Virus record (IMG/VR): IMGVR_UViG_3300002144_000453
Span: 1 to 46,910 of that record
Reading direction: 5' to 3' (one strand)
Length of the DNA stretch: 46,910 bases
Origin: a virus
Position numbers and translations under genes: made by a program. The notes beneath the pieces were generated by a model. The model had not been told where the DNA came from and did no database searches. It saw only the letters and a program-made list of their open reading frames with translations. Of the stretch, positions 1 through 46,910 are shown in pieces (position 1 is the stretch's first letter; every line of letters begins with the position of its first letter).

Positions 1-261
1 GCCGAAAATTACTATTGCGAGCTTGCAAAATGCTTAGGAATGTTGTATACTATGTATCTAACCGAGCATGTTATTGAGCCTATAATTAGTTGCTACATTG
101 ACCAAGAGACTAGAGGAGAACTATATATCTTAGAAATAAATGAGAAATATATTCTTAATATAATCGACGGCGAAGTAGTAAATAGACAAAACATACCAAA
201 AAAATATAAATTAAAATTCATGCTGGATGCAGATCAATTAGGCATTCATCAATACAAATAG
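1..261 (+). CDS. Hypothetical protein, 5' end outside the window
   Basis: The reading frame is open from base 1 to a TAG stop at 259-261, so this is at least an 86-residue C-terminal fragment. An internal ATG at 40 could be read as a start, but it has no clear Shine-Dalgarno sequence and the frame continues upstream, so a truncated gene is the better reading. No domain is recognised. It lies 19 bases upstream of nrdA and may be in the same operon. Confidence 0.5.
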   Translation, partial: AENYYCELAKCLGMLYTMYLTEHVIEPIISCYIDQETRGELYILEINEKYILNIIDGEVVNRQNIPKKYKLKFMLDADQLGIHQYK

Positions 262-280
262 ACACAATCAAGGAGCATCA

Positions 281-2599
281 ATGACCAGTGGCATTCAAGT
301 TACTAAGAGGGACGGAGGGAAAGAACCTCTAGATATCGATAAACTACACAAAGTAGTATTTTGGGCTACCCAGGGGATTAACGGAGTTAGCCCGAGTGAA
401 GTAGAAATTAAAAGTCACATTAGCTTTTACAATGGGATTAGCACCAGTGAAATCCAAGAAACTCTTATTAAGAGCGCTGCCGATTTAATCACTGATGAAA
501 CACCAAACTACCAATGGGTAGCCGGACGACTATTGTCGTATCACATTAACAAGCAGGTTTATGGCGGGTTCACACCATGGCCGTTATACGACATTGTAAA
601 ACGTAACGTAGAAATTGGTTACTACACACAAGACTTGCTTGACAATTACACTAAAGAAGAATTTGATCGCTTAAACACGGTGTTGAGTCATCGTAAAGAT
701 GAAGACTTCACCTATGTTGCTATGGAACAATGGCGCGGCAAGTACTTGGCACAGAACCGAGTAACTGGTGAAATCTTCGAAACTCCGCAAGTTGCATACA
801 TGTTGATTGCCGCAACCCTGTTTATGAGTTATCCTAAAGAAACACGACTAAAGTGGGTTATTGATTATTATAATAGCATTAGCAACTTCGATATTAGTCT
901 GCCGACGCCAGTTATGGCAGGAGTACGCACACCACAAAAACAGTTTAGCTCATGTGTGTTAATCGAAGCAGGTGATAGCCTTGACAGTATCAATGCTACT
1001 ACTAGTTCAATTGTAAAATATGTTAGTCAGAAAGCAGGCATCGGAATCGGCGCAGGTCGCATTCGTGCGTTGGGCTCACCAATTCGTAATGGTGACGCTT
1101 ACCATACTGGTGTAGTTCCGTTCTTTAAGATGTTCCAGGCAGCAACACGCAGTTGTAGTCAGGGCGGCGTGCGCAACGGTGCAGCCACATTGTACTACCC
1201 AGTTTGGCACCTAGAAGTTGAAGACCTCTTAGTATTAAAGAATAACAAAGGTACTGAGGATAACAGAGTACGCCAGATGGATTACGGGGTCCAGTTCAAC
1301 AAATTAATGTACGAAAGACTAATTCAAGGCGGCAATATTACTCTGTTTTCGCCCCATGACGTTCCAGAAATGTACGAGGCGTTCTATAGTAACCAAGACC
1401 GCTTTAAAGAGCTGTACGAAATTGCTGAACGCAGTACAAAATTGCGTAAGAAAACTATTCGTGCCAGCGATCTCTTTGGCGCATTCATGGAAGAGCGTAA
1501 GAACACTGGGCGTATCTACTTGCAGAACGTAGACCACGCTAATACACACAGCCCTTTTAAAGAAGAAATTGCTCCTATTAAAATGAGCAACTTGTGTGGC
1601 GAGATTGACTTACCGACTGTTCCGCTTGATGATATCAATGACGAAATAGGACGTATTGCATTGTGTACTCTGTCCGCAATTAACTGGGGTAATGTTAAAG
1701 ACCCAGCGGATTTTGAAAAAATGTGTACACTAGCAGTCCGTGGTCTTGACGCATTACTAAGTTACCAAAATTACCCAATTCGCGCCGCGCAGTTGGCAAC
1801 AGAGGAATTCCGTCCGCTAGGCGTTGGCATTATTAACTTTGCATACTTTTTGGCTCGCCGCGGCCTGACATATTCGAGTCCAGAATCGCTAGCAATAGTA
1901 GACGAGTTTACGGAAGCGTGGAGTTACTATTTACTAAAAGCCAGTGCTGATCTTGCGGTTGAGCAAGGACCTTGCTTACGTTGGAAAGATCTAAAGAGTG
2001 CTGACGGACGCTTGCCAATTGACACGTACAAGCGAGATGTTGACGAACTAGTTCCGCATACAGAGCGTATGCCATGGGCAGAACTTCGTGAGCAAATTAA
2101 ACAGCATGGTCAAAGAAACGCTACTCTAATGGCTATTATGCCTGCAGAGACATCGGCACAGATTTCGAATGCTACAAACGGAATCGAACCCCCACGTGCA
2201 TTGGTTAGTGTAAAACAAAGTAAGCATGGTGCCTTGCGACAAGTAGTGCCGGGATACTGGAAGTTAAAAAACAAGTACGAGCTACTATGGGATCAAAAGA
2301 GCCCAGAAGGATATCTAAAGCTATGCGCAGTTCTTCAAAAGTATATCGACCAGGGCATGAGTGTTAATACATCATATAACCCGCAATACTTCGAAGATGA
2401 AAAGATTCCAATGAGTGTAATGCTACAGCATTTGTTGATGTGCTTTAAGTATGGCACAAAACAGTTGTACTACTTTAACACATACGATAGCCAAGGCGAA
2501 ATTGACGTCAATGCTATGATGACAGCCTCCGGCATGTCAGAGTCTGAACAACTGCAAGAGCTACCGGGCCAAGACGACTGCGATAGTTGCGTAATTTAA
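281..2599 (+). CDS. nrdA: Ribonucleoside-diphosphate reductase class Ia, alpha subunit
   Basis: Catalytic subunit of aerobic ribonucleotide reductase, which makes dNDPs for phage DNA synthesis. The protein has 772 residues with an N-terminal ATP-cone-like region (about 5-95). The catalytic residues fall at the same numbers as in the E. coli enzyme by my count: Cys225 in SSCVLIE, and Asn437, Cys439 and Glu441 in NLCGE. The radical-transfer tyrosine pair is in QLYYFNT, and the C-terminal redox pair is CDSC (Cys767/Cys770). No intein or intron is visible. ATG is preceded by AAGGAG at 270-275. nrdB and a glutaredoxin follow, giving a complete reduction module, as in many T4-type phages. Confidence 0.97.
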   Translation: MTSGIQVTKRDGGKEPLDIDKLHKVVFWATQGINGVSPSEVEIKSHISFYNGISTSEIQETLIKSAADLITDETPNYQWVAGRLLSYHINKQVYGGFTPWPLYDIVKRNVEIGYYTQDLLDNYTKEEFDRLNTVLSHRKDEDFTYVAMEQWRGKYLAQNRVTGEIFETPQVAYMLIAATLFMSYPKETRLKWVIDYYNSISNFDISLPTPVMAGVRTPQKQFSSCVLIEAGDSLDSINATTSSIVKYVSQKAGIGIGAGRIRALGSPIRNGDAYHTGVVPFFKMFQAATRSCSQGGVRNGAATLYYPVWHLEVEDLLVLKNNKGTEDNRVRQMDYGVQFNKLMYERLIQGGNITLFSPHDVPEMYEAFYSNQDRFKELYEIAERSTKLRKKTIRASDLFGAFMEERKNTGRIYLQNVDHANTHSPFKEEIAPIKMSNLCGEIDLPTVPLDDINDEIGRIALCTLSAINWGNVKDPADFEKMCTLAVRGLDALLSYQNYPIRAAQLATEEFRPLGVGIINFAYFLARRGLTYSSPESLAIVDEFTEAWSYYLLKASADLAVEQGPCLRWKDLKSADGRLPIDTYKRDVDELVPHTERMPWAELREQIKQHGQRNATLMAIMPAETSAQISNATNGIEPPRALVSVKQSKHGALRQVVPGYWKLKNKYELLWDQKSPEGYLKLCAVLQKYIDQGMSVNTSYNPQYFEDEKIPMSVMLQHLLMCFKYGTKQLYYFNTYDSQGEIDVNAMMTASGMSESEQLQELPGQDDCDSCVI

Positions 2600-2613
2600 C
2601 AAAGAGAAATATA

Positions 2614-3762
2614 ATGTCAGTTTTTAACACTAAAAAAGTCGATCACACTAAGTCCCTTGCTTTCCTAGACAAGTCTGGAGGCAATGGTATACAGCGTTAC
2701 GATCACCTAAAATATCATCAATTTGAAAAGCTAACCGATAAACAACTTGGCTTCTTTTGGAGACCCGAAGAAGTTGATATTTTGCGTGACTCAAGCGACT
2801 TTAAGGAGTTAACTGACCACGAAAAGCATATTTTTACAAGTAACCTAAAACGCCAAATCCTATTAGACTCGGTGCAAGGTCGTAGCCCAAACTTGGCATT
2901 ATTGCCTATTGCTACAATACCGGAACTAGAAACGTTCATTGAGACGTGGGCGTTTAATGAAACTATTCACAGTCGTAGTTATACCCATATTATACGTAAC
3001 ATCTATCCTAACCCAAGCGAAGTGTTCGACTCAATGATGGACAGTAAAGAGATCGTAGCGTGCTCGACCGATATTAGTAAGTATTACGATGATCTAATCG
3101 AGCAGTCTGGCTATTATAAAATGCTAGGTGAAGGCACTCATCAAATTAAAAGTGTTGTTCGCGGTAAGGAAACAGTTAAGGAAGTTAATGTAAATCTTTA
3201 CGAGTTAAAGAAGAAATTGTGGCTTGCAATTACAAGTATTAACGCTCTTGAAGGTCTACGCTTTTATGTGTCGTTTGCATGTAGTTGGGCATTTGCTGAA
3301 CTTAAGAAAATGGAAGGTAACGCCAAGATTATCAAATTGATTTGCCGAGACGAAAATATCCATCTTGGTGCTACACAAACTTTGTTAAAGTTATTGCCAC
3401 AGGACGATAAAGACTACGCTAAAATTAGAGAAGAGCTACGCGAAGAATGCACGGCAATTTACATCGAAGCGGCACGCCAAGAGAAAGAATGGGCAGAGTA
3501 TTTGTTTAAAGATGGATCAATGATTGGGCTTAATACTCAGTTACTGAATCAGTACGTCGATTGGTTGTTGTGCAAGCGCATGACGGCAGTTGGTCTTGAG
3601 TGCGGTCTTAAACCCGGATCAAATCCATTGCCATGGACACAGAAGTGGATTGCTGGCGCTGAAGTACAAGTTGCCCCGCAAGAAACTGAAATTAGTTCGT
3701 ATGTGATTGGCGGCACCAAACAAGATGTTAAAGAAGATACTTTTAAAGGGTTTAGTTTATAA
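2614..3762 (+). CDS. nrdB: Ribonucleoside-diphosphate reductase class Ia, beta subunit
   Basis: Radical-generating di-iron subunit that partners NrdA. I chose ATG 2614 (MSVFNT, preceded by AAAGAGA) rather than the in-frame ATG at 2587, which would overlap nrdA and add nine residues not typical of the family; this gives 382 residues. Visible family features are FFWRPEEVD near the N-terminus, an iron-ligand region LDSVQGR, the E/H and tyrosyl-radical region ETIHSRSYTHI, and a second ligand cluster CRDENIHLG. The radical tyrosine is present, so this is class Ia-like. It sits 14 bases after nrdA. Confidence 0.96.
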   Translation: MSVFNTKKVDHTKSLAFLDKSGGNGIQRYDHLKYHQFEKLTDKQLGFFWRPEEVDILRDSSDFKELTDHEKHIFTSNLKRQILLDSVQGRSPNLALLPIATIPELETFIETWAFNETIHSRSYTHIIRNIYPNPSEVFDSMMDSKEIVACSTDISKYYDDLIEQSGYYKMLGEGTHQIKSVVRGKETVKEVNVNLYELKKKLWLAITSINALEGLRFYVSFACSWAFAELKKMEGNAKIIKLICRDENIHLGATQTLLKLLPQDDKDYAKIREELREECTAIYIEAARQEKEWAEYLFKDGSMIGLNTQLLNQYVDWLLCKRMTAVGLECGLKPGSNPLPWTQKWIAGAEVQVAPQETEISSYVIGGTKQDVKEDTFKGFSL

Positions 3763-3792
3763 CTAAGTAATGCATGTAAAGGAAACATTATT

Positions 3793-4041
3793 ATGCTAAC
3801 AATATATTCAAAACCACAATGTTCATTCTGCGATCAAGCAAAAGCATACTTGCAACAGCAAGCAGTTGAGTTTACCGCAATCGACGTTACTCAGGATGCA
3901 GAGGCGATGTCTTTTATTAAATCCGAAGGACATCGTACAGTGCCGCAAATTTACAAAGATGGTACACTATTTGTGCATGGCGGCTTTCATGGATTAATTC
4001 AACTTGGTCGTAACGGCCTAATGGAAAAGCTAGGAAACTAA
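3793..4041 (+). CDS. Glutaredoxin
   Basis: An 82-residue glutaredoxin-fold protein, the expected thiol donor for NrdA. The active site CSFC is at residues 10-13. The cis-proline region is TVPQIY, followed by the glycine pair of the glutathione site (HGGFHG). The length is normal for a phage or bacterial glutaredoxin. The start ATG follows AAAGGAAAC. It lies directly behind nrdB, so NrdA, NrdB and their reductant are encoded together. Confidence 0.95.
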   Translation: MLTIYSKPQCSFCDQAKAYLQQQAVEFTAIDVTQDAEAMSFIKSEGHRTVPQIYKDGTLFVHGGFHGLIQLGRNGLMEKLGN

Positions 4042-4047
4042 TCAAAC

Positions 4048-4347
4048 ATGTTATTAACAAAAACTAATATCAATAATGGTGATATTTGCTCTTTCAAACT
4101 TGTAAATGGTGACGAAATTGTTGCCACGGTTAAATCGTACGAAGGTGATACTTACCTAGTAGACAGACCCTATGCCGCAATGGTTACACAACAGGGTTTG
4201 GCTTTAGTACCGTTGTTATTAACTGGTACTGAAACTGCTCAAGTAAATTTAGATTCACGCCATATTATGATGGTATTTGCAACCGGTAAAGAAATTGCAG
4301 ATCACTATGTTCAGCAAACCACTGGCATCACTTTAGCAAAAGCATGA
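4048..4347 (+). CDS. Sm-like small protein
   Basis: A 99-residue protein with an Sm/LSm-like N-terminal strand pattern (KLVNGDEIVATV, then a hydrophobic repeat), of a type I recall in marine T4-like phages upstream of tail genes. It has no catalytic motif and its role is unknown. It follows the glutaredoxin by six bases and overlaps the PAAR gene by an ATGA junction at 4344, suggesting coupled translation. The Sm-like assignment rests on pattern only. Confidence 0.55.
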   Translation: MLLTKTNINNGDICSFKLVNGDEIVATVKSYEGDTYLVDRPYAAMVTQQGLALVPLLLTGTETAQVNLDSRHIMMVFATGKEIADHYVQQTTGITLAKA

Positions 4348-4634
4348 CAGCAGTTCACAGACATGGCGACTCTCGTACCTGTGGTGCAACCACAGTGGTA
4401 AGCGGACAAGGGACGGTGTTTGTGGACGGACAGCTAGCAAGTGTTGATGGCGATCCAAACAGCCATGGTGGCGGCGCATTAGTTGCTAGTACTAATCAAG
4501 TTTTTATTAATGGCAAGATGGTAGTCGAAGTAGGTGATAGCGCAGGCGCGGACTCGCTTTGTCCAGTAGTAGGCGGGGCACATTGCGGTCCCGGTAGTGC
4601 ATCTGGTAGTCCAACAGTATTTGTTGGATCTTAA
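4344..4634 (+). CDS. PAAR-domain tail-tip protein
   Basis: A 96-residue PAAR-motif protein, equivalent in type to T4 gp5.4, which sharpens the central baseplate spike. The repeated glycine-rich strands (HRHGD, VFVDGQ, VFINGK, HCGPGSASGSPTVFVGS) and the His and Cys residues suited to a metal site are typical. The start overlaps the stop of the upstream gene (ATGA). The large putative virion protein follows, supporting a baseplate locus. Confidence 0.88.
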   Translation: MTAVHRHGDSRTCGATTVVSGQGTVFVDGQLASVDGDPNSHGGGALVASTNQVFINGKMVVEVGDSAGADSLCPVVGGAHCGPGSASGSPTVFVGS

Positions 4635-4655
4635 TAACCCTTTATATTCTAGGTG

Positions 4656-4663
4656 AATAAATA
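4656..4663 (+). promoter_or_regulatory. Putative phage late promoter, possibly leaderless start
   Basis: The box AATAAATA resembles the T4 late element TATAAATA. Exactly five bases (GTAGT) separate it from the ATG at 4669. In T4 the box covers about -13 to -6, which would put +1 on the A of the start codon. The same TAAATA-N5-ATG arrangement occurs at 7199(-) and 16765(-). Confidence 0.45.
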
Positions 4664-4668
4664 GTAGT

Positions 4669-6549
4669 ATGAGTATTACACCTACGGTTTTAATTGCTGG
4701 ATCTGGATTGTTAAACAATCAGGCATTAGACATCAATCCTGGATATAGATCTGACATTACTAGTGTCGCTGATGCATCTGACACGAACATCTTTCATGCA
4801 TTACACAAGTTTTCTCAGTTGTGGCCTAGTATAGCAAGTAACTACCAAGCTTCGATTACAAACTTAATCAAAAATCACCCGGTACTATTACATGGAACCG
4901 ACACTGGTTTAAGCAGTGACTTGTCGGTGTTTAGTATGCTAGGTAATGTGCGTTCAGCACAGCTTAATTTTAGTCCTTCTTCAATACCTAACTTTAGTCG
5001 CCGTGTAAATTATATGTTGCAACAGTTTGCACCATTGGTTCATACCGCAGAAGCAAGTTATGCCGGTATACACTACTTTAAAGATATGTCGTGGGACGAC
5101 ATATCGTTAGATGCTAAGACTCACGAAGACCTAGCTAACAACGGAATCTTGCGTGTTTTGCTAACTGGCAACGACGATCAGATTGATAATATTAAACTAA
5201 TAAGACAGCAACTGCGTCCCGGCGAAACACTTAATGATATAGCTGGACGACGACTTGCGTTGTTAAGTAAAGCATTGCGCAATCTTGGTACGTTATTTGA
5301 TCCTGCAGATTTAGCAAATATGGGCAAAGCTCAGACGCTAATTGAGAACATGTATTCCCTCGGACTTAGTAGATTAGGCGATCTTAATCAGCTAGTGTTA
5401 GAGTTAGAAGTATCAGACTTGTCGTTGGTACGTGATATGTACCTTAAAGAGTTATTAGCAAAAATTACTGGCAAAGCTGTCTCTGAAATTATTGAGCGCA
5501 CTGGAGTTAAGTTACCTAACCCAACAAGCGTAAAAACGCTCGCAGATTTACTAGATCCTAAAAATTTATTTACTGCTGATGTTATCAATGAATTACCTGC
5601 AAGTACCCTTGTTGGACTAGCAGGAGCTCTGGACAAAATTGGCGGTCGTTACGAAACGTTAGCAGACGTAGCAAACATGCTAGATACGGTAGAAATCCCA
5701 GACCTAACATTGCTGTCCGATCAACCAACACCATTGCCGCAATCAGACATTGACTTATATTTAACTAAGTTCGGCACAGGTACCGGCTTGCATAATAACC
5801 CAACACTAACAGATTTCTTTTGGTGGTTAACTGGCCAAGGCGAATTTAAACAACTGGTCCACACTTTAGAAAATTTAAGATCTGCATGCATAAGCAGTCC
5901 GAACCAAGTATGGTTTAGGATATCGCAATACGTCCAAAGCCCAGTGGATTGGGAAATTCTCGCTGTTTTTACAATGATGGTTGCTGATCCTAATATTATG
6001 TACTGGGTTGAACAAGCAGACAAAGCATATACAAAACTATTAGCACAATATCAGACAACCGTAGAGTTATATTCGTTGCATACCAGTGGAACATTCATTA
6101 ATTTTGCAACCAGTGGATTAGAAGACGACAGTGATATTTCTCTTTCTGCTACTATCAATAATCTACACACTTACGGAGTTGACCACTCGGGGTTGGGTTT
6201 TCGTGAATTTTTCTTAGGACTAGTAAGTTCTACTCGTTCCGGCGAAGCATTAAAGTCAGCTATACAAGAAGGTAGAGTCCACTATGCACAAACACGCCAA
6301 GGTATCCGCCCAATTGGCGTTGCTGATGTCGACGGACTCAGAAAAGAACGTGCATCAGCAGAGTTAGATCAAGCGATAGTGGATCTAAAATCAATACATG
6401 CAAAGTACGAAGCTATTATAAATCGAACTAATGCAAACGATGACATTAAGCAACATATAATTGATAGCAGAAGAGATGCAATCAATCGTGTTAAGAGCCT
6501 AGGAGTAGTTGCTGGGACGAATACAAATCCTTATCGGGAAATATATTGA
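4669..6549 (+). CDS. Large putative virion/baseplate-associated protein
   Basis: A 626-residue protein starting MSITPTVLIAGSGLLNNQ, with no enzymatic motif that I can see. It is mixed alpha/beta, rich in N, T and L, and ends in a charged, probably helical segment (about 550-610). Its position after the PAAR gene and its size suggest a baseplate or tail-tip structural protein, as in marine T4-like phages; that is inferred from context. A late-promoter-like box lies immediately upstream. Its 3' end overlaps the convergent peptidase gene by 19 bases. Confidence 0.6.
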   Translation: MSITPTVLIAGSGLLNNQALDINPGYRSDITSVADASDTNIFHALHKFSQLWPSIASNYQASITNLIKNHPVLLHGTDTGLSSDLSVFSMLGNVRSAQLNFSPSSIPNFSRRVNYMLQQFAPLVHTAEASYAGIHYFKDMSWDDISLDAKTHEDLANNGILRVLLTGNDDQIDNIKLIRQQLRPGETLNDIAGRRLALLSKALRNLGTLFDPADLANMGKAQTLIENMYSLGLSRLGDLNQLVLELEVSDLSLVRDMYLKELLAKITGKAVSEIIERTGVKLPNPTSVKTLADLLDPKNLFTADVINELPASTLVGLAGALDKIGGRYETLADVANMLDTVEIPDLTLLSDQPTPLPQSDIDLYLTKFGTGTGLHNNPTLTDFFWWLTGQGEFKQLVHTLENLRSACISSPNQVWFRISQYVQSPVDWEILAVFTMMVADPNIMYWVEQADKAYTKLLAQYQTTVELYSLHTSGTFINFATSGLEDDSDISLSATINNLHTYGVDHSGLGFREFFLGLVSSTRSGEALKSAIQEGRVHYAQTRQGIRPIGVADVDGLRKERASAELDQAIVDLKSIHAKYEAIINRTNANDDIKQHIIDSRRDAINRVKSLGVVAGTNTNPYREIY

Positions 6550-7199
6550 TAGATCTTTTTTAACAGACGTTTAAGTATAGGGTGAGTAGCGTCCCAATTA
6601 AACATTGTAAAGTAAGCCATTAAGTTAGGACTTAAGTACTTGCCCATTTCATCTTTGAACTGGGCTGTTTTTTTGGCCATGCGTAATAACTCTAATGCAC
6701 CGTCGACATCAACTTTTCTAACTAATTCATCTGCAATGTTCATTGCATAGGCTTCAATTTCGTCTGGACGACTCATATACTCGTATTCGTCATTACGACG
6801 GTCATATCCTTTATTGCCAGCGACGAAGTTTCGGTTACGATATTGAGTAGCATGCAGTAGTTCGTGCTTTAATGCATCACTTAGTTCGTTAACAAACGTT
6901 GTCGCACCACTTTTAGACCAATTAATAACTTTGTCAGTTGGATTAAAAACTAACACAATTTCAATAGCCGGATCGGCGTCTTCGTCGGCTTCTGGATCGT
7001 AGTATGCATTAATAACCATCTCGCTAGGCTCAACATTAGGGCTAGTGTCTATGCTAATTTCGATATCGTCATCTAACATAGATGCAACAGTATCTCTTAC
7101 AATAGTAGCAATTTTTCGTTTGGATTGCGTACCTACTAACAAGTTTGCAAGTTTGGCAATATTAAATGGTTGAGATAAAGTTATTTCATTGACTAACAT
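6531..7199 (-). CDS. HExxH-motif protein, putative zinc metallopeptidase
   Basis: A 222-residue protein with HELLHATQYRNR, a zincin-type HExxH signature, followed by an acidic region (SRPDEIEAYA) that could supply a third ligand. I place the start at ATG 7199 rather than 7280: the longer version would run into the divergent gene, and the shorter start leaves a compact divergent promoter region with a late-promoter box (7205-7211). No signal peptide remains with this start. The substrate is unknown; processing of virion or host proteins is possible. Proteolytic activity is inferred only from the motif. Confidence 0.6.
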   Translation of the reverse strand: MLVNEITLSQPFNIAKLANLLVGTQSKRKIATIVRDTVASMLDDDIEISIDTSPNVEPSEMVINAYYDPEADEDADPAIEIVLVFNPTDKVINWSKSGATTFVNELSDALKHELLHATQYRNRNFVAGNKGYDRRNDEYEYMSRPDEIEAYAMNIADELVRKVDVDGALELLRMAKKTAQFKDEMGKYLSPNLMAYFTMFNWDATHPILKRLLKKIYQYISR

Positions 7200-7204
7200 G
7201 CTAC

Positions 7205-7211
7205 TATTTAG
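7205..7211 (-). promoter_or_regulatory. Putative late promoter for the HExxH protein
   Basis: CTAAATA on the minus strand, then five bases (GTAGC), then the ATG at 7199. No Shine-Dalgarno is visible, consistent with a leaderless transcript if the box acts like a T4 late promoter. Confidence 0.45.
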
Positions 7212-7238
7212 TATAATAGAAAACAAGAGCAAAAAACC

Positions 7239-7246
7239 GATAAATA
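7239..7246 (+). promoter_or_regulatory. Putative late promoter, rightward
   Basis: GATAAATA lies about 23 bases upstream of the TTG start at 7269. The expected +1 is near 7252, leaving a short leader with AGGAG at 7256-7260. It is divergent from the box at 7205-7211, giving a 69-base bidirectional promoter region. Confidence 0.45.
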
Positions 7247-7268
7247 TTAAACAAACAGGAGCAAGAAT

Positions 7269-7490
7269 TTGAGTACACACGACGATAGCGAAGAAGCTAT
7301 GACCATAGATGATTTCTTAGCAACTGAAGCAGATCCGAGTGATTACATATTTGTAGTCACTAGCGAGGGTAAACTAAAGTGTGTGTTCATTCCGGGAACC
7401 GACGAAAACAACGAAGTTCCTGAATCGGTATTAGAGGTTTTTAATATCTTCGGCATCAATGGTTTCACCGAACCAACTATGCTCCATTAA
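7269..7490 (+). CDS. Small acidic hypothetical protein
   Basis: A 73-residue acidic protein of unknown function. The TTG start at 7269 is supported by AGGAG eight bases upstream; an ATG eleven codons in is the alternative. It precedes the large membrane/coiled-coil protein and probably shares its transcript. Confidence 0.6.
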   Translation: MSTHDDSEEAMTIDDFLATEADPSDYIFVVTSEGKLKCVFIPGTDENNEVPESVLEVFNIFGINGFTEPTMLH

Positions 7491-7506
7491 CGACAGGATA
7501 AGAATC

Positions 7507-9516
7507 ATGCTTTTCGGTTATTTAACACTGGCAACTGCTATTGCAATTAGCGTAATTGCCGCATATTACAGTATCATTGGTCTGACTGCAATTTTTGCTG
7601 CAGCCTTTATACCAGTGGTAGTCATGGGTACCAGTTTAGAAATCGGTAAGGTTGTTACCGCGGTGTGGTTGCACAACAACTGGAACCGTGCCGCATTTTG
7701 GATGAAGACCTATCTAACTAGTGCAACTATAGTCTTAATGATTATTACTAGCATGGGCATTTTTGGTTTCTTATCTAAGGCCCACACAGGTCAAACAGTA
7801 GCAAGCCAGGAAAGTGTTGCCCAAGTGTCCCGCCTTACTGCTGAAATTGAGCGATACACTAGTGTAGTTGCCCGTGCCGAGGAGCAAATTAAAAAACTAG
7901 AAACCAGCGGAACTGGTAATGATGCAAATGTCCAGGCTCAAATTGACAAAGAACAACAACGCATTGACAATGCGTATGCTCGTATACAACCTGCTATTGA
8001 TGAGCAGAATAAAATTATTGGTTCGCAGGCAAAACTATACCAAGATGAACTTGATAGAATTGACGCTGGTTTAAAAACACTACAAGGTTATATCGACAGC
8101 GGTGACACTAAAAAAGCACAGCAAATGATTGGTGCCAGTGCAGACGGTGTATTTGGTAAAAAGACTGCTGAAAAAATTGGCGATTGGCAAACTGCCAAAC
8201 AAGAAGAGCGCAAAGCATTACTAACAAAAATAGAACAAGCAACAAACAATCCGCAAGCCCGCGCCGCTGGCGCAGAGATCAAACGTCTGCGTCTAAGTGC
8301 TGAACGCGAAGTAGCAGAGTCAAACAAATTGATCAATCGTTTGCGTACACAAGTTGGCAAAGCAAGTACTGCTACTAATATCGATGCTCAAGTAGATGAG
8401 CAGAATGCACGTATTAAAAATGCAAACACCGAGATTGAAAAGTTAACACAGGAAAAATACACACTTGAAGGTGAGTACCGTAAACTAGAAGCAGAAGTTG
8501 GCCCAATTAAATATATTGCGGCACTGATCTACGGTGACAACAACACCGACAGTAATACACTAGAAAATGCAGTTCGTTGGGTTATTATTTTGTTAGTTTG
8601 TGTATTTGATCCTCTTGCAATTATCTTAATTCTAGCAGGCGCACAGCAACTATCCTGGGCACGTAAAAATGCAGAGGACAAACGCAACGAAGAAATACTA
8701 GGTCAGGAAGATGAACAGAAAGGTAATGACGATCTCGAAGTGTTTACCAAAGAACCCCCAGAAACAAAAGACGATCCGACTCAGCCAGGATGGATGTATC
8801 AACCGCATACCCTGGATACACATCCTTACTTGTCACAAGGGTTCACTATGCCCGATAATTGGACGCCTACTGGACCTATAGTATCGGCTGCCGCCGGGGT
8901 AATAGTAACTCCTGTTAACACAGCACCCGATGCCAGTGATAATACCAAAGAGGATGATACTAAACCATCTTTTAGTGAAGGCGCCGCAGATTCCGCCAGC
9001 GAAAAGGATCTGCAAACTAAAGTAGACCCTGCACCACATGAGTTTAAGATTAAAGGGTTTGCGTACCCAGACGAAGATACAATTAAAGTAGTTGAACCTG
9101 AAGTAGTTGAACCTGAAGTAGTTGAACCTGAAGTAGTTGAAAATCCTCTTGTTACAGCAGTACGCAACTACAATTTACCAAAGGCTCCACCGGGTAAAAT
9201 ACTACAAACAACTCCGCTGTTCCATGCCGAAGCAGATAACAACACCACTAATAGCGGATTTGGTAGCGTGTTTCCGACGGTTAATGTACAAAAAGGGGAA
9301 ATATTCTTACGTACAGATTACTTGCCAAGTCGCCTGTTTAAATGGAACGGCGATAAATGGATTGAAGTGTCGAAAGAAAATACTTCCCACTATGCATACG
9401 ATGTTAAGTATATAGAGCACATAATTGGGAAACTTAAAAGCGGAGAATATGAACTAGATGACCTTAACGAAACTGAACAAGATCAAATTGAAGCGTACTT
9501 GTTAAAAAATGTATAG
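7507..9516 (+). CDS. Large membrane protein with long coiled coil
   Basis: A 669-residue protein read from ATG 7507, after AGGATAAGAATC; the in-frame ATG at 7459 lies inside the upstream gene. It has three hydrophobic segments in the first 95 residues, then a long charged, Gln/Glu/Lys-rich coiled-coil stretch (about 100-345). A fourth membrane segment (VIILLVCVFDPLAIILILAG) follows, then a Pro/Thr/Asp-rich tail with VVEPE repeats. The C-terminal part (FLRTDYLPSRLFKWNGDKW) resembles a short element I recall in marine phage structural proteins. It could be a virion-associated or host-membrane-remodelling protein; the function is unknown. Confidence 0.6.
   Translation: MLFGYLTLATAIAISVIAAYYSIIGLTAIFAAAFIPVVVMGTSLEIGKVVTAVWLHNNWNRAAFWMKTYLTSATIVLMIITSMGIFGFLSKAHTGQTVASQESVAQVSRLTAEIERYTSVVARAEEQIKKLETSGTGNDANVQAQIDKEQQRIDNAYARIQPAIDEQNKIIGSQAKLYQDELDRIDAGLKTLQGYIDSGDTKKAQQMIGASADGVFGKKTAEKIGDWQTAKQEERKALLTKIEQATNNPQARAAGAEIKRLRLSAEREVAESNKLINRLRTQVGKASTATNIDAQVDEQNARIKNANTEIEKLTQEKYTLEGEYRKLEAEVGPIKYIAALIYGDNNTDSNTLENAVRWVIILLVCVFDPLAIILILAGAQQLSWARKNAEDKRNEEILGQEDEQKGNDDLEVFTKEPPETKDDPTQPGWMYQPHTLDTHPYLSQGFTMPDNWTPTGPIVSAAAGVIVTPVNTAPDASDNTKEDDTKPSFSEGAADSASEKDLQTKVDPAPHEFKIKGFAYPDEDTIKVVEPEVVEPEVVEPEVVENPLVTAVRNYNLPKAPPGKILQTTPLFHAEADNNTTNSGFGSVFPTVNVQKGEIFLRTDYLPSRLFKWNGDKWIEVSKENTSHYAYDVKYIEHIIGKLKSGEYELDDLNETEQDQIEAYLLKNV
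9088..9141 (+). repeat. 15-bp in-frame tandem repeat
   Basis: Three perfect copies of GTAGTTGAACCTGAA at 9088, 9103 and 9118, plus nine bases of a fourth, encode VVEPE repeats in the tail of the membrane protein. Perfect identity suggests recent expansion or slippage. Confidence 0.95.
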
Positions 9517-9892
9517 CAATTTTATAACACCGCCAGACTTTTTAGATTCAATTGACAATTACACTGTACTGCTAATTGACCCAACTGAGGATGATGTTAG
9601 CAATATAGCATTGTTATGTAAAAATGTAGGCACTGATTTTAATGTCTACATTTACTTAGAACAATACAACTTGTTAGATTGGTTAGAAACAGCATTTAAC
9701 AAGTCTGACACAGTGTTAATTAACACAAGTCCTAATTCAATTAGCCCAGCCAAGGATAAGTTAGTACAACATCCTAAGGCAATGCACTATGGGCCAAAAC
9801 GTTTCTTTAAAAACGATAGATACCTAACCCAACCAACGGAATTTTTTATCAAATATGTCACAACAAACATCAAACCGTTCTTTGATATGTAA
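9509..9892 (+). CDS. Hypothetical protein
   Basis: A 127-residue protein with no recognised domain. It starts inside the end of the preceding gene (8-base overlap) and its 3' end overlaps the start of clpX by 38 bases, so the three genes are tightly coupled. The N-terminal half has alternating hydrophobic strands ([24 protein letters not shown]) that could form a Rossmann-like fold without nucleotide-binding motifs. Confidence 0.6.
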
Positions 9893-11078
9893 TTTTTGCG
9901 AGAAGACAAAAGAAGAAGTTGGAAAGCTAATTGTTAGTAACGATGCCGCTATTTGCAACGAATGTATTGAACTGTGCGGCAATATCCTTACTACAGAAAA
10001 GCATAGCCTGTCGGGGAAAAAGAAAAGCATTAAAAATTCTCTTAACCCTGTTAAGATAAAAGAGTTTCTAGACGACTACGTAGTAGGGCAAGAAGTTGCT
10101 AAACGCTATCTAAGCGTTGCAGTAGTAAACCATTACAAGCGTTTGTACCATGCCGACCCCAAAGTTGAAGTGGACAAGAGTAATGTTTTAATGTTTGGAC
10201 CAACTGGGTCAGGCAAAACTATGTTAGCCAAGACCATTGCCCGATTCTTAGATGTGCCGTTTGTTATTATAGATGCCACTACGTTAACTGAGGCAGGGTA
10301 TGTAGGCGACGATGCTAGTGCTATACTTGAGCGTTTAATTTTAGCCGCCGACGGCGATATTGACGCAGCGGAGAATGGTATTATTTTCATCGATGAAGTA
10401 GATAAAATTGCAAAACGTAGCGACAACACCGGCGGTGTAGCCCGCGACATTTCAGGAGAAGGTGTACAGCAAGCATTGTTGAAAATGGTTGAAGGCACAA
10501 CATGCAAAGTACTATACGGTGAGGCTGCACACAAAGACGAAATCGAAATGGACACTAGAAATATATTGTTCATTGCTGGAGGTGCATTTGCTGGACTAGA
10601 TAAAATCATTAGTAAAAATAGAACTGGGAAGACCATTGGGTTTGCTACTGCGGAAAAGACCGAGGTTCTAAGTAAAGATGCGTCGCCTAAGGATTTTATA
10701 GACTTTGGGTTAATACCAGAATTCGTTGGGCGATTTCCAGTTGCAGTAGAAATTGATGCTTTGTCAAGAGACGACTTTAGCCGAATATTAACCGAACCAA
10801 AAAATAACATTGTTGACCAGATGGCATTTTATTTCCGGGTTGATAAGGTTAAGTTAACATTTAACACTGGCGCAATCGATGCAATTGTAGACCAAGCGTT
10901 AAAAGACAAACTTGGTGCCCGGGGACTTAAAGGCGTTATAGAGCGTATACTGGTTCCCTATATGTTCAATCTTAAGACATTAAAAGCAGATGGTGTTACA
11001 GAAATAGTTATAACCGCAGACACTATTATCAATGGCATCGACCCTGAGTTTATAAAGGAGACCAATAATGCAGAATAA
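9855..11078 (+). CDS. clpX: ClpX ATP-dependent unfoldase
   Basis: A full-length 407-residue ClpX, the AAA+ unfoldase that feeds substrates to ClpP. An N-terminal C4 zinc domain (Cys12, Cys15, Cys34, Cys37) is followed by Walker A GPTGSGKT (115-122), pore loop GYVG (148-151), Walker B IIFIDE (176-181) and sensor-2 GARGLKG (355-361). The IGF tripeptide that docks on ClpP is present (261-263). The segment matching the E. coli RKH loop reads GEAAHKDE, so that basic substrate-selecting loop is not conserved. Phage ClpS (12035) and ClpP (44699) are in the same window. The start lies inside the upstream ORF. Confidence 0.96.
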
Positions 11079-11409
11079 TACCATAATAGATAACGATATC
11101 TATACAATTACATTAGATTCGGTGGATATCAACTTGGCAAATATGGCGTCAACTATTCCTGTAACAACACAACCTCAGTATTCATTCACTGCGGCAGGGA
11201 CTCACACGGCGGATCTGTATGTTACAGGAAATGCAGACTTCGAAGGCGATGTTACTATTAAAGGTAAGAGCCTAGTTAAAACGCTAGAAGGCATTGAACA
11301 ACGTCTTGCTATCTTAACTCCCGATCCAGCAAAGTTAGAAAAGTATGCGGCACTCCGAGAGGCTTACGAACACTATAAAATGTTGGAAGCATTAATCGGA
11401 GATGAATAA
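11068..11409 (+). CDS. Small spike/fibre-like structural protein
   Basis: A 113-residue protein whose middle ([20 protein letters not shown]) has the short beta-strand repeats of trimeric phage spikes and fibres, followed by a helical tail ([11 protein letters not shown] onward). It resembles small virion proteins of marine T4-like phages as I recall them. A good site, AAGGAG, precedes the ATG, which overlaps the clpX end by 11 bases. The structural role is inferred. Confidence 0.6.
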
Positions 11410-11427
11410 ATAAATTTGTAGCAGACC

Positions 11428-11456
11428 TTGACAAGAGTCAAGTAATTTGTTACAAT
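11428..11456 (+). promoter_or_regulatory. Sigma70-type promoter for hsp20
   Basis: TTGACA at 11428-11433, a 17-base spacer, and TACAAT at 11451-11456. It lies about 70 bases upstream of the hsp20 ATG and matches the host housekeeping consensus, implying early, host-polymerase transcription. Confidence 0.8.
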
Positions 11457-11461
11457 ATAAA

Positions 11462-11490
11462 TGTAAGTTGCACAATTCCGTGGACTTACA
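11462..11490 (+). other. Stem-loop in the hsp20 leader
   Basis: TGTAAGT at 11462-11468 pairs with ACTTACA at 11484-11490, with a 15-base loop. It sits at the expected 5' end of the hsp20 mRNA, like the hairpin/promoter cassettes further right. It does not obviously cover the AAAGGAG ribosome site, so an RNA-thermometer role is not supported by the sequence alone. Confidence 0.5.
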
Positions 11491-11523
11491 ACAATCAGTC
11501 TTGCTTAATTAAAGGAGATTATT

Positions 11524-11964
11524 ATGAATAGACTAACAACCATTGACGTAAGTAAACTAACCCCACACTCTGTAGGCTTTGATCGCTTGCTTGACACTAT
11601 GTTCAGACATGCCGGACCGGCAGCACATACACAGAATGCAGGGTTCCCTCCGTATAACATTCGTAAACACGAGAACACATTTCAAATTGAAATGGCGTTA
11701 GCCGGGGTTGCTCAAGAAGATCTCGAAATAGAAACAAGTAGCGGAGTGCTAACTATTTCTCATGATCCAACAGAGGTTGAGGAACAGGGTGAACTAATTC
11801 ATCGCGGTGTTGCAGTACGCAAATTTAAGCGTAGCTTCACACTAGCAGACGATGTTGTAGTTAACGGTGCTCGGATGAAAAACGGCATGCTGTATATTCA
11901 GCTTGAGCGTATTGTTCCTGAAGAGAAACAACCTAAAAAAATTGCAATTACTTTCCAAGAGTAA
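11524..11964 (+). CDS. Hsp20 small heat-shock protein
   Basis: A 146-residue alpha-crystallin-domain chaperone that holds unfolded proteins. The domain runs from about residue 42 (FPPYNIRKHENTFQIEMALAG) through VRKFKRSFTL to the C-terminal I-x-I anchor (KKIAITF), which mediates oligomer assembly. The start follows AAAGGAG, and a sigma70 promoter and leader hairpin precede it. Hsp20 genes are common in T4-like cyanophages; here the gene sits between clpX and clpS, suggesting a protein quality-control island. Confidence 0.95.
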   Translation: MNRLTTIDVSKLTPHSVGFDRLLDTMFRHAGPAAHTQNAGFPPYNIRKHENTFQIEMALAGVAQEDLEIETSSGVLTISHDPTEVEEQGELIHRGVAVRKFKRSFTLADDVVVNGARMKNGMLYIQLERIVPEEKQPKKIAITFQE

Positions 11965-11975
11965 GTGCTAAAACT

Positions 11976-12002
11976 AGTAGTGCAGAGCATATCTGCACTA
12001 CT
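11976..12002 (+). terminator. Strong hairpin after hsp20
   Basis: AGTAGTGCAGA (11976-11986) and TCTGCACTACT (11992-12002) form a perfect 11-bp stem with a five-base loop. It is followed by TCTACT rather than a U-run, so it may stop transcription weakly or protect the mRNA 3' end. Confidence 0.65.
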
Positions 12003-12034
12003 TCTACTAAAATTACAAAGGTATATAATCAACC

Positions 12035-12346
12035 ATGTCGGTATCAGATCAAGACGTTAAGCGCAGTGTACGAGTAAGAGAAAACCTCCGCGAACCTAAT
12101 AAATTTCGAATTATTTTTATCAATGATGATGTCACGACACGTGAGTTTGTAATTGAAGCATTAAAAGCAATATTTGACTACGACCAACAGCCAGCCGAAG
12201 TAGTAACTGACAAGATCCATACCGACGGGTTAGCAGTAGTTGCAGTATTGCCGCACGAGATGGCAGAGCAAAAAGGTGTTGAAGTAACAATGCTTGCTCG
12301 TAATCACGGATTCCCATTACAAGTTAAAATTGAACCCGACTCATGA
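12035..12346 (+). CDS. clpS: ClpS adaptor protein
   Basis: A 103-residue ClpS-type adaptor. In bacteria ClpS delivers N-degron substrates to ClpAP. The conserved core is present: FINDDVTT, with the Asn-Asp-Asp of the N-degron pocket, FVIEAL, and the pocket histidine in KIHTDG, then MAEQKG and the PLQVKIE end. No ClpA is visible in the window, so it would act on host ClpA or by an unknown route with the phage ClpX. It overlaps the next gene (ATGA at 12343). Confidence 0.93.
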   Translation: MSVSDQDVKRSVRVRENLREPNKFRIIFINDDVTTREFVIEALKAIFDYDQQPAEVVTDKIHTDGLAVVAVLPHEMAEQKGVEVTMLARNHGFPLQVKIEPDS

Positions 12347-12804
12347 TTTTTAGTCGAATTAAAGAACTTAAAGAAGCCGAGAAGGTAATTGGCATTACCT
12401 TTAGCCAGTTCGATTTGCTACATGCAGGACACGTAGCGATGTTAAGTGAAGCAAAAAATCATTGCGACTATCTTATTGTTGGATTGCAAAACGATGCCAG
12501 TATAGATCGCCCGACGAAAAACACACCTGTGCAAAGCATTGTAGAGAGACAAATTATGTTAAGTAGTCAACGGGCAGTTGACGAAATTGTTGTTTACAAT
12601 ACTGAAAAAGACCTTGAGGATATACTACTGACGTTGCCTATCGACGTGCGTATTCTAGGTGTTGAATATTACGATAAAGAGTTTTCAGGAAAACAGATTT
12701 GCATCGACAGAAACATCGACATTGTATATAATAAGCGAGATCACAGCTTTAGCAGTACCGGGCTACGTAAGAGAGTCACTGAAGCTGAACTAGGTACCAG
12801 GTAA
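12343..12804 (+). CDS. Cytidylyltransferase-family nucleotidyltransferase
   Basis: A 153-residue protein of the TagD/HldE C-terminal type, which activates a sugar- or polyol-phosphate with CTP or ATP. The HxGH signature is in LLHAGHVAML and the second nucleotide motif is FSSTGLRKR. The N-terminal GITFSQFDLLH matches the family's first strand. The length is close to that of the single-domain enzymes. The acceptor cannot be told from the sequence. Coupled to clpS by ATGA. Confidence 0.85.
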   Translation: MIFSRIKELKEAEKVIGITFSQFDLLHAGHVAMLSEAKNHCDYLIVGLQNDASIDRPTKNTPVQSIVERQIMLSSQRAVDEIVVYNTEKDLEDILLTLPIDVRILGVEYYDKEFSGKQICIDRNIDIVYNKRDHSFSSTGLRKRVTEAELGTR

Positions 12805-12805
12805 T

Positions 12806-13621
12806 CTACCACTTTGCCGGCGGGTTTGGTTTAAAATCCCAAACCCCATTTGCCGCACCTTGTTTAATCATCTCAACTACTGTTTGCTCAATGGCGGCTC
12901 TTACAGCAAAACTAACAGGCTCGTTTGCCGCACTACCGGTTTCTGCTTCGAAACTTTTTGTACCCATGTCATAGAACATAAATGCACCAACGCTAGTTGC
13001 TACACTTAATATTGTCTTAGTGGTACTTACTGTCACTAATACTTCCCCGGTATTCACGCTAACTACTCTGAGTGCCACCGTTACTTGGTCTTGACGGTAT
13101 TGTGTATTTGGACCTATTCCTAGTACCCTAACTCCTACACCGCCACTTACTATGTTACTATCGTAAGCTATAATGCCGCCATCTACAATTAGGCCTGCAA
13201 ACAATAATGGCTTTAATGGTTTTGCATCTTTACCCTGATACTGTTCTCTTGTTTGTCTAATTAGCTGTCGTTCTTTAGTTAGTGCATCTAAATTACCACG
13301 TTCGATTACTTTAAACCATTGTCCGCCACCGACTCTTTTTAACGCATCTATTACCCATACATCGCTTCCTTGCGTAACGGCAGTGCTGATTTGTGCAATT
13401 TTATCATTGGGTTTACGTTGTCCTGTTTTGTCTACAAAACTGTACACAGCCACAGTCATTGGCGGCCCAGCAGGCGCTGTTAATTCGTTAAACTCTTTAA
13501 GTCGTTGCCCGGTTAACCCATTAGACCATGCCACTGGATCGTCAATTTGCCCGGTAATCTTTGTTATGCCGCATCCGCTTAGTAAGGATACGACTACCAA
13601 TGACAGCAACAGCTTTTTCAA
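12806..13621 (-). CDS. csgG: CsgG-like curli secretion channel lipoprotein
   Basis: A 271-residue outer-membrane lipoprotein of the CsgG family, which forms the ring pore that exports curli subunits. The TTG at 13621 overlaps the csgF stop (TTGA), and with that start the signal peptide ends in the lipobox LSGC (Cys17). The body matches E. coli CsgG closely by eye (SGGVGVRVLGIG, NTQYRQDQVTVALRVV, TKTILS, NEPVSFAVRAAIE, GVWDF). The constriction loop differs: the E. coli Tyr51/Asn55/Phe56 positions appear as Asp or Asn, Gln and Ile. The E. coli C-terminal extension is missing. Transcribed with csgF. Confidence 0.95.
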   Translation of the reverse strand: MKKLLLSLVVVSLLSGCGITKITGQIDDPVAWSNGLTGQRLKEFNELTAPAGPPMTVAVYSFVDKTGQRKPNDKIAQISTAVTQGSDVWVIDALKRVGGGQWFKVIERGNLDALTKERQLIRQTREQYQGKDAKPLKPLLFAGLIVDGGIIAYDSNIVSGGVGVRVLGIGPNTQYRQDQVTVALRVVSVNTGEVLVTVSTTKTILSVATSVGAFMFYDMGTKSFEAETGSAANEPVSFAVRAAIEQTVVEMIKQGAANGVWDFKPNPPAKW

Positions 13622-14058
13622 AATTGAAAGTCTCCTACTGGTATAGTAACAGTAGTAACGGATCCGTACTCGTCGGTGATTTCCAGAGTAATCTCGGATC
13701 CGTCGTTGCTCCACTTAATAGTGTTGCCCATTAAATCCATTTCGCCGCTTGATGCACCTTCTTCGGCAAACAGTTGATCTGCTAACTGTTTTGATAGTGT
13801 TGCGTATACCCTTGACTCTAAGTTATTGAGAAACTTAGCCATGTTAGTATTTTCGGCGTCTCTTAATAATTTGTCGGCTTTAGCTTGAGCGTCGTCTTGC
13901 CTAGTCTTACGTCTATTTGCTTCTAATTGTTCAACTGTTAAGACGTGAGAACTATAGCCGATACCATTAAAGGCAGGGCTATTAAATTGAAAGTTTAATT
14001 CTGCTGATGTTGCTGTAGTCGCAACTAGAATTGCTAGAATAAACACTACTGTACGCAT
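13618..14058 (-). CDS. csgF: CsgF-like curli assembly factor
   Basis: A 146-residue secreted protein with a cleavable signal peptide (about 1-18). The mature N-terminus ELNFQFNSPAFNGIGY matches the CsgF segment that inserts into the CsgG pore (E. coli TMTFQFRNPNFGG). The C-terminal half (GSEITLEITDEYGSVTTVTIPV) matches the CsgF beta domain. In E. coli, CsgF couples CsgG to CsgB nucleation at the cell surface. It is first in a two-gene operon with csgG, behind a late-promoter box at 14088-14095; the ribosome site is AGGGG. Confidence 0.93.
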   Translation of the reverse strand: MRTVVFILAILVATTATSAELNFQFNSPAFNGIGYSSHVLTVEQLEANRRKTRQDDAQAKADKLLRDAENTNMAKFLNNLESRVYATLSKQLADQLFAEEGASSGEMDLMGNTIKWSNDGSEITLEITDEYGSVTTVTIPVGDFQF

Positions 14059-14087
14059 TATGGTGACCCCTTGACTGCTAACAGTAG

Positions 14088-14095
14088 TATTTATA
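14088..14095 (-). promoter_or_regulatory. Putative late promoter for csgF-csgG
   Basis: A perfect TATAAATA on the minus strand, the T4 late consensus, with an expected +1 near 14082 and a 24-base leader to the csgF ATG. It implies expression with virion genes late in infection. Confidence 0.7.
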
Positions 14096-14105
14096 CTATT
14101 CTACA

Positions 14106-14408
14106 TTATGGTTCTCTTGATAAAAGTTCTTCGTAAAAACTATCAAGTTCCCCGCCAAACTTTCCGTGCAAATGTTCGTCTAGTTCACGCATACGCTCCC
14201 AATCTTGTCGGGAATTTGCTTCGATAAACTCGGCATGTAATCGCTGGTCCGACTCTAGCGTCATCATATCTGCTAGATTAATTTTATCAGCCGGGATTAC
14301 ACAATATGCTTCGATTAGAATATCGTTGCGAGTAAACTTCTCTAGCTCTAGAACTGTGTACTTGTCTTTTAACTGTTCAGCGTGTTCACGTCCAATAATG
14401 ATATTCAT
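14106..14408 (-). CDS. Hypothetical protein in the groES operon
   Basis: A 100-residue acidic protein of unknown function, last gene of the leftward exonuclease-guaC-groES operon. Its start overlaps the groES stop by ATGA. The C-terminal half is charged and likely helical. No domain is recognised. Confidence 0.65.
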   Translation of the reverse strand: MNIIIGREHAEQLKDKYTVLELEKFTRNDILIEAYCVIPADKINLADMMTLESDQRLHAEFIEANSRQDWERMRELDEHLHGKFGGELDSFYEELLSREP

Positions 14409-14692
14409 TCTAATACCACTACAATCTCATCGTCAGTTAGCATATGATACGATGTTTTGTCGAGCTCTACTTTAAACCCAGACCCTACGTTAAACAACAC
14501 CCGATCTCCTACGTTAACTACAACATCAAGGAAAGTGTTGTCATCTTGGTATTTTCCCGGGCCTACAGCAACAACTTCGCCTTCGACTACACCTTCTTCT
14601 TTATTACTAACAAGAAAAATGCCGGTAGATGTTTCTTTATTAGTATCTTGTTGTTTAACAACGATACGGTTATGCAGTGGTTTTAGTTTCAT
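14405..14692 (-). CDS. groES: GroES-like co-chaperonin
   Basis: A 95-residue GroES-family protein that caps the host GroEL ring; it would play the role of T4 gp31 in capsid protein folding. It starts with [13 protein letters not shown], then a mobile loop (TNKETSTGIFL) whose IFL replaces the usual hydrophobic tripeptide contacting GroEL, then GEVVAVGPG and VGDRVLF. The length matches bacterial GroES, not the longer gp31. Overlaps both neighbours by four bases. Confidence 0.95.
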   Translation of the reverse strand: MKLKPLHNRIVVKQQDTNKETSTGIFLVSNKEEGVVEGEVVAVGPGKYQDDNTFLDVVVNVGDRVLFNVGSGFKVELDKTSYHMLTDDEIVVVLE

Positions 14693-15852
14693 TTTGATTT
14701 ATCCATATGTTCGTATACACTATTGTATTGGGTATTAGTAAGAACAAATGTTGTGCATTTGCTCAATTGCTTTAATGTCTTGGCTCCAGCATACGTACAT
14801 GTACTACGAATGCCGCCTAGTATATCCTGTACAGTTGCTAGCACTGCACCGCGATATGGTACTAGTACTTCTCTGCCTTCGGCGCTTCTATAGTCTTTAA
14901 GACCGCCGAAATGTTTTGTATTCGCGGCATCGCTACTCATGCCGTAGAATTGTATAAACTGCTTTGCTTTTACTTTTGGGAACTCGCGGTTCATGTCAAT
15001 CCCACTCATACGTTGAATTGGTTCCAGCTCGTCGGTTAAGTAGTACTTTGTGATTACTTCACCACCACCTTCGTTGTGCCCGGCAAGCATCCCTCCCAGC
15101 ATAACAAAATCGGCTCCGGCTGCGAATGCCTTAGCAACATCGCCAGGACAAGTGCAACCGCCGTCAGCAATAATGTGTCCACCAAGGCCATGAGCTGCGT
15201 CTGCACACTCAATGACTGCAGAGAGCTGAGGATAGCCCACACCAGTCTGAATGCGAGTGGTACAAACACTACCAGGACCAATGCCCACTTTGACAATATC
15301 AGCTCCTGCAAGAATCAACTCCTCCGTCATTTCGCCTGTGACTACATTACCGGCGATGATTACAATATTTGGATATCCTGTGCGCAATTTACGAATAAAC
15401 TCAGCAAAGCGTGTAGAATATCCATTGGCTACATCTACGCATACGTATTTTAAGTTGCTAGTAGTAACAGCACCATATACACTTTGAAACTTATAAAAGT
15501 CCTTATCAGTGATTCCCATACTATAAGCAACATTATCGCAACGATTGATATGCCCTTCATTGAAGTATTTAACTAGCTCTTCGATATTGTATGTTTTTAC
15601 TAAACAAGTAAAGACGCCTTGTTTAGCCAATGTGTCTGCCATTTCGAATGTGCCAACTCCGTCCATATTAGCAGCCATAATGGGCACGCCACGATAGTGA
15701 TACGACTCAACGTTTTCCGGAAAGTCTGGAGTGTAGTTACGGAAAGTAAACTTGCGTTCTAGATCTACTTCTTTTCGTGATCCTAGTGTGCTACGCTTTG
15801 GACGTATTAGCACGTCTTTATAGTCGTATTTCTGTTCAGTTTCGATTCTCAT
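14689..15852 (-). CDS. guaC: GMP reductase
   Basis: A 387-residue TIM-barrel enzyme of the IMPDH/GMP reductase family. It converts GMP to IMP with NADPH. The sequence follows E. coli GuaC rather than [16 protein letters not shown]-like start, [22 protein letters not shown], the catalytic cysteine in GPGSVCTTR (Cys197), [26 protein letters not shown], and no CBS domains. There is an insertion of about 30 residues before FYGMSS compared with E. coli. It likely adjusts purine pools along with NrdAB. The 5' end overlaps the exonuclease gene by 17 bases. Confidence 0.93.
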
Positions 15853-16375
15853 TGTGTTTTCCGATTTGGTGATATACTTTTTGTACTGCGGTAGCTTGGC
15901 TTACACAATCTTCTAATGCATTATGCAGTCCTGCTTTACCTTTTTCGCGAGGGTCACCATGTACTCCGAAAAGTGTGCGACTATCCCGCACCTGCCAAAA
16001 GTTCCATGGTGTAGGAATGCCTAGATCCCTATAGAGGCTTTCCATTATAACAAAGTCAAAAGCGGGTCCTTGTGCCCAAATATTATTTACGCCTACGAGG
16101 AAGCGATTTATTTCTTTTGTCACTTCGAGTAACGCCTGGCGATTATCTTCACTGAGTGCTTCTTCCCTAACATCTTCTGCTTGTTGCTCCCACCAAAGTA
16201 CAGTATCTTCTTGGATTTCACGCCCCAACGATACTTGTTCTTCAATATCTGGACGTAGATATAGCCCAGGACCAGGTTCCGCAAAACTACTCGGGTTAAA
16301 CTTAACTGCTCCAATGGTTAACACCACACATCCGGGACGAGTACCCAGTGTTTCGATGTCGATCATTGCATCCAT
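15836..16375 (-). CDS. DnaQ-fold 3'-5' exonuclease
   Basis: A 179-residue DEDD-family exonuclease, similar in type to T4 DexA or RNase T. Motif I is IDIETLG, motif II lies in AFDFVIMES and motif III in HNALEDCVSQA. I start at ATG 16375, preceded by AGGAG at a good distance; the 201-residue reading begins in the promoter. First gene of a leftward operon with guaC and groES, under a near-consensus sigma70 promoter. DNA versus RNA substrate cannot be decided here. Confidence 0.88.
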   Translation of the reverse strand: MDAMIDIETLGTRPGCVVLTIGAVKFNPSSFAEPGPGLYLRPDIEEQVSLGREIQEDTVLWWEQQAEDVREEALSEDNRQALLEVTKEINRFLVGVNNIWAQGPAFDFVIMESLYRDLGIPTPWNFWQVRDSRTLFGVHGDPREKGKAGLHNALEDCVSQATAVQKVYHQIGKHNENRN

Positions 16376-16406
16376 AAACTTCTCCTGATATTCTTTACTA
16401 TAATAT

Positions 16407-16435
16407 AGTGTAGCATATCTTGCAAAAAATGTCAA
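16407..16435 (-). promoter_or_regulatory. Sigma70-type promoter, leftward
   Basis: On the minus strand: TTGACA (16435-16430), a 17-base spacer, and TACACT (16412-16407). It drives the exonuclease-guaC-groES operon, which would therefore be early. Confidence 0.8.
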
Positions 16436-16525
16436 CTGCATTTAGTATGCAGAGATTGCGCTTGCATTAATTTAATAAATAAGGTAGAGAGTATCTGGGA
16501 AGATTGCAGAGCCAGCTACACCAAA

Positions 16526-16765
16526 CTAGATAATATTGTATTTTTTAAGTTTGTGTATCAGCGTTTCTCGCTTTATGCCTAAAGATTTAGCGGCACGAGT
16601 TTGGTTATTATCATTTTCGTGCATTGCTTGCTTAAGCAGAGAGCACTCGATATCGCTTAGTTTTCCGTTTAAATCGACGGAAAAGTTAGCAAAGTGGTCA
16701 GTACACATGCTTTGTAATGCGTCTGATTCGTCGAGCGTAACGCCACGCTGGAGATGTAATGTCAT
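16526..16765 (-). CDS. Fis-like DNA-binding protein
   Basis: A 79-residue protein ending in a Fis/NtrC-type helix-turn-helix: NNQTRAAKSLGIKRETLIHKLKKY, against E. coli Fis [23 protein letters not shown] (matches quoted in part). The N-terminal dimerisation region is short. I start at ATG 16765, directly behind a TAAATA box with five bases between; the 110-residue reading adds an unrelated segment. Divergent from the curlin-like operon, so it is a candidate regulator of it. In enterobacteria Fis acts on csg promoters; a link here is inference. Confidence 0.8.
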   Translation of the reverse strand: MTLHLQRGVTLDESDALQSMCTDHFANFSVDLNGKLSDIECSLLKQAMHENDNNQTRAAKSLGIKRETLIHKLKKYNII

Positions 16766-16770
16766 GCTAT

Positions 16771-16777
16771 TATTTAA
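16771..16777 (-). promoter_or_regulatory. Putative late promoter for the Fis-like gene
   Basis: TTAAATA on the minus strand, then ATAGC, then ATG at 16765. Third example of the TAAATA-N5-ATG arrangement, again without a visible Shine-Dalgarno. Confidence 0.4.
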
Positions 16778-16791
16778 CTTAGTGAGTATAG

Positions 16792-16809
16792 GTGTAAATT
16801 TTTTTACAC
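16792..16809. promoter_or_regulatory. Perfect inverted repeat between fis-like and curlin genes
   Basis: GTGTAAA, four T bases, TTTACAC: a perfect 7-bp inverted repeat in the divergent intergenic region. It could be an operator for a dimeric regulator or an RNA hairpin. It lies just upstream of the rightward late box at 16818. Confidence 0.6.
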
Positions 16810-16817
16810 ATACTAGG

Positions 16818-16824
16818 CTAAATA
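16818..16824 (+). promoter_or_regulatory. Putative late promoter for the curlin operon
   Basis: CTAAATA followed by CTCG, with an expected +1 near 16830. The leader is about 70 bases and contains CTATA-AAA-TATAG and an (AAT)5 repeat before AAGGAG and the ATG at 16899. Confidence 0.5.
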
Positions 16825-16857
16825 CTCGAATGCCGGGTACTATAAAATATAGGACCA

Positions 16858-16874
16858 AATAATAATAATAATAA
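16858..16874 (+). repeat. (AAT)5 microsatellite in the curlin leader
   Basis: Five AAT units plus AA at 16858-16874, about 25 bases before the curlin start. Trinucleotide tracts can change length by slippage; here that would alter leader spacing, not the reading frame. Confidence 0.85.
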
Positions 16875-16898
16875 ACCGGTCTTAAGGAGTATGTTAGA

Positions 16899-17594
16899 AT
16901 GCGTAAATGGAATATACTTTCGTTTGCTATCGTTGTTGCACTTATATCATCCCTTGCTTATGCTAGTGATGTGTATATTGAGCAGATTGGCGACACCGCA
17001 ACTATTACTGTAACCCAGGACTCGGGCACAGGGAATACTGTTGGCTCATCTACTGAGAGTGCATATATCAACGGCAGTGCAAACACCGTAGACATAACGC
17101 AGTCTGGTAGCTCAAATACGTCGACGTTAAATATAGACGGTGGGTCCAGTACAGTTACTACTAGTGACGTAGGATCTAGTAACACCACAACAATTAATAT
17201 AGATGGCGCAACTGGAACAACTACTACAGCAACAACCACTGGCGACAGCAATGAACTAAATGTTTGTAAAACAGTAGATGCACTAGGTGGGTGTACGGAC
17301 GGCATCGCTGTAAACGATACGGTACAAACGGTAGTAGTAACCGGAGATAGCAACAGGATTGATATAGGGGTTGACAGTACAAATGCAACCAATACCACAA
17401 CAGTAACCGGCGATTCAAACGTTGTATCTAGTACACAGACCGGGGTAGCTGGAGTTGCGGGTCATTCAATTACATTAACACATGTAGGCTCAATGGGGTC
17501 AATTGAAATTGATCAAAGTGGAGCCAATGACCAATTAGCCAACATCCAAACAGCCGGCGACAGTATTACTGTTAATATCACACAAGGCGACTAA
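16899..17594 (+). CDS. Curlin-like secreted amyloid-repeat protein 1
   Basis: A 231-residue protein with a signal peptide (about 1-23) and then short strands carrying the CsgA/CsgB spacing of Ile/Val, Gln, Gly and Asn: VYIEQIGDTATITVTQD, NTVDITQSGSSN, NELNVCK, NRIDIGVDSTN, SIEIDQSGAND, SITVNITQGD. The repeats are less regular than in E. coli CsgA, and two cysteines occur near the middle. It is the likely substrate of the phage CsgG/CsgF pair. First of a rightward operon; AAGGAG precedes the ATG. Confidence 0.8.
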   Translation: MRKWNILSFAIVVALISSLAYASDVYIEQIGDTATITVTQDSGTGNTVGSSTESAYINGSANTVDITQSGSSNTSTLNIDGGSSTVTTSDVGSSNTTTINIDGATGTTTTATTTGDSNELNVCKTVDALGGCTDGIAVNDTVQTVVVTGDSNRIDIGVDSTNATNTTTVTGDSNVVSSTQTGVAGVAGHSITLTHVGSMGSIEIDQSGANDQLANIQTAGDSITVNITQGD

Positions 17595-17596
17595 TC

Positions 17597-18706
17597 ATGA
17601 TTAGGCATTTAGTATTCCTGGTATCCGGGATCGCTATATGCCTAACGTCAGTGCTGGCTGATCCGATTGGAACTGTAAGCGAACAAACTGCGCCAGGCGA
17701 AATTAAACGAGAAAAATCTAATATAGATACCAAAAAAGGAACTGGTATCCAGATGGACGACCTTGTAAAAACTTACAAGGGAAAAATTGGACTAACTTTC
17801 ATTGATGATACCAGGGTTCAGATTACTGAGAACAGTAGCCTTATAATTGATGATTTTGTATACGACCCTGTACAAGATACAGGTAAACTAGCGTTAAACG
17901 TTGCATTGGGTACAGTCAGATATGCTAGTGGAGCAATTGCAAAAAATAATCGAGAGAATGTTAAATTAAAAACACCGTCTGCTACAGTTACTGTGCGCGG
18001 CACGGATTTTACTATGACCGTCGATGAAACAGGTAAGAGTTTATTCATTCTATTACCAAGTTGTCCACCAACTGCTAAGTCCGACGCAGACTGTTGGGTA
18101 GGCGAAATTAAAGTTGAGACCGACACTGGCTTTGTTATACTAAATCAGGCATATCAAGCTACCGTTACTGTAACATCTAGTATGCCGCCATCTAGTCCTA
18201 TTATATTAGACATCGATCCAGCTAATATTAACAATATGTTAATTATATCGCCGCCACAACGAGTACAAGAGCAACAAGACGAGTATGATCGCCGTGGGGC
18301 ACTAGACGAAGACTTGTTAGCCTATCAAGAATTATCAGTCAATGAATTAGACGAACAACTTTTTGCAACAAATGAACTCGACCTTAATCTATTAGACCAA
18401 AACTTCCTTGAAAATATATTAGATGTACTGGCCAGGCAGTTATCATTAAGTATCGAGCAACTAGGTAATATGCAAGATGCGTACAATGCAATTTTGCCAA
18501 ACATAAAGAACAGCCCAGAAACTGTGCCGTTAGTTGACGAGGTTAATATTTTTCTTCGTCGGGAAAGTGCTTCGCATTTAGCTGAAATAAGAGTAGGGTT
18601 AGATACCAATGGCAGAGTTATTACTAGCCAGGACAGTATAATAAACGACATACAATTAAACTCTGGGGGTAGTAATGTTCAAATCACTATCATTCAAAGC
18701 AATTAG
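17597..18706 (+). CDS. FecR-domain secreted protein with curlin-like C-terminus
   Basis: A 369-residue protein with a signal peptide (about 1-21). A FecR-type beta domain lies at about 40-190, with typical motifs LTFIDDTRVQITENSSL, LALGTVRYASG-like and TPSATVTVRGTDFTMTV. A proline-containing linker and a helical Leu/Asp/Glu-rich region (about 225-310) follow. The last residues, GGSNVQITIIQSN, look like a curlin strand, so it may be anchored in or nucleate the fibre. It lies between two curlin-like genes and overlaps the second by 32 bases. FecR-domain proteins next to CHASE2 cyclases are familiar in bacteria. Confidence 0.8.
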   Translation: MIRHLVFLVSGIAICLTSVLADPIGTVSEQTAPGEIKREKSNIDTKKGTGIQMDDLVKTYKGKIGLTFIDDTRVQITENSSLIIDDFVYDPVQDTGKLALNVALGTVRYASGAIAKNNRENVKLKTPSATVTVRGTDFTMTVDETGKSLFILLPSCPPTAKSDADCWVGEIKVETDTGFVILNQAYQATVTVTSSMPPSSPIILDIDPANINNMLIISPPQRVQEQQDEYDRRGALDEDLLAYQELSVNELDEQLFATNELDLNLLDQNFLENILDVLARQLSLSIEQLGNMQDAYNAILPNIKNSPETVPLVDEVNIFLRRESASHLAEIRVGLDTNGRVITSQDSIINDIQLNSGGSNVQITIIQSN

Positions 18707-19463
18707 TTTCTATTTGCTATTTGCAAATAGCGTATACGCCAATGGCAATAGCTTGTACATTGAGCAAATAGGTAGTAATACAGTTATACAAATTCAGCAG
18801 ACTGGTCAAGGCAACAACATTGCAGGAACAGTATACGGAACATCCCCTGCTAATGTACTAGGTAATAATAACAGTATCGGTATATCACAGGGAACCTCCT
18901 CAACAGGCAACAACCAAGTGGGTCTTACTGTTGCCGGCAACAACAACCAAGTAGCTATCTCACAAGAAAAAGATACAAAAAATGCTACAGATGATGCCGA
19001 CAGCTTAGGTAACCATAGTGCAACGGTATACGTCACTGGTGACGGTAACGCCGTAATCCTTAACCAGCAAAATAATAGTGATTCCACAGCGGGAAATTCC
19101 TATACTGCCAAAATTATCAATGGCCAAAGTAACGTAATAGTTGGGACACAAGATGGCACAGGCGATAAGACTGCCAAAGTTATAATCAACAATAGTAGCT
19201 CATCCAACATTGTTGAAACAACACAAACCGGTGACGGGCAACACACTGCTGAGGTGCTGGTAGAGTCCGATATGAACACCATTGGTATACACCAGTCTGG
19301 AAACCAATCCAGCAGTGCCAACATTGCAATTAGCCCAAATAGTGTAGGACCTACTGATTTTACACTTATACAGTCTAATGGTACAGCATACGGTACCGAA
19401 ACAGCAATAACTCAAGAATGTATGAATCCATCCGGGTGTTCGATTCTAGTAGATCAGCAATAA
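18675..19463 (+). CDS. Curlin-like secreted amyloid-repeat protein 2
   Basis: A 262-residue protein with a signal peptide (about 1-22) followed directly by LYIEQIGSNTVIQIQQTGQG, closely matching the start of the first curlin-like protein. Further strands include NNSIGISQG, NNQVAISQ, NAVILNQQN, SNVIVGTQDG, SNIVETTQTGDGQ and NTIGIHQSGNQSS, the Asn-x-Ile-x-Gln-x-Gly pattern of CsgA/CsgB. Two cysteines lie near the C-terminus. The start is inside the FecR gene, behind a G-rich site. The two subunits could be major and minor, or nucleator and subunit, but the sequence does not say which. Confidence 0.8.
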   Translation: MFKSLSFKAISFYLLFANSVYANGNSLYIEQIGSNTVIQIQQTGQGNNIAGTVYGTSPANVLGNNNSIGISQGTSSTGNNQVGLTVAGNNNQVAISQEKDTKNATDDADSLGNHSATVYVTGDGNAVILNQQNNSDSTAGNSYTAKIINGQSNVIVGTQDGTGDKTAKVIINNSSSSNIVETTQTGDGQHTAEVLVESDMNTIGIHQSGNQSSSANIAISPNSVGPTDFTLIQSNGTAYGTETAITQECMNPSGCSILVDQQ

Positions 19464-19467
19464 TTTG

Positions 19468-19474
19468 CTAAATA
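19468..19474 (+). promoter_or_regulatory. Putative late promoter
   Basis: CTAAATA followed by TTTTATAG, 24 bases upstream of the ATG at 19499, with TTGGAG as ribosome site. Confidence 0.5.
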
Positions 19475-19498
19475 TTTTATAGTAATATTGGAGATAAT

Positions 19499-19906
19499 AT
19501 GCGTAGTTTATTAATAGGGTTATCAGCATTGTTGTTAGTAACGGTGAGTACAGCACAAGAAGCTAAACAGCCAAAAGTAATACAACTTCCGATGGCAATT
19601 ATGTGCGGAAATGATGAAGCAATAGGTTCATTTTTAGCTGACAACAACGAAGAAGCAGTTGCATCAATGGTAGGTGTTGCCGCAGTTGGTGACAAAGCAG
19701 AATGGCCGGGAGTCCCAGTTCCTACGTTAATGTTTGTAAACAAGACTAAATTTTCGTGGACTATTGTTAGTGAAATCGAAGCAGGCGTGTATTGTATAAC
19801 TGCATCAGGTTCGTATATGGAACCAATAGGTGCTAACACGCCAGAGATAAAAAAACAGCAATATGAAATACAGCCCGGCGACTTAAGCGTAGCTCATAGT
19901 AGGTAA
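19499..19906 (+). CDS. Small secreted protein in the curlin-cyclase cluster
   Basis: A 135-residue protein with a signal peptide (about 1-19). The mature part contains two cysteines (IMCGN and YCITASG) that could form a disulfide. No domain is recognised. Placed between curlin 2 and the adenylate cyclase, with its own late-promoter box, so a role in the same envelope system is plausible but unproven. Confidence 0.7.
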   Translation: MRSLLIGLSALLLVTVSTAQEAKQPKVIQLPMAIMCGNDEAIGSFLADNNEEAVASMVGVAAVGDKAEWPGVPVPTLMFVNKTKFSWTIVSEIEAGVYCITASGSYMEPIGANTPEIKKQQYEIQPGDLSVAHSR

Positions 19907-19912
19907 CCTACT

Positions 19913-21976
19913 ATGCTGAAAAAACTATTCCTAAGCCCCCTCTGGGCGTTAATTACACTGGCCGCGTTATTATACGGTATAACCCAAAATTACAGATTTG
20001 CAGAGTCAGTTAGACTTAACTATTTCGATTCGTTAATTGTATCAAAGCCCGCTACTAACAATAATATCCATGTTGTTAATATCGACGATTTAACTATCGC
20101 AGAAAATGGGCAATGGCCGTTTAGTCGCGATGTGTATGCAAAGTTGATTAAAGAACTCTACAGTCGTGACGCTGGTATTGTTATCTTTAACGTGCTTATG
20201 TCAGAGCCAGACAGATTTAAAAAAGATAAAGTTCTTGCTAAGGCATTAACTACAATGCCAATCATTTTGCCTAATGTAGCAACCGATAACGATGTAGTTA
20301 ATACATCAAGGAAGCCAAGTAGTGCAGTTATTAACAGCCAATATATAGATAGACTAATAACATTTAACAATATACTAGCTAACGTTCCTGTAATTGAGCA
20401 ACAGAGTCTCGGAAGCGGTATTACTAACACCTTCCCGGAGATTGACGGCGTAACTAGACGCATGCCAATATTTGTTGGGGTGGGCGATGCATTGTACCCT
20501 AGCATCCCGTTAGAAACATTACGTATTATTAGTGGTGCAGTCAACTTTCAAGTCAAACTAAGTGAGCTAGGAGTTGAAAAAGTTCGTGTAAGCCAAGGAC
20601 CTATTATTAATACAGATGCTCTTGGGCGTGTGTGGATCGATTGGAGTCAAACTGCTTCATCGTATAGTTTTACTAAGTTGCCGGATTCGTTTAACAATGG
20701 CATTGTTATTGTCGGAGTAAGTGCAAGCGGATTGTCTAATCCTGTTGCTACAGCAGTCGGCGGAGTATACACACAAGACTTACAAGCAGCGGCTATCGGA
20801 ACTATGGTTAACCAAGTTAATATCCAACGCCCGGCATGGGCAAGCGGCGCTGAGTTGTATTTACTTGCAGGTCTTGGCATTTTAATCGTTCTGTTATCTC
20901 GCTGGGTGTATGTTGGTATTGGGTTTACAGCATTGGTTATTTCGGGAGTATTGTACGGTAGTCAGCAATCGTATCACGAATTATTATACCTAATAGACGG
21001 ATTTACTATTAGCATTTGTTTGGGACTAGTTGCATTGCACAGTTACACCTTGAAGTTTATAAATGAGTTTTTACAAAAACAACAAATTAAAAAACAATTT
21101 GGTACATACCTAAGTCCTGCACTAGTAGAAAAATTACAAAAGAATCCAGAACTATTACAGTTGGGCGGCGAATCAAGAGAGTTAAGTATTATGTTCACCG
21201 ATGTTCGAGGTTTTACTACTATCTCTGAGCATTACGGAAAGGATGTGCAAGGACTTACTAAAATAATGAATAGGTACATGACTGCAATGACTAAACGTAT
21301 CATTGACAATAACGGAACCTTAGACAAGTATATCGGCGATGCACAAATGGCTTTTTGGAATGCTCCTATCAATGACGAACTGCACGCCAAACATGCAGTG
21401 GAAACGGGACTCAATATGTTAAAAGATTTGGATAAATTTAATGAAGAAATTACTAAAGAGGGTATCCCGGCCTTTGGTATGGGCTTGGGAATTAATACAG
21501 ATACCGTTGTGGTCGGCAACATGGGAAGTGATCAGCGTTTTGACTATACTTGTCTTGGGGATGGTGTCAATACTGCTTCCAGGCTTGAGGGCCAAAGTAA
21601 ACCGTATGGTGTTAGAATTGTCATTGGTCCGATTACTGCTCAACAGGTAGATGACGAATTTGCAATTTTAGAGCTAGACTATATTGCGGTCAAGGGCAAG
21701 ACTGAAGGTATACGCATCTATACAGTGTTAGGAAATCATAAATGGTGGATGGAAAATTCAACGTATGTATCCGAAACACAGCAACATAACAAGATGTTAG
21801 AATTGTATCGAATCAAAAAATTTGATCTAGCAATTAAATATTGTCGAGAGCTTAAAGGAAGTTTCTTCGGCGAAATGGATAATTATTACGATGCATGGAT
21901 TATCCGGTGCAAAGAAATGAAAACTCGCACATTGCCAGTCAATTGGGACGGCATGTACATTGCAACATCTAAATGA
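19913..21976 (+). CDS. CHASE2-domain class III adenylate cyclase
   Basis: A 687-residue membrane sensor enzyme that would make cAMP from ATP. It has an N-terminal membrane segment (about 5-24), a periplasmic CHASE2 domain (about 35-285) and three membrane segments (about 312-380). The cytosolic cyclase domain spans about 420-607. Metal aspartates are Asp430 (FTDVRGFT) and Asp476 (KYIGDA). The adenine-selecting lysine fits Lys472, and Thr546 stands where class IIIa enzymes have Asp, as in class IIIb cyclases. The transition-state residues Asn553 and Arg557 are in GVNTASRLEG. All catalytic positions look intact. It overlaps the next gene by four bases. Confidence 0.93.
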   Translation: MLKKLFLSPLWALITLAALLYGITQNYRFAESVRLNYFDSLIVSKPATNNNIHVVNIDDLTIAENGQWPFSRDVYAKLIKELYSRDAGIVIFNVLMSEPDRFKKDKVLAKALTTMPIILPNVATDNDVVNTSRKPSSAVINSQYIDRLITFNNILANVPVIEQQSLGSGITNTFPEIDGVTRRMPIFVGVGDALYPSIPLETLRIISGAVNFQVKLSELGVEKVRVSQGPIINTDALGRVWIDWSQTASSYSFTKLPDSFNNGIVIVGVSASGLSNPVATAVGGVYTQDLQAAAIGTMVNQVNIQRPAWASGAELYLLAGLGILIVLLSRWVYVGIGFTALVISGVLYGSQQSYHELLYLIDGFTISICLGLVALHSYTLKFINEFLQKQQIKKQFGTYLSPALVEKLQKNPELLQLGGESRELSIMFTDVRGFTTISEHYGKDVQGLTKIMNRYMTAMTKRIIDNNGTLDKYIGDAQMAFWNAPINDELHAKHAVETGLNMLKDLDKFNEEITKEGIPAFGMGLGINTDTVVVGNMGSDQRFDYTCLGDGVNTASRLEGQSKPYGVRIVIGPITAQQVDDEFAILELDYIAVKGKTEGIRIYTVLGNHKWWMENSTYVSETQQHNKMLELYRIKKFDLAIKYCRELKGSFFGEMDNYYDAWIIRCKEMKTRTLPVNWDGMYIATSK

Positions 21977-22587
21977 AACATACTCTAATCTTTATTCACG
22001 GTGCAAACGCAACATATAAAAGTTTTAACTATGTTGTAAGGGGGTTGTCTCAACTTAATCTATTAGACTCAGTTGATGTGGTATATTTAAACTATGATAG
22101 CCACAATCGCTTTTACGATAACTTAAACAGCATGCACAGCACTCTGCATAAGGTAACAGGTAAGGCAATGATTGTTGCACACAGTCTTGGCGGAATATAT
22201 GCAACACATCTATATAGTACTCGTCCTAACATTATATCTAATGTTGTGACACTGAGCACTCCTTATGCTGGGGTAGCAAATGCAAATTTAATGAAATGGG
22301 TATTTCCGTACCATCAGTTGCTACATGATGTTGGCACGTACAGTAAACCAATACTGGACAGTCAAATGATTAAAATTGAGATCCCATGGATACAAGTAGT
22401 GTCAACAACTGGAGACACGCCTTGGATGAACCCGTTTATAAAAAATGATGGAGTTGTATCGCAGTATTCAATGACTGTTAGAGAAGACATCGAATATCAT
22501 TACGCTGACAGCAACCATTACGAAATAGTTGCTGATTCTGAAGTAGTTGACTTCATTAGTACAAAGGTTACTAAGTTTATTTCTTAG
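21973..22587 (+). CDS. Alpha/beta-hydrolase (lipase/esterase-like)
   Basis: A 204-residue hydrolase: HG oxyanion region (LIFIHGANATYKSF), nucleophile elbow AHSLGG with Ser71, a likely acid in KNDGVVS and a likely histidine in SNHYEIV. The fold resembles small lipases/acylhydrolases; there is no signal peptide. Coupled to the cyclase by ATGA. Its 3' end overlaps a convergent gene by 11 bases. The substrate is unknown; a lipid or ester is possible. Confidence 0.82.
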   Translation: MKHTLIFIHGANATYKSFNYVVRGLSQLNLLDSVDVVYLNYDSHNRFYDNLNSMHSTLHKVTGKAMIVAHSLGGIYATHLYSTRPNIISNVVTLSTPYAGVANANLMKWVFPYHQLLHDVGTYSKPILDSQMIKIEIPWIQVVSTTGDTPWMNPFIKNDGVVSQYSMTVREDIEYHYADSNHYEIVADSEVVDFISTKVTKFIS

Positions 22588-22924
22588 TATTCGTACCACT
22601 GGAGTTAAATCCCTGGCTGAAACTTTTATATTGAGCTAGTAATTCATCTAGATCCTGCTTTTCTTTAGTAGAGGCGCAGGCTTCGATTTCGTTACGGTAT
22701 TCTAATACCATTGATAGCTTGGTGTTTAATCGAATCATGTCATTGTCTAACATGCGCACACGATCAACGAGTCCGATTAGTGTAGCACTAGCCTGGCTTA
22801 GTACGGGTTTGATATCCTTTGTAGCCCAGTTCCATATATAGTATACAAAGTATCCTAGTCCCATTGCGGCAATTATAGGAAACCCGTATTGATTGATTGC
22901 TGATGCTAGTTCATTAGTTCCCAT
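22577..22924 (-). CDS. Small membrane protein A (paralogue of 23320-23598)
   Basis: A 115-residue protein with one membrane segment near the N-terminus (YGFPIIAAMGLGYFVYYIW) followed by a helical, probably coiled-coil region (LDNDMIRLNTKLSMVL). The same layout and residues recur in the protein at 23320-23598, so the two are duplicates. A holin or envelope role is possible; nothing in the sequence proves it. Confidence 0.65.
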   Translation of the reverse strand: MGTNELASAINQYGFPIIAAMGLGYFVYYIWNWATKDIKPVLSQASATLIGLVDRVRMLDNDMIRLNTKLSMVLEYRNEIEACASTKEKQDLDELLAQYKSFSQGFNSSGTNTKK

Positions 22925-22928
22925 TTGA

Positions 22929-23117
22929 TTATCCTGTAACGTAACGTAGTGGGGCAGTCACTGGGTCTGCCCATGAATAGAACAATACAAAGCCAATGGA
23001 TAGCCCAACGCCGACACCAATTAACACTGCGGTTATCATATCGCTGTCAAACCAAATTGGCTCAAATTCCATCCATTCTCTATATTCTTCTTCTTTTGAT
23101 ACAAAATTCTTAGACAT
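22929..23117 (-). CDS. Small single-span membrane protein
   Basis: A 62-residue protein with an acidic N-terminus and one hydrophobic segment (MITAVLIGVGVGLSIGFVLF). Part of a four-gene leftward cluster of tiny membrane-associated proteins. Overlaps its upstream neighbour by eight bases. Function unknown. Confidence 0.6.
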   Translation of the reverse strand: MSKNFVSKEEEYREWMEFEPIWFDSDMITAVLIGVGVGLSIGFVLFYSWADPVTAPLRYVTG

Positions 23118-23301
23118 TTACATTTTCCCCATTGACAAATTTTTCTAATTTAGTAAGCCTTCTTAAAGCCTGGCCACCATTGGGTAGATTAACTAATTCA
23201 AAATAATCACCGGGCTGCCAGTTAAGTTTTGCGGTGTCTAACTCACTGTCAAGCTGAATACCAGCACTACTTAAATCCCATATGTAGTCGTAAAATAACA
23301 T
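23110..23301 (-). CDS. Small hypothetical protein
   Basis: A 63-residue soluble protein (WQPGDYFELVNLPNGGQALRR) of unknown function, in the leftward small-membrane-protein cluster. Its overlap with the next gene supports a common transcript. Confidence 0.6.
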   Translation of the reverse strand: MLFYDYIWDLSSAGIQLDSELDTAKLNWQPGDYFELVNLPNGGQALRRLTKLEKFVNGENVNV

Positions 23302-23319
23302 AATATTACTTATATATAG

Positions 23320-23598
23320 TTAGTCCCGCCGCGCATCTTCTTTGCCTTCATTTGCTGCCAACCTATCTATATTAGGACGGACTCCAATTACATAGCTGAG
23401 TAATGCATCAATCTTTACTAAATCGTTATTCATTGTTTGCACACGGTTGTCTAGCGCACCAATGATGTTTTTTAAACTGTTAACACTTCCGTTCACTCCT
23501 TGCAGAATAAACTTAACGGTTAAGAATACAAAGTATCCAGCGGCGCATGCGGCAGCAATAGGAAAACCGACATCTCCTACTAATTTTAAGAAATCCAT
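23320..23598 (-). CDS. Small membrane protein B (paralogue of 22577-22924)
   Basis: A 92-residue protein with a membrane segment (VGFPIAAACAAGYFVFL) and a helical tail (MNNDLVKIDALLSYVIG). It is similar in order and residues to the 115-residue protein three genes downstream. The start follows AGGAGCAG, and a CTAAATA late box lies upstream at 23641-23647. Confidence 0.65.
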   Translation of the reverse strand: MDFLKLVGDVGFPIAAACAAGYFVFLTVKFILQGVNGSVNSLKNIIGALDNRVQTMNNDLVKIDALLSYVIGVRPNIDRLAANEGKEDARRD

Positions 23599-23640
23599 AA
23601 CACTGCTCCTAATGTCGTATTATTATTTTTGTTATAATAA

Positions 23641-23647
23641 TATTTAG
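23641..23647 (-). promoter_or_regulatory. Putative late promoter for the small membrane-protein cluster
   Basis: CTAAATA on the minus strand, 43 bases upstream of ATG 23598 and immediately next to the stop codon of the upstream glycosyltransferase-like gene. Confidence 0.5.
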
Positions 23648-24844
23648 TTAGAATTTCAATATGTTGTTTAAGTGGCCGATATGTTCAGATTTAATGTGAT
23701 GTTTCCACATCGAAGAATTTGCAATTTCTGACTGCAGATTATCAGTGAGCTCATCAATTACTATGTCTCTAAGATTGTAGTAAAAGTGATGCCAGTTGTA
23801 TTCAACTATCTCTTTAGTTGCTTGCCGTAATGCACACTGCTCTTCATAACTGAGTTTGCTTAAATCTTTTAGTATGTTAAACACAGCATCAACACGTTCA
23901 TTGTCGTCGACGATGTCGTCGTAGCTTTCGTCCCAAAACTCGCTAAATGTTTTAAATCCGTACTGCTTAAAATACTTCAAGTTTCCGTGTGCTCCTAGTA
24001 ACAAAAATGGCTGCTTTGCTACAATTGGCTTGAATATTTTTTCGGTTAAGTGGAGTTTACCGTTATAAAATGCAGTTTCACTAACAACGTGTATTAATGC
24101 ACTTTGACATGCTTTGATATCAATGAATGTACTCATACTGCCAGTAGGCGAGTCGGTATCAATTTTGTATTGGATGGCCAGCTGATCAATTACAGCTAAT
24201 GCGTCTATTTCTGCTTGCTGGCTACCGTGCTTTGATGTAGATTCTTTTATAATGTTGACTAATGTTTCTTTTTCCGGCGGAAAATAGCTAACTAAGCCTT
24301 GTTCTATTAACCCAGACTCTACTAGGTTTTGTTGAAACCGTATACGGTGCCATCTATAGCTGTTAACCACATGTTGATAGCAAATGAATAAATACTTGTG
24401 TTGGTCCGGGACTACAATGTCTTGTTTCCAATATTCTCTGTAATTGTCAAGACATGCAAGTGCATGATAAAAATAATAAACAACACAGTTTTTAATTGTT
24501 CCGTTAATACGTTCCCGGATACGATCTACATCCACTGAGTGTTCACTCACAAACACCATAAGAGGTGTTCCGTAAATAGACACTGCATTTTTCCATTCGC
24601 TGCCTACTTTGTAATCGGTATCGACTAAGTCATGTCTCTTCATCCAAGGAATAAAATGCGTATAGACCGGCTCTTGGTCCATAAACAACGCAAAACCAAA
24701 CTGTCCACTATATGTTTGACCATCGATACGTTTTATTAAATAGTATGGTGGTTCGTTTACAAAGTCGTCCGTGACAAACACTTTAACAGGGAATCGATTG
24801 AAAAATTCTTTAACAATTTTATTGTAGAGATAATGCAGATTCAT
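23648..24844 (-). CDS. Glycosyltransferase-like protein
   Basis: A 398-residue protein whose C-terminal half (KLHLTEKIFKPIVAKQPFLL, then GAHGNLKYFKQYGFKTF) carries a pattern seen in fucosyltransferase-like and exostosin-like glycosyltransferases, including many phage-encoded ones. The N-terminal half has no clear motif. It may decorate host surface glycans or virion proteins. Divergent from the UDP-glucose-dehydrogenase-like gene with only 28 bases between. The sugar and acceptor are unknown. Confidence 0.6.
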   Translation of the reverse strand: MNLHYLYNKIVKEFFNRFPVKVFVTDDFVNEPPYYLIKRIDGQTYSGQFGFALFMDQEPVYTHFIPWMKRHDLVDTDYKVGSEWKNAVSIYGTPLMVFVSEHSVDVDRIRERINGTIKNCVVYYFYHALACLDNYREYWKQDIVVPDQHKYLFICYQHVVNSYRWHRIRFQQNLVESGLIEQGLVSYFPPEKETLVNIIKESTSKHGSQQAEIDALAVIDQLAIQYKIDTDSPTGSMSTFIDIKACQSALIHVVSETAFYNGKLHLTEKIFKPIVAKQPFLLLGAHGNLKYFKQYGFKTFSEFWDESYDDIVDDNERVDAVFNILKDLSKLSYEEQCALRQATKEIVEYNWHHFYYNLRDIVIDELTDNLQSEIANSSMWKHHIKSEHIGHLNNILKF

Positions 24845-24872
24845 TTAACACATACTTAAGGAATAGAAAAAC

Positions 24873-26117
24873 ATGAAAATCGGATTTATTGGTCTAGGCA
24901 AACTTGGTCTACCGTGTGCTGAAGCAATGGCATTACATTATGATGTTGCCGGCTATGATATTTATGAACGTCAGAGTAGCACCGTGACTATTTGTAACAC
25001 AATGGAAGAAGCCGTCGCTGGCAAAGATATTATCTTTATTGCAGTGCAGACACCACATGACAAATTGTACGATGGTAGTGTTCCGACTAGCCATTTAGAT
25101 AATAAAGATTTTGATTATACAATTGCACGTCAAGTACTGTCAGATGTTAACCAGTATGTTAACCAAAATCAACTAGTTGTGTTGATATCAACTGTTCTTC
25201 CTGGCACCACCAGAAGAGAGTTGCGCCCGTGTATTACTAATGCACGTTTCATTTATAATCCGTACTTAATTGCAATGGGCTCAGTTGCATGGGATATGGT
25301 CAATCCAGAGATGTTAATCATCGGAACTGAAGACGGTAGCGAAACAGGTGATGCAAAAATCCTACGTGATTTTTATACTCCATTAATGCAAAACGATCCT
25401 CGCTATGCAATTGGTACATGGGACGAAGCAGAAGCAATTAAAATTTTCTACAACACATTTATCTCGGCAAAAATTGGTATTGTTAACATGATCCAAGACG
25501 TCGCAATGAAGAATGGAAACATGAATGTGGATGTAGTTACCGATGCTTTAGCTAATGCCAGTCTTCGTATTATCAGTAAAAAATATATGAAAGCCGGAAT
25601 GGGTGACGGCGGACCGTGTCACCCACGTGACAATATTGCACTACGTTACATGGCAGAAAATTTAGGTCTAGGGTATGACTTGTTTGATGCAATCATGCGA
25701 GCACGAGAAGTGCAAGCATATAACATTGCTAAGTTTCTAGCCGACTTGCACAAGAAACACTACATGCCTGTAGTACTACTTGGCAAAGCGTACAAGCCCG
25801 ATGTTGAATTTGAAGATGGTAGTTACAGTACTCTCATTGGGCACTATTTAGATGAGCTTGATGTGCATTACTATTACGCCGATCCTAAAGTACCCGGCGA
25901 CTTTGATGTATTCTACGATCCCGATTACGGCTACCGTTGTATTGCTTTCCTTGCACACAACCACAATGTCACTTACGGCTACACTGGCGATAGACACAAG
26001 ACTGAGTTATATGTTAAACTAAGGCCAGGCAGCATTGTAGTAGACCCGTGGAGATCGTACACCACAGACAGGGACGATATTACTGTTGTGCATTACGGAA
26101 ACACTAGAGAGCAATAA
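24873..26117 (+). CDS. UDP-glucose/UDP-sugar 6-dehydrogenase family protein
   Basis: A 414-residue NAD-dependent dehydrogenase of the UDP-glucose 6-dehydrogenase family. The Rossmann motif is GFIGLGKLGLP; the middle domain contains STVLPGTT and EAIKIFYNTFISAK; the catalytic cysteine is in GDGGPCHPRDN; and GKAYKPDV begins the C-terminal UDP-binding domain. Such enzymes oxidise a nucleotide-sugar C6 alcohol to a uronate. The neighbouring glycosyltransferase-like gene suggests a sugar-modification function. The exact substrate is not determined. Confidence 0.85.
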   Translation: MKIGFIGLGKLGLPCAEAMALHYDVAGYDIYERQSSTVTICNTMEEAVAGKDIIFIAVQTPHDKLYDGSVPTSHLDNKDFDYTIARQVLSDVNQYVNQNQLVVLISTVLPGTTRRELRPCITNARFIYNPYLIAMGSVAWDMVNPEMLIIGTEDGSETGDAKILRDFYTPLMQNDPRYAIGTWDEAEAIKIFYNTFISAKIGIVNMIQDVAMKNGNMNVDVVTDALANASLRIISKKYMKAGMGDGGPCHPRDNIALRYMAENLGLGYDLFDAIMRAREVQAYNIAKFLADLHKKHYMPVVLLGKAYKPDVEFEDGSYSTLIGHYLDELDVHYYYADPKVPGDFDVFYDPDYGYRCIAFLAHNHNVTYGYTGDRHKTELYVKLRPGSIVVDPWRSYTTDRDDITVVHYGNTREQ

Positions 26118-26123
26118 AATAAT

Positions 26124-26639
26124 ATGACAAATGTTACATTCGGTAATATAGGCATGCCGTTTGATGATCAGTACAAAATGTTAAACTACTCGAATGAGAA
26201 TTTTAACAATCAAACTGATTTAGCCAAATGGCTTGCTTTAGGGTTCGCAAATAAGTTTACAGGTGATCTGTGCGATATGCGCAACCCGCAACCAACTTGG
26301 AACACTGACATTGTTACATACTTCGAAAACCTCGGGTGGAAGGACATAGGTACAAGTTATTACCGTATGACCCCAGGGACTATTTTACCAGTTCATAGTG
26401 ATACTTACGCTAAGTACATAGAAATTTTTAGTTTACAAGGCAAAGAAGAGTCTATTAGGCGTGCAGTAATCTTCCCAGAAGATTGGGCAAGCGGGCATTA
26501 TGCCGAATACAATAGCGAACCATTTGTTAAGTGGCAAGCAGGTGACTTTGTAATTTGGAATTACAACCTGCCACACATGGCAGCAAATAACGGTATAACA
26601 CCACGATACACAATACAGGTAACAGGACATGCTGAATAG
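26124..26639 (+). CDS. 2-oxoglutarate/Fe(II)-oxygenase-like or cupin protein
   Basis: A 171-residue double-stranded beta-helix protein. A His-x-Asp motif in LPVHSDTY and a distal histidine in LPHMAANN fit a 2OG-Fe(II) facial triad, and the basic residue in PRYTIQVTG could bind 2-oxoglutarate. The layout resembles Asp/Asn- or prolyl-hydroxylase-like oxygenases, common in marine phages. The substrate is unknown. Ends within the amidinotransferase gene (11-base overlap), suggesting linked function. Confidence 0.65.
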   Translation: MTNVTFGNIGMPFDDQYKMLNYSNENFNNQTDLAKWLALGFANKFTGDLCDMRNPQPTWNTDIVTYFENLGWKDIGTSYYRMTPGTILPVHSDTYAKYIEIFSLQGKEESIRRAVIFPEDWASGHYAEYNSEPFVKWQAGDFVIWNYNLPHMAANNGITPRYTIQVTGHAE

Positions 26640-27543
26640 TTTTAATGAATGGGATCGACTACGGGAAATTGTAGTTGGCACAGCAACCAATGCGCACTGG
26701 CCCGTTAATGACCCAGTTTTTAATCTGGAAAAAGAGCGCACAGCATGGAAAGATACTCCTGTACCTGCGGGACCAGTTCCGCAGTGGATCATTGATGAAG
26801 CAAACGAAGACCTAGATGCATTGTCAAACGCACTGAAAGACTTTGGTGTAATTGTTCATCGTCCGACGGATATGAGCTTTAGTAAGTTTGACGGCATGTA
26901 CAACTATTGTCCCCGGGATCGATTAATTGTAGCAGGAGATAGCATCATTGATCCAGCAATGATGTACCCTTGCCGCGACGCAGAACTTGCCGCACTCGGA
27001 TCAGTTGTGACCCGCGCAAAGAATGTCCATACGATGCCCCGTGATCAAAATATGGTACTCGATGCCGCAAATGTTCTCCGGATGGACAACAAGTGGTTAT
27101 ACTTATTGAGTAATAGTGGTAACATTGAGGCGTTACAATGGTTAAGACAACAGCTACCCGATATTGACATTGAACCGTGTACGTTTTATAATGGAGTACA
27201 CATTGATAGTACAATTACTGTGCTACGCGAAGGCGTTGTTGTATTAAACGGAAGCCGAGTTAATCATCAAAATTGTCCAACTGCATTTGATGGCTGGCTC
27301 AAGATTTTTGTTAACGACGTTAAGCCACAAGATTTCTATCAGTACCCGTATGCAAGCAAATGGATTGCGCTTAACATGTTAAGTATCGATTCAAGTACAG
27401 TTATAGTCGACAAATGGCAAACTACATTAATTAAAGATTTAGAGGCGTTAAAATTTACAGTAGTCCCGCTTGAATTACGCCATAGTCGGACATTAGGCGG
27501 AGGCTTTCACTGCGTTACATTAGACATGGTCAGGCAGAACTAA
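26629..27543 (+). CDS. Glycine amidinotransferase-like enzyme
   Basis: A 304-residue protein of the amidinotransferase/arginine-deiminase superfamily, closest by eye to arginine:glycine amidinotransferase. The catalytic triad is present: Asp145 (LDAAN), His191 (GVHIDST) and Cys295 (GGGFHC). By my count these match Asp254, His303 and Cys407 of the human enzyme. SKWIALNMLSID matches the family's SKWLSMNVLMLD. It would move an amidino group from arginine to an amine such as glycine or an aminosugar. Grouped with sugar- and oxygenase-like genes. Confidence 0.88.
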   Translation: MLNSFNEWDRLREIVVGTATNAHWPVNDPVFNLEKERTAWKDTPVPAGPVPQWIIDEANEDLDALSNALKDFGVIVHRPTDMSFSKFDGMYNYCPRDRLIVAGDSIIDPAMMYPCRDAELAALGSVVTRAKNVHTMPRDQNMVLDAANVLRMDNKWLYLLSNSGNIEALQWLRQQLPDIDIEPCTFYNGVHIDSTITVLREGVVVLNGSRVNHQNCPTAFDGWLKIFVNDVKPQDFYQYPYASKWIALNMLSIDSSTVIVDKWQTTLIKDLEALKFTVVPLELRHSRTLGGGFHCVTLDMVRQN

Positions 27544-27595
27544 TACACACACCAGCACATATTTTTATATCCATATTACAATATACTAATATTAG

Positions 27596-27603
27596 TGTAA
27601 ATA
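27596..27603 (+). promoter_or_regulatory. Putative late promoter in a 100-base gap
   Basis: TGTAAATA at 27596-27603, 40 bases before the ATG at 27644, directly behind a 12-base palindrome (ACTAATATTAGT, 27585-27596). No other feature is seen in this AT-rich gap. Confidence 0.4.
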
Positions 27604-27643
27604 CTTACAAATAATTGTTCATACAGGATAAAAAAAATCTTTC

Positions 27644-28381
27644 ATGCTAAAACATTCAGAAGACTATTCGCAATGCCTATTAATGGCTGCAATGCAAACA
27701 TTGAAACTAACCGATCTCATAGATAAAAAAGTACACGTAATACAAGAAGTATTGCATTATTATAATCTTGGGTTAACTAGTGTATTGTTTGTTGGGTTTA
27801 ACCCAGCAATGCTGTCTACCCCTTTTAAAACAGTTAGCGCCACTGGCATCAGTGACGATAGCAAACAATGGATTAACGAAAACAGCTCAAATAGCATCGA
27901 ATTCGTTGATATCACCAACACCGACAGAGTGTGGGATATTGTAGTAGCTTGTGACGAGTTCTTTACGTTTGCAACTACCGATTTAGCGCAACAAGAGTCC
28001 ATTAAGAAAATTTGTTCTCTAGCCAGTGAGGTTGTTATAAGTACACTTAAGGACTATAAAAACCTTGACTTTAAAGATAAAGAGTTTAGCCTGCCTAGCG
28101 TAATGCGAGGACAAAACGGGTTTTTGACTTTTACTGAATTTCATGAATGGGACTATAAAGAGCGTGGGGTATGGCAAAGTCGCGTGTTTGTAAATGGAGC
28201 TGAATCTAAAACATTTGGCCCATATCCAAGACGCACTATGTACTTTAAGCAGTTAGCAAAATTTAGCATTGATGCCGGCGCTGACAGCTTTTTAGTTCAC
28301 CGTAATTTAATGTATAAAAGTTTAATCAAAAAGAACTACGAGCACGTAGTCAGTATAAGATTCGAGCCAAATGAGTATTAA
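27644..28381 (+). CDS. Putative methyltransferase-like protein
   Basis: A 245-residue protein. VLFVGFNPAML resembles a methyltransferase SAM-binding strand-loop and VVACDEFFTF the following acidic strand, so a Rossmann-type methyltransferase is possible, but no signature is decisive. The C-terminal part is basic and aromatic. It precedes the fibre-like protein with an 11-base overlap, so it may modify or help assemble the fibre. Confidence 0.45.
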   Translation: MLKHSEDYSQCLLMAAMQTLKLTDLIDKKVHVIQEVLHYYNLGLTSVLFVGFNPAMLSTPFKTVSATGISDDSKQWINENSSNSIEFVDITNTDRVWDIVVACDEFFTFATTDLAQQESIKKICSLASEVVISTLKDYKNLDFKDKEFSLPSVMRGQNGFLTFTEFHEWDYKERGVWQSRVFVNGAESKTFGPYPRRTMYFKQLAKFSIDAGADSFLVHRNLMYKSLIKKNYEHVVSIRFEPNEY

Positions 28382-29630
28382 CGACACAGTAAAAAATCTT
28401 TCTAACGCAGTCACTGATAGCCTTCTACTAGACATTGAAAAAAATGTCCAAAAGAAGGCTATGTCGTCTGTTGTAGACCATATTAAAAATCTCGACTTGA
28501 CCGAGCATATTGATAGGGTAATTAGTCAACAAGTAGCACATTGGTTAAGCACCAATGAGGATTGGTTACAAAAAACAGTAACTCCTATCGCCGCGGGTGT
28601 TAAAAATGCTGTGTTAGCCGAGATTACCAAACAAGCACACGACATGATTACTAGCACTATAAAAAACGAAGTATCAAAATTCGATGGGCTTGCTAGTCAA
28701 GCGATGAGTGATACTTTTGCACGAAATATTAAACAATTTTCGTTTCCCGACGAAAGTATTCCTCTTGCATCTATAAAGTTCGGCACAAAGACAATCAGTG
28801 GCGATAAAATAACCGGTGGAATTATTAAAAACTTTAATAGTACAGGGATTCAGGACGGTGCAACTGAGTGTATGATTACTGTGCTCAATGACAACACCGT
28901 AGTTGAAAATACGTTGTTAGCATCTGGGCTGAGAGTAGTTGGGACTACTAGATTAGAGGGTCCGGTGCATATTTTTGGTGAAGTTGACAAGAACTCGGAC
29001 TTTTACCAAACATTAATTAATGATACATCTGGCGCAGTGAGCGCAAAACTAGACGATGCATTGTTTACAGGATTCTCTGACAAAGTGTTTAGCAGGATAC
29101 AAGAGCAAGGTATTGCTGTTGACAAACTGGCGCTTGGTGATAAACCGATAATTGAAAAAAATACCCTAACCTCAACTGTAATGTATAGCAATTTGCGAAC
29201 AGTTGGGAGTCTAAAAGAACTCCAAGTTGACGGCGAGTTTATGGTTAACAACGGATCCTTATATGTTGGTAAAAAACGTGTTGGTATTAACACCATTGAA
29301 CCGTCGGGCGTATTAAGTGTGTGGGACAGCGAAGTTGAATTTGAGTTTAGCAAATGCGACGCAAATGCAGGATTCATTGGCTTACCAAGAAAGCAAGAAC
29401 TAGTAGTTGGCGTAAACAATCAAAATAATTTGCGCCTAATGCCAGATGGATCTACAAGAGTTAAGAAACTCCAAATTGGAGCAATGTCGTTTGAATCCGC
29501 TAGCACCCCGCCAAACTACGGCGCCACTAAAGGGGCAGTGGTGTTTAACAGCAACCCCAGCGAAGGCGGACCAATGGGGTGGATCTGCTTAGGCGGTCCT
29601 AAATGGGCAAACTTTGGTGTTATTGATTAA
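28371..29630 (+). CDS. Putative tail fibre / host-recognition protein
   Basis: A 419-residue protein. The N-terminal half is helical and probably trimeric coiled coil. The C-terminal half has beta-repeat elements typical of phage fibres (TTRLEGPVHIFG, LKELQVDGEFMVNNGSLYVGKKRVGINT), ending in a compact Gly/Pro-rich domain (YGATKGAVVFNSNPSEGGPMGWICLGG) like a fibre tip. Related in style to the spike-like protein at 11068. A strong terminator follows. Confidence 0.7.
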   Translation: MSINDTVKNLSNAVTDSLLLDIEKNVQKKAMSSVVDHIKNLDLTEHIDRVISQQVAHWLSTNEDWLQKTVTPIAAGVKNAVLAEITKQAHDMITSTIKNEVSKFDGLASQAMSDTFARNIKQFSFPDESIPLASIKFGTKTISGDKITGGIIKNFNSTGIQDGATECMITVLNDNTVVENTLLASGLRVVGTTRLEGPVHIFGEVDKNSDFYQTLINDTSGAVSAKLDDALFTGFSDKVFSRIQEQGIAVDKLALGDKPIIEKNTLTSTVMYSNLRTVGSLKELQVDGEFMVNNGSLYVGKKRVGINTIEPSGVLSVWDSEVEFEFSKCDANAGFIGLPRKQELVVGVNNQNNLRLMPDGSTRVKKLQIGAMSFESASTPPNYGATKGAVVFNSNPSEGGPMGWICLGGPKWANFGVID

Positions 29631-29648
29631 GCATTATAAAGTACTACA

Positions 29649-29676
29649 AAGCCTTGCCTAATGCAGGGCTTTTTTT
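29649..29676 (+). terminator. Intrinsic terminator after the fibre gene
   Basis: AAGCCTTGC (29649-29657), loop CTAAT, GCAGGGCTT (29663-29671), then TTTTT: a 9-bp stem with one G-U pair and a U-run. Immediately followed by the uvsE promoter, forming a terminator-promoter unit. Confidence 0.9.
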
Positions 29677-29680
29677 ACGG

Positions 29681-29709
29681 TTGACATTGCCGGTACTTTC
29701 CAATATAAT
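29681..29709 (+). promoter_or_regulatory. Consensus sigma70 promoter for uvsE
   Basis: TTGACA (29681-29686), 17 bases, TATAAT (29704-29709): a perfect consensus, 40 bases before the uvsE ATG. Confidence 0.9.
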
Positions 29710-29749
29710 ACTAACATGTTCATAGTATCTGGCGTAATAAGGCATTGGA

Positions 29750-30766
29750 ATGATTAAACGAATTGGGTTTGCATGCAAGTGGATTGATAACCTTACACAA
29801 GTAAATGGTATCAAGCCAAAAGATGACTGTAAAAAATACAATACTGGTACTACAACTATATCTTGGCTAAATAGACAAACAAGGGACGTTGCTGAACAGC
29901 GACTATGGGACTTGATGGTCCACAATATTGAAGCGACTAGACTATTAGTAAGTCGCGTCGGAGAACTCGATGACAAATTTAAAATGGTTCGTATTAGTAG
30001 CGATTTGCTGCCTGCTTATACTCAATCCGACTGGAGTTATTTCTGGTCTCGCAACGATGTTCGCGATTACTGCGATCGTAATTTCCGTGTCGTGGGTGAT
30101 ACTGCTCGGGATCGCAATGTACGTCTTTCTTTTCATCCTGGTCAGTTTACTGTGCTGGCAAGCGAGTCAGACGATATTGTTGAACGTTCGATAGACGAGT
30201 TCGAATATCATGTGGATATGGCCCGCTGGATGGGATTCGGTAAAAGTTTTCAGGACTTTAAAATCAACGTACACATCTCGGGTAGGCGCGGTCCACAAGG
30301 CATCATTGATACCCTACAACGACTCACACCCGAAGCACGAAACTGCATCACAATCGAAAATGACGAAAACGCCTGGGGCATTGAATCAAGCCTCGAACTC
30401 GAAAAACATTGTGCCCTCGTTCTGGATGTACACCACCATTGGTGCCGTGAAGGTGAATACATTCAACCCACCGACGATAGAGTTAAGCGTGTGATTGATA
30501 GCTGGCGTGGTGTACGTCCAGCTATGCACTATAGTGTTAGCCGCGAAGATTGGTTACCCGGACATTGCACTGATACTATGCCTGATATGGCTGCCCTGTT
30601 AGCCCAAGGCTATAAAAAACAAAAATTACGAGCGCACAGTGATACATACTGGAATACCGCAGTTAACAAGTGGGCGCTAACATTCAATAATGATTTTGAC
30701 ATTATGTGCGAAAGCAAAGGCAAAAATTTGTCTAGTTTCCAACTTGGACAAGTTGTTGAAGTATGA
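29750..30766 (+). CDS. uvsE: UV-damage endonuclease
   Basis: A 338-residue UvsE/UVDE-family TIM-barrel nuclease that nicks DNA 5' to UV photoproducts. Metal-site motifs seen: FHPGQFTVLAS, TIENDENAWG, ALVLDVHHHW, MHYSVSRED and RAHSDTYW. The length is close to bacterial UvsE. It follows a perfect promoter and would be an early DNA-repair function, as expected for a phage in sunlit water. Ends in an ATGA overlap with a small ORF. Confidence 0.93.
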   Translation: MIKRIGFACKWIDNLTQVNGIKPKDDCKKYNTGTTTISWLNRQTRDVAEQRLWDLMVHNIEATRLLVSRVGELDDKFKMVRISSDLLPAYTQSDWSYFWSRNDVRDYCDRNFRVVGDTARDRNVRLSFHPGQFTVLASESDDIVERSIDEFEYHVDMARWMGFGKSFQDFKINVHISGRRGPQGIIDTLQRLTPEARNCITIENDENAWGIESSLELEKHCALVLDVHHHWCREGEYIQPTDDRVKRVIDSWRGVRPAMHYSVSREDWLPGHCTDTMPDMAALLAQGYKKQKLRAHSDTYWNTAVNKWALTFNNDFDIMCESKGKNLSSFQLGQVVEV

Positions 30767-30912
30767 GAAATCTAGTAATAGAAGAAATTTTAAAGTTGAT
30801 GCAATTAGTGCACATTAACTACGATATTAAACCGTGGGATCAGTGGAGCAATCGAGATTTATTAGAATTCTACGGCCACTTAAGAATTGAATTTGAAACA
30901 GAGGAATATTAA
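30763..30912 (+). CDS. Small hypothetical protein (49 aa)
   Basis: A 49-residue ORF starting MRNLVIEEILKLM, coupled to uvsE by ATGA and ending directly before the next ATG at 30913. Acidic and helical. The tight junctions on both sides are the main evidence that it is real. Confidence 0.6.
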   Translation: MRNLVIEEILKLMQLVHINYDIKPWDQWSNRDLLEFYGHLRIEFETEEY

Positions 30913-31140
30913 ATGCTTAAAGCAGACGGATTTGACGAGGCGATCATTGGTACAGCTATGGTTGCAGGTAACGAAGTAATTGCATACTCTGCAGAAAAGT
31001 GCATTGAAGTTTTAATTGCACAAGGTATGTCAGATGAAGAAGCATTGGAGTACTTTGAGTTTAATGTGTCGGGTGCCTATGTTGGGCCCGAGACCCCTGT
31101 GTATGTGTATGAAATGGACAAGGAACTAGTAAATGATTGA
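30913..31140 (+). CDS. Small acidic hypothetical protein
   Basis: A 75-residue acidic protein with the helix-rich segment SDEEALEYFEFNVSGAYVG, a type I recall as frequent in phages without known function. AGAGGAA precedes the ATG. Overlaps the next gene by eight bases. Confidence 0.6.
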   Translation: MLKADGFDEAIIGTAMVAGNEVIAYSAEKCIEVLIAQGMSDEEALEYFEFNVSGAYVGPETPVYVYEMDKELVND

Positions 31141-31324
31141 TACTGAACTAACATTAACGTGCACTGACAACGACAAAAAAGTGCAAGCACATGTGTTAGC
31201 ATTTAAAGAGAAAGCATTCATTGATGTAGCAGTTAATACTGTGCGCATTAAACTGATGTACAACCGTGGCACTTACGCAGGCAGCATGGGCGGCTACGAG
31301 TTTACAATTAAATTGAAAGATTAA
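31133..31324 (+). CDS. Small hypothetical protein
   Basis: A 63-residue protein, likely beta-rich, of unknown function in the early ORFan run behind uvsE. Confidence 0.5.
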   Translation: MIDTELTLTCTDNDKKVQAHVLAFKEKAFIDVAVNTVRIKLMYNRGTYAGSMGGYEFTIKLKD

Positions 31325-31345
31325 CAAATTTAAAGGTTACTATTA

Positions 31346-31591
31346 ATGACACCACAAGAGCAAGATGATTACAAGCGCACATGGATGATGTTAGACAATC
31401 ATCCTGTACGATTACATAGCGATTTAGTGAACGAAGCCAAAACATGGTGCCGTCGCAACTGCGAACGACATCGGTGGAGTTTTGAATCCTACACCGATGT
31501 GTACGAACATACTTTTTACTTTGAGCTAGCCGAACATGCGCAAGAGTTTATGTTGCGATGGCCGGACTATACTAATCAGACCATGGTATAA
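31346..31591 (+). CDS. Small hypothetical protein
   Basis: An 81-residue protein with a basic, aromatic middle (TWCRRNCERHRWSFE) and the ending AQEFMLRW, which also closes the ORF at 39380-39652 (TAFMLRW). AAAGG precedes the ATG. Function unknown. Confidence 0.55.
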   Translation: MTPQEQDDYKRTWMMLDNHPVRLHSDLVNEAKTWCRRNCERHRWSFESYTDVYEHTFYFELAEHAQEFMLRWPDYTNQTMV

Positions 31592-31594
31592 CCT

Positions 31595-31789
31595 ATGATG
31601 GACGCTCCACAAGGCCCGGTATTTTGGTCTATTACACTGCTAGAGTACGAAGGATTACATGTTGGAGTAGACTATCATTGGGCATGGAATCATGCTACTG
31701 GGTGCATGGCTATCGAGTTTAATAATCCTGAATACGAGACAGTGTTTCGACTTAAATATAGCGACCACATCCTTGACAGACCCCGGTAG
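31595..31789 (+). CDS. Small hypothetical protein
   Basis: A 64-residue protein rich in Trp and Tyr (WHWAWNH-like segment), three bases after the previous stop. Its 3' end overlaps the next promoter's -35 box. Function unknown. Confidence 0.5.
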   Translation: MMDAPQGPVFWSITLLEYEGLHVGVDYHWAWNHATGCMAIEFNNPEYETVFRLKYSDHILDRPR

Positions 31790-31802
31790 TTGAGTGTATA
31801 AT
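31773..31802 (+). promoter_or_regulatory. Sigma70-type promoter
   Basis: TTGACA (31773-31778), 18 bases, TATAAT (31797-31802), 29 bases before the ATG at 31831. Its -35 lies inside the end of the preceding ORF. Confidence 0.8.
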
Positions 31803-31830
31803 CACTACATAACTTTAACGAGTATTCTTT

Positions 31831-32553
31831 ATGAAAATTAGAATTGGACCATATACTTCTTGGTACGGGCCGTATCAGCTCGCCGAAACACTTTGCTTCT
31901 GGGCAAAGGAAACTGTTGTAGACGAATATGGAATGAAAAGCAAACCAGACTATGTACATAAGTTTGGCGAATGGCTTGCTCACGGTAGCGTAGCGCCCAA
32001 AGCTGAAGTAGGTGCAATTACATCCTGGGATCGTGAACGGCCTAATACTTGGTTACATAATTTTTTAATCTGGATCGAAAGCAAGAAGAAGCGTACTATC
32101 AAAGTACACATTGATCGCTGGGACACATGGGGTATGGATCATACTCTTGCCTACATTGTGCTGCCTATGCTCAAGCAGTTGAAAGAAACAAAGCACGGTG
32201 GTCCACAAGTAGACAATGCAGATGTACCCAAAGAACTACGTATGAGTAAAAAAGATATGACTCAGTTTGCTGAAGATGGATCAACTGATGACAAGTTCTT
32301 TAAGCGTTGGGATTGGGTCATGGACGAAATGATCTTTGCGTTTGACAGCAAAGTAAATGACGGCTGGGAAGAACAGTTCGAGTCAGGCACTAGCGATCTA
32401 CAATGGAAGACGCTAGAAGGCGGCATGAGCGAAATGGTTCGCGGCCCTAACGATACTAAAGTCTATGACTGGGAAGGTAGAAAGAAATATGAAGAACGCA
32501 TTGCAAATGGTTTCCGTTTGTTTGGCAAGTATTACTCTAATCTTTGGGACTAG
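31831..32553 (+). CDS. Conserved phage hypothetical protein
   Basis: A 240-residue protein starting MKIRIGPYTSWYGPYQLAE, rich in Trp and with a YDWEGRKKYEERIANGFRLF C-terminus. I recall this protein type as widespread in T4-like marine phages but with no known function. Own sigma70 promoter, so early. Confidence 0.75.
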   Translation: MKIRIGPYTSWYGPYQLAETLCFWAKETVVDEYGMKSKPDYVHKFGEWLAHGSVAPKAEVGAITSWDRERPNTWLHNFLIWIESKKKRTIKVHIDRWDTWGMDHTLAYIVLPMLKQLKETKHGGPQVDNADVPKELRMSKKDMTQFAEDGSTDDKFFKRWDWVMDEMIFAFDSKVNDGWEEQFESGTSDLQWKTLEGGMSEMVRGPNDTKVYDWEGRKKYEERIANGFRLFGKYYSNLWD

Positions 32554-32671
32554 TGGTTGTGCTACCGTAGTAGCAATAGCTGACGTAACAGCATTAACAG
32601 CTATCTATGCTGGCAAAACAGTAGTCAATACTGTTGATGCTATAACCCCTGATATTGTAAACGGAGATTAA
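32489..32671 (+). CDS. Small lipoprotein overlapping the upstream gene
   Basis: A 60-residue protein read from ATG 32489: a signal peptide ending in a lipobox (TSGC), then a short Ala/Thr-rich tail. The first 65 bases lie in another frame of the preceding gene, the style of spanin-type lipoproteins, but no partner inner-membrane spanin is evident. Function unknown. Confidence 0.6.
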   Translation: MKNALQMVSVCLASITLIFGTSGCATVVAIADVTALTAIYAGKTVVNTVDAITPDIVNGD

Positions 32672-32672
32672 C

Positions 32673-33143
32673 ATGTTAACACTTAAAGAATGGATGGAAT
32701 TAGTAGACTACAAGGTCACCGAAGGTAGTGATTATTTCACTAACATTCCGGGACTGTACAGTCTGAGTGCCTGGAATGGCGAGCAAGACGGCAGTAGTTT
32801 CTTCATTGCGTTTGATCCCAAAGACAATCAACGTGTATATGTAGTAGAGGCATGCGACTATGCTAACAAACGTGCATACCGCCTAAAGGATCCTGCTATT
32901 GTGTTGGATAAAGAAGCCTGGGATATAGTTGACTTTGTAGATCTAGAAACAGATGACGACTTTATTCAAAAGGCACTGGCCATTAAAGCAGGCAAAGACT
33001 ACGACACTCGTGTTAGCGTCCCATTGACACTAGAAGATGACTTGATATTCGAACTTATGAAGCAGGCACATGAGCGAGATATCACACTAAACCAGATGGT
33101 GGAAGAAATTCTACGAGCAGCAATTGATCAAGAACAAGTTTAA
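32673..33143 (+). CDS. Hypothetical protein with ribbon-helix-helix-like C-terminus
   Basis: A 156-residue protein. The N-terminal two thirds are a mixed fold of unknown type. The last 45 residues (RVSVPLTLEDDLIFELMKQAHERDI and following) look like a strand plus two helices of a ribbon-helix-helix domain. A regulatory or DNA-binding role is possible. Precedes the IscU-like gene. Confidence 0.6.
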   Translation: MLTLKEWMELVDYKVTEGSDYFTNIPGLYSLSAWNGEQDGSSFFIAFDPKDNQRVYVVEACDYANKRAYRLKDPAIVLDKEAWDIVDFVDLETDDDFIQKALAIKAGKDYDTRVSVPLTLEDDLIFELMKQAHERDITLNQMVEEILRAAIDQEQV

Positions 33144-33154
33144 AGGAATTTACA

Positions 33155-33535
33155 TTGGCATACTCAGACAAGGTAGTTGAGCACTACGAAAATCCACGCA
33201 ATGTGGGAAAGTTCGAAATAGACGATACAATCGGAACAGGTATGGTTGGTGCTCCTGCTTGTGGCGATGTAATGAAACTTCAAATTAAAGTAGAAGATGG
33301 AATTATTACTGATGCTAAATTTAAAACATACGGTTGCGGAAGTGCTATTGCAAGCAGTTCATTAGTCACTGAGTGGGTTAAGGGCAAAACACTTGACCAA
33401 GCGGCAGAGATTAAGAATAGTGAGATTGCAGAAGAGCTTGCACTCCCTCCGGTTAAAATACATTGCTCTATCCTAGCAGAAGATGCTATTAAGGCAGCAG
33501 TAGAAGATTACAAGAAGAAACACGAAAACAGATAG
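33155..33535 (+). CDS. iscU: IscU-like iron-sulfur cluster scaffold
   Basis: A 126-residue protein of the IscU family, the platform on which [2Fe-2S] clusters are built from IscS sulfur. All ligand positions are present: Cys36 and Asp38 (GAPACGD), Cys61 (YGCGSA), His103 and Cys104 (KIHCSILAED). The LPPVK chaperone-recognition motif for HscA is intact at 97-101. The start is TTG 33155, eight bases after AAGGA. No phage IscS is seen, so it would depend on host IscS/HscAB. Could support RNR-linked or respiratory iron proteins. Confidence 0.93.
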   Translation: MAYSDKVVEHYENPRNVGKFEIDDTIGTGMVGAPACGDVMKLQIKVEDGIITDAKFKTYGCGSAIASSSLVTEWVKGKTLDQAAEIKNSEIAEELALPPVKIHCSILAEDAIKAAVEDYKKKHENR

Positions 33536-33578
33536 ACAACGACATTGTTGTTAAACTTATAAACTAAAGGAAAATTAA

Positions 33579-34256
33579 ATGTACGCAACCGCAAGTTATA
33601 GAGACGCTTCCTCAATTAATGAAGCAATGGGCAGGGTCTATTCCCATATGGGCATTGCTGTGTTCATCAGCATGATCGTCAGTTACTTTGTAGGAACTAG
33701 CCCAGAGCTACTGCAATTCTTTTTTACCGGCATGCTAAAATGGGTAGTTATCTTTGCGCCATTGGCCGCAATCCTTGTGATGACTTTTGCCAGCGCTAAT
33801 TTCAGCAAGAGTGGACTACAACTATTCTTGTACGGCTTTTCAGCACTTATGGGCCTGAGCCTTGCTACAATCTTCGCAGTCTACACAATGGGCAGTATCT
33901 TCACAGCCTTTATGGGCGCAGGGGTGTTGTTTAGCACTATGAGCATTTACGGATACTTTACTAAAAAGGATCTAAGCTCAATGGGACAGATGATGTTTGT
34001 GGGATTGATTGCAATTGTTATCGCTAGCATTATTAATATCTTCATCGGCAGTACAGTGATGCAGATGGTTATTTCAGCCATTGCTATTATTGTGTTCCTA
34101 GGGTTAACTGCTTATGACACACAGCGTATCCGTGAAGCAGTAAGTGTTGGTGGAGACACAGGAAGAGAAGAAGTGATGGGCGCACTAACATTGTATTTGG
34201 ACTTTATCAACTTGTTTATTCACTTGTTACAACTGTTTGGTAATAGGAAAGACTAA
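33579..34256 (+). CDS. Bax-inhibitor-1 (BI-1/YccA-like) membrane protein
   Basis: A 225-residue protein with about seven membrane segments. Family marks include a cytosolic N-terminus before the first span, SALMGLSLATIF in the middle and GLTAYDTQRI near the end. In E. coli the relatives YccA and YbhL sit in the inner membrane, and YccA inhibits the FtsH protease. A phage copy could protect viral membrane proteins from FtsH; that is inference. AAAGG lies upstream; the aldolase starts one base after its stop. Confidence 0.88.
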   Translation: MYATASYRDASSINEAMGRVYSHMGIAVFISMIVSYFVGTSPELLQFFFTGMLKWVVIFAPLAAILVMTFASANFSKSGLQLFLYGFSALMGLSLATIFAVYTMGSIFTAFMGAGVLFSTMSIYGYFTKKDLSSMGQMMFVGLIAIVIASIINIFIGSTVMQMVISAIAIIVFLGLTAYDTQRIREAVSVGGDTGREEVMGALTLYLDFINLFIHLLQLFGNRKD

Positions 34257-34257
34257 A

Positions 34258-34878
34258 ATGCTAGAAACAATATGCGATGTGATGTTAGACGCTTATAAGC
34301 GCAACTGGATTACCAGTCGTGACGGCAATGTGAGTATTCGTCACCACGATAGGGATCACTTCTACATCACTCCATCTGGTGTACGTAAGCAAACGCTTCA
34401 ACCCGATCAGTTTAAGAAGATTGCAATCAAGCATTGGAGTTGGGCTGAAATGGAATATACTGATATCAGTGCCAAACTAAAACCTAGTGGTGAGATCCCG
34501 CTACACTTTGGTTTACAAAAAGCAATGGGACAGCATGCTGATGATGTAAGAGTAGTGGTCCATGTGCATCCCACATATTGTATCGCTGCCATGCATGCTG
34601 GAATTGATTTGGCAACAGTTAGTAATGCGTTTCCAGAATTAAATCGTTACACAAAGGTAGCGCACAATGTTGGTGATGTTGCTCCTATTAGCCAGGAACT
34701 TGCAGATAGGTGTCATGAAAACTTAAATCTTGATCACCACGGCAACATTGCTTATGATATCGTGGGCATTAAAGGTCATGGAGTTGTTGCTATTGACACA
34801 AGTCCATGGCGTGCTTATGAACACATCGAACGATTAGAGCATATTTGTAAGATTGTTTTGGCATCAGGAATTAAGTAA
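34258..34878 (+). CDS. Class II aldolase/adducin family protein
   Basis: A 206-residue enzyme-like protein of the fuculose-phosphate aldolase / ribulose-5-phosphate 4-epimerase family. DGNVSIR and TPSGVRK bind phosphate in relatives. A catalytic acid is expected in KPSGEIPLHF, and zinc ligands in VHVHPTY and IKGHGVVAI. I use ATG 34258, directly after the BI-1 stop; the longer frame would overlap it. Sugar-phosphate aldol chemistry is likely but the substrate is unknown. Confidence 0.8.
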   Translation: MLETICDVMLDAYKRNWITSRDGNVSIRHHDRDHFYITPSGVRKQTLQPDQFKKIAIKHWSWAEMEYTDISAKLKPSGEIPLHFGLQKAMGQHADDVRVVVHVHPTYCIAAMHAGIDLATVSNAFPELNRYTKVAHNVGDVAPISQELADRCHENLNLDHHGNIAYDIVGIKGHGVVAIDTSPWRAYEHIERLEHICKIVLASGIK

Positions 34879-34912
34879 TTGTAAAAATATCTAATACTAG
34901 GAAAATATTTAA

Positions 34913-35217
34913 CTCTCTAAGAGACAAATTAGAACCCCATTTGGTCGAGGCAGCTCGACTCGCTAAAATCCTGCCGAGGTAAAGCTCGTCGCCGGTGGAG
35001 TAGCGTGTTCACCCCTTTGCGTAAAGCAAACATCTCCTAAACACTATAACACCTAGGAACGAGGTTATAGATAGCAGTAGCTATGTCAGTGCAGGTAAGG
35101 AAAAGACTAGAGTCCTTGGAGATGCAACGAAATACCTGTTTCCAAAGTCTATGGCTGGATGCGACTCACATGAAGTTATCCAAAAGTTAGATGGAACCTG
35201 TGAAGGTTCCGTCTGAC
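34913..35217 (+). ncRNA. Large structured RNA candidate, class unidentified
   Basis: The 540-base gap 34879-35418 has no convincing ORF but contains dense, nested pairings. Hairpin 34944-34949/34954-34959, whose loop can pair with 34971-34974. Stem 35016-35020/35026-35030. A 7-bp helix CATCTCC 35031-35037/GGAGATG 35118-35124. Hairpin 35044-35049/35065-35070 with an inner 3-bp stem. Hairpin 35071-35075/35080-35084. Helix AGACT 35104-35108/AGTCT 35146-35150, which crosses the 7-bp helix as P3 and P7 do in group I introns. CAGGTA 35092-35097/TACCTG 35133-35138. Hairpin 35156-35160/35178-35182. A 14-bp stem 35186-35199/35204-35217 with a GTGA (GNRA) loop. AGACTAGA resembles the group I R element, but I see no exons and cannot confirm the class. 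Confidence 0.65.
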
Positions 35218-35264
35218 TGAAAAGATCTACATGAAATTACACTAAATTATTAAAGAAAATACGA

Positions 35265-35304
35265 TATGGCGATTAGCCATAGAGTTGTTTCGTGTAAACG
35301 AAAC
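35265..35304 (+). other. Two hairpins upstream of the cytochrome promoter
   Basis: TATGGC/GCCATA (35265-35281, loop GATTA) and GTTTCGT/ACGAAAC (35287-35304, loop GTAA, a GNRA tetraloop). The second ends eight bases before the -35 box, as in the other hairpin-promoter cassettes. They may end the RNA transcript or insulate the promoter. The remaining bases of the gap, 35218-35264 and 35342-35418, are AT-rich and show nothing else except the promoter and AAGGAAAG ribosome site. Confidence 0.7.
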
Positions 35305-35312
35305 GGTAATAG

Positions 35313-35341
35313 TTGACAATAATTCGATCTTACAGTATACT
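35313..35341 (+). promoter_or_regulatory. Sigma70-type promoter for cytochrome c-glyA-dadA
   Basis: TTGACA (35313-35318), 17 bases, TATACT (35336-35341). The next ATG is 35419, leaving a leader of about 70 bases. Confidence 0.85.
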
Positions 35342-35418
35342 AGTGGAATACTAATTTCTAGCTTAACAACAAGTTAGATACATACATTATAGCAACAATA
35401 AGGAAAGAATAAATTAAA

Positions 35419-35724
35419 ATGAAAAAACTATTAATCACCATGGCACTTACAGTAGCCGCAACTTCTGCAATGGCAGATGGTCTTGCACTAGCAAAAGCAA
35501 ACATCTGTTTAGCATGTCACGCCGTGGACAAGAAACTGGTTGGTCCAGCATTTAAAGATGTTGCTGCCAAATATGCAGATCGTAAAGATGCTGTTGAATA
35601 CTTGACTAAGAAAATTAAGTCAGGTGGCGCAGGTGTATGGGGTCCTATCCCAATGCCAGCACAGGCACAACTAAGTGATGCACAGGCTAAAGAATTGGCA
35701 CAGTGGGTGCTTACTGCAAAATGA
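35419..35724 (+). CDS. Class I c-type cytochrome (c8/c551-552-like)
   Basis: A 101-residue periplasmic electron carrier. Signal peptide about 1-19, haem site CLACH (Cys30, Cys33, His34), then KKLVGPAFKDVAAKY, and the axial methionine in WGPIPMPAQ (Met79): the small c8-type common in Gram-negative respiratory chains. Haem attachment would rely on host Ccm. It has its own strong promoter and leads an operon with glyA (ATGA overlap) and dadA. It may keep electrons flowing from a quinone pool to a host oxidase during infection. Confidence 0.95.
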   Translation: MKKLLITMALTVAATSAMADGLALAKANICLACHAVDKKLVGPAFKDVAAKYADRKDAVEYLTKKIKSGGAGVWGPIPMPAQAQLSDAQAKELAQWVLTAK

Positions 35725-36866
35725 TAGATACACGTATTCAACAAATTGTAAACTCTGAATCGATTCGCCAGGAGAATACAATCGAACTTATTGCTAGTGA
35801 AAACTTCACTAGTGATGCAGTAATGGAACTGTGTGGTAGTATCCTTACCAACAAGTACGCAGAAGGTCTTCCTGGCAAACGTTACTACAACGGATGTGAA
35901 GAAGTCGATAAAGTAGAGAATCTGGCAATCGAATATGCTACCAAGTTGTTTGGATGCAACTATGCAAACGTTCAACCTCACTCTGGCGCTAATGCTAACT
36001 TAGCAGTGTTCAAAGCATTCTTAAATCCAGGTGATGTTATCCTTGGTATGGACCTTGCCAGTGGTGGTCATTTGAGTCACGGTGCTGGTGTCAACGTCAG
36101 TGGTAAATGGTTCGAGTCACATTCGTATGGTGTTGATGCTGATGGTTATATTAACTACGAGAATGTTCAAGAGATTGCTTCAATGGTTAAACCAACAATG
36201 ATTATTGCTGGTGCTAGCGCATACAGTCAGGTAATTGATTGGGAACGTTTCCGTGAGATTGCTGACTCAGTTGGTGCTATCTTGTTAGCAGACATTAGTC
36301 ATTACTCTGGTCTTATTGCTGGTGGTGAATATCCAAGTCCATTCCCTTACGCTCATGTAGCAACTACTACAACACATAAGACTCTGCGTGGACCTCGTGG
36401 CGGTATGATTCTTTGGAATGAACAAGAGTTCAGTAAGAGGATTAATGGTGCTGTGTTTCCAGGAACTCAAGGTGGTCCACTGATGCACATCATTGCTGCC
36501 AAGGCACAGTGTTTCTATGAAGCACTACAACCCGAGTTTAAACTATACGCTAAACGTATTCGTATCAATGCACATGCAATGGCACAGACATTTATGGATG
36601 CTGGTGTTGATGTAGTATCAGGCGGAACACAATGTCACATGATGACCATCAACTTGAACAAAGAAAAATATAGTGGACGAGAGTTTGCTGACTTGCTGGA
36701 AGCGAATGGTATTACCGCAAATAAAAACGGTGTTCCAGGGGATACCCGTGGTTTTGTAGAAACATCAGGTGTACGTATTGGCGTTGCCGCAGAGACCACC
36801 CGTGGTCATGACGAAGCGTGGTTCAAACAACTCGCTGAACGAATGATTGCACTATTGAGAGCATAA
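35721..36866 (+). CDS. glyA: Serine hydroxymethyltransferase
   Basis: A 381-residue PLP enzyme that interconverts serine and glycine while charging tetrahydrofolate with a one-carbon unit needed for dTMP and purines. Start ATG 35721 (MIDTRIQQIV) overlaps the cytochrome stop as ATGA. Family motifs: NTIELIASENFTS, KYAEGLPGKRYYNGC, QPHSGANANLAV, the PLP lysine in TTTTHKTLRGPRGG, and HMMTINL. Somewhat shorter than E. coli GlyA (417), with no missing catalytic block that I can see. Overlaps dadA by one base (TAATG). Confidence 0.96.
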   Translation: MIDTRIQQIVNSESIRQENTIELIASENFTSDAVMELCGSILTNKYAEGLPGKRYYNGCEEVDKVENLAIEYATKLFGCNYANVQPHSGANANLAVFKAFLNPGDVILGMDLASGGHLSHGAGVNVSGKWFESHSYGVDADGYINYENVQEIASMVKPTMIIAGASAYSQVIDWERFREIADSVGAILLADISHYSGLIAGGEYPSPFPYAHVATTTTHKTLRGPRGGMILWNEQEFSKRINGAVFPGTQGGPLMHIIAAKAQCFYEALQPEFKLYAKRIRINAHAMAQTFMDAGVDVVSGGTQCHMMTINLNKEKYSGREFADLLEANGITANKNGVPGDTRGFVETSGVRIGVAAETTRGHDEAWFKQLAERMIALLRA

Positions 36867-38050
36867 TGAAAAAACAGATTGTAGTAGTTGGCGCTGGAAT
36901 CAGCGGAGTGTTGGCAGCATATTATCTAGTCAAAGCAGGACATAAAGTAACTGTATACGAACAGGAGCGTTATCCTGCTATGCGTACTAGTTTTGCAAAT
37001 GGTGGGCAGGTTTCGGTCAGCAACAGTGAGGTCTGGACCACCTGGGGCAATGTACGCAAAGGCATCAAATGGATGTTCAAGAAGGATGCTCCACTGCTGA
37101 TCCGTCCAACATTTGAGTGGGCAAAGATCCGCTGGATGGCAAAGTTCATGTGGAACACCATCACAAACAAGTATGCAGTAAACACTGCTGATACTATTGA
37201 GCTGGGCATGGAGTCCAGAGCATTGTACAAGGAAATCATTGTTGAAGAAGCACTGGAGTTTGATCAGAGCTTCTGTGGAATCCTGCACTTCTACAAAGAC
37301 CACAAGTATCTGGAAAATGCTCGTGCTGTAAAGGATATCTATGAGGACAATGGATGTCAGTGGGATCTGATTGATCCAGCTGCCATTGCCAATCTGGAAC
37401 CCAATCTCAAACAGGATGGTATCCTGGGCGGTGCCTGGACTGAAGGTGACTGGACTGGAGACATCCACAAGTTCTGTATTGAACTTTCACGTGTTCTACA
37501 AGACAAGTATGGCGTTAAGTTTCGGTTTGATGGCAAGATACACAACATCAAGAACCTGGACTATTACGATGCTATCGTTATCAGCAGTGGTGTAGGCAGT
37601 ACAGAACTTGCCAAGACAGTGGGTGATACGCTGGACGTTTATCCGGTTAAGGGTTACAGTATCACCATCACCGCAAATGATGTAAAATCCTATGAGGCTA
37701 TGCCCAAAGTCAGTCTGTTGGATGATCAGGCAAAGATTGTCACCAGCACACTGGGCAATCGCTTCCGTGTAGCAGGTACTGCGGAACTCACTGGTGAGAA
37801 CTATGATATTAGACGAGACCGTATCGAGCCATTGCTGAACTGGGTGCATACAAATTTCCCAGACATCAACACACATGACTATTCACAGTGGTCCTGCTTG
37901 CGTCCCATGGCTCCTGATATGATGCCCATTGTCAAACAAAGCAAAAACAACCACAAGGTATTTTATCACACTGGGCATGGACACCTGGGCTGGACACTGA
38001 GCCCAGCAACGGCTAAACAACTAATGGAGTTAATTAACAATGCAACCTAA
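36866..38050 (+). CDS. dadA: D-amino-acid dehydrogenase family flavoprotein
   Basis: A 394-residue FAD-dependent oxidoreductase of the DadA type, which deaminates D-amino acids such as D-alanine and passes electrons to the membrane quinone pool. FAD motif VVVGAGISGVLAAYYL at the start, TSFANGGQVS (DadA TSFANAGQLS), LIRPTFEWAKIRWM, and a final GHGHLGWTLSPATAKQL. The gene is visibly richer in G/C and in CTG leucine codons than its neighbours, hinting at separate or recent origin. Other DAO-family substrates, such as sarcosine or glycine, cannot be excluded. Confidence 0.9.
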   Translation: MKKQIVVVGAGISGVLAAYYLVKAGHKVTVYEQERYPAMRTSFANGGQVSVSNSEVWTTWGNVRKGIKWMFKKDAPLLIRPTFEWAKIRWMAKFMWNTITNKYAVNTADTIELGMESRALYKEIIVEEALEFDQSFCGILHFYKDHKYLENARAVKDIYEDNGCQWDLIDPAAIANLEPNLKQDGILGGAWTEGDWTGDIHKFCIELSRVLQDKYGVKFRFDGKIHNIKNLDYYDAIVISSGVGSTELAKTVGDTLDVYPVKGYSITITANDVKSYEAMPKVSLLDDQAKIVTSTLGNRFRVAGTAELTGENYDIRRDRIEPLLNWVHTNFPDINTHDYSQWSCLRPMAPDMMPIVKQSKNNHKVFYHTGHGHLGWTLSPATAKQLMELINNAT

Positions 38051-38201
38051 AGATACAAGCAAAGGTCACTTCTATGTGAGTCTTGGTAAGAGTGCAATTC
38101 GTATTGCCGCAGGCATTGCACTACTATACGGTGAAGTAGCATACGCAGGCTTCTTGCTTATTGCCGCTGAAGTACTAGGTGTAGTAGAAGAATTAGTGTA
38201 A
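38040..38201 (+). CDS. Small hydrophobic protein (53 aa)
   Basis: A 53-residue ORF starting MQPKDTSKGHFYVSLGKS and overlapping the dadA end by 11 bases, with a hydrophobic stretch (RIAAGIALLYGEVAYAGFLL) that could cross or lie on the membrane. No domain. Its coupling to dadA suggests an accessory role, but many phages carry similar tiny proteins. Confidence 0.6.
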   Translation: MQPKDTSKGHFYVSLGKSAIRIAAGIALLYGEVAYAGFLLIAAEVLGVVEELV

Positions 38202-38214
38202 CTGAGGAACAATA

Positions 38215-38616
38215 ATGAAAGTAGGAACTAGTTTTAGCCGATGCGTAAAAGATATTTGGGATGGTAAAGTTGACTCCCATGATGTAATGGTTATTATTGC
38301 AAGGACACATGTTAACCCCAACGACGATCACGAATGGGATGCAATCTGGCAAGGATACCACAATGGAGGCGCTTGGTCAAATCCCGAATGGACTGACATT
38401 GCTGAAAAAGACGAAGCAGACTTTAGGCATCTTTGCACTGAGCTGTATAATGCTGGGATGATCCATCAGCCCAGAACATTCGGTGCGAACCCTATGCGAA
38501 TGGCACACCATTGGTACGAAGTTATGTTAACTGACGAAGCTCACGAAACTAATCCTGCACTTAAAGATGCATTTAACCAGTATAAAACCGTTGCTGGGCT
38601 AGTGTCGTGCAAGTAG
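38215..38616 (+). CDS. Conserved phage hypothetical protein
   Basis: A 133-residue protein of a type I recall from many myoviruses (MKVGTSFSRCVKDIWDGKV). Rich in His and Trp; no catalytic motif can be assigned. AGGAAC upstream. Overlaps the next gene's GTG start by ten bases. Confidence 0.7.
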   Translation: MKVGTSFSRCVKDIWDGKVDSHDVMVIIARTHVNPNDDHEWDAIWQGYHNGGAWSNPEWTDIAEKDEADFRHLCTELYNAGMIHQPRTFGANPMRMAHHWYEVMLTDEAHETNPALKDAFNQYKTVAGLVSCK

Positions 38617-38900
38617 TAAATAGTATTAAAACTTGGGTTGTAAATGACTATCGTGCATACCCGTTGCGATGTGTGTTAGAAATTTCTGCCTGGGTGATGA
38701 GCATTGGTTGCGCAGGAACTATGGCCTTGACAATTCCCAACGCTCCGTTTATAATACTGTATCCGGTGTTTATTCTACAATGCTCTATATTCGCATGGGC
38801 GGCCTGGACTAGAAGAAGCTCCGGTATGTTAGGTAACTACTTATTACTAGTAACTATAGATTCGGTGGGCTTAATCCGTTTAATTTTTGGATACAATTAA
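38607..38900 (+). CDS. Small membrane protein
   Basis: A 97-residue protein with a GTG start at 38607 and two or three hydrophobic segments (WVMSIGCAGTMALTI, IILYPVFILQCSIFAWAAW, LLVTIDSVGLIRLIF). Resembles nicotinamide-riboside-transporter-sized phage membrane ORFs only in size. Function unknown. Confidence 0.55.
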   Translation: MQVVNSIKTWVVNDYRAYPLRCVLEISAWVMSIGCAGTMALTIPNAPFIILYPVFILQCSIFAWAAWTRRSSGMLGNYLLLVTIDSVGLIRLIFGYN

Positions 38901-38901
38901 A

Positions 38902-39366
38902 ATGACTATCATTCATACCCCGCAATTTGACATTGCAAAAGTTGTTAAGCACTACGAAGAAAAAGACGGAGTTGCTATCAAATATGTCTGCACAACTGAC
39001 ATTACCGCAAGTGATGTGCCATTTGACATATTCTATCGTGATACACCCCATCCTGAGTTCGGTAATCGTTACTTTGGTTTGTATCTAAACACGCGGACCG
39101 GAAACTTAATGATAACTGGCGCTGATAAAATTGAAGACCTAGATTTTGGACTTGTGGCAGATAGTGTTGGAGATTTGCACTATAGTCAAACACACCACGA
39201 TTACAAAGTGCTCGACAACGGAAATATGATTGATGGCGGCAGAGCTTATATACGCACAAGCAACGGTGCTGACTTGTATAAAGTAGTCAACGGAGAGTTC
39301 GTTCCAGTAAATACGCAGTCTTCTAATACAGTAGATAATACAAATATTGTAATGTCTGATAATTGA
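38902..39366 (+). CDS. Hypothetical protein
   Basis: A 154-residue beta-rich protein read from ATG 38902; the TTG at 38887 is less likely because it overlaps the upstream stop. No motif recognised. Confidence 0.55.
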   Translation: MTIIHTPQFDIAKVVKHYEEKDGVAIKYVCTTDITASDVPFDIFYRDTPHPEFGNRYFGLYLNTRTGNLMITGADKIEDLDFGLVADSVGDLHYSQTHHDYKVLDNGNMIDGGRAYIRTSNGADLYKVVNGEFVPVNTQSSNTVDNTNIVMSDN

Positions 39367-39379
39367 TATATAAAATACT

Positions 39380-39652
39380 ATGCAAATGAGTACATCAACC
39401 AATGACATATTTGCAGACTGGAAAAAGAATAGGTTCATCATTGTAGACGATTTCTCTGAAGAATATCTCAATGAACGGCAGGTGGAAGGAACACTGATTG
39501 TGCTGACAGACTTTAGATTCTGGGGTCAAGAACACATTGCTGATCAGTTGGTACAGTGGTGCGCGGATCACAACTGCCGTACACAAGGCGCCACAGTCGA
39601 AATTGACTGTGCGCAGTCACTGACTGCTTTTATGTTAAGGTGGAGTTCATGA
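39380..39652 (+). CDS. Small hypothetical protein
   Basis: A 90-residue protein ending TAFMLRW, like the ORF at 31346-31591 (EFMLRW), so the two may be distant relatives. No function known. Confidence 0.5.
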   Translation: MQMSTSTNDIFADWKKNRFIIVDDFSEEYLNERQVEGTLIVLTDFRFWGQEHIADQLVQWCADHNCRTQGATVEIDCAQSLTAFMLRWSS

Positions 39653-39673
39653 TAAGCAATCCTCCAAAAACCC

Positions 39674-39739
39674 TGTTGTAAAAATACAACAAACTACGGC
39701 AATATTTTGGTTGACCTTTTGGTAGTAGACTGCTATACT
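39674..39739 (+). promoter_or_regulatory. Hairpin-promoter cassette A
   Basis: TGTTGTA/TACAACA hairpin (39674-39691, loop AAAA), a 19-base linker ending TTTTGG, TTGACC (39711-39716), 17 bases, TATACT (39734-39739). Same plan as cassettes B-D, but diverged. Confidence 0.8.
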
Positions 39740-39745
39740 ACATGT

Positions 39746-40081
39746 ATGGAAGTTAAAAAAGCACCACGTAAAAAGCGCTCAGATCGCACTCATATCGTAT
39801 ACATGATAGAAAGTGGAAATGACTTTTATTTAGGCGTAACTGCTAAAACAGAAAAGTCAATTAATCGTAGCGTACAAGTACGTTTTAATAAACATATCTA
39901 TCGTAGTCGCAGTGAAAACAAAAGCTGGTTATTATATGAATCAATACGAGATAAAGGAATTGATTCATTTACTATTTCTATTGTAGAAGTATTGCGTGGC
40001 AAAACTGTTGCACATAAAAGAGAGCGTGAATTAATTCGCGAGTTTAATCCTAATCTAAATACCGATATAAGGGGAATGTAA
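39746..40081 (+). CDS. GIY-YIG-like endonuclease-family protein
   Basis: A 111-residue protein with a GIY-YIG-like layout: HIVYMIES followed by DFYLGVTAK, an arginine in QVRFNKHIYRS, and a late acidic residue in RERELIREFNPNLN. It may be a free-standing homing-type nuclease. ATG 39746 lies only six bases after the -10 box, so the mRNA may start at or near the start codon. Flanked by promoter cassettes. Nuclease activity is not certain. Confidence 0.65.
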   Translation: MEVKKAPRKKRSDRTHIVYMIESGNDFYLGVTAKTEKSINRSVQVRFNKHIYRSRSENKSWLLYESIRDKGIDSFTISIVEVLRGKTVAHKRERELIREFNPNLNTDIRGM

Positions 40082-40287
40082 TGGAAGAGTTTTCTATTAA
40101 TGGGTATGTATATTGCACTGAACGAGATGTCGAAGATGATGTAATTAAGATATTCCATTATTGTTTTAAAAACGGCATTGAAATTAAAATGCCAAATGCA
40201 TTTTATCAGCATAGTCCATATTCGTATATTACAAGAGAAGAATTTGCAAACTATCTGCAATCAGTGGAAGTGTTTGTGCAGGGATAG
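40081..40287 (+). CDS. Small hypothetical protein
   Basis: A 68-residue acidic protein whose ATG shares a base with the upstream stop (TAATG). No domain recognised. Ends six bases before cassette B. Confidence 0.55.
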   Translation: MEEFSINGYVYCTERDVEDDVIKIFHYCFKNGIEIKMPNAFYQHSPYSYITREEFANYLQSVEVFVQG

Positions 40288-40292
40288 GAATT

Positions 40293-40388
40293 TGTTGCAT
40301 AAACGCAACATAAATTTGGTAGATTTCGGTTGACATTATGGTTGGTGATCTGTATAATAGTATACATAGACAGCAACAAACAGGAGTA
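40293..40388 (+). promoter_or_regulatory. Hairpin-promoter cassette B
   Basis: TGTTGC/GCAACA hairpin (40293-40310), TTGACA (40330-40335), 17 bases, TATAAT (40353-40358), then a leader to CAGGAG. Bases from about 40312 to 40388 are nearly identical to 40734-40810. Confidence 0.9.
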
Positions 40389-40394
40389 AGCAAA

Positions 40395-40724
40395 ATGGCC
40401 ACACTAAAGTTTAAAGATGCAGGAGATAACGCCGCGGGAGCCGCAATTAATGCATTTTATCACAATAGAATGAATTCTGCAACTTATACTTCTGTGCAAC
40501 GTGCAAGTGCGCAAACTATGATAGATCTATTTGATTTAGCATATAGTTTTAAAGATGCATTTAAAAACTTTAGAAAAACATTTATTGCAATTAAATTCGA
40601 TAATGCCCGTGTATGTGATAAAAAACGTGCCGCAATGATAGATGAAATTATTAAGGAACGTGGATACATTAAAGTGGAAACTGCGCAGGGAATTATTGTG
40701 CGTATACCCCGGGCTGTTGCATAA
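40395..40724 (+). CDS. Small hypothetical protein
   Basis: A 109-residue protein read from ATG 40395 behind CAGGAG; the longer frame would cover the promoter. The stop codon lies inside the loop of the next cassette's hairpin, and the protein ends in Val-Ala. No function known. Confidence 0.65.
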   Translation: MATLKFKDAGDNAAGAAINAFYHNRMNSATYTSVQRASAQTMIDLFDLAYSFKDAFKNFRKTFIAIKFDNARVCDKKRAAMIDEIIKERGYIKVETAQGIIVRIPRAVA

Positions 40725-40810
40725 AAACAACACAAATTTGGTAGATTTTGGTTGACATTATGGTTGGTGATCTGTATAATAGTATACATAGACAGCAACA
40801 AACAGGAGTT
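40715..40810 (+). promoter_or_regulatory. Hairpin-promoter cassette C
   Basis: TGTTG/CAACA hairpin (40715-40732), TTGACA (40752-40757), 17 bases, TATAAT (40775-40780), leader to CAGGAG. Near-identical to cassette B, 422 bases away. Its hairpin loop contains the TAA of the upstream gene. Confidence 0.9.
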
Positions 40811-40814
40811 AAAG

Positions 40815-41165
40815 ATGGCATACGTATCCCAGGAACTGAAAGCAAAGTTGGCACCCACTATCAAGGCAGTGCTGAAAAAGTATAAGGTAAAAGGTAGCAT
40901 TGCAGTTCGCAATCATATGAGTTTGGTTGTGACTATTAAAGAAGGTGCTGTAAACTTTGGCAAGGATCATATCCAAGTCAACCCATACCACATCGATGCT
41001 CACTATGCAGGCAAGGCACGAAGCCTACTAAACGAACTCAAAGCGGCAATGGAAGGTCCAGAGTTCTTCTGCGAAGACGATGCGATGACAGACTACTTCC
41101 ACCGTAGCCACTACATTGACATCAATATTGGCAAGTGGGACAATCCCTACGTTTGTGTTGCATAA
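40815..41165 (+). CDS. Conserved phage hypothetical protein
   Basis: A 116-residue protein read from ATG 40815. SIAVRNHMSLVVTIKEG and DYFHRSHYIDINIGKWDNPY are recognisable as a small phage protein type without known function. The stop lies inside the hairpin of cassette D; it ends in Val-Ala like the upstream protein. Confidence 0.7.
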   Translation: MAYVSQELKAKLAPTIKAVLKKYKVKGSIAVRNHMSLVVTIKEGAVNFGKDHIQVNPYHIDAHYAGKARSLLNELKAAMEGPEFFCEDDAMTDYFHRSHYIDINIGKWDNPYVCVA

Positions 41166-41250
41166 ACGCAACATAAATTTGGTAGATTTCGGTTGACAGT
41201 ACCCGCACAGATCTGTATAATAATATACATAGCAACGCAAAACAAGGAGT
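41156..41250 (+). promoter_or_regulatory. Hairpin-promoter cassette D
   Basis: TGTTGC/GCAACA hairpin (41156-41173), a linker identical to cassette B, TTGACA (41193-41198), a different 17-base spacer, TATAAT (41216-41221), leader to AAGGAG. The hairpin loop holds the upstream TAA stop (41163-41165). Confidence 0.9.
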
Positions 41251-41255
41251 TCAAA

Positions 41256-41549
41256 ATGACTACACTTCAAAACATTAATTCTGCAATTGTCGCTGGTGAG
41301 TTTAGTAACGTCGAACTCAACCAAATTGCTGAAGCTATCAAATTTGCTCGCAGTCAACTTACACGGCAAAACACAGGTAGCTTGGTTGTTGGTACTCGAG
41401 TAAAATTTAATAACAGCCGCAGTGGCGCCACAGTATACGGCACCGTTGACAAAGTAAACCGCAAGTTTATTCACGTTCGTGAAACTAACCCAGGACGTTT
41501 ATCTTCTGGCGTTTGGCGTGTTCCTGCTAACATGTTGGAAGCAATCTAA
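41256..41549 (+). CDS. Small hypothetical protein
   Basis: A 97-residue protein read from ATG 41256. The C-terminal half (GTRVKFNNSRSGATVYGTV) looks like a small beta-barrel, perhaps nucleic-acid binding. Function unknown. Confidence 0.6.
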   Translation: MTTLQNINSAIVAGEFSNVELNQIAEAIKFARSQLTRQNTGSLVVGTRVKFNNSRSGATVYGTVDKVNRKFIHVRETNPGRLSSGVWRVPANMLEAI

Positions 41550-41558
41550 GTAACAGTC

Positions 41559-41888
41559 ATGGAAGCAATCAAAGAAATTACAAAGTGGGATGGTACAGGG
41601 CAGCCTAACCATACCTACTTAATGAACGGTGACAGTATTGTTGCCTACATTAAAAAGGATGATACATTCCCGTTCTTTTTTAAGAACCCTATTAAAGGTT
41701 TTAAAAAAACAGGTCGGAAGTTTGTGTCTGCTGATGTTGGGCTGTTTGGCTCAACTAGTTTTGAGACTTCTTTAGTTACCGTTCAAGGTAGCAACGGGAA
41801 AGTCTATTCCGTAGATCCAGAAGCAAAAACATGTACATGCACTGGATTTACATTTCGTGGTAAATGTAAACATTTGGAGATGGTATGA
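41559..41888 (+). CDS. SWIM-type zinc-finger protein
   Basis: A 109-residue protein ending in CTCTGFTFRGKCKHLEM, the C-x-C-x(n)-C-x-H pattern of SWIM zinc fingers, found in DNA- or protein-binding proteins. The N-terminal 85 residues are not recognised. ATGA-coupled to the next gene. Confidence 0.75.
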   Translation: MEAIKEITKWDGTGQPNHTYLMNGDSIVAYIKKDDTFPFFFKNPIKGFKKTGRKFVSADVGLFGSTSFETSLVTVQGSNGKVYSVDPEAKTCTCTGFTFRGKCKHLEMV

Positions 41889-42070
41889 ACACCGAAACAT
41901 TGGATCAAGTTATGTTTAATATGTGCAAAGACTCGAGTGCTAATGTAGTCGAACAAGAAATTGCACGATTGACAACAGATGAGATAAATGAACTTAGTCG
42001 CTTCACTGCTATGGTCAATGGTTTGATCATGGACCGTGAAATTTCTTATAACCCTGTAAAGGAAATCTAA
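41885..42070 (+). CDS. Small hypothetical protein
   Basis: A 61-residue helical acidic protein, overlapping the SWIM gene by four bases. Function unknown. Confidence 0.5.
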   Translation: MNTETLDQVMFNMCKDSSANVVEQEIARLTTDEINELSRFTAMVNGLIMDREISYNPVKEI

Positions 42071-42071
42071 A

Positions 42072-42242
42072 ATGTCTGCTGTTATTTCTGCATCCGATGC
42101 CGCAACAACTGCTATCTTTCAACTACAAATGAGCAGTGAAAAAGCTATTCGATTTGTACGTCGTAATAGTCGTGTTGACGAGCGCACTGCCATTGAAGCA
42201 GTTAAAAATGCCGCGATTTGGTATAAACTTCCTAATCGCTAG
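42072..42242 (+). CDS. Small hypothetical protein (56 aa)
   Basis: A 56-residue ORF (MSAVISASDAATTAIFQLQM start), one base after the previous stop and with a plausible helix-turn-helix-like C-terminus (DERTAIEAVKNA). AAAGGAA precedes the ATG. Its end overlaps the following lipoprotein start. Confidence 0.55.
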   Translation: MSAVISASDAATTAIFQLQMSSEKAIRFVRRNSRVDERTAIEAVKNAAIWYKLPNR

Positions 42243-42450
42243 CATGCTGTTACTGTCAGGGTGTAGCTCGTATAATCGGCCACCCGACAGTGCAGTAGCA
42301 GGGTTTGATGTTGACTGTAAAAATGCTCCACGCATGATACGGTATTGGACTAGTCTTAAGAACATTGAACCTAATGTTAATAGTGCATCGGACCGATTAA
42401 TCGACACCCAAATTGAGAGAGCCAAACTAAAATGCTTAAAAAGCTACTAG
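42208..42450 (+). CDS. Small lipoprotein
   Basis: An 80-residue protein read from ATG 42208: a short hydrophobic signal (INFLIASMLLLSGC) with a lipobox, then a hydrophilic mature part. The first 35 bases overlap the upstream ORF in another frame. Longer readings from 42136 would lose the signal peptide's N-terminal position. Coupled to a secreted protein by a 19-base overlap. Confidence 0.65.
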   Translation: MPRFGINFLIASMLLLSGCSSYNRPPDSAVAGFDVDCKNAPRMIRYWTSLKNIEPNVNSASDRLIDTQIERAKLKCLKSY

Positions 42451-42878
42451 TAAGTTTAGTTCTGTGTAGCACAGCAATCGCTCATGCTAGCGATACTTGG
42501 CGTATGAACATCGAAGACTTGGATAGGTTTGTCATTGATTGCAAAATCAAAGAGCAACAACTAGTTTGGTTATCTTCACAATTGCCTACTCCGTTTGAAG
42601 TATTTAAGAACGATGTACTAGGCAGTAGCATACTGCAAACAGTGTGGTGGCATTGGAAAGGTACTTATGAACAACATAATGCTGTTAGGTCAAGGCGTCA
42701 GAAAGCTGTTGTAAAATGGTTGATGTTTGACTTAGTACACCAATGCAACTGGGAAACTATTAAGCCGGCACAATGTTTACAAGTCATTGACGACACCCAA
42801 GCTGGTGTTGCAACTGGTAAACGATGCTGGAACGGGCAAAACCACCTGCCCATTATCGATCGGTGGGAGGTTGACTAA
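42432..42878 (+). CDS. Secreted hypothetical protein
   Basis: A 148-residue protein with a signal peptide (about 1-19) and four cysteines in the mature part (Cys37, Cys111, Cys120 and Cys133), suggesting periplasmic disulfides. No family recognised. Its last codons contain the -35 box of the next promoter. Confidence 0.65.
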   Translation: MLKKLLVSLVLCSTAIAHASDTWRMNIEDLDRFVIDCKIKEQQLVWLSSQLPTPFEVFKNDVLGSSILQTVWWHWKGTYEQHNAVRSRRQKAVVKWLMFDLVHQCNWETIKPAQCLQVIDDTQAGVATGKRCWNGQNHLPIIDRWEVD

Positions 42879-42899
42879 CTGCACCAAACGTGCTATAGT
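42871..42899 (+). promoter_or_regulatory. Sigma70-type promoter
   Basis: TTGACT (42871-42876), 17 bases, TATAGT (42894-42899), 33 bases before the ATG at 42933. The -35 includes the previous gene's stop codon. Confidence 0.75.
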
Positions 42900-42932
42900 T
42901 AACGTATTGTAATAACACTCCAGGAGAGAATA

Positions 42933-43508
42933 ATGAAACGAATTGTTTTACCATTGATGTTAGTTAGTTTGCTTGCCGCTTGCTCAAGTACTAGTCCTTA
43001 TGAAAAGCGGGTTGAGCGTGAACAAGAGCGCCGGGCTAATGCAGTAGAGCGCAGTCTAGATAAAGCACCAAGTTGGATGCTAGAGTTGCCTAAGGATAAA
43101 TCCGCAGTATACTCATCTGGTACCGCAGTCAGTGGCGATTTTAATATGGCGTTAGGTGTTGCTAGGACAAATGCATTTGAAGGTATTTGTATGGCAGCTG
43201 GCGGCGCTGTTAAAAGTCAAAGCAAGGTATTCCGAAGTGATACTGCTGATACTAGTTCTTCAATGAACACTACCGCAATTAAAACTATGTGTCCTACAGT
43301 TGATATCACTGGAGCAGAAGTTGTTGAATCTAAAGTAGTCGAAGAGCGCGGCCGATATCGCGCTTACGTACTAACAGCACTGCCAATGGGTGAGGCTAAC
43401 ACACTTAAACGTGCTAAAGTTAACGATATGATGCAACGGTCATCAATGGGGCAGAGAGACCGAGAGTTCCGCGAACTTGATAACGAGTCGACTCGCGAAT
43501 CTAGGTAA
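42933..43508 (+). CDS. LPP20-like lipoprotein
   Basis: A 191-residue lipoprotein: signal peptide with lipobox LAAC (Cys17), a charged linker, then a domain at about 48-155 (PSWMLELPKDKSAVYSSGTA, ARTNAFEGICMAAGG, RYRAYVLTALPMGEAN) of the LPP20 type found in bacterial envelope lipoproteins. It would sit in the outer or inner membrane. Own promoter and CAGGAGAG ribosome site. Role in infection unknown. Confidence 0.75.
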   Translation: MKRIVLPLMLVSLLAACSSTSPYEKRVEREQERRANAVERSLDKAPSWMLELPKDKSAVYSSGTAVSGDFNMALGVARTNAFEGICMAAGGAVKSQSKVFRSDTADTSSSMNTTAIKTMCPTVDITGAEVVESKVVEERGRYRAYVLTALPMGEANTLKRAKVNDMMQRSSMGQRDREFRELDNESTRESR

Positions 43509-43513
43509 TAAAT

Positions 43514-43534
43514 GAAGCGGTGTTTCACCGCTTC
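43514..43534 (+). terminator. Hairpin after the LPP20-like gene
   Basis: GAAGCGGTG, loop TTT, CACCGCTTC: a perfect 9-bp stem, followed by TTACAT rather than a U-run. Probably a weak terminator. Confidence 0.7.
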
Positions 43535-43559
43535 TTACATAACAGCATAGGTATTTAGA

Positions 43560-44726
43560 TTGTCAGACCAAAGTAAAATGTGCTACCACCCGTGGGTAGG
43601 ATTAGACATTAGTCCACAGGGCGAATTTAAGCCGTGCTGTAAGTATTCTAACGTGCTAGCTAAAAGTCTCGATGAGTACAATGCCAGTGGTATGCTGAAA
43701 GAAATGCAAGATGACTTCTTGGCAGGTCGTGAGCATGCAGGCTGTTCGAGATGTTGGAAAGACGAAGCCGCGGGGTTGCCATCAAAACGTACACTAGACA
43801 ACGAATATATCTTTAATAATGAAGTGCCGGATTTGAGTGGGATTAAGGTCCTTGGCATGACATTTGGCAACACTTGTAATTTAGCTTGTCGCATTTGCAG
43901 TAGCTACCCTAGCAGTCGGTGGGGTAAAGAGGCAATGAAACTCAAGGACAAGTTACCCGAAATTAAAGTGTTTGGGCATAATCAGTATTACCGCGACAGT
44001 GATTTTATTAAGCATCTTACTGATCAACTTGGACAAGTATTGCATGTTGAATTTGCAGGCGGCGAACCGTTTTATGCTAATCAAGATTCGCATTTAGAAA
44101 TACTAAAGCACTTAATCGACACCTGTGACCCTGGACAGATTAGTCTGCACTATATCACAAACGGAACCAGGATGCCCGATGTTGAGTTACTTAATTTTTA
44201 TTGGTCTCACTTTAAAAAAGTTGATATTCAGATTAGTATAGACGGAACCGGAACTAAGTTTGAGTATAACAGATGGCCAGCTAAATGGACTACTCTTGAC
44301 AATGTAGTATTACCTAGTTTAATCGGTTATAAAGATTCCAGCAGTAATATCCAAATAAGTATCAGTCATACGGTGAGTATTTTTACACTATACGATTTGC
44401 CATACTTTATCCAGTGGTGTGATAGTAAGCAATTACCTAGACCGTACTTGGGCTTGTTAACCAACCCCGGTTATTATAATATAACGGTATTGCCAGTTGA
44501 AGCAAAAAACAAAATTGAAGACCACTTCAATAAATTTAATATGCCGGATGTACTTGGTCCGATAATTAAAGCTATGCGATCAAATGATACTAGCAGTTTA
44601 CTTGATGTTACTGCAAAGTATGTTAAAATATTAGATACACACAGACAGCAATCATTTGCTAAAACTTTTCCAGAAACTTTTCAACTATTAGGTGAACGAT
44701 GCCAAACTTTGTACCAACTGTATTAG
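43560..44726 (+). CDS. Radical SAM protein (SPASM/twitch-like)
   Basis: A 388-residue radical SAM enzyme. The [4Fe-4S]-binding motif C-x3-C-x2-C is in GNTCNLACRICSS, and GGEPF follows at the expected place. The N-terminal cysteines (CYHPW, KPCCKYS, AGCSRCW) look like an auxiliary cluster in a twitch-like domain. Phages of this group often carry such proteins, target unknown. A TTG start at 43560 is used; ATG at 43578 is the alternative. Overlaps clpP by 28 bases. Needs iron-sulfur supply, which the phage IscU might serve. Confidence 0.88.
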   Translation: MSDQSKMCYHPWVGLDISPQGEFKPCCKYSNVLAKSLDEYNASGMLKEMQDDFLAGREHAGCSRCWKDEAAGLPSKRTLDNEYIFNNEVPDLSGIKVLGMTFGNTCNLACRICSSYPSSRWGKEAMKLKDKLPEIKVFGHNQYYRDSDFIKHLTDQLGQVLHVEFAGGEPFYANQDSHLEILKHLIDTCDPGQISLHYITNGTRMPDVELLNFYWSHFKKVDIQISIDGTGTKFEYNRWPAKWTTLDNVVLPSLIGYKDSSSNIQISISHTVSIFTLYDLPYFIQWCDSKQLPRPYLGLLTNPGYYNITVLPVEAKNKIEDHFNKFNMPDVLGPIIKAMRSNDTSSLLDVTAKYVKILDTHRQQSFAKTFPETFQLLGERCQTLYQLY

Positions 44727-45319
44727 AAAAAACCAGCAACGGCGAACGTGCTTACGACATTTACAGTCGACTCCTTAAGGATCGTATTGTAATGCTTGAC
44801 ACCGATGTTAACGAACACAGTGCTAGCCTTATTGTAAGTCAGATGCTTTATCTAGAAGCCGAAGATCCTGAATTGGATATCATGTTTTATATTAATAGCC
44901 CAGGAGGAAGTGTTACTGCTGGCTTGGCAATCTACGATGTAATGCAATACATTAAACCCGATGTAGCAACTATTGTTATTGGACAAGCCTGCTCGATGGG
45001 CAGTTTTCTAGCTAACTCCGGCGCTGCCGGTAAACGATTTGTGCTTCCGGAAAGTCGGACTATGATACATCGAGTAAGTTCAGGAACACCAGGAACACGC
45101 GGCTCGGTACATGTGCAAGAGTTGCAATTTGAAGACGCTAAACGTAGCTTCGAAGAGTCGGTTCGGTTAAATGAACGATTAACTGAGATCTATGTTAAAC
45201 ACAACACTGTGGGCAAAACATACGAAGAATTTGTTACTATGATGAAGTTCGATACATTTGTATCGGCTGCCGAGGCAGTAGAGTTAGGGCTTGCTGACAA
45301 AGTTATTTATAAGAGGTAG
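44699..45319 (+). CDS. clpP: ClpP serine protease subunit
   Basis: A 206-residue ClpP, the barrel protease partnered with ClpX. The catalytic triad is Ser99 (GQACSMG), His124 (MIHRVSS) and Asp185 (FDTFVSAAEA). The N-terminal PTVLEKTSNGERAYDIYSRLL is standard. The spacing between His and Asp is 61 residues against 49 in E. coli, so about 12 residues are inserted in the handle region where rings meet. The start overlaps the radical SAM gene. With ClpX and ClpS, this gives a phage-borne Clp system. Confidence 0.96.
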   Translation: MPNFVPTVLEKTSNGERAYDIYSRLLKDRIVMLDTDVNEHSASLIVSQMLYLEAEDPELDIMFYINSPGGSVTAGLAIYDVMQYIKPDVATIVIGQACSMGSFLANSGAAGKRFVLPESRTMIHRVSSGTPGTRGSVHVQELQFEDAKRSFEESVRLNERLTEIYVKHNTVGKTYEEFVTMMKFDTFVSAAEAVELGLADKVIYKR

Positions 45320-45321
45320 TT

Positions 45322-45963
45322 ATGTTTTTAACGCACATTCGAGACTCAGAGTTTAATCCCGAATGGTTAACTGCGATTCAGTACGACCCGGTTCATCCCG
45401 GGTCAGCAACTAGCCCCAGGCGACTAATGCATGATAGGAATGTTTTCTTTTTAATTGAGGAAAACATTCCTACATTTGTATTGTGTGTAGCATACACCGA
45501 TTTTCTACCAAACAGTATGGATCAGTTGCTGAATTCAACTGAGACAGTGACAGATGAAAATGCTCGGTTTGCTATTTTTTACAGCGTATTTAAAACACCA
45601 ACAGAAGCAGACCGTGATGTACAAGGGTCAGGTGCAGATATAATTTTGCTAGCTTCTGAATTGATTAAGAATACTAACTCTGGTATCGAGCACTTTACTA
45701 CAATGAGCCCCATTCCAACACTACGTAAACGGTTTTCCGAAGATCCGGGCGACTTCTCTATTGCAACGCTATTAACTTATAAACGCGATCCTGTTGCTAG
45801 ATTTCATATCAATAATGGCGCAAAACTAATGCGTATCATCCGTGATGCGGATAGTACTGCTATTAGACAGCAACAAAGTTGGGGCATAATGGCAAATTAC
45901 GACTATACTAGTCGGGTATTAGGTCCGACTGCAAGTTTTGATGCATCAGCGATTATGATCTAA
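45322..45963 (+). CDS. Malonyl-CoA decarboxylase-like (catalytic-domain) protein
   Basis: A 213-residue protein matching the C-terminal GNAT-fold domain of malonyl-CoA decarboxylase: AIFYSVFKT, HFTTMSPIPTLRKRF (family SPIPGF), RDPVARFHINNGAKLMRI with His162, and SWGIMANYDY (family GIMVNYLY). The usual N-terminal helical half of the enzyme (about 200 residues) is absent. It may turn malonyl-CoA into acetyl-CoA, or act as a different acyltransferase. Two bases after clpP. Confidence 0.78.
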   Translation: MFLTHIRDSEFNPEWLTAIQYDPVHPGSATSPRRLMHDRNVFFLIEENIPTFVLCVAYTDFLPNSMDQLLNSTETVTDENARFAIFYSVFKTPTEADRDVQGSGADIILLASELIKNTNSGIEHFTTMSPIPTLRKRFSEDPGDFSIATLLTYKRDPVARFHINNGAKLMRIIRDADSTAIRQQQSWGIMANYDYTSRVLGPTASFDASAIMI

Positions 45964-45968
45964 CATAG

Positions 45969-45976
45969 TATAAATA
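45969..45976 (+). promoter_or_regulatory. Putative late promoter for the SNase gene
   Basis: A perfect TATAAATA, 28 bases before the ATG at 46005, with expected +1 near 45982 and TAGGTG as ribosome site. Confidence 0.65.
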
Positions 45977-46004
45977 CACTTATAATATATGTTATAGGTG
46001 TTGT

Positions 46005-46448
46005 ATGTACGAATATAAATGTAAGATTCTAAAAGTAGTCGATGGCGACACAGTTGATGTTGATATTGATTTAGGCTTTGGTGTATGGCTTAAAAACGAG
46101 CGTGTGCGCATAATGGGCATTGATACACCCGAATCACGCACACGAGACAACGTAGAAAAAGCCTTTGGGTTACTAAGCAAAAATAGGTTATCAGAACTAT
46201 TACCCAAGAGTTCAGTGCAGTTGCTTAAAACATTTAAAGACAGGGGAACAGGCGAAGATGCTAAAGGTAAATTCGGACGAATCCTTGGCGATTTTATTGT
46301 AGAGCACAACGGACAAAGCAGTTTAGTAACTAGTGTCCTAGTCGAAGAAGCTCATGCAGTTGCATACCATGGCGAAAACAAAGAATTAGTACAAGAGCAA
46401 CATATGAAGAATCGAGAAATATTGCGTAATAAAGGCTTAGTTAAATAA
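46005..46448 (+). CDS. Staphylococcal-nuclease-like thermonuclease
   Basis: A 147-residue SNase-fold nuclease: KVVDGDTVDVDIDLGFG, NERVRIMGIDTPESR with the metal-site acidic residues, then KGKFGRILGD. No signal peptide, so cytosolic or packaged. Common in marine T4-like phages. A T4-type late box precedes it. Its last base is the first base of the next ATG. Confidence 0.92.
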   Translation: MYEYKCKILKVVDGDTVDVDIDLGFGVWLKNERVRIMGIDTPESRTRDNVEKAFGLLSKNRLSELLPKSSVQLLKTFKDRGTGEDAKGKFGRILGDFIVEHNGQSSLVTSVLVEEAHAVAYHGENKELVQEQHMKNREILRNKGLVK

Positions 46449-46910
46449 TGAGATTTAAACAATTTTTTGCTCCAGTATCAGAGGATACTACCCTAACAGA
46501 AATTAATATGGGTGCTCGCAACTTGCGCAAACTTGCGGCAGGTATCAATGCCAAAGCAGGCATGGAGTTTGAAATGATTGTGCCCAACGCCAGTGGCGGC
46601 GATGAAGACGATTTCGGAGAGCCAGACTACGATGAAGATCAACGTAGCCGCAGTTGGAGCGATATCGAAGAATTCTTTCTAGGTGGTGATGGTGCTAATG
46701 GCCGTACTGACGTGCAACGTGCAATCGAACAAATGCAAGCAGAATTCATGGAATCATCGGATGAACAGATTCAGAAAGACTGGGAAGAAGAACAATTCGA
46801 CATGGTCAAGGAATGGGTCATCAACAATGTACAAGATGAAGACATTTTAGACTTCGGCGAGTACGACGACGAAGACAGGGAAAAGTTTGCAGAAGATCCC
46901 GAGTTCCGCA
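46448..46910 (+). CDS. Acidic protein, truncated by the window end
   Basis: At least 154 residues, open at base 46910. It starts MRFKQFFAPVSED, has AGMEFEMIVPN near residue 37, then a very acidic, Gln/Asp/Glu-rich region. The G-x-E-x-E pattern in AGMEFEM is reminiscent of amidoligase/ATP-grasp-like ligases, but this is tentative with the rest missing. Start overlaps the SNase stop. Confidence 0.6.
   Translation, partial: MRFKQFFAPVSEDTTLTEINMGARNLRKLAAGINAKAGMEFEMIVPNASGGDEDDFGEPDYDEDQRSRSWSDIEEFFLGGDGANGRTDVQRAIEQMQAEFMESSDEQIQKDWEEEQFDMVKEWVINNVQDEDILDFGEYDDEDREKFAEDPEFR

Follow-up and report, generated by a model that had tools for sequence, protein, structure and literature searches.

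Large structured RNAs are rare in phages, and for most of the known ones a function is missing. The 46.9-kb virus record analysed here over its whole length (from here: the window) holds 540 non-coding bases between a class II aldolase gene (34258-34878, a match to Pfam Aldolase_II) and a cytochrome c gene (35419-35724). A structured RNA with features reminiscent of group I introns had been predicted for this gap from the bare sequence. Does the locus encode such an RNA, does it belong to the group I introns, and which task might it fulfil?

The RNA in the window

For positions 34879-35330 the minimum free energy was -120.2 kcal/mol, compared with a mean of -98.1 kcal/mol for shuffled sequences (z = -3.67; 0 of 100 shuffles as good). 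Together with homologues and covariation, this bears out the claim that a structured RNA lies between the aldolase and cytochrome genes. It occupies positions 34930-35305 on the plus strand, about 375 bases; the previously given extent of 34879-35312 contains the RNA, but the core begins near 34930 and not at 34879. All elements listed in the original prediction were found where it had placed them. The helix P3 indeed crosses P7, and the segment likened to the R element of group I introns, AGACTAGA, is located at 35104-35111. The stem capped by a GNRA loop is likewise present, but comprises 15 base pairs including G-U pairs, and not 14. The elements are listed below; the core of the window is of the kind called type B, as opposed to the type A core of other family members.

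34930-35012, plus strand: 5′ domain, common to the whole family, matched by covariance model R1
34932-34935/35007-35010, plus strand: closing helix Pa of the 5′ domain, GAAC/GTTC
34943-34949/34954-34960, plus strand: hairpin H1 of the 5′ domain, loop GCAG
34961-34964/35002-35005, plus strand: helix Pb of the 5′ domain, CGCT/AGCG
around 34975-34978/34985-34988, plus strand: variable hairpin H2 of the 5′ domain
35014-35029, plus strand: small hairpin CTTTGC-GTAA-AGCAAA, from sequence and alignments
35031-35037, plus strand: P3 5′ strand, CATCTCC, compensatory changes among 21 type B sequences
35044-35070, plus strand: hairpin X in the P4-P5 position, CTATAAC (35044-35050)/GTTATAG (35064-35070)
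35071-35084, plus strand: hairpin Y in the P6 position, ATAGC/GCTAT, from the alignment; length very variable among relatives
35092-35097, plus strand: helix a 5′ strand, CAGGTA, pairing with TACCTG at 35133-35138
35104-35108, plus strand: P7 5′ strand, AGACT, within AGACTAGA, pairing with 35146-35150
35118-35124, plus strand: P3 3′ strand, GGAGATG, from the type B comparison
35133-35138, plus strand: helix a 3′ strand, TACCTG, from the type B comparison
35146-35150, plus strand: P7 3′ strand, AGTCT, from the type B comparison
35165-35174, plus strand: direct repeat copy 1, CTC-ACATGAA (word from 35168), identical to the word of copy 2
35185-35218, plus strand: 15-bp hairpin with GUGA (GNRA) loop, 35185-35199/35204-35218, between the repeat copies
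35226-35235, plus strand: direct repeat copy 2, TCT-ACATGAA (word from 35229), coupled to copy 1 by identity
35265-35281, plus strand: 3′ hairpin 1, TATGGC-GATTA-GCCATA; compensatory in contig L109 (TAAGAC-GATTA-GTCTTA)
35287-35304, plus strand: 3′ hairpin 2, GTTTCG-...-CGAAAC, probable 3′ end of the RNA; the equivalent type A columns 441-459 covary
35313-35341, plus strand: sigma-70-like promoter TTGACA-17-TATACT, conserved in L046, L107, L109 and L111; probably the predicted promoter of the next gene and outside the RNA

A 22-base core pattern matched the contigs L107, L108, L109, L110, L111 and L112, the last being one contig with L046. Identity to the window RNA is 90-91% across 440-470 bases in L046/L112, L107, L110 and L111, and 81% in L109, a degree of conservation well above what chance would give. 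In L109 the first hairpin carries a compensatory change from GGTCGAG/CTCGACT in the window to GATCGAG/CTCGATT, and the 15-bp GNRA stem is retained by G-U changes. The loop of the small hairpin at 35014-35029 reads GTAA or GTCA in relatives or is shortened to GAAA. Hairpin X holds a conserved GGAACGA in its loop, and its stem is swapped in relatives for other complementary sequences, such as CCCTTTGC/GCAAGGG, CCTTGGA/TCCAAGG or CCCC/GGGG.

The flanking genes vary on both sides of the RNA among the contigs of this window group, which marks the RNA itself plus the promoter-like TTGACA-17-TATACT as the conserved unit. As the RNA accompanies only one of 80 aldolase relatives in IMG/VR (that of L046), it is not tied to the aldolase.

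Several further observations concern the surroundings. The genes behind the promoter-like element differ, with cytochrome c in the window and another small gene in L046. Around the window RNA runs a series of host-like genes (33155-36866) encoding a NifU-like protein (33155-33535), a Bax1-I membrane protein (33579-34256), the aldolase and cytochrome c, and including a gene at 35703-36866 that matches phrog_9968. Clusters of tRNA genes are found a few kb from the RNA in L109 (1-1174) and L111 (177-1997).

Family size, 5′ domain and two cores

The first-hairpin pattern also matched contigs of T4-like viruses, whose RNAs differ in the middle. A core pattern taken from these T4-like relatives matched at least 120 IMG/VR virus contigs and a looser first-hairpin pattern at least 119. 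From both viral scans, distant relatives of the window RNA were obtained on at least 190 IMG/VR virus contigs, a lower bound for the size of the family; 196 RNA sequences were extracted for later tests from among the matches listed. The match in L247 was discarded as a chance match inside a coding gene. Whole-record scans found one clear copy per genome, also in contigs of 180-357 kb.

The same core pattern gave eight matches in 257 Gb of prokaryote genomes, none of them with the remaining core motif. No match to the window RNA was obtained by blastn in 50,697 phage records, and blastn searches of cultured phages with the window RNA, two type A RNAs, one type B RNA and one intermediate returned no relative. 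Model R1 did not match in Melnitz, phiM12, Moby or S-SRM01. The comparison with Rfam called for by the original prediction yielded no known class: the window is without a match in Rfam 15 at curated thresholds, and at E-values up to 10 it gave nothing but an irrelevant microRNA (E = 6). A literature search found no description of the family, which catalogues of predicted viral RNAs may nevertheless list uninterpreted. These results support a virus-specific RNA family that lacks an Rfam entry, is single-copy in each genome scanned as a whole and is confined to virus contigs in these searches, with two core folds on one common 5′ domain.

The 5′ domain was captured by covariance model R1, for which 16 type A 5′ domains were used and the close relatives of the window left out. 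R1 finds the window at 34930-35012 (47.8 bits, E = 2.7e-12, covariance-model E-values being rough), and over the 206 kb searched it returned only other family members besides the window up to E = 10. In the alignment of the 16 sequences, both partners vary in 11 pairs, with 34 double-change cells versus 11.2 after shuffling and a covariation score of 0.334 versus 0.182 (sliding controls at most 0.079). Model R2, which describes the type A core, did not match the window core. Hence, the window has the 5′ domain and the paired words discussed below in common with type A, while its core differs.

In type A, the core alignment of 25 sequences contains 43 double-change cells versus 15.1 after shuffling. 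When 102 non-redundant type A members among the matches listed were aligned with MAFFT (effective number 89, APC-corrected covariation), strong covariation appeared for Pa, H1, H2, Pb, several central hairpins and the 3′ hairpins, among them the counterparts of 3′ hairpin 1, as well as for a helix at columns 254-257/300-303 and a P8-like hairpin at 260-265/277-282. A pseudoknot is also indicated by covariation, the loop of the hairpin at 205-226 pairing with 309-314. The type A core consists of the P8-like hairpin, GGGGG/CCUCC, with its loop paired to an upstream strand. This helix is almost invariant in the main group and is formed by other complementary pairs in relatives, namely GTTGA/TCAAC, GTAAC/GTTAC, GCGGA/TCTGC, GTGGA/TCTAC, GTTGT/ACAAC, GTCAT/ATGAC and, read by eye in L264, GCGTA/TACGC. 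An overall shuffle test of the loop/upstream pairing was not significant; as the automatic extraction mis-registers several sequences, these pairs serve as examples and not as a statistical test. Where type B has the crossing P7, type A has a nested helix, and it has no P3.

The type B core was compared in 21 distinct sequences, window group included, that were left after duplicate removal from the looser first-hairpin scan, in which at least 21 contigs had the window's kind of core. The strands follow in the order P3, a, P7, P3′, a′, P7′, so that the three helices mutually cross. Compensatory changes, which the original prediction had named as a check, are present in both P3 and P7. They affect three of the seven pairs of P3, for which the window has CATCTCC/GGAGATG and L257 TTGCTCC/GGAGCAA; ATGCTAC/GTAGCA. 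is the form in L266 and others. In P7 one of five pairs is compensatory: the first two (A-U, G-C) are invariant, the third is A-U or G-U with one C-U mismatch, the fourth C-G, U-G or U-A with one A-A mismatch, and the fifth is poor. Helix a (35092-35097/35133-35138), not listed in the original prediction, keeps its pairing through compensatory changes, with GCAGGT/ACCTGT in the window group and GTAGGT/ACCTAC in other type B RNAs; in type A, the strand at the corresponding position has several different complementary partners. Because few independent events underlie the type B covariation (the window clade versus the rest, plus one C/A change within the rest), we regard the predicted helices P3 and a as well supported and P7 as moderately supported. 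Two other candidate pairings, TTGGA/TCCAA (35115-35119/35141-35145) as a substitute for P3 and CACT just 5′ of hairpin X with AGTG at 35087-35091, are not kept by the type B relatives. Covariation thus supports the predicted 5′ domain, the crossing P3/a/P7 arrangement in the subtype of the window, and the 3′ hairpins.

Paired identical words and neighbouring genes

The word ACATGAA flanks the hairpin at 35185-35218 on both sides, as CUC-ACATGAA and UCU-ACATGAA. Among the matches listed, the stretches that follow CUC and UCU agree in six or more bases in 180 of 187 RNAs, and 18 different seven-letter words occur in these 187 RNAs. When copy 1 was compared with copy 2 of another RNA carrying a different word, seven or more identical bases were reached in 6 of 3000 trials. 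The type A word is RGAURAU, and its variable purines match between the copies: the first is A/A in 49 and G/G in 47 of 102 members, the second 48 and 48 (96/102 matched each). These comparisons show, by identity coupling, that the two copies of a 7-10-nt word must match each other within each RNA. Sequence comparison thus shows that the RNA is real, conserved and pseudoknotted, and that it carries two words locked to each other by identity.

There was no clear enrichment of the repeat word elsewhere in the loci. Within an RNA, complements of its own word were overall no more frequent than complements of foreign words, which points to a partner outside the RNA. Selection or exchange acting on the DNA could also produce the identity coupling. 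The coupled evolution of the words is a directly testable clue to the partner of the RNA.

The gene directly upstream of the RNA encodes a SegE-like GIY-YIG nuclease (PF19835) in 126 of the 186 loci with enough upstream sequence among the matches listed, including L118 and L257 (PF19835 at E 8e-36 in the latter). Between the end of the SegE gene and the RNA lie a few to about 100 bases. In 15 of these 186 loci a PD-(D/E)XK nuclease gene (PF24608) is located there instead, and in the window group neither nuclease gene was found upstream. The GIY-YIG nuclease family of SegE includes homing endonucleases. The nearest cultured SegE relatives, with 75% identity, belong to Methylophilales phages (Melnitz), in which about 150 bases follow the SegE gene, without the RNA according to model R1. 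As a side observation, the PHROGs family matched by the SegE-like proteins, phrog_447, is labelled 'NAD synthetase', a label that has spread to many phage records, whereas by Pfam its proteins are GIY-YIG nucleases.

Possible roles and relation to known RNAs

Since the words are coupled by identity and their complement is not enriched in the same RNA, a single outside partner reading both copies is the simplest reading. The family would consist of free-standing, structured RNAs, one copy per scanned genome, carried by large tailed phages, many with T4-like genes. Probably transcribed together with the preceding gene or after it, the RNA would fold around its pseudoknotted core, which may act as a scaffold that holds both word copies for the one partner, such as a dimeric protein, a protein bound in two copies, or a single nucleic acid pairing at both sites. 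In an infection, the RNA might then act in trans, either as a decoy or as a platform for assembly. That the RNA is a free-standing scaffold offering two identical sites to one partner in trans is the reading we tentatively favour and deem quite possible. A more guarded assent goes to the wider notion of a new phage RNA machine, in which a duplicated, freely evolving, identity-locked word would sit on a pseudoknotted scaffold with two cores, one of them with a group I-like crossing of P3 and P7; this may be so.

With a stop codon directly before it in most of the loci listed, the RNA could act in cis on the preceding mRNA only. It would then be a 3′-UTR element for terminating, protecting or processing the upstream mRNA, with an exonuclease-resistant or RNase-processed end and no role in trans. 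In most of the loci listed it begins within about 60 bases of the stop codon of a same-strand gene, and it closes with two tandem hairpins, often toward a convergent gene. Yet different genes precede the RNA (SegE, PD-(D/E)XK, aldolase or unrelated) at differing distances, no U-run terminator stands behind the last hairpin, and the size, the three mutually crossing helices and the paired repeats exceed what stability would need, which makes this explanation unlikely, if still worth considering. Distinctly less likely is a catalytic RNA related to or convergent with group I introns, whose P7 would bind guanosine and whose words would be substrate strands, e.g. in self-processing or circularisation. 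The order P3, X, Y, P7, P3′, P7′ is that of group I, P3 and P7 are supported by covariation, P7 of the window reads GACU/AGUC, and the SegE GIY-YIG gene lies directly upstream in 126/186 loci among the matches listed. Against catalysis speak the missing match to Rfam group I at E = 10, the lack of a clear canonical P8, of exons and of a recognisable P/Q, the nested type A core without P3, and the missing enrichment of an internal guide that could pair with the repeat word; moreover, the window group has the RNA without an upstream SegE gene, and the checked cultured phages have SegE without the RNA.

Direct copies that change together at a distance of 50-60 bases are typical of DNA sites that one enzyme reads twice. 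The words are two such copies and a nuclease gene adjoins in most loci among the matches listed, so they might be DNA sites for recombination, nicking or replication, with the RNA structure incidental to that role. This we hold to be very improbable, as the words keep to a constant RNA frame (CUC-word, hairpin, UCU-word) beside covarying helices, show no clear enrichment in the rest of the loci, and occur in the window group without such a nuclease upstream. Finally, the RNA might assemble with itself, its subunits joined by the repeat words or by kissing loops, as in GOLLD and ROOL, which form nanocages according to PMC12286853. The habitat is the same (phages, at times with tRNA clusters close by), as are the single copy, the many pseudoknots and the lack of a known protein partner. 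Such a homo-oligomer is nevertheless improbable: the RNA has no Rfam GOLLD/ROOL match and about half the size of GOLLD, and a symmetric kissing contact does not call for identical rather than complementary words.

The scaffold reading leaves the RNA beside several known systems. With the HEARO and omega RNAs of IscB and TnpB it shares a structured RNA of about 300 nt and an adjoining nuclease gene in many loci; it differs in having no Rfam match, in its neighbours, which are SegE GIY-YIG or PDDEXK_15 and not IscB/TnpB, and in that a variable guide end was not seen. Like tmRNA and tRNA-like RNAs it is rich in pseudoknots and of similar length, and ARAGORN, run on the window and nine relatives, detected no tmRNA, with its tRNA-like domain and tag-peptide frame, and no tRNA-like RNA, only ordinary tRNAs in L109. 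GOLLD and ROOL are likewise large, ornate, pseudoknotted phage RNAs without known function, sometimes in tRNA-rich phages. Unlike them, the RNA is smaller (about 375 nt), and their Rfam models had no match in the window or in 26 relative loci at the gathering threshold; the accessible part of PMC12286853 speaks of no identity-coupled direct repeat in either of them.

In architecture, the RNA resembles group I introns: P3 and P7 follow and cross each other as they do there, a pair of hairpins takes the P4-P5 and P6 places, an A-rich joining strand comes after P3, and P7 of the window reads GACU/AGUC. In contrast to group I introns, the RNA has no Rfam match (the group I model missed the window, L257 and L263 up to E = 10), shows no P1/P10 and has no clear P8: between P3′ and P7′ there are three to four possible P8 pairs, inconsistent among relatives, and the segment pairs with helix a instead. 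This extra helix crosses P3 and P7, and the type A subfamily, the commoner of the two, has another core, nested and without P3. As originally noted, there is nothing to splice, since exons are not evident and the RNA sits between complete ORFs; no tRNA halves were detected. For these reasons, membership in the group I introns is rejected on present evidence, the likeness being one of topology; the RNA may nonetheless work like group I, and the alternative already raised, a new phage RNA class, is supported. The family would thereby test whether group I-like P3/P7 folds serve outside splicing.
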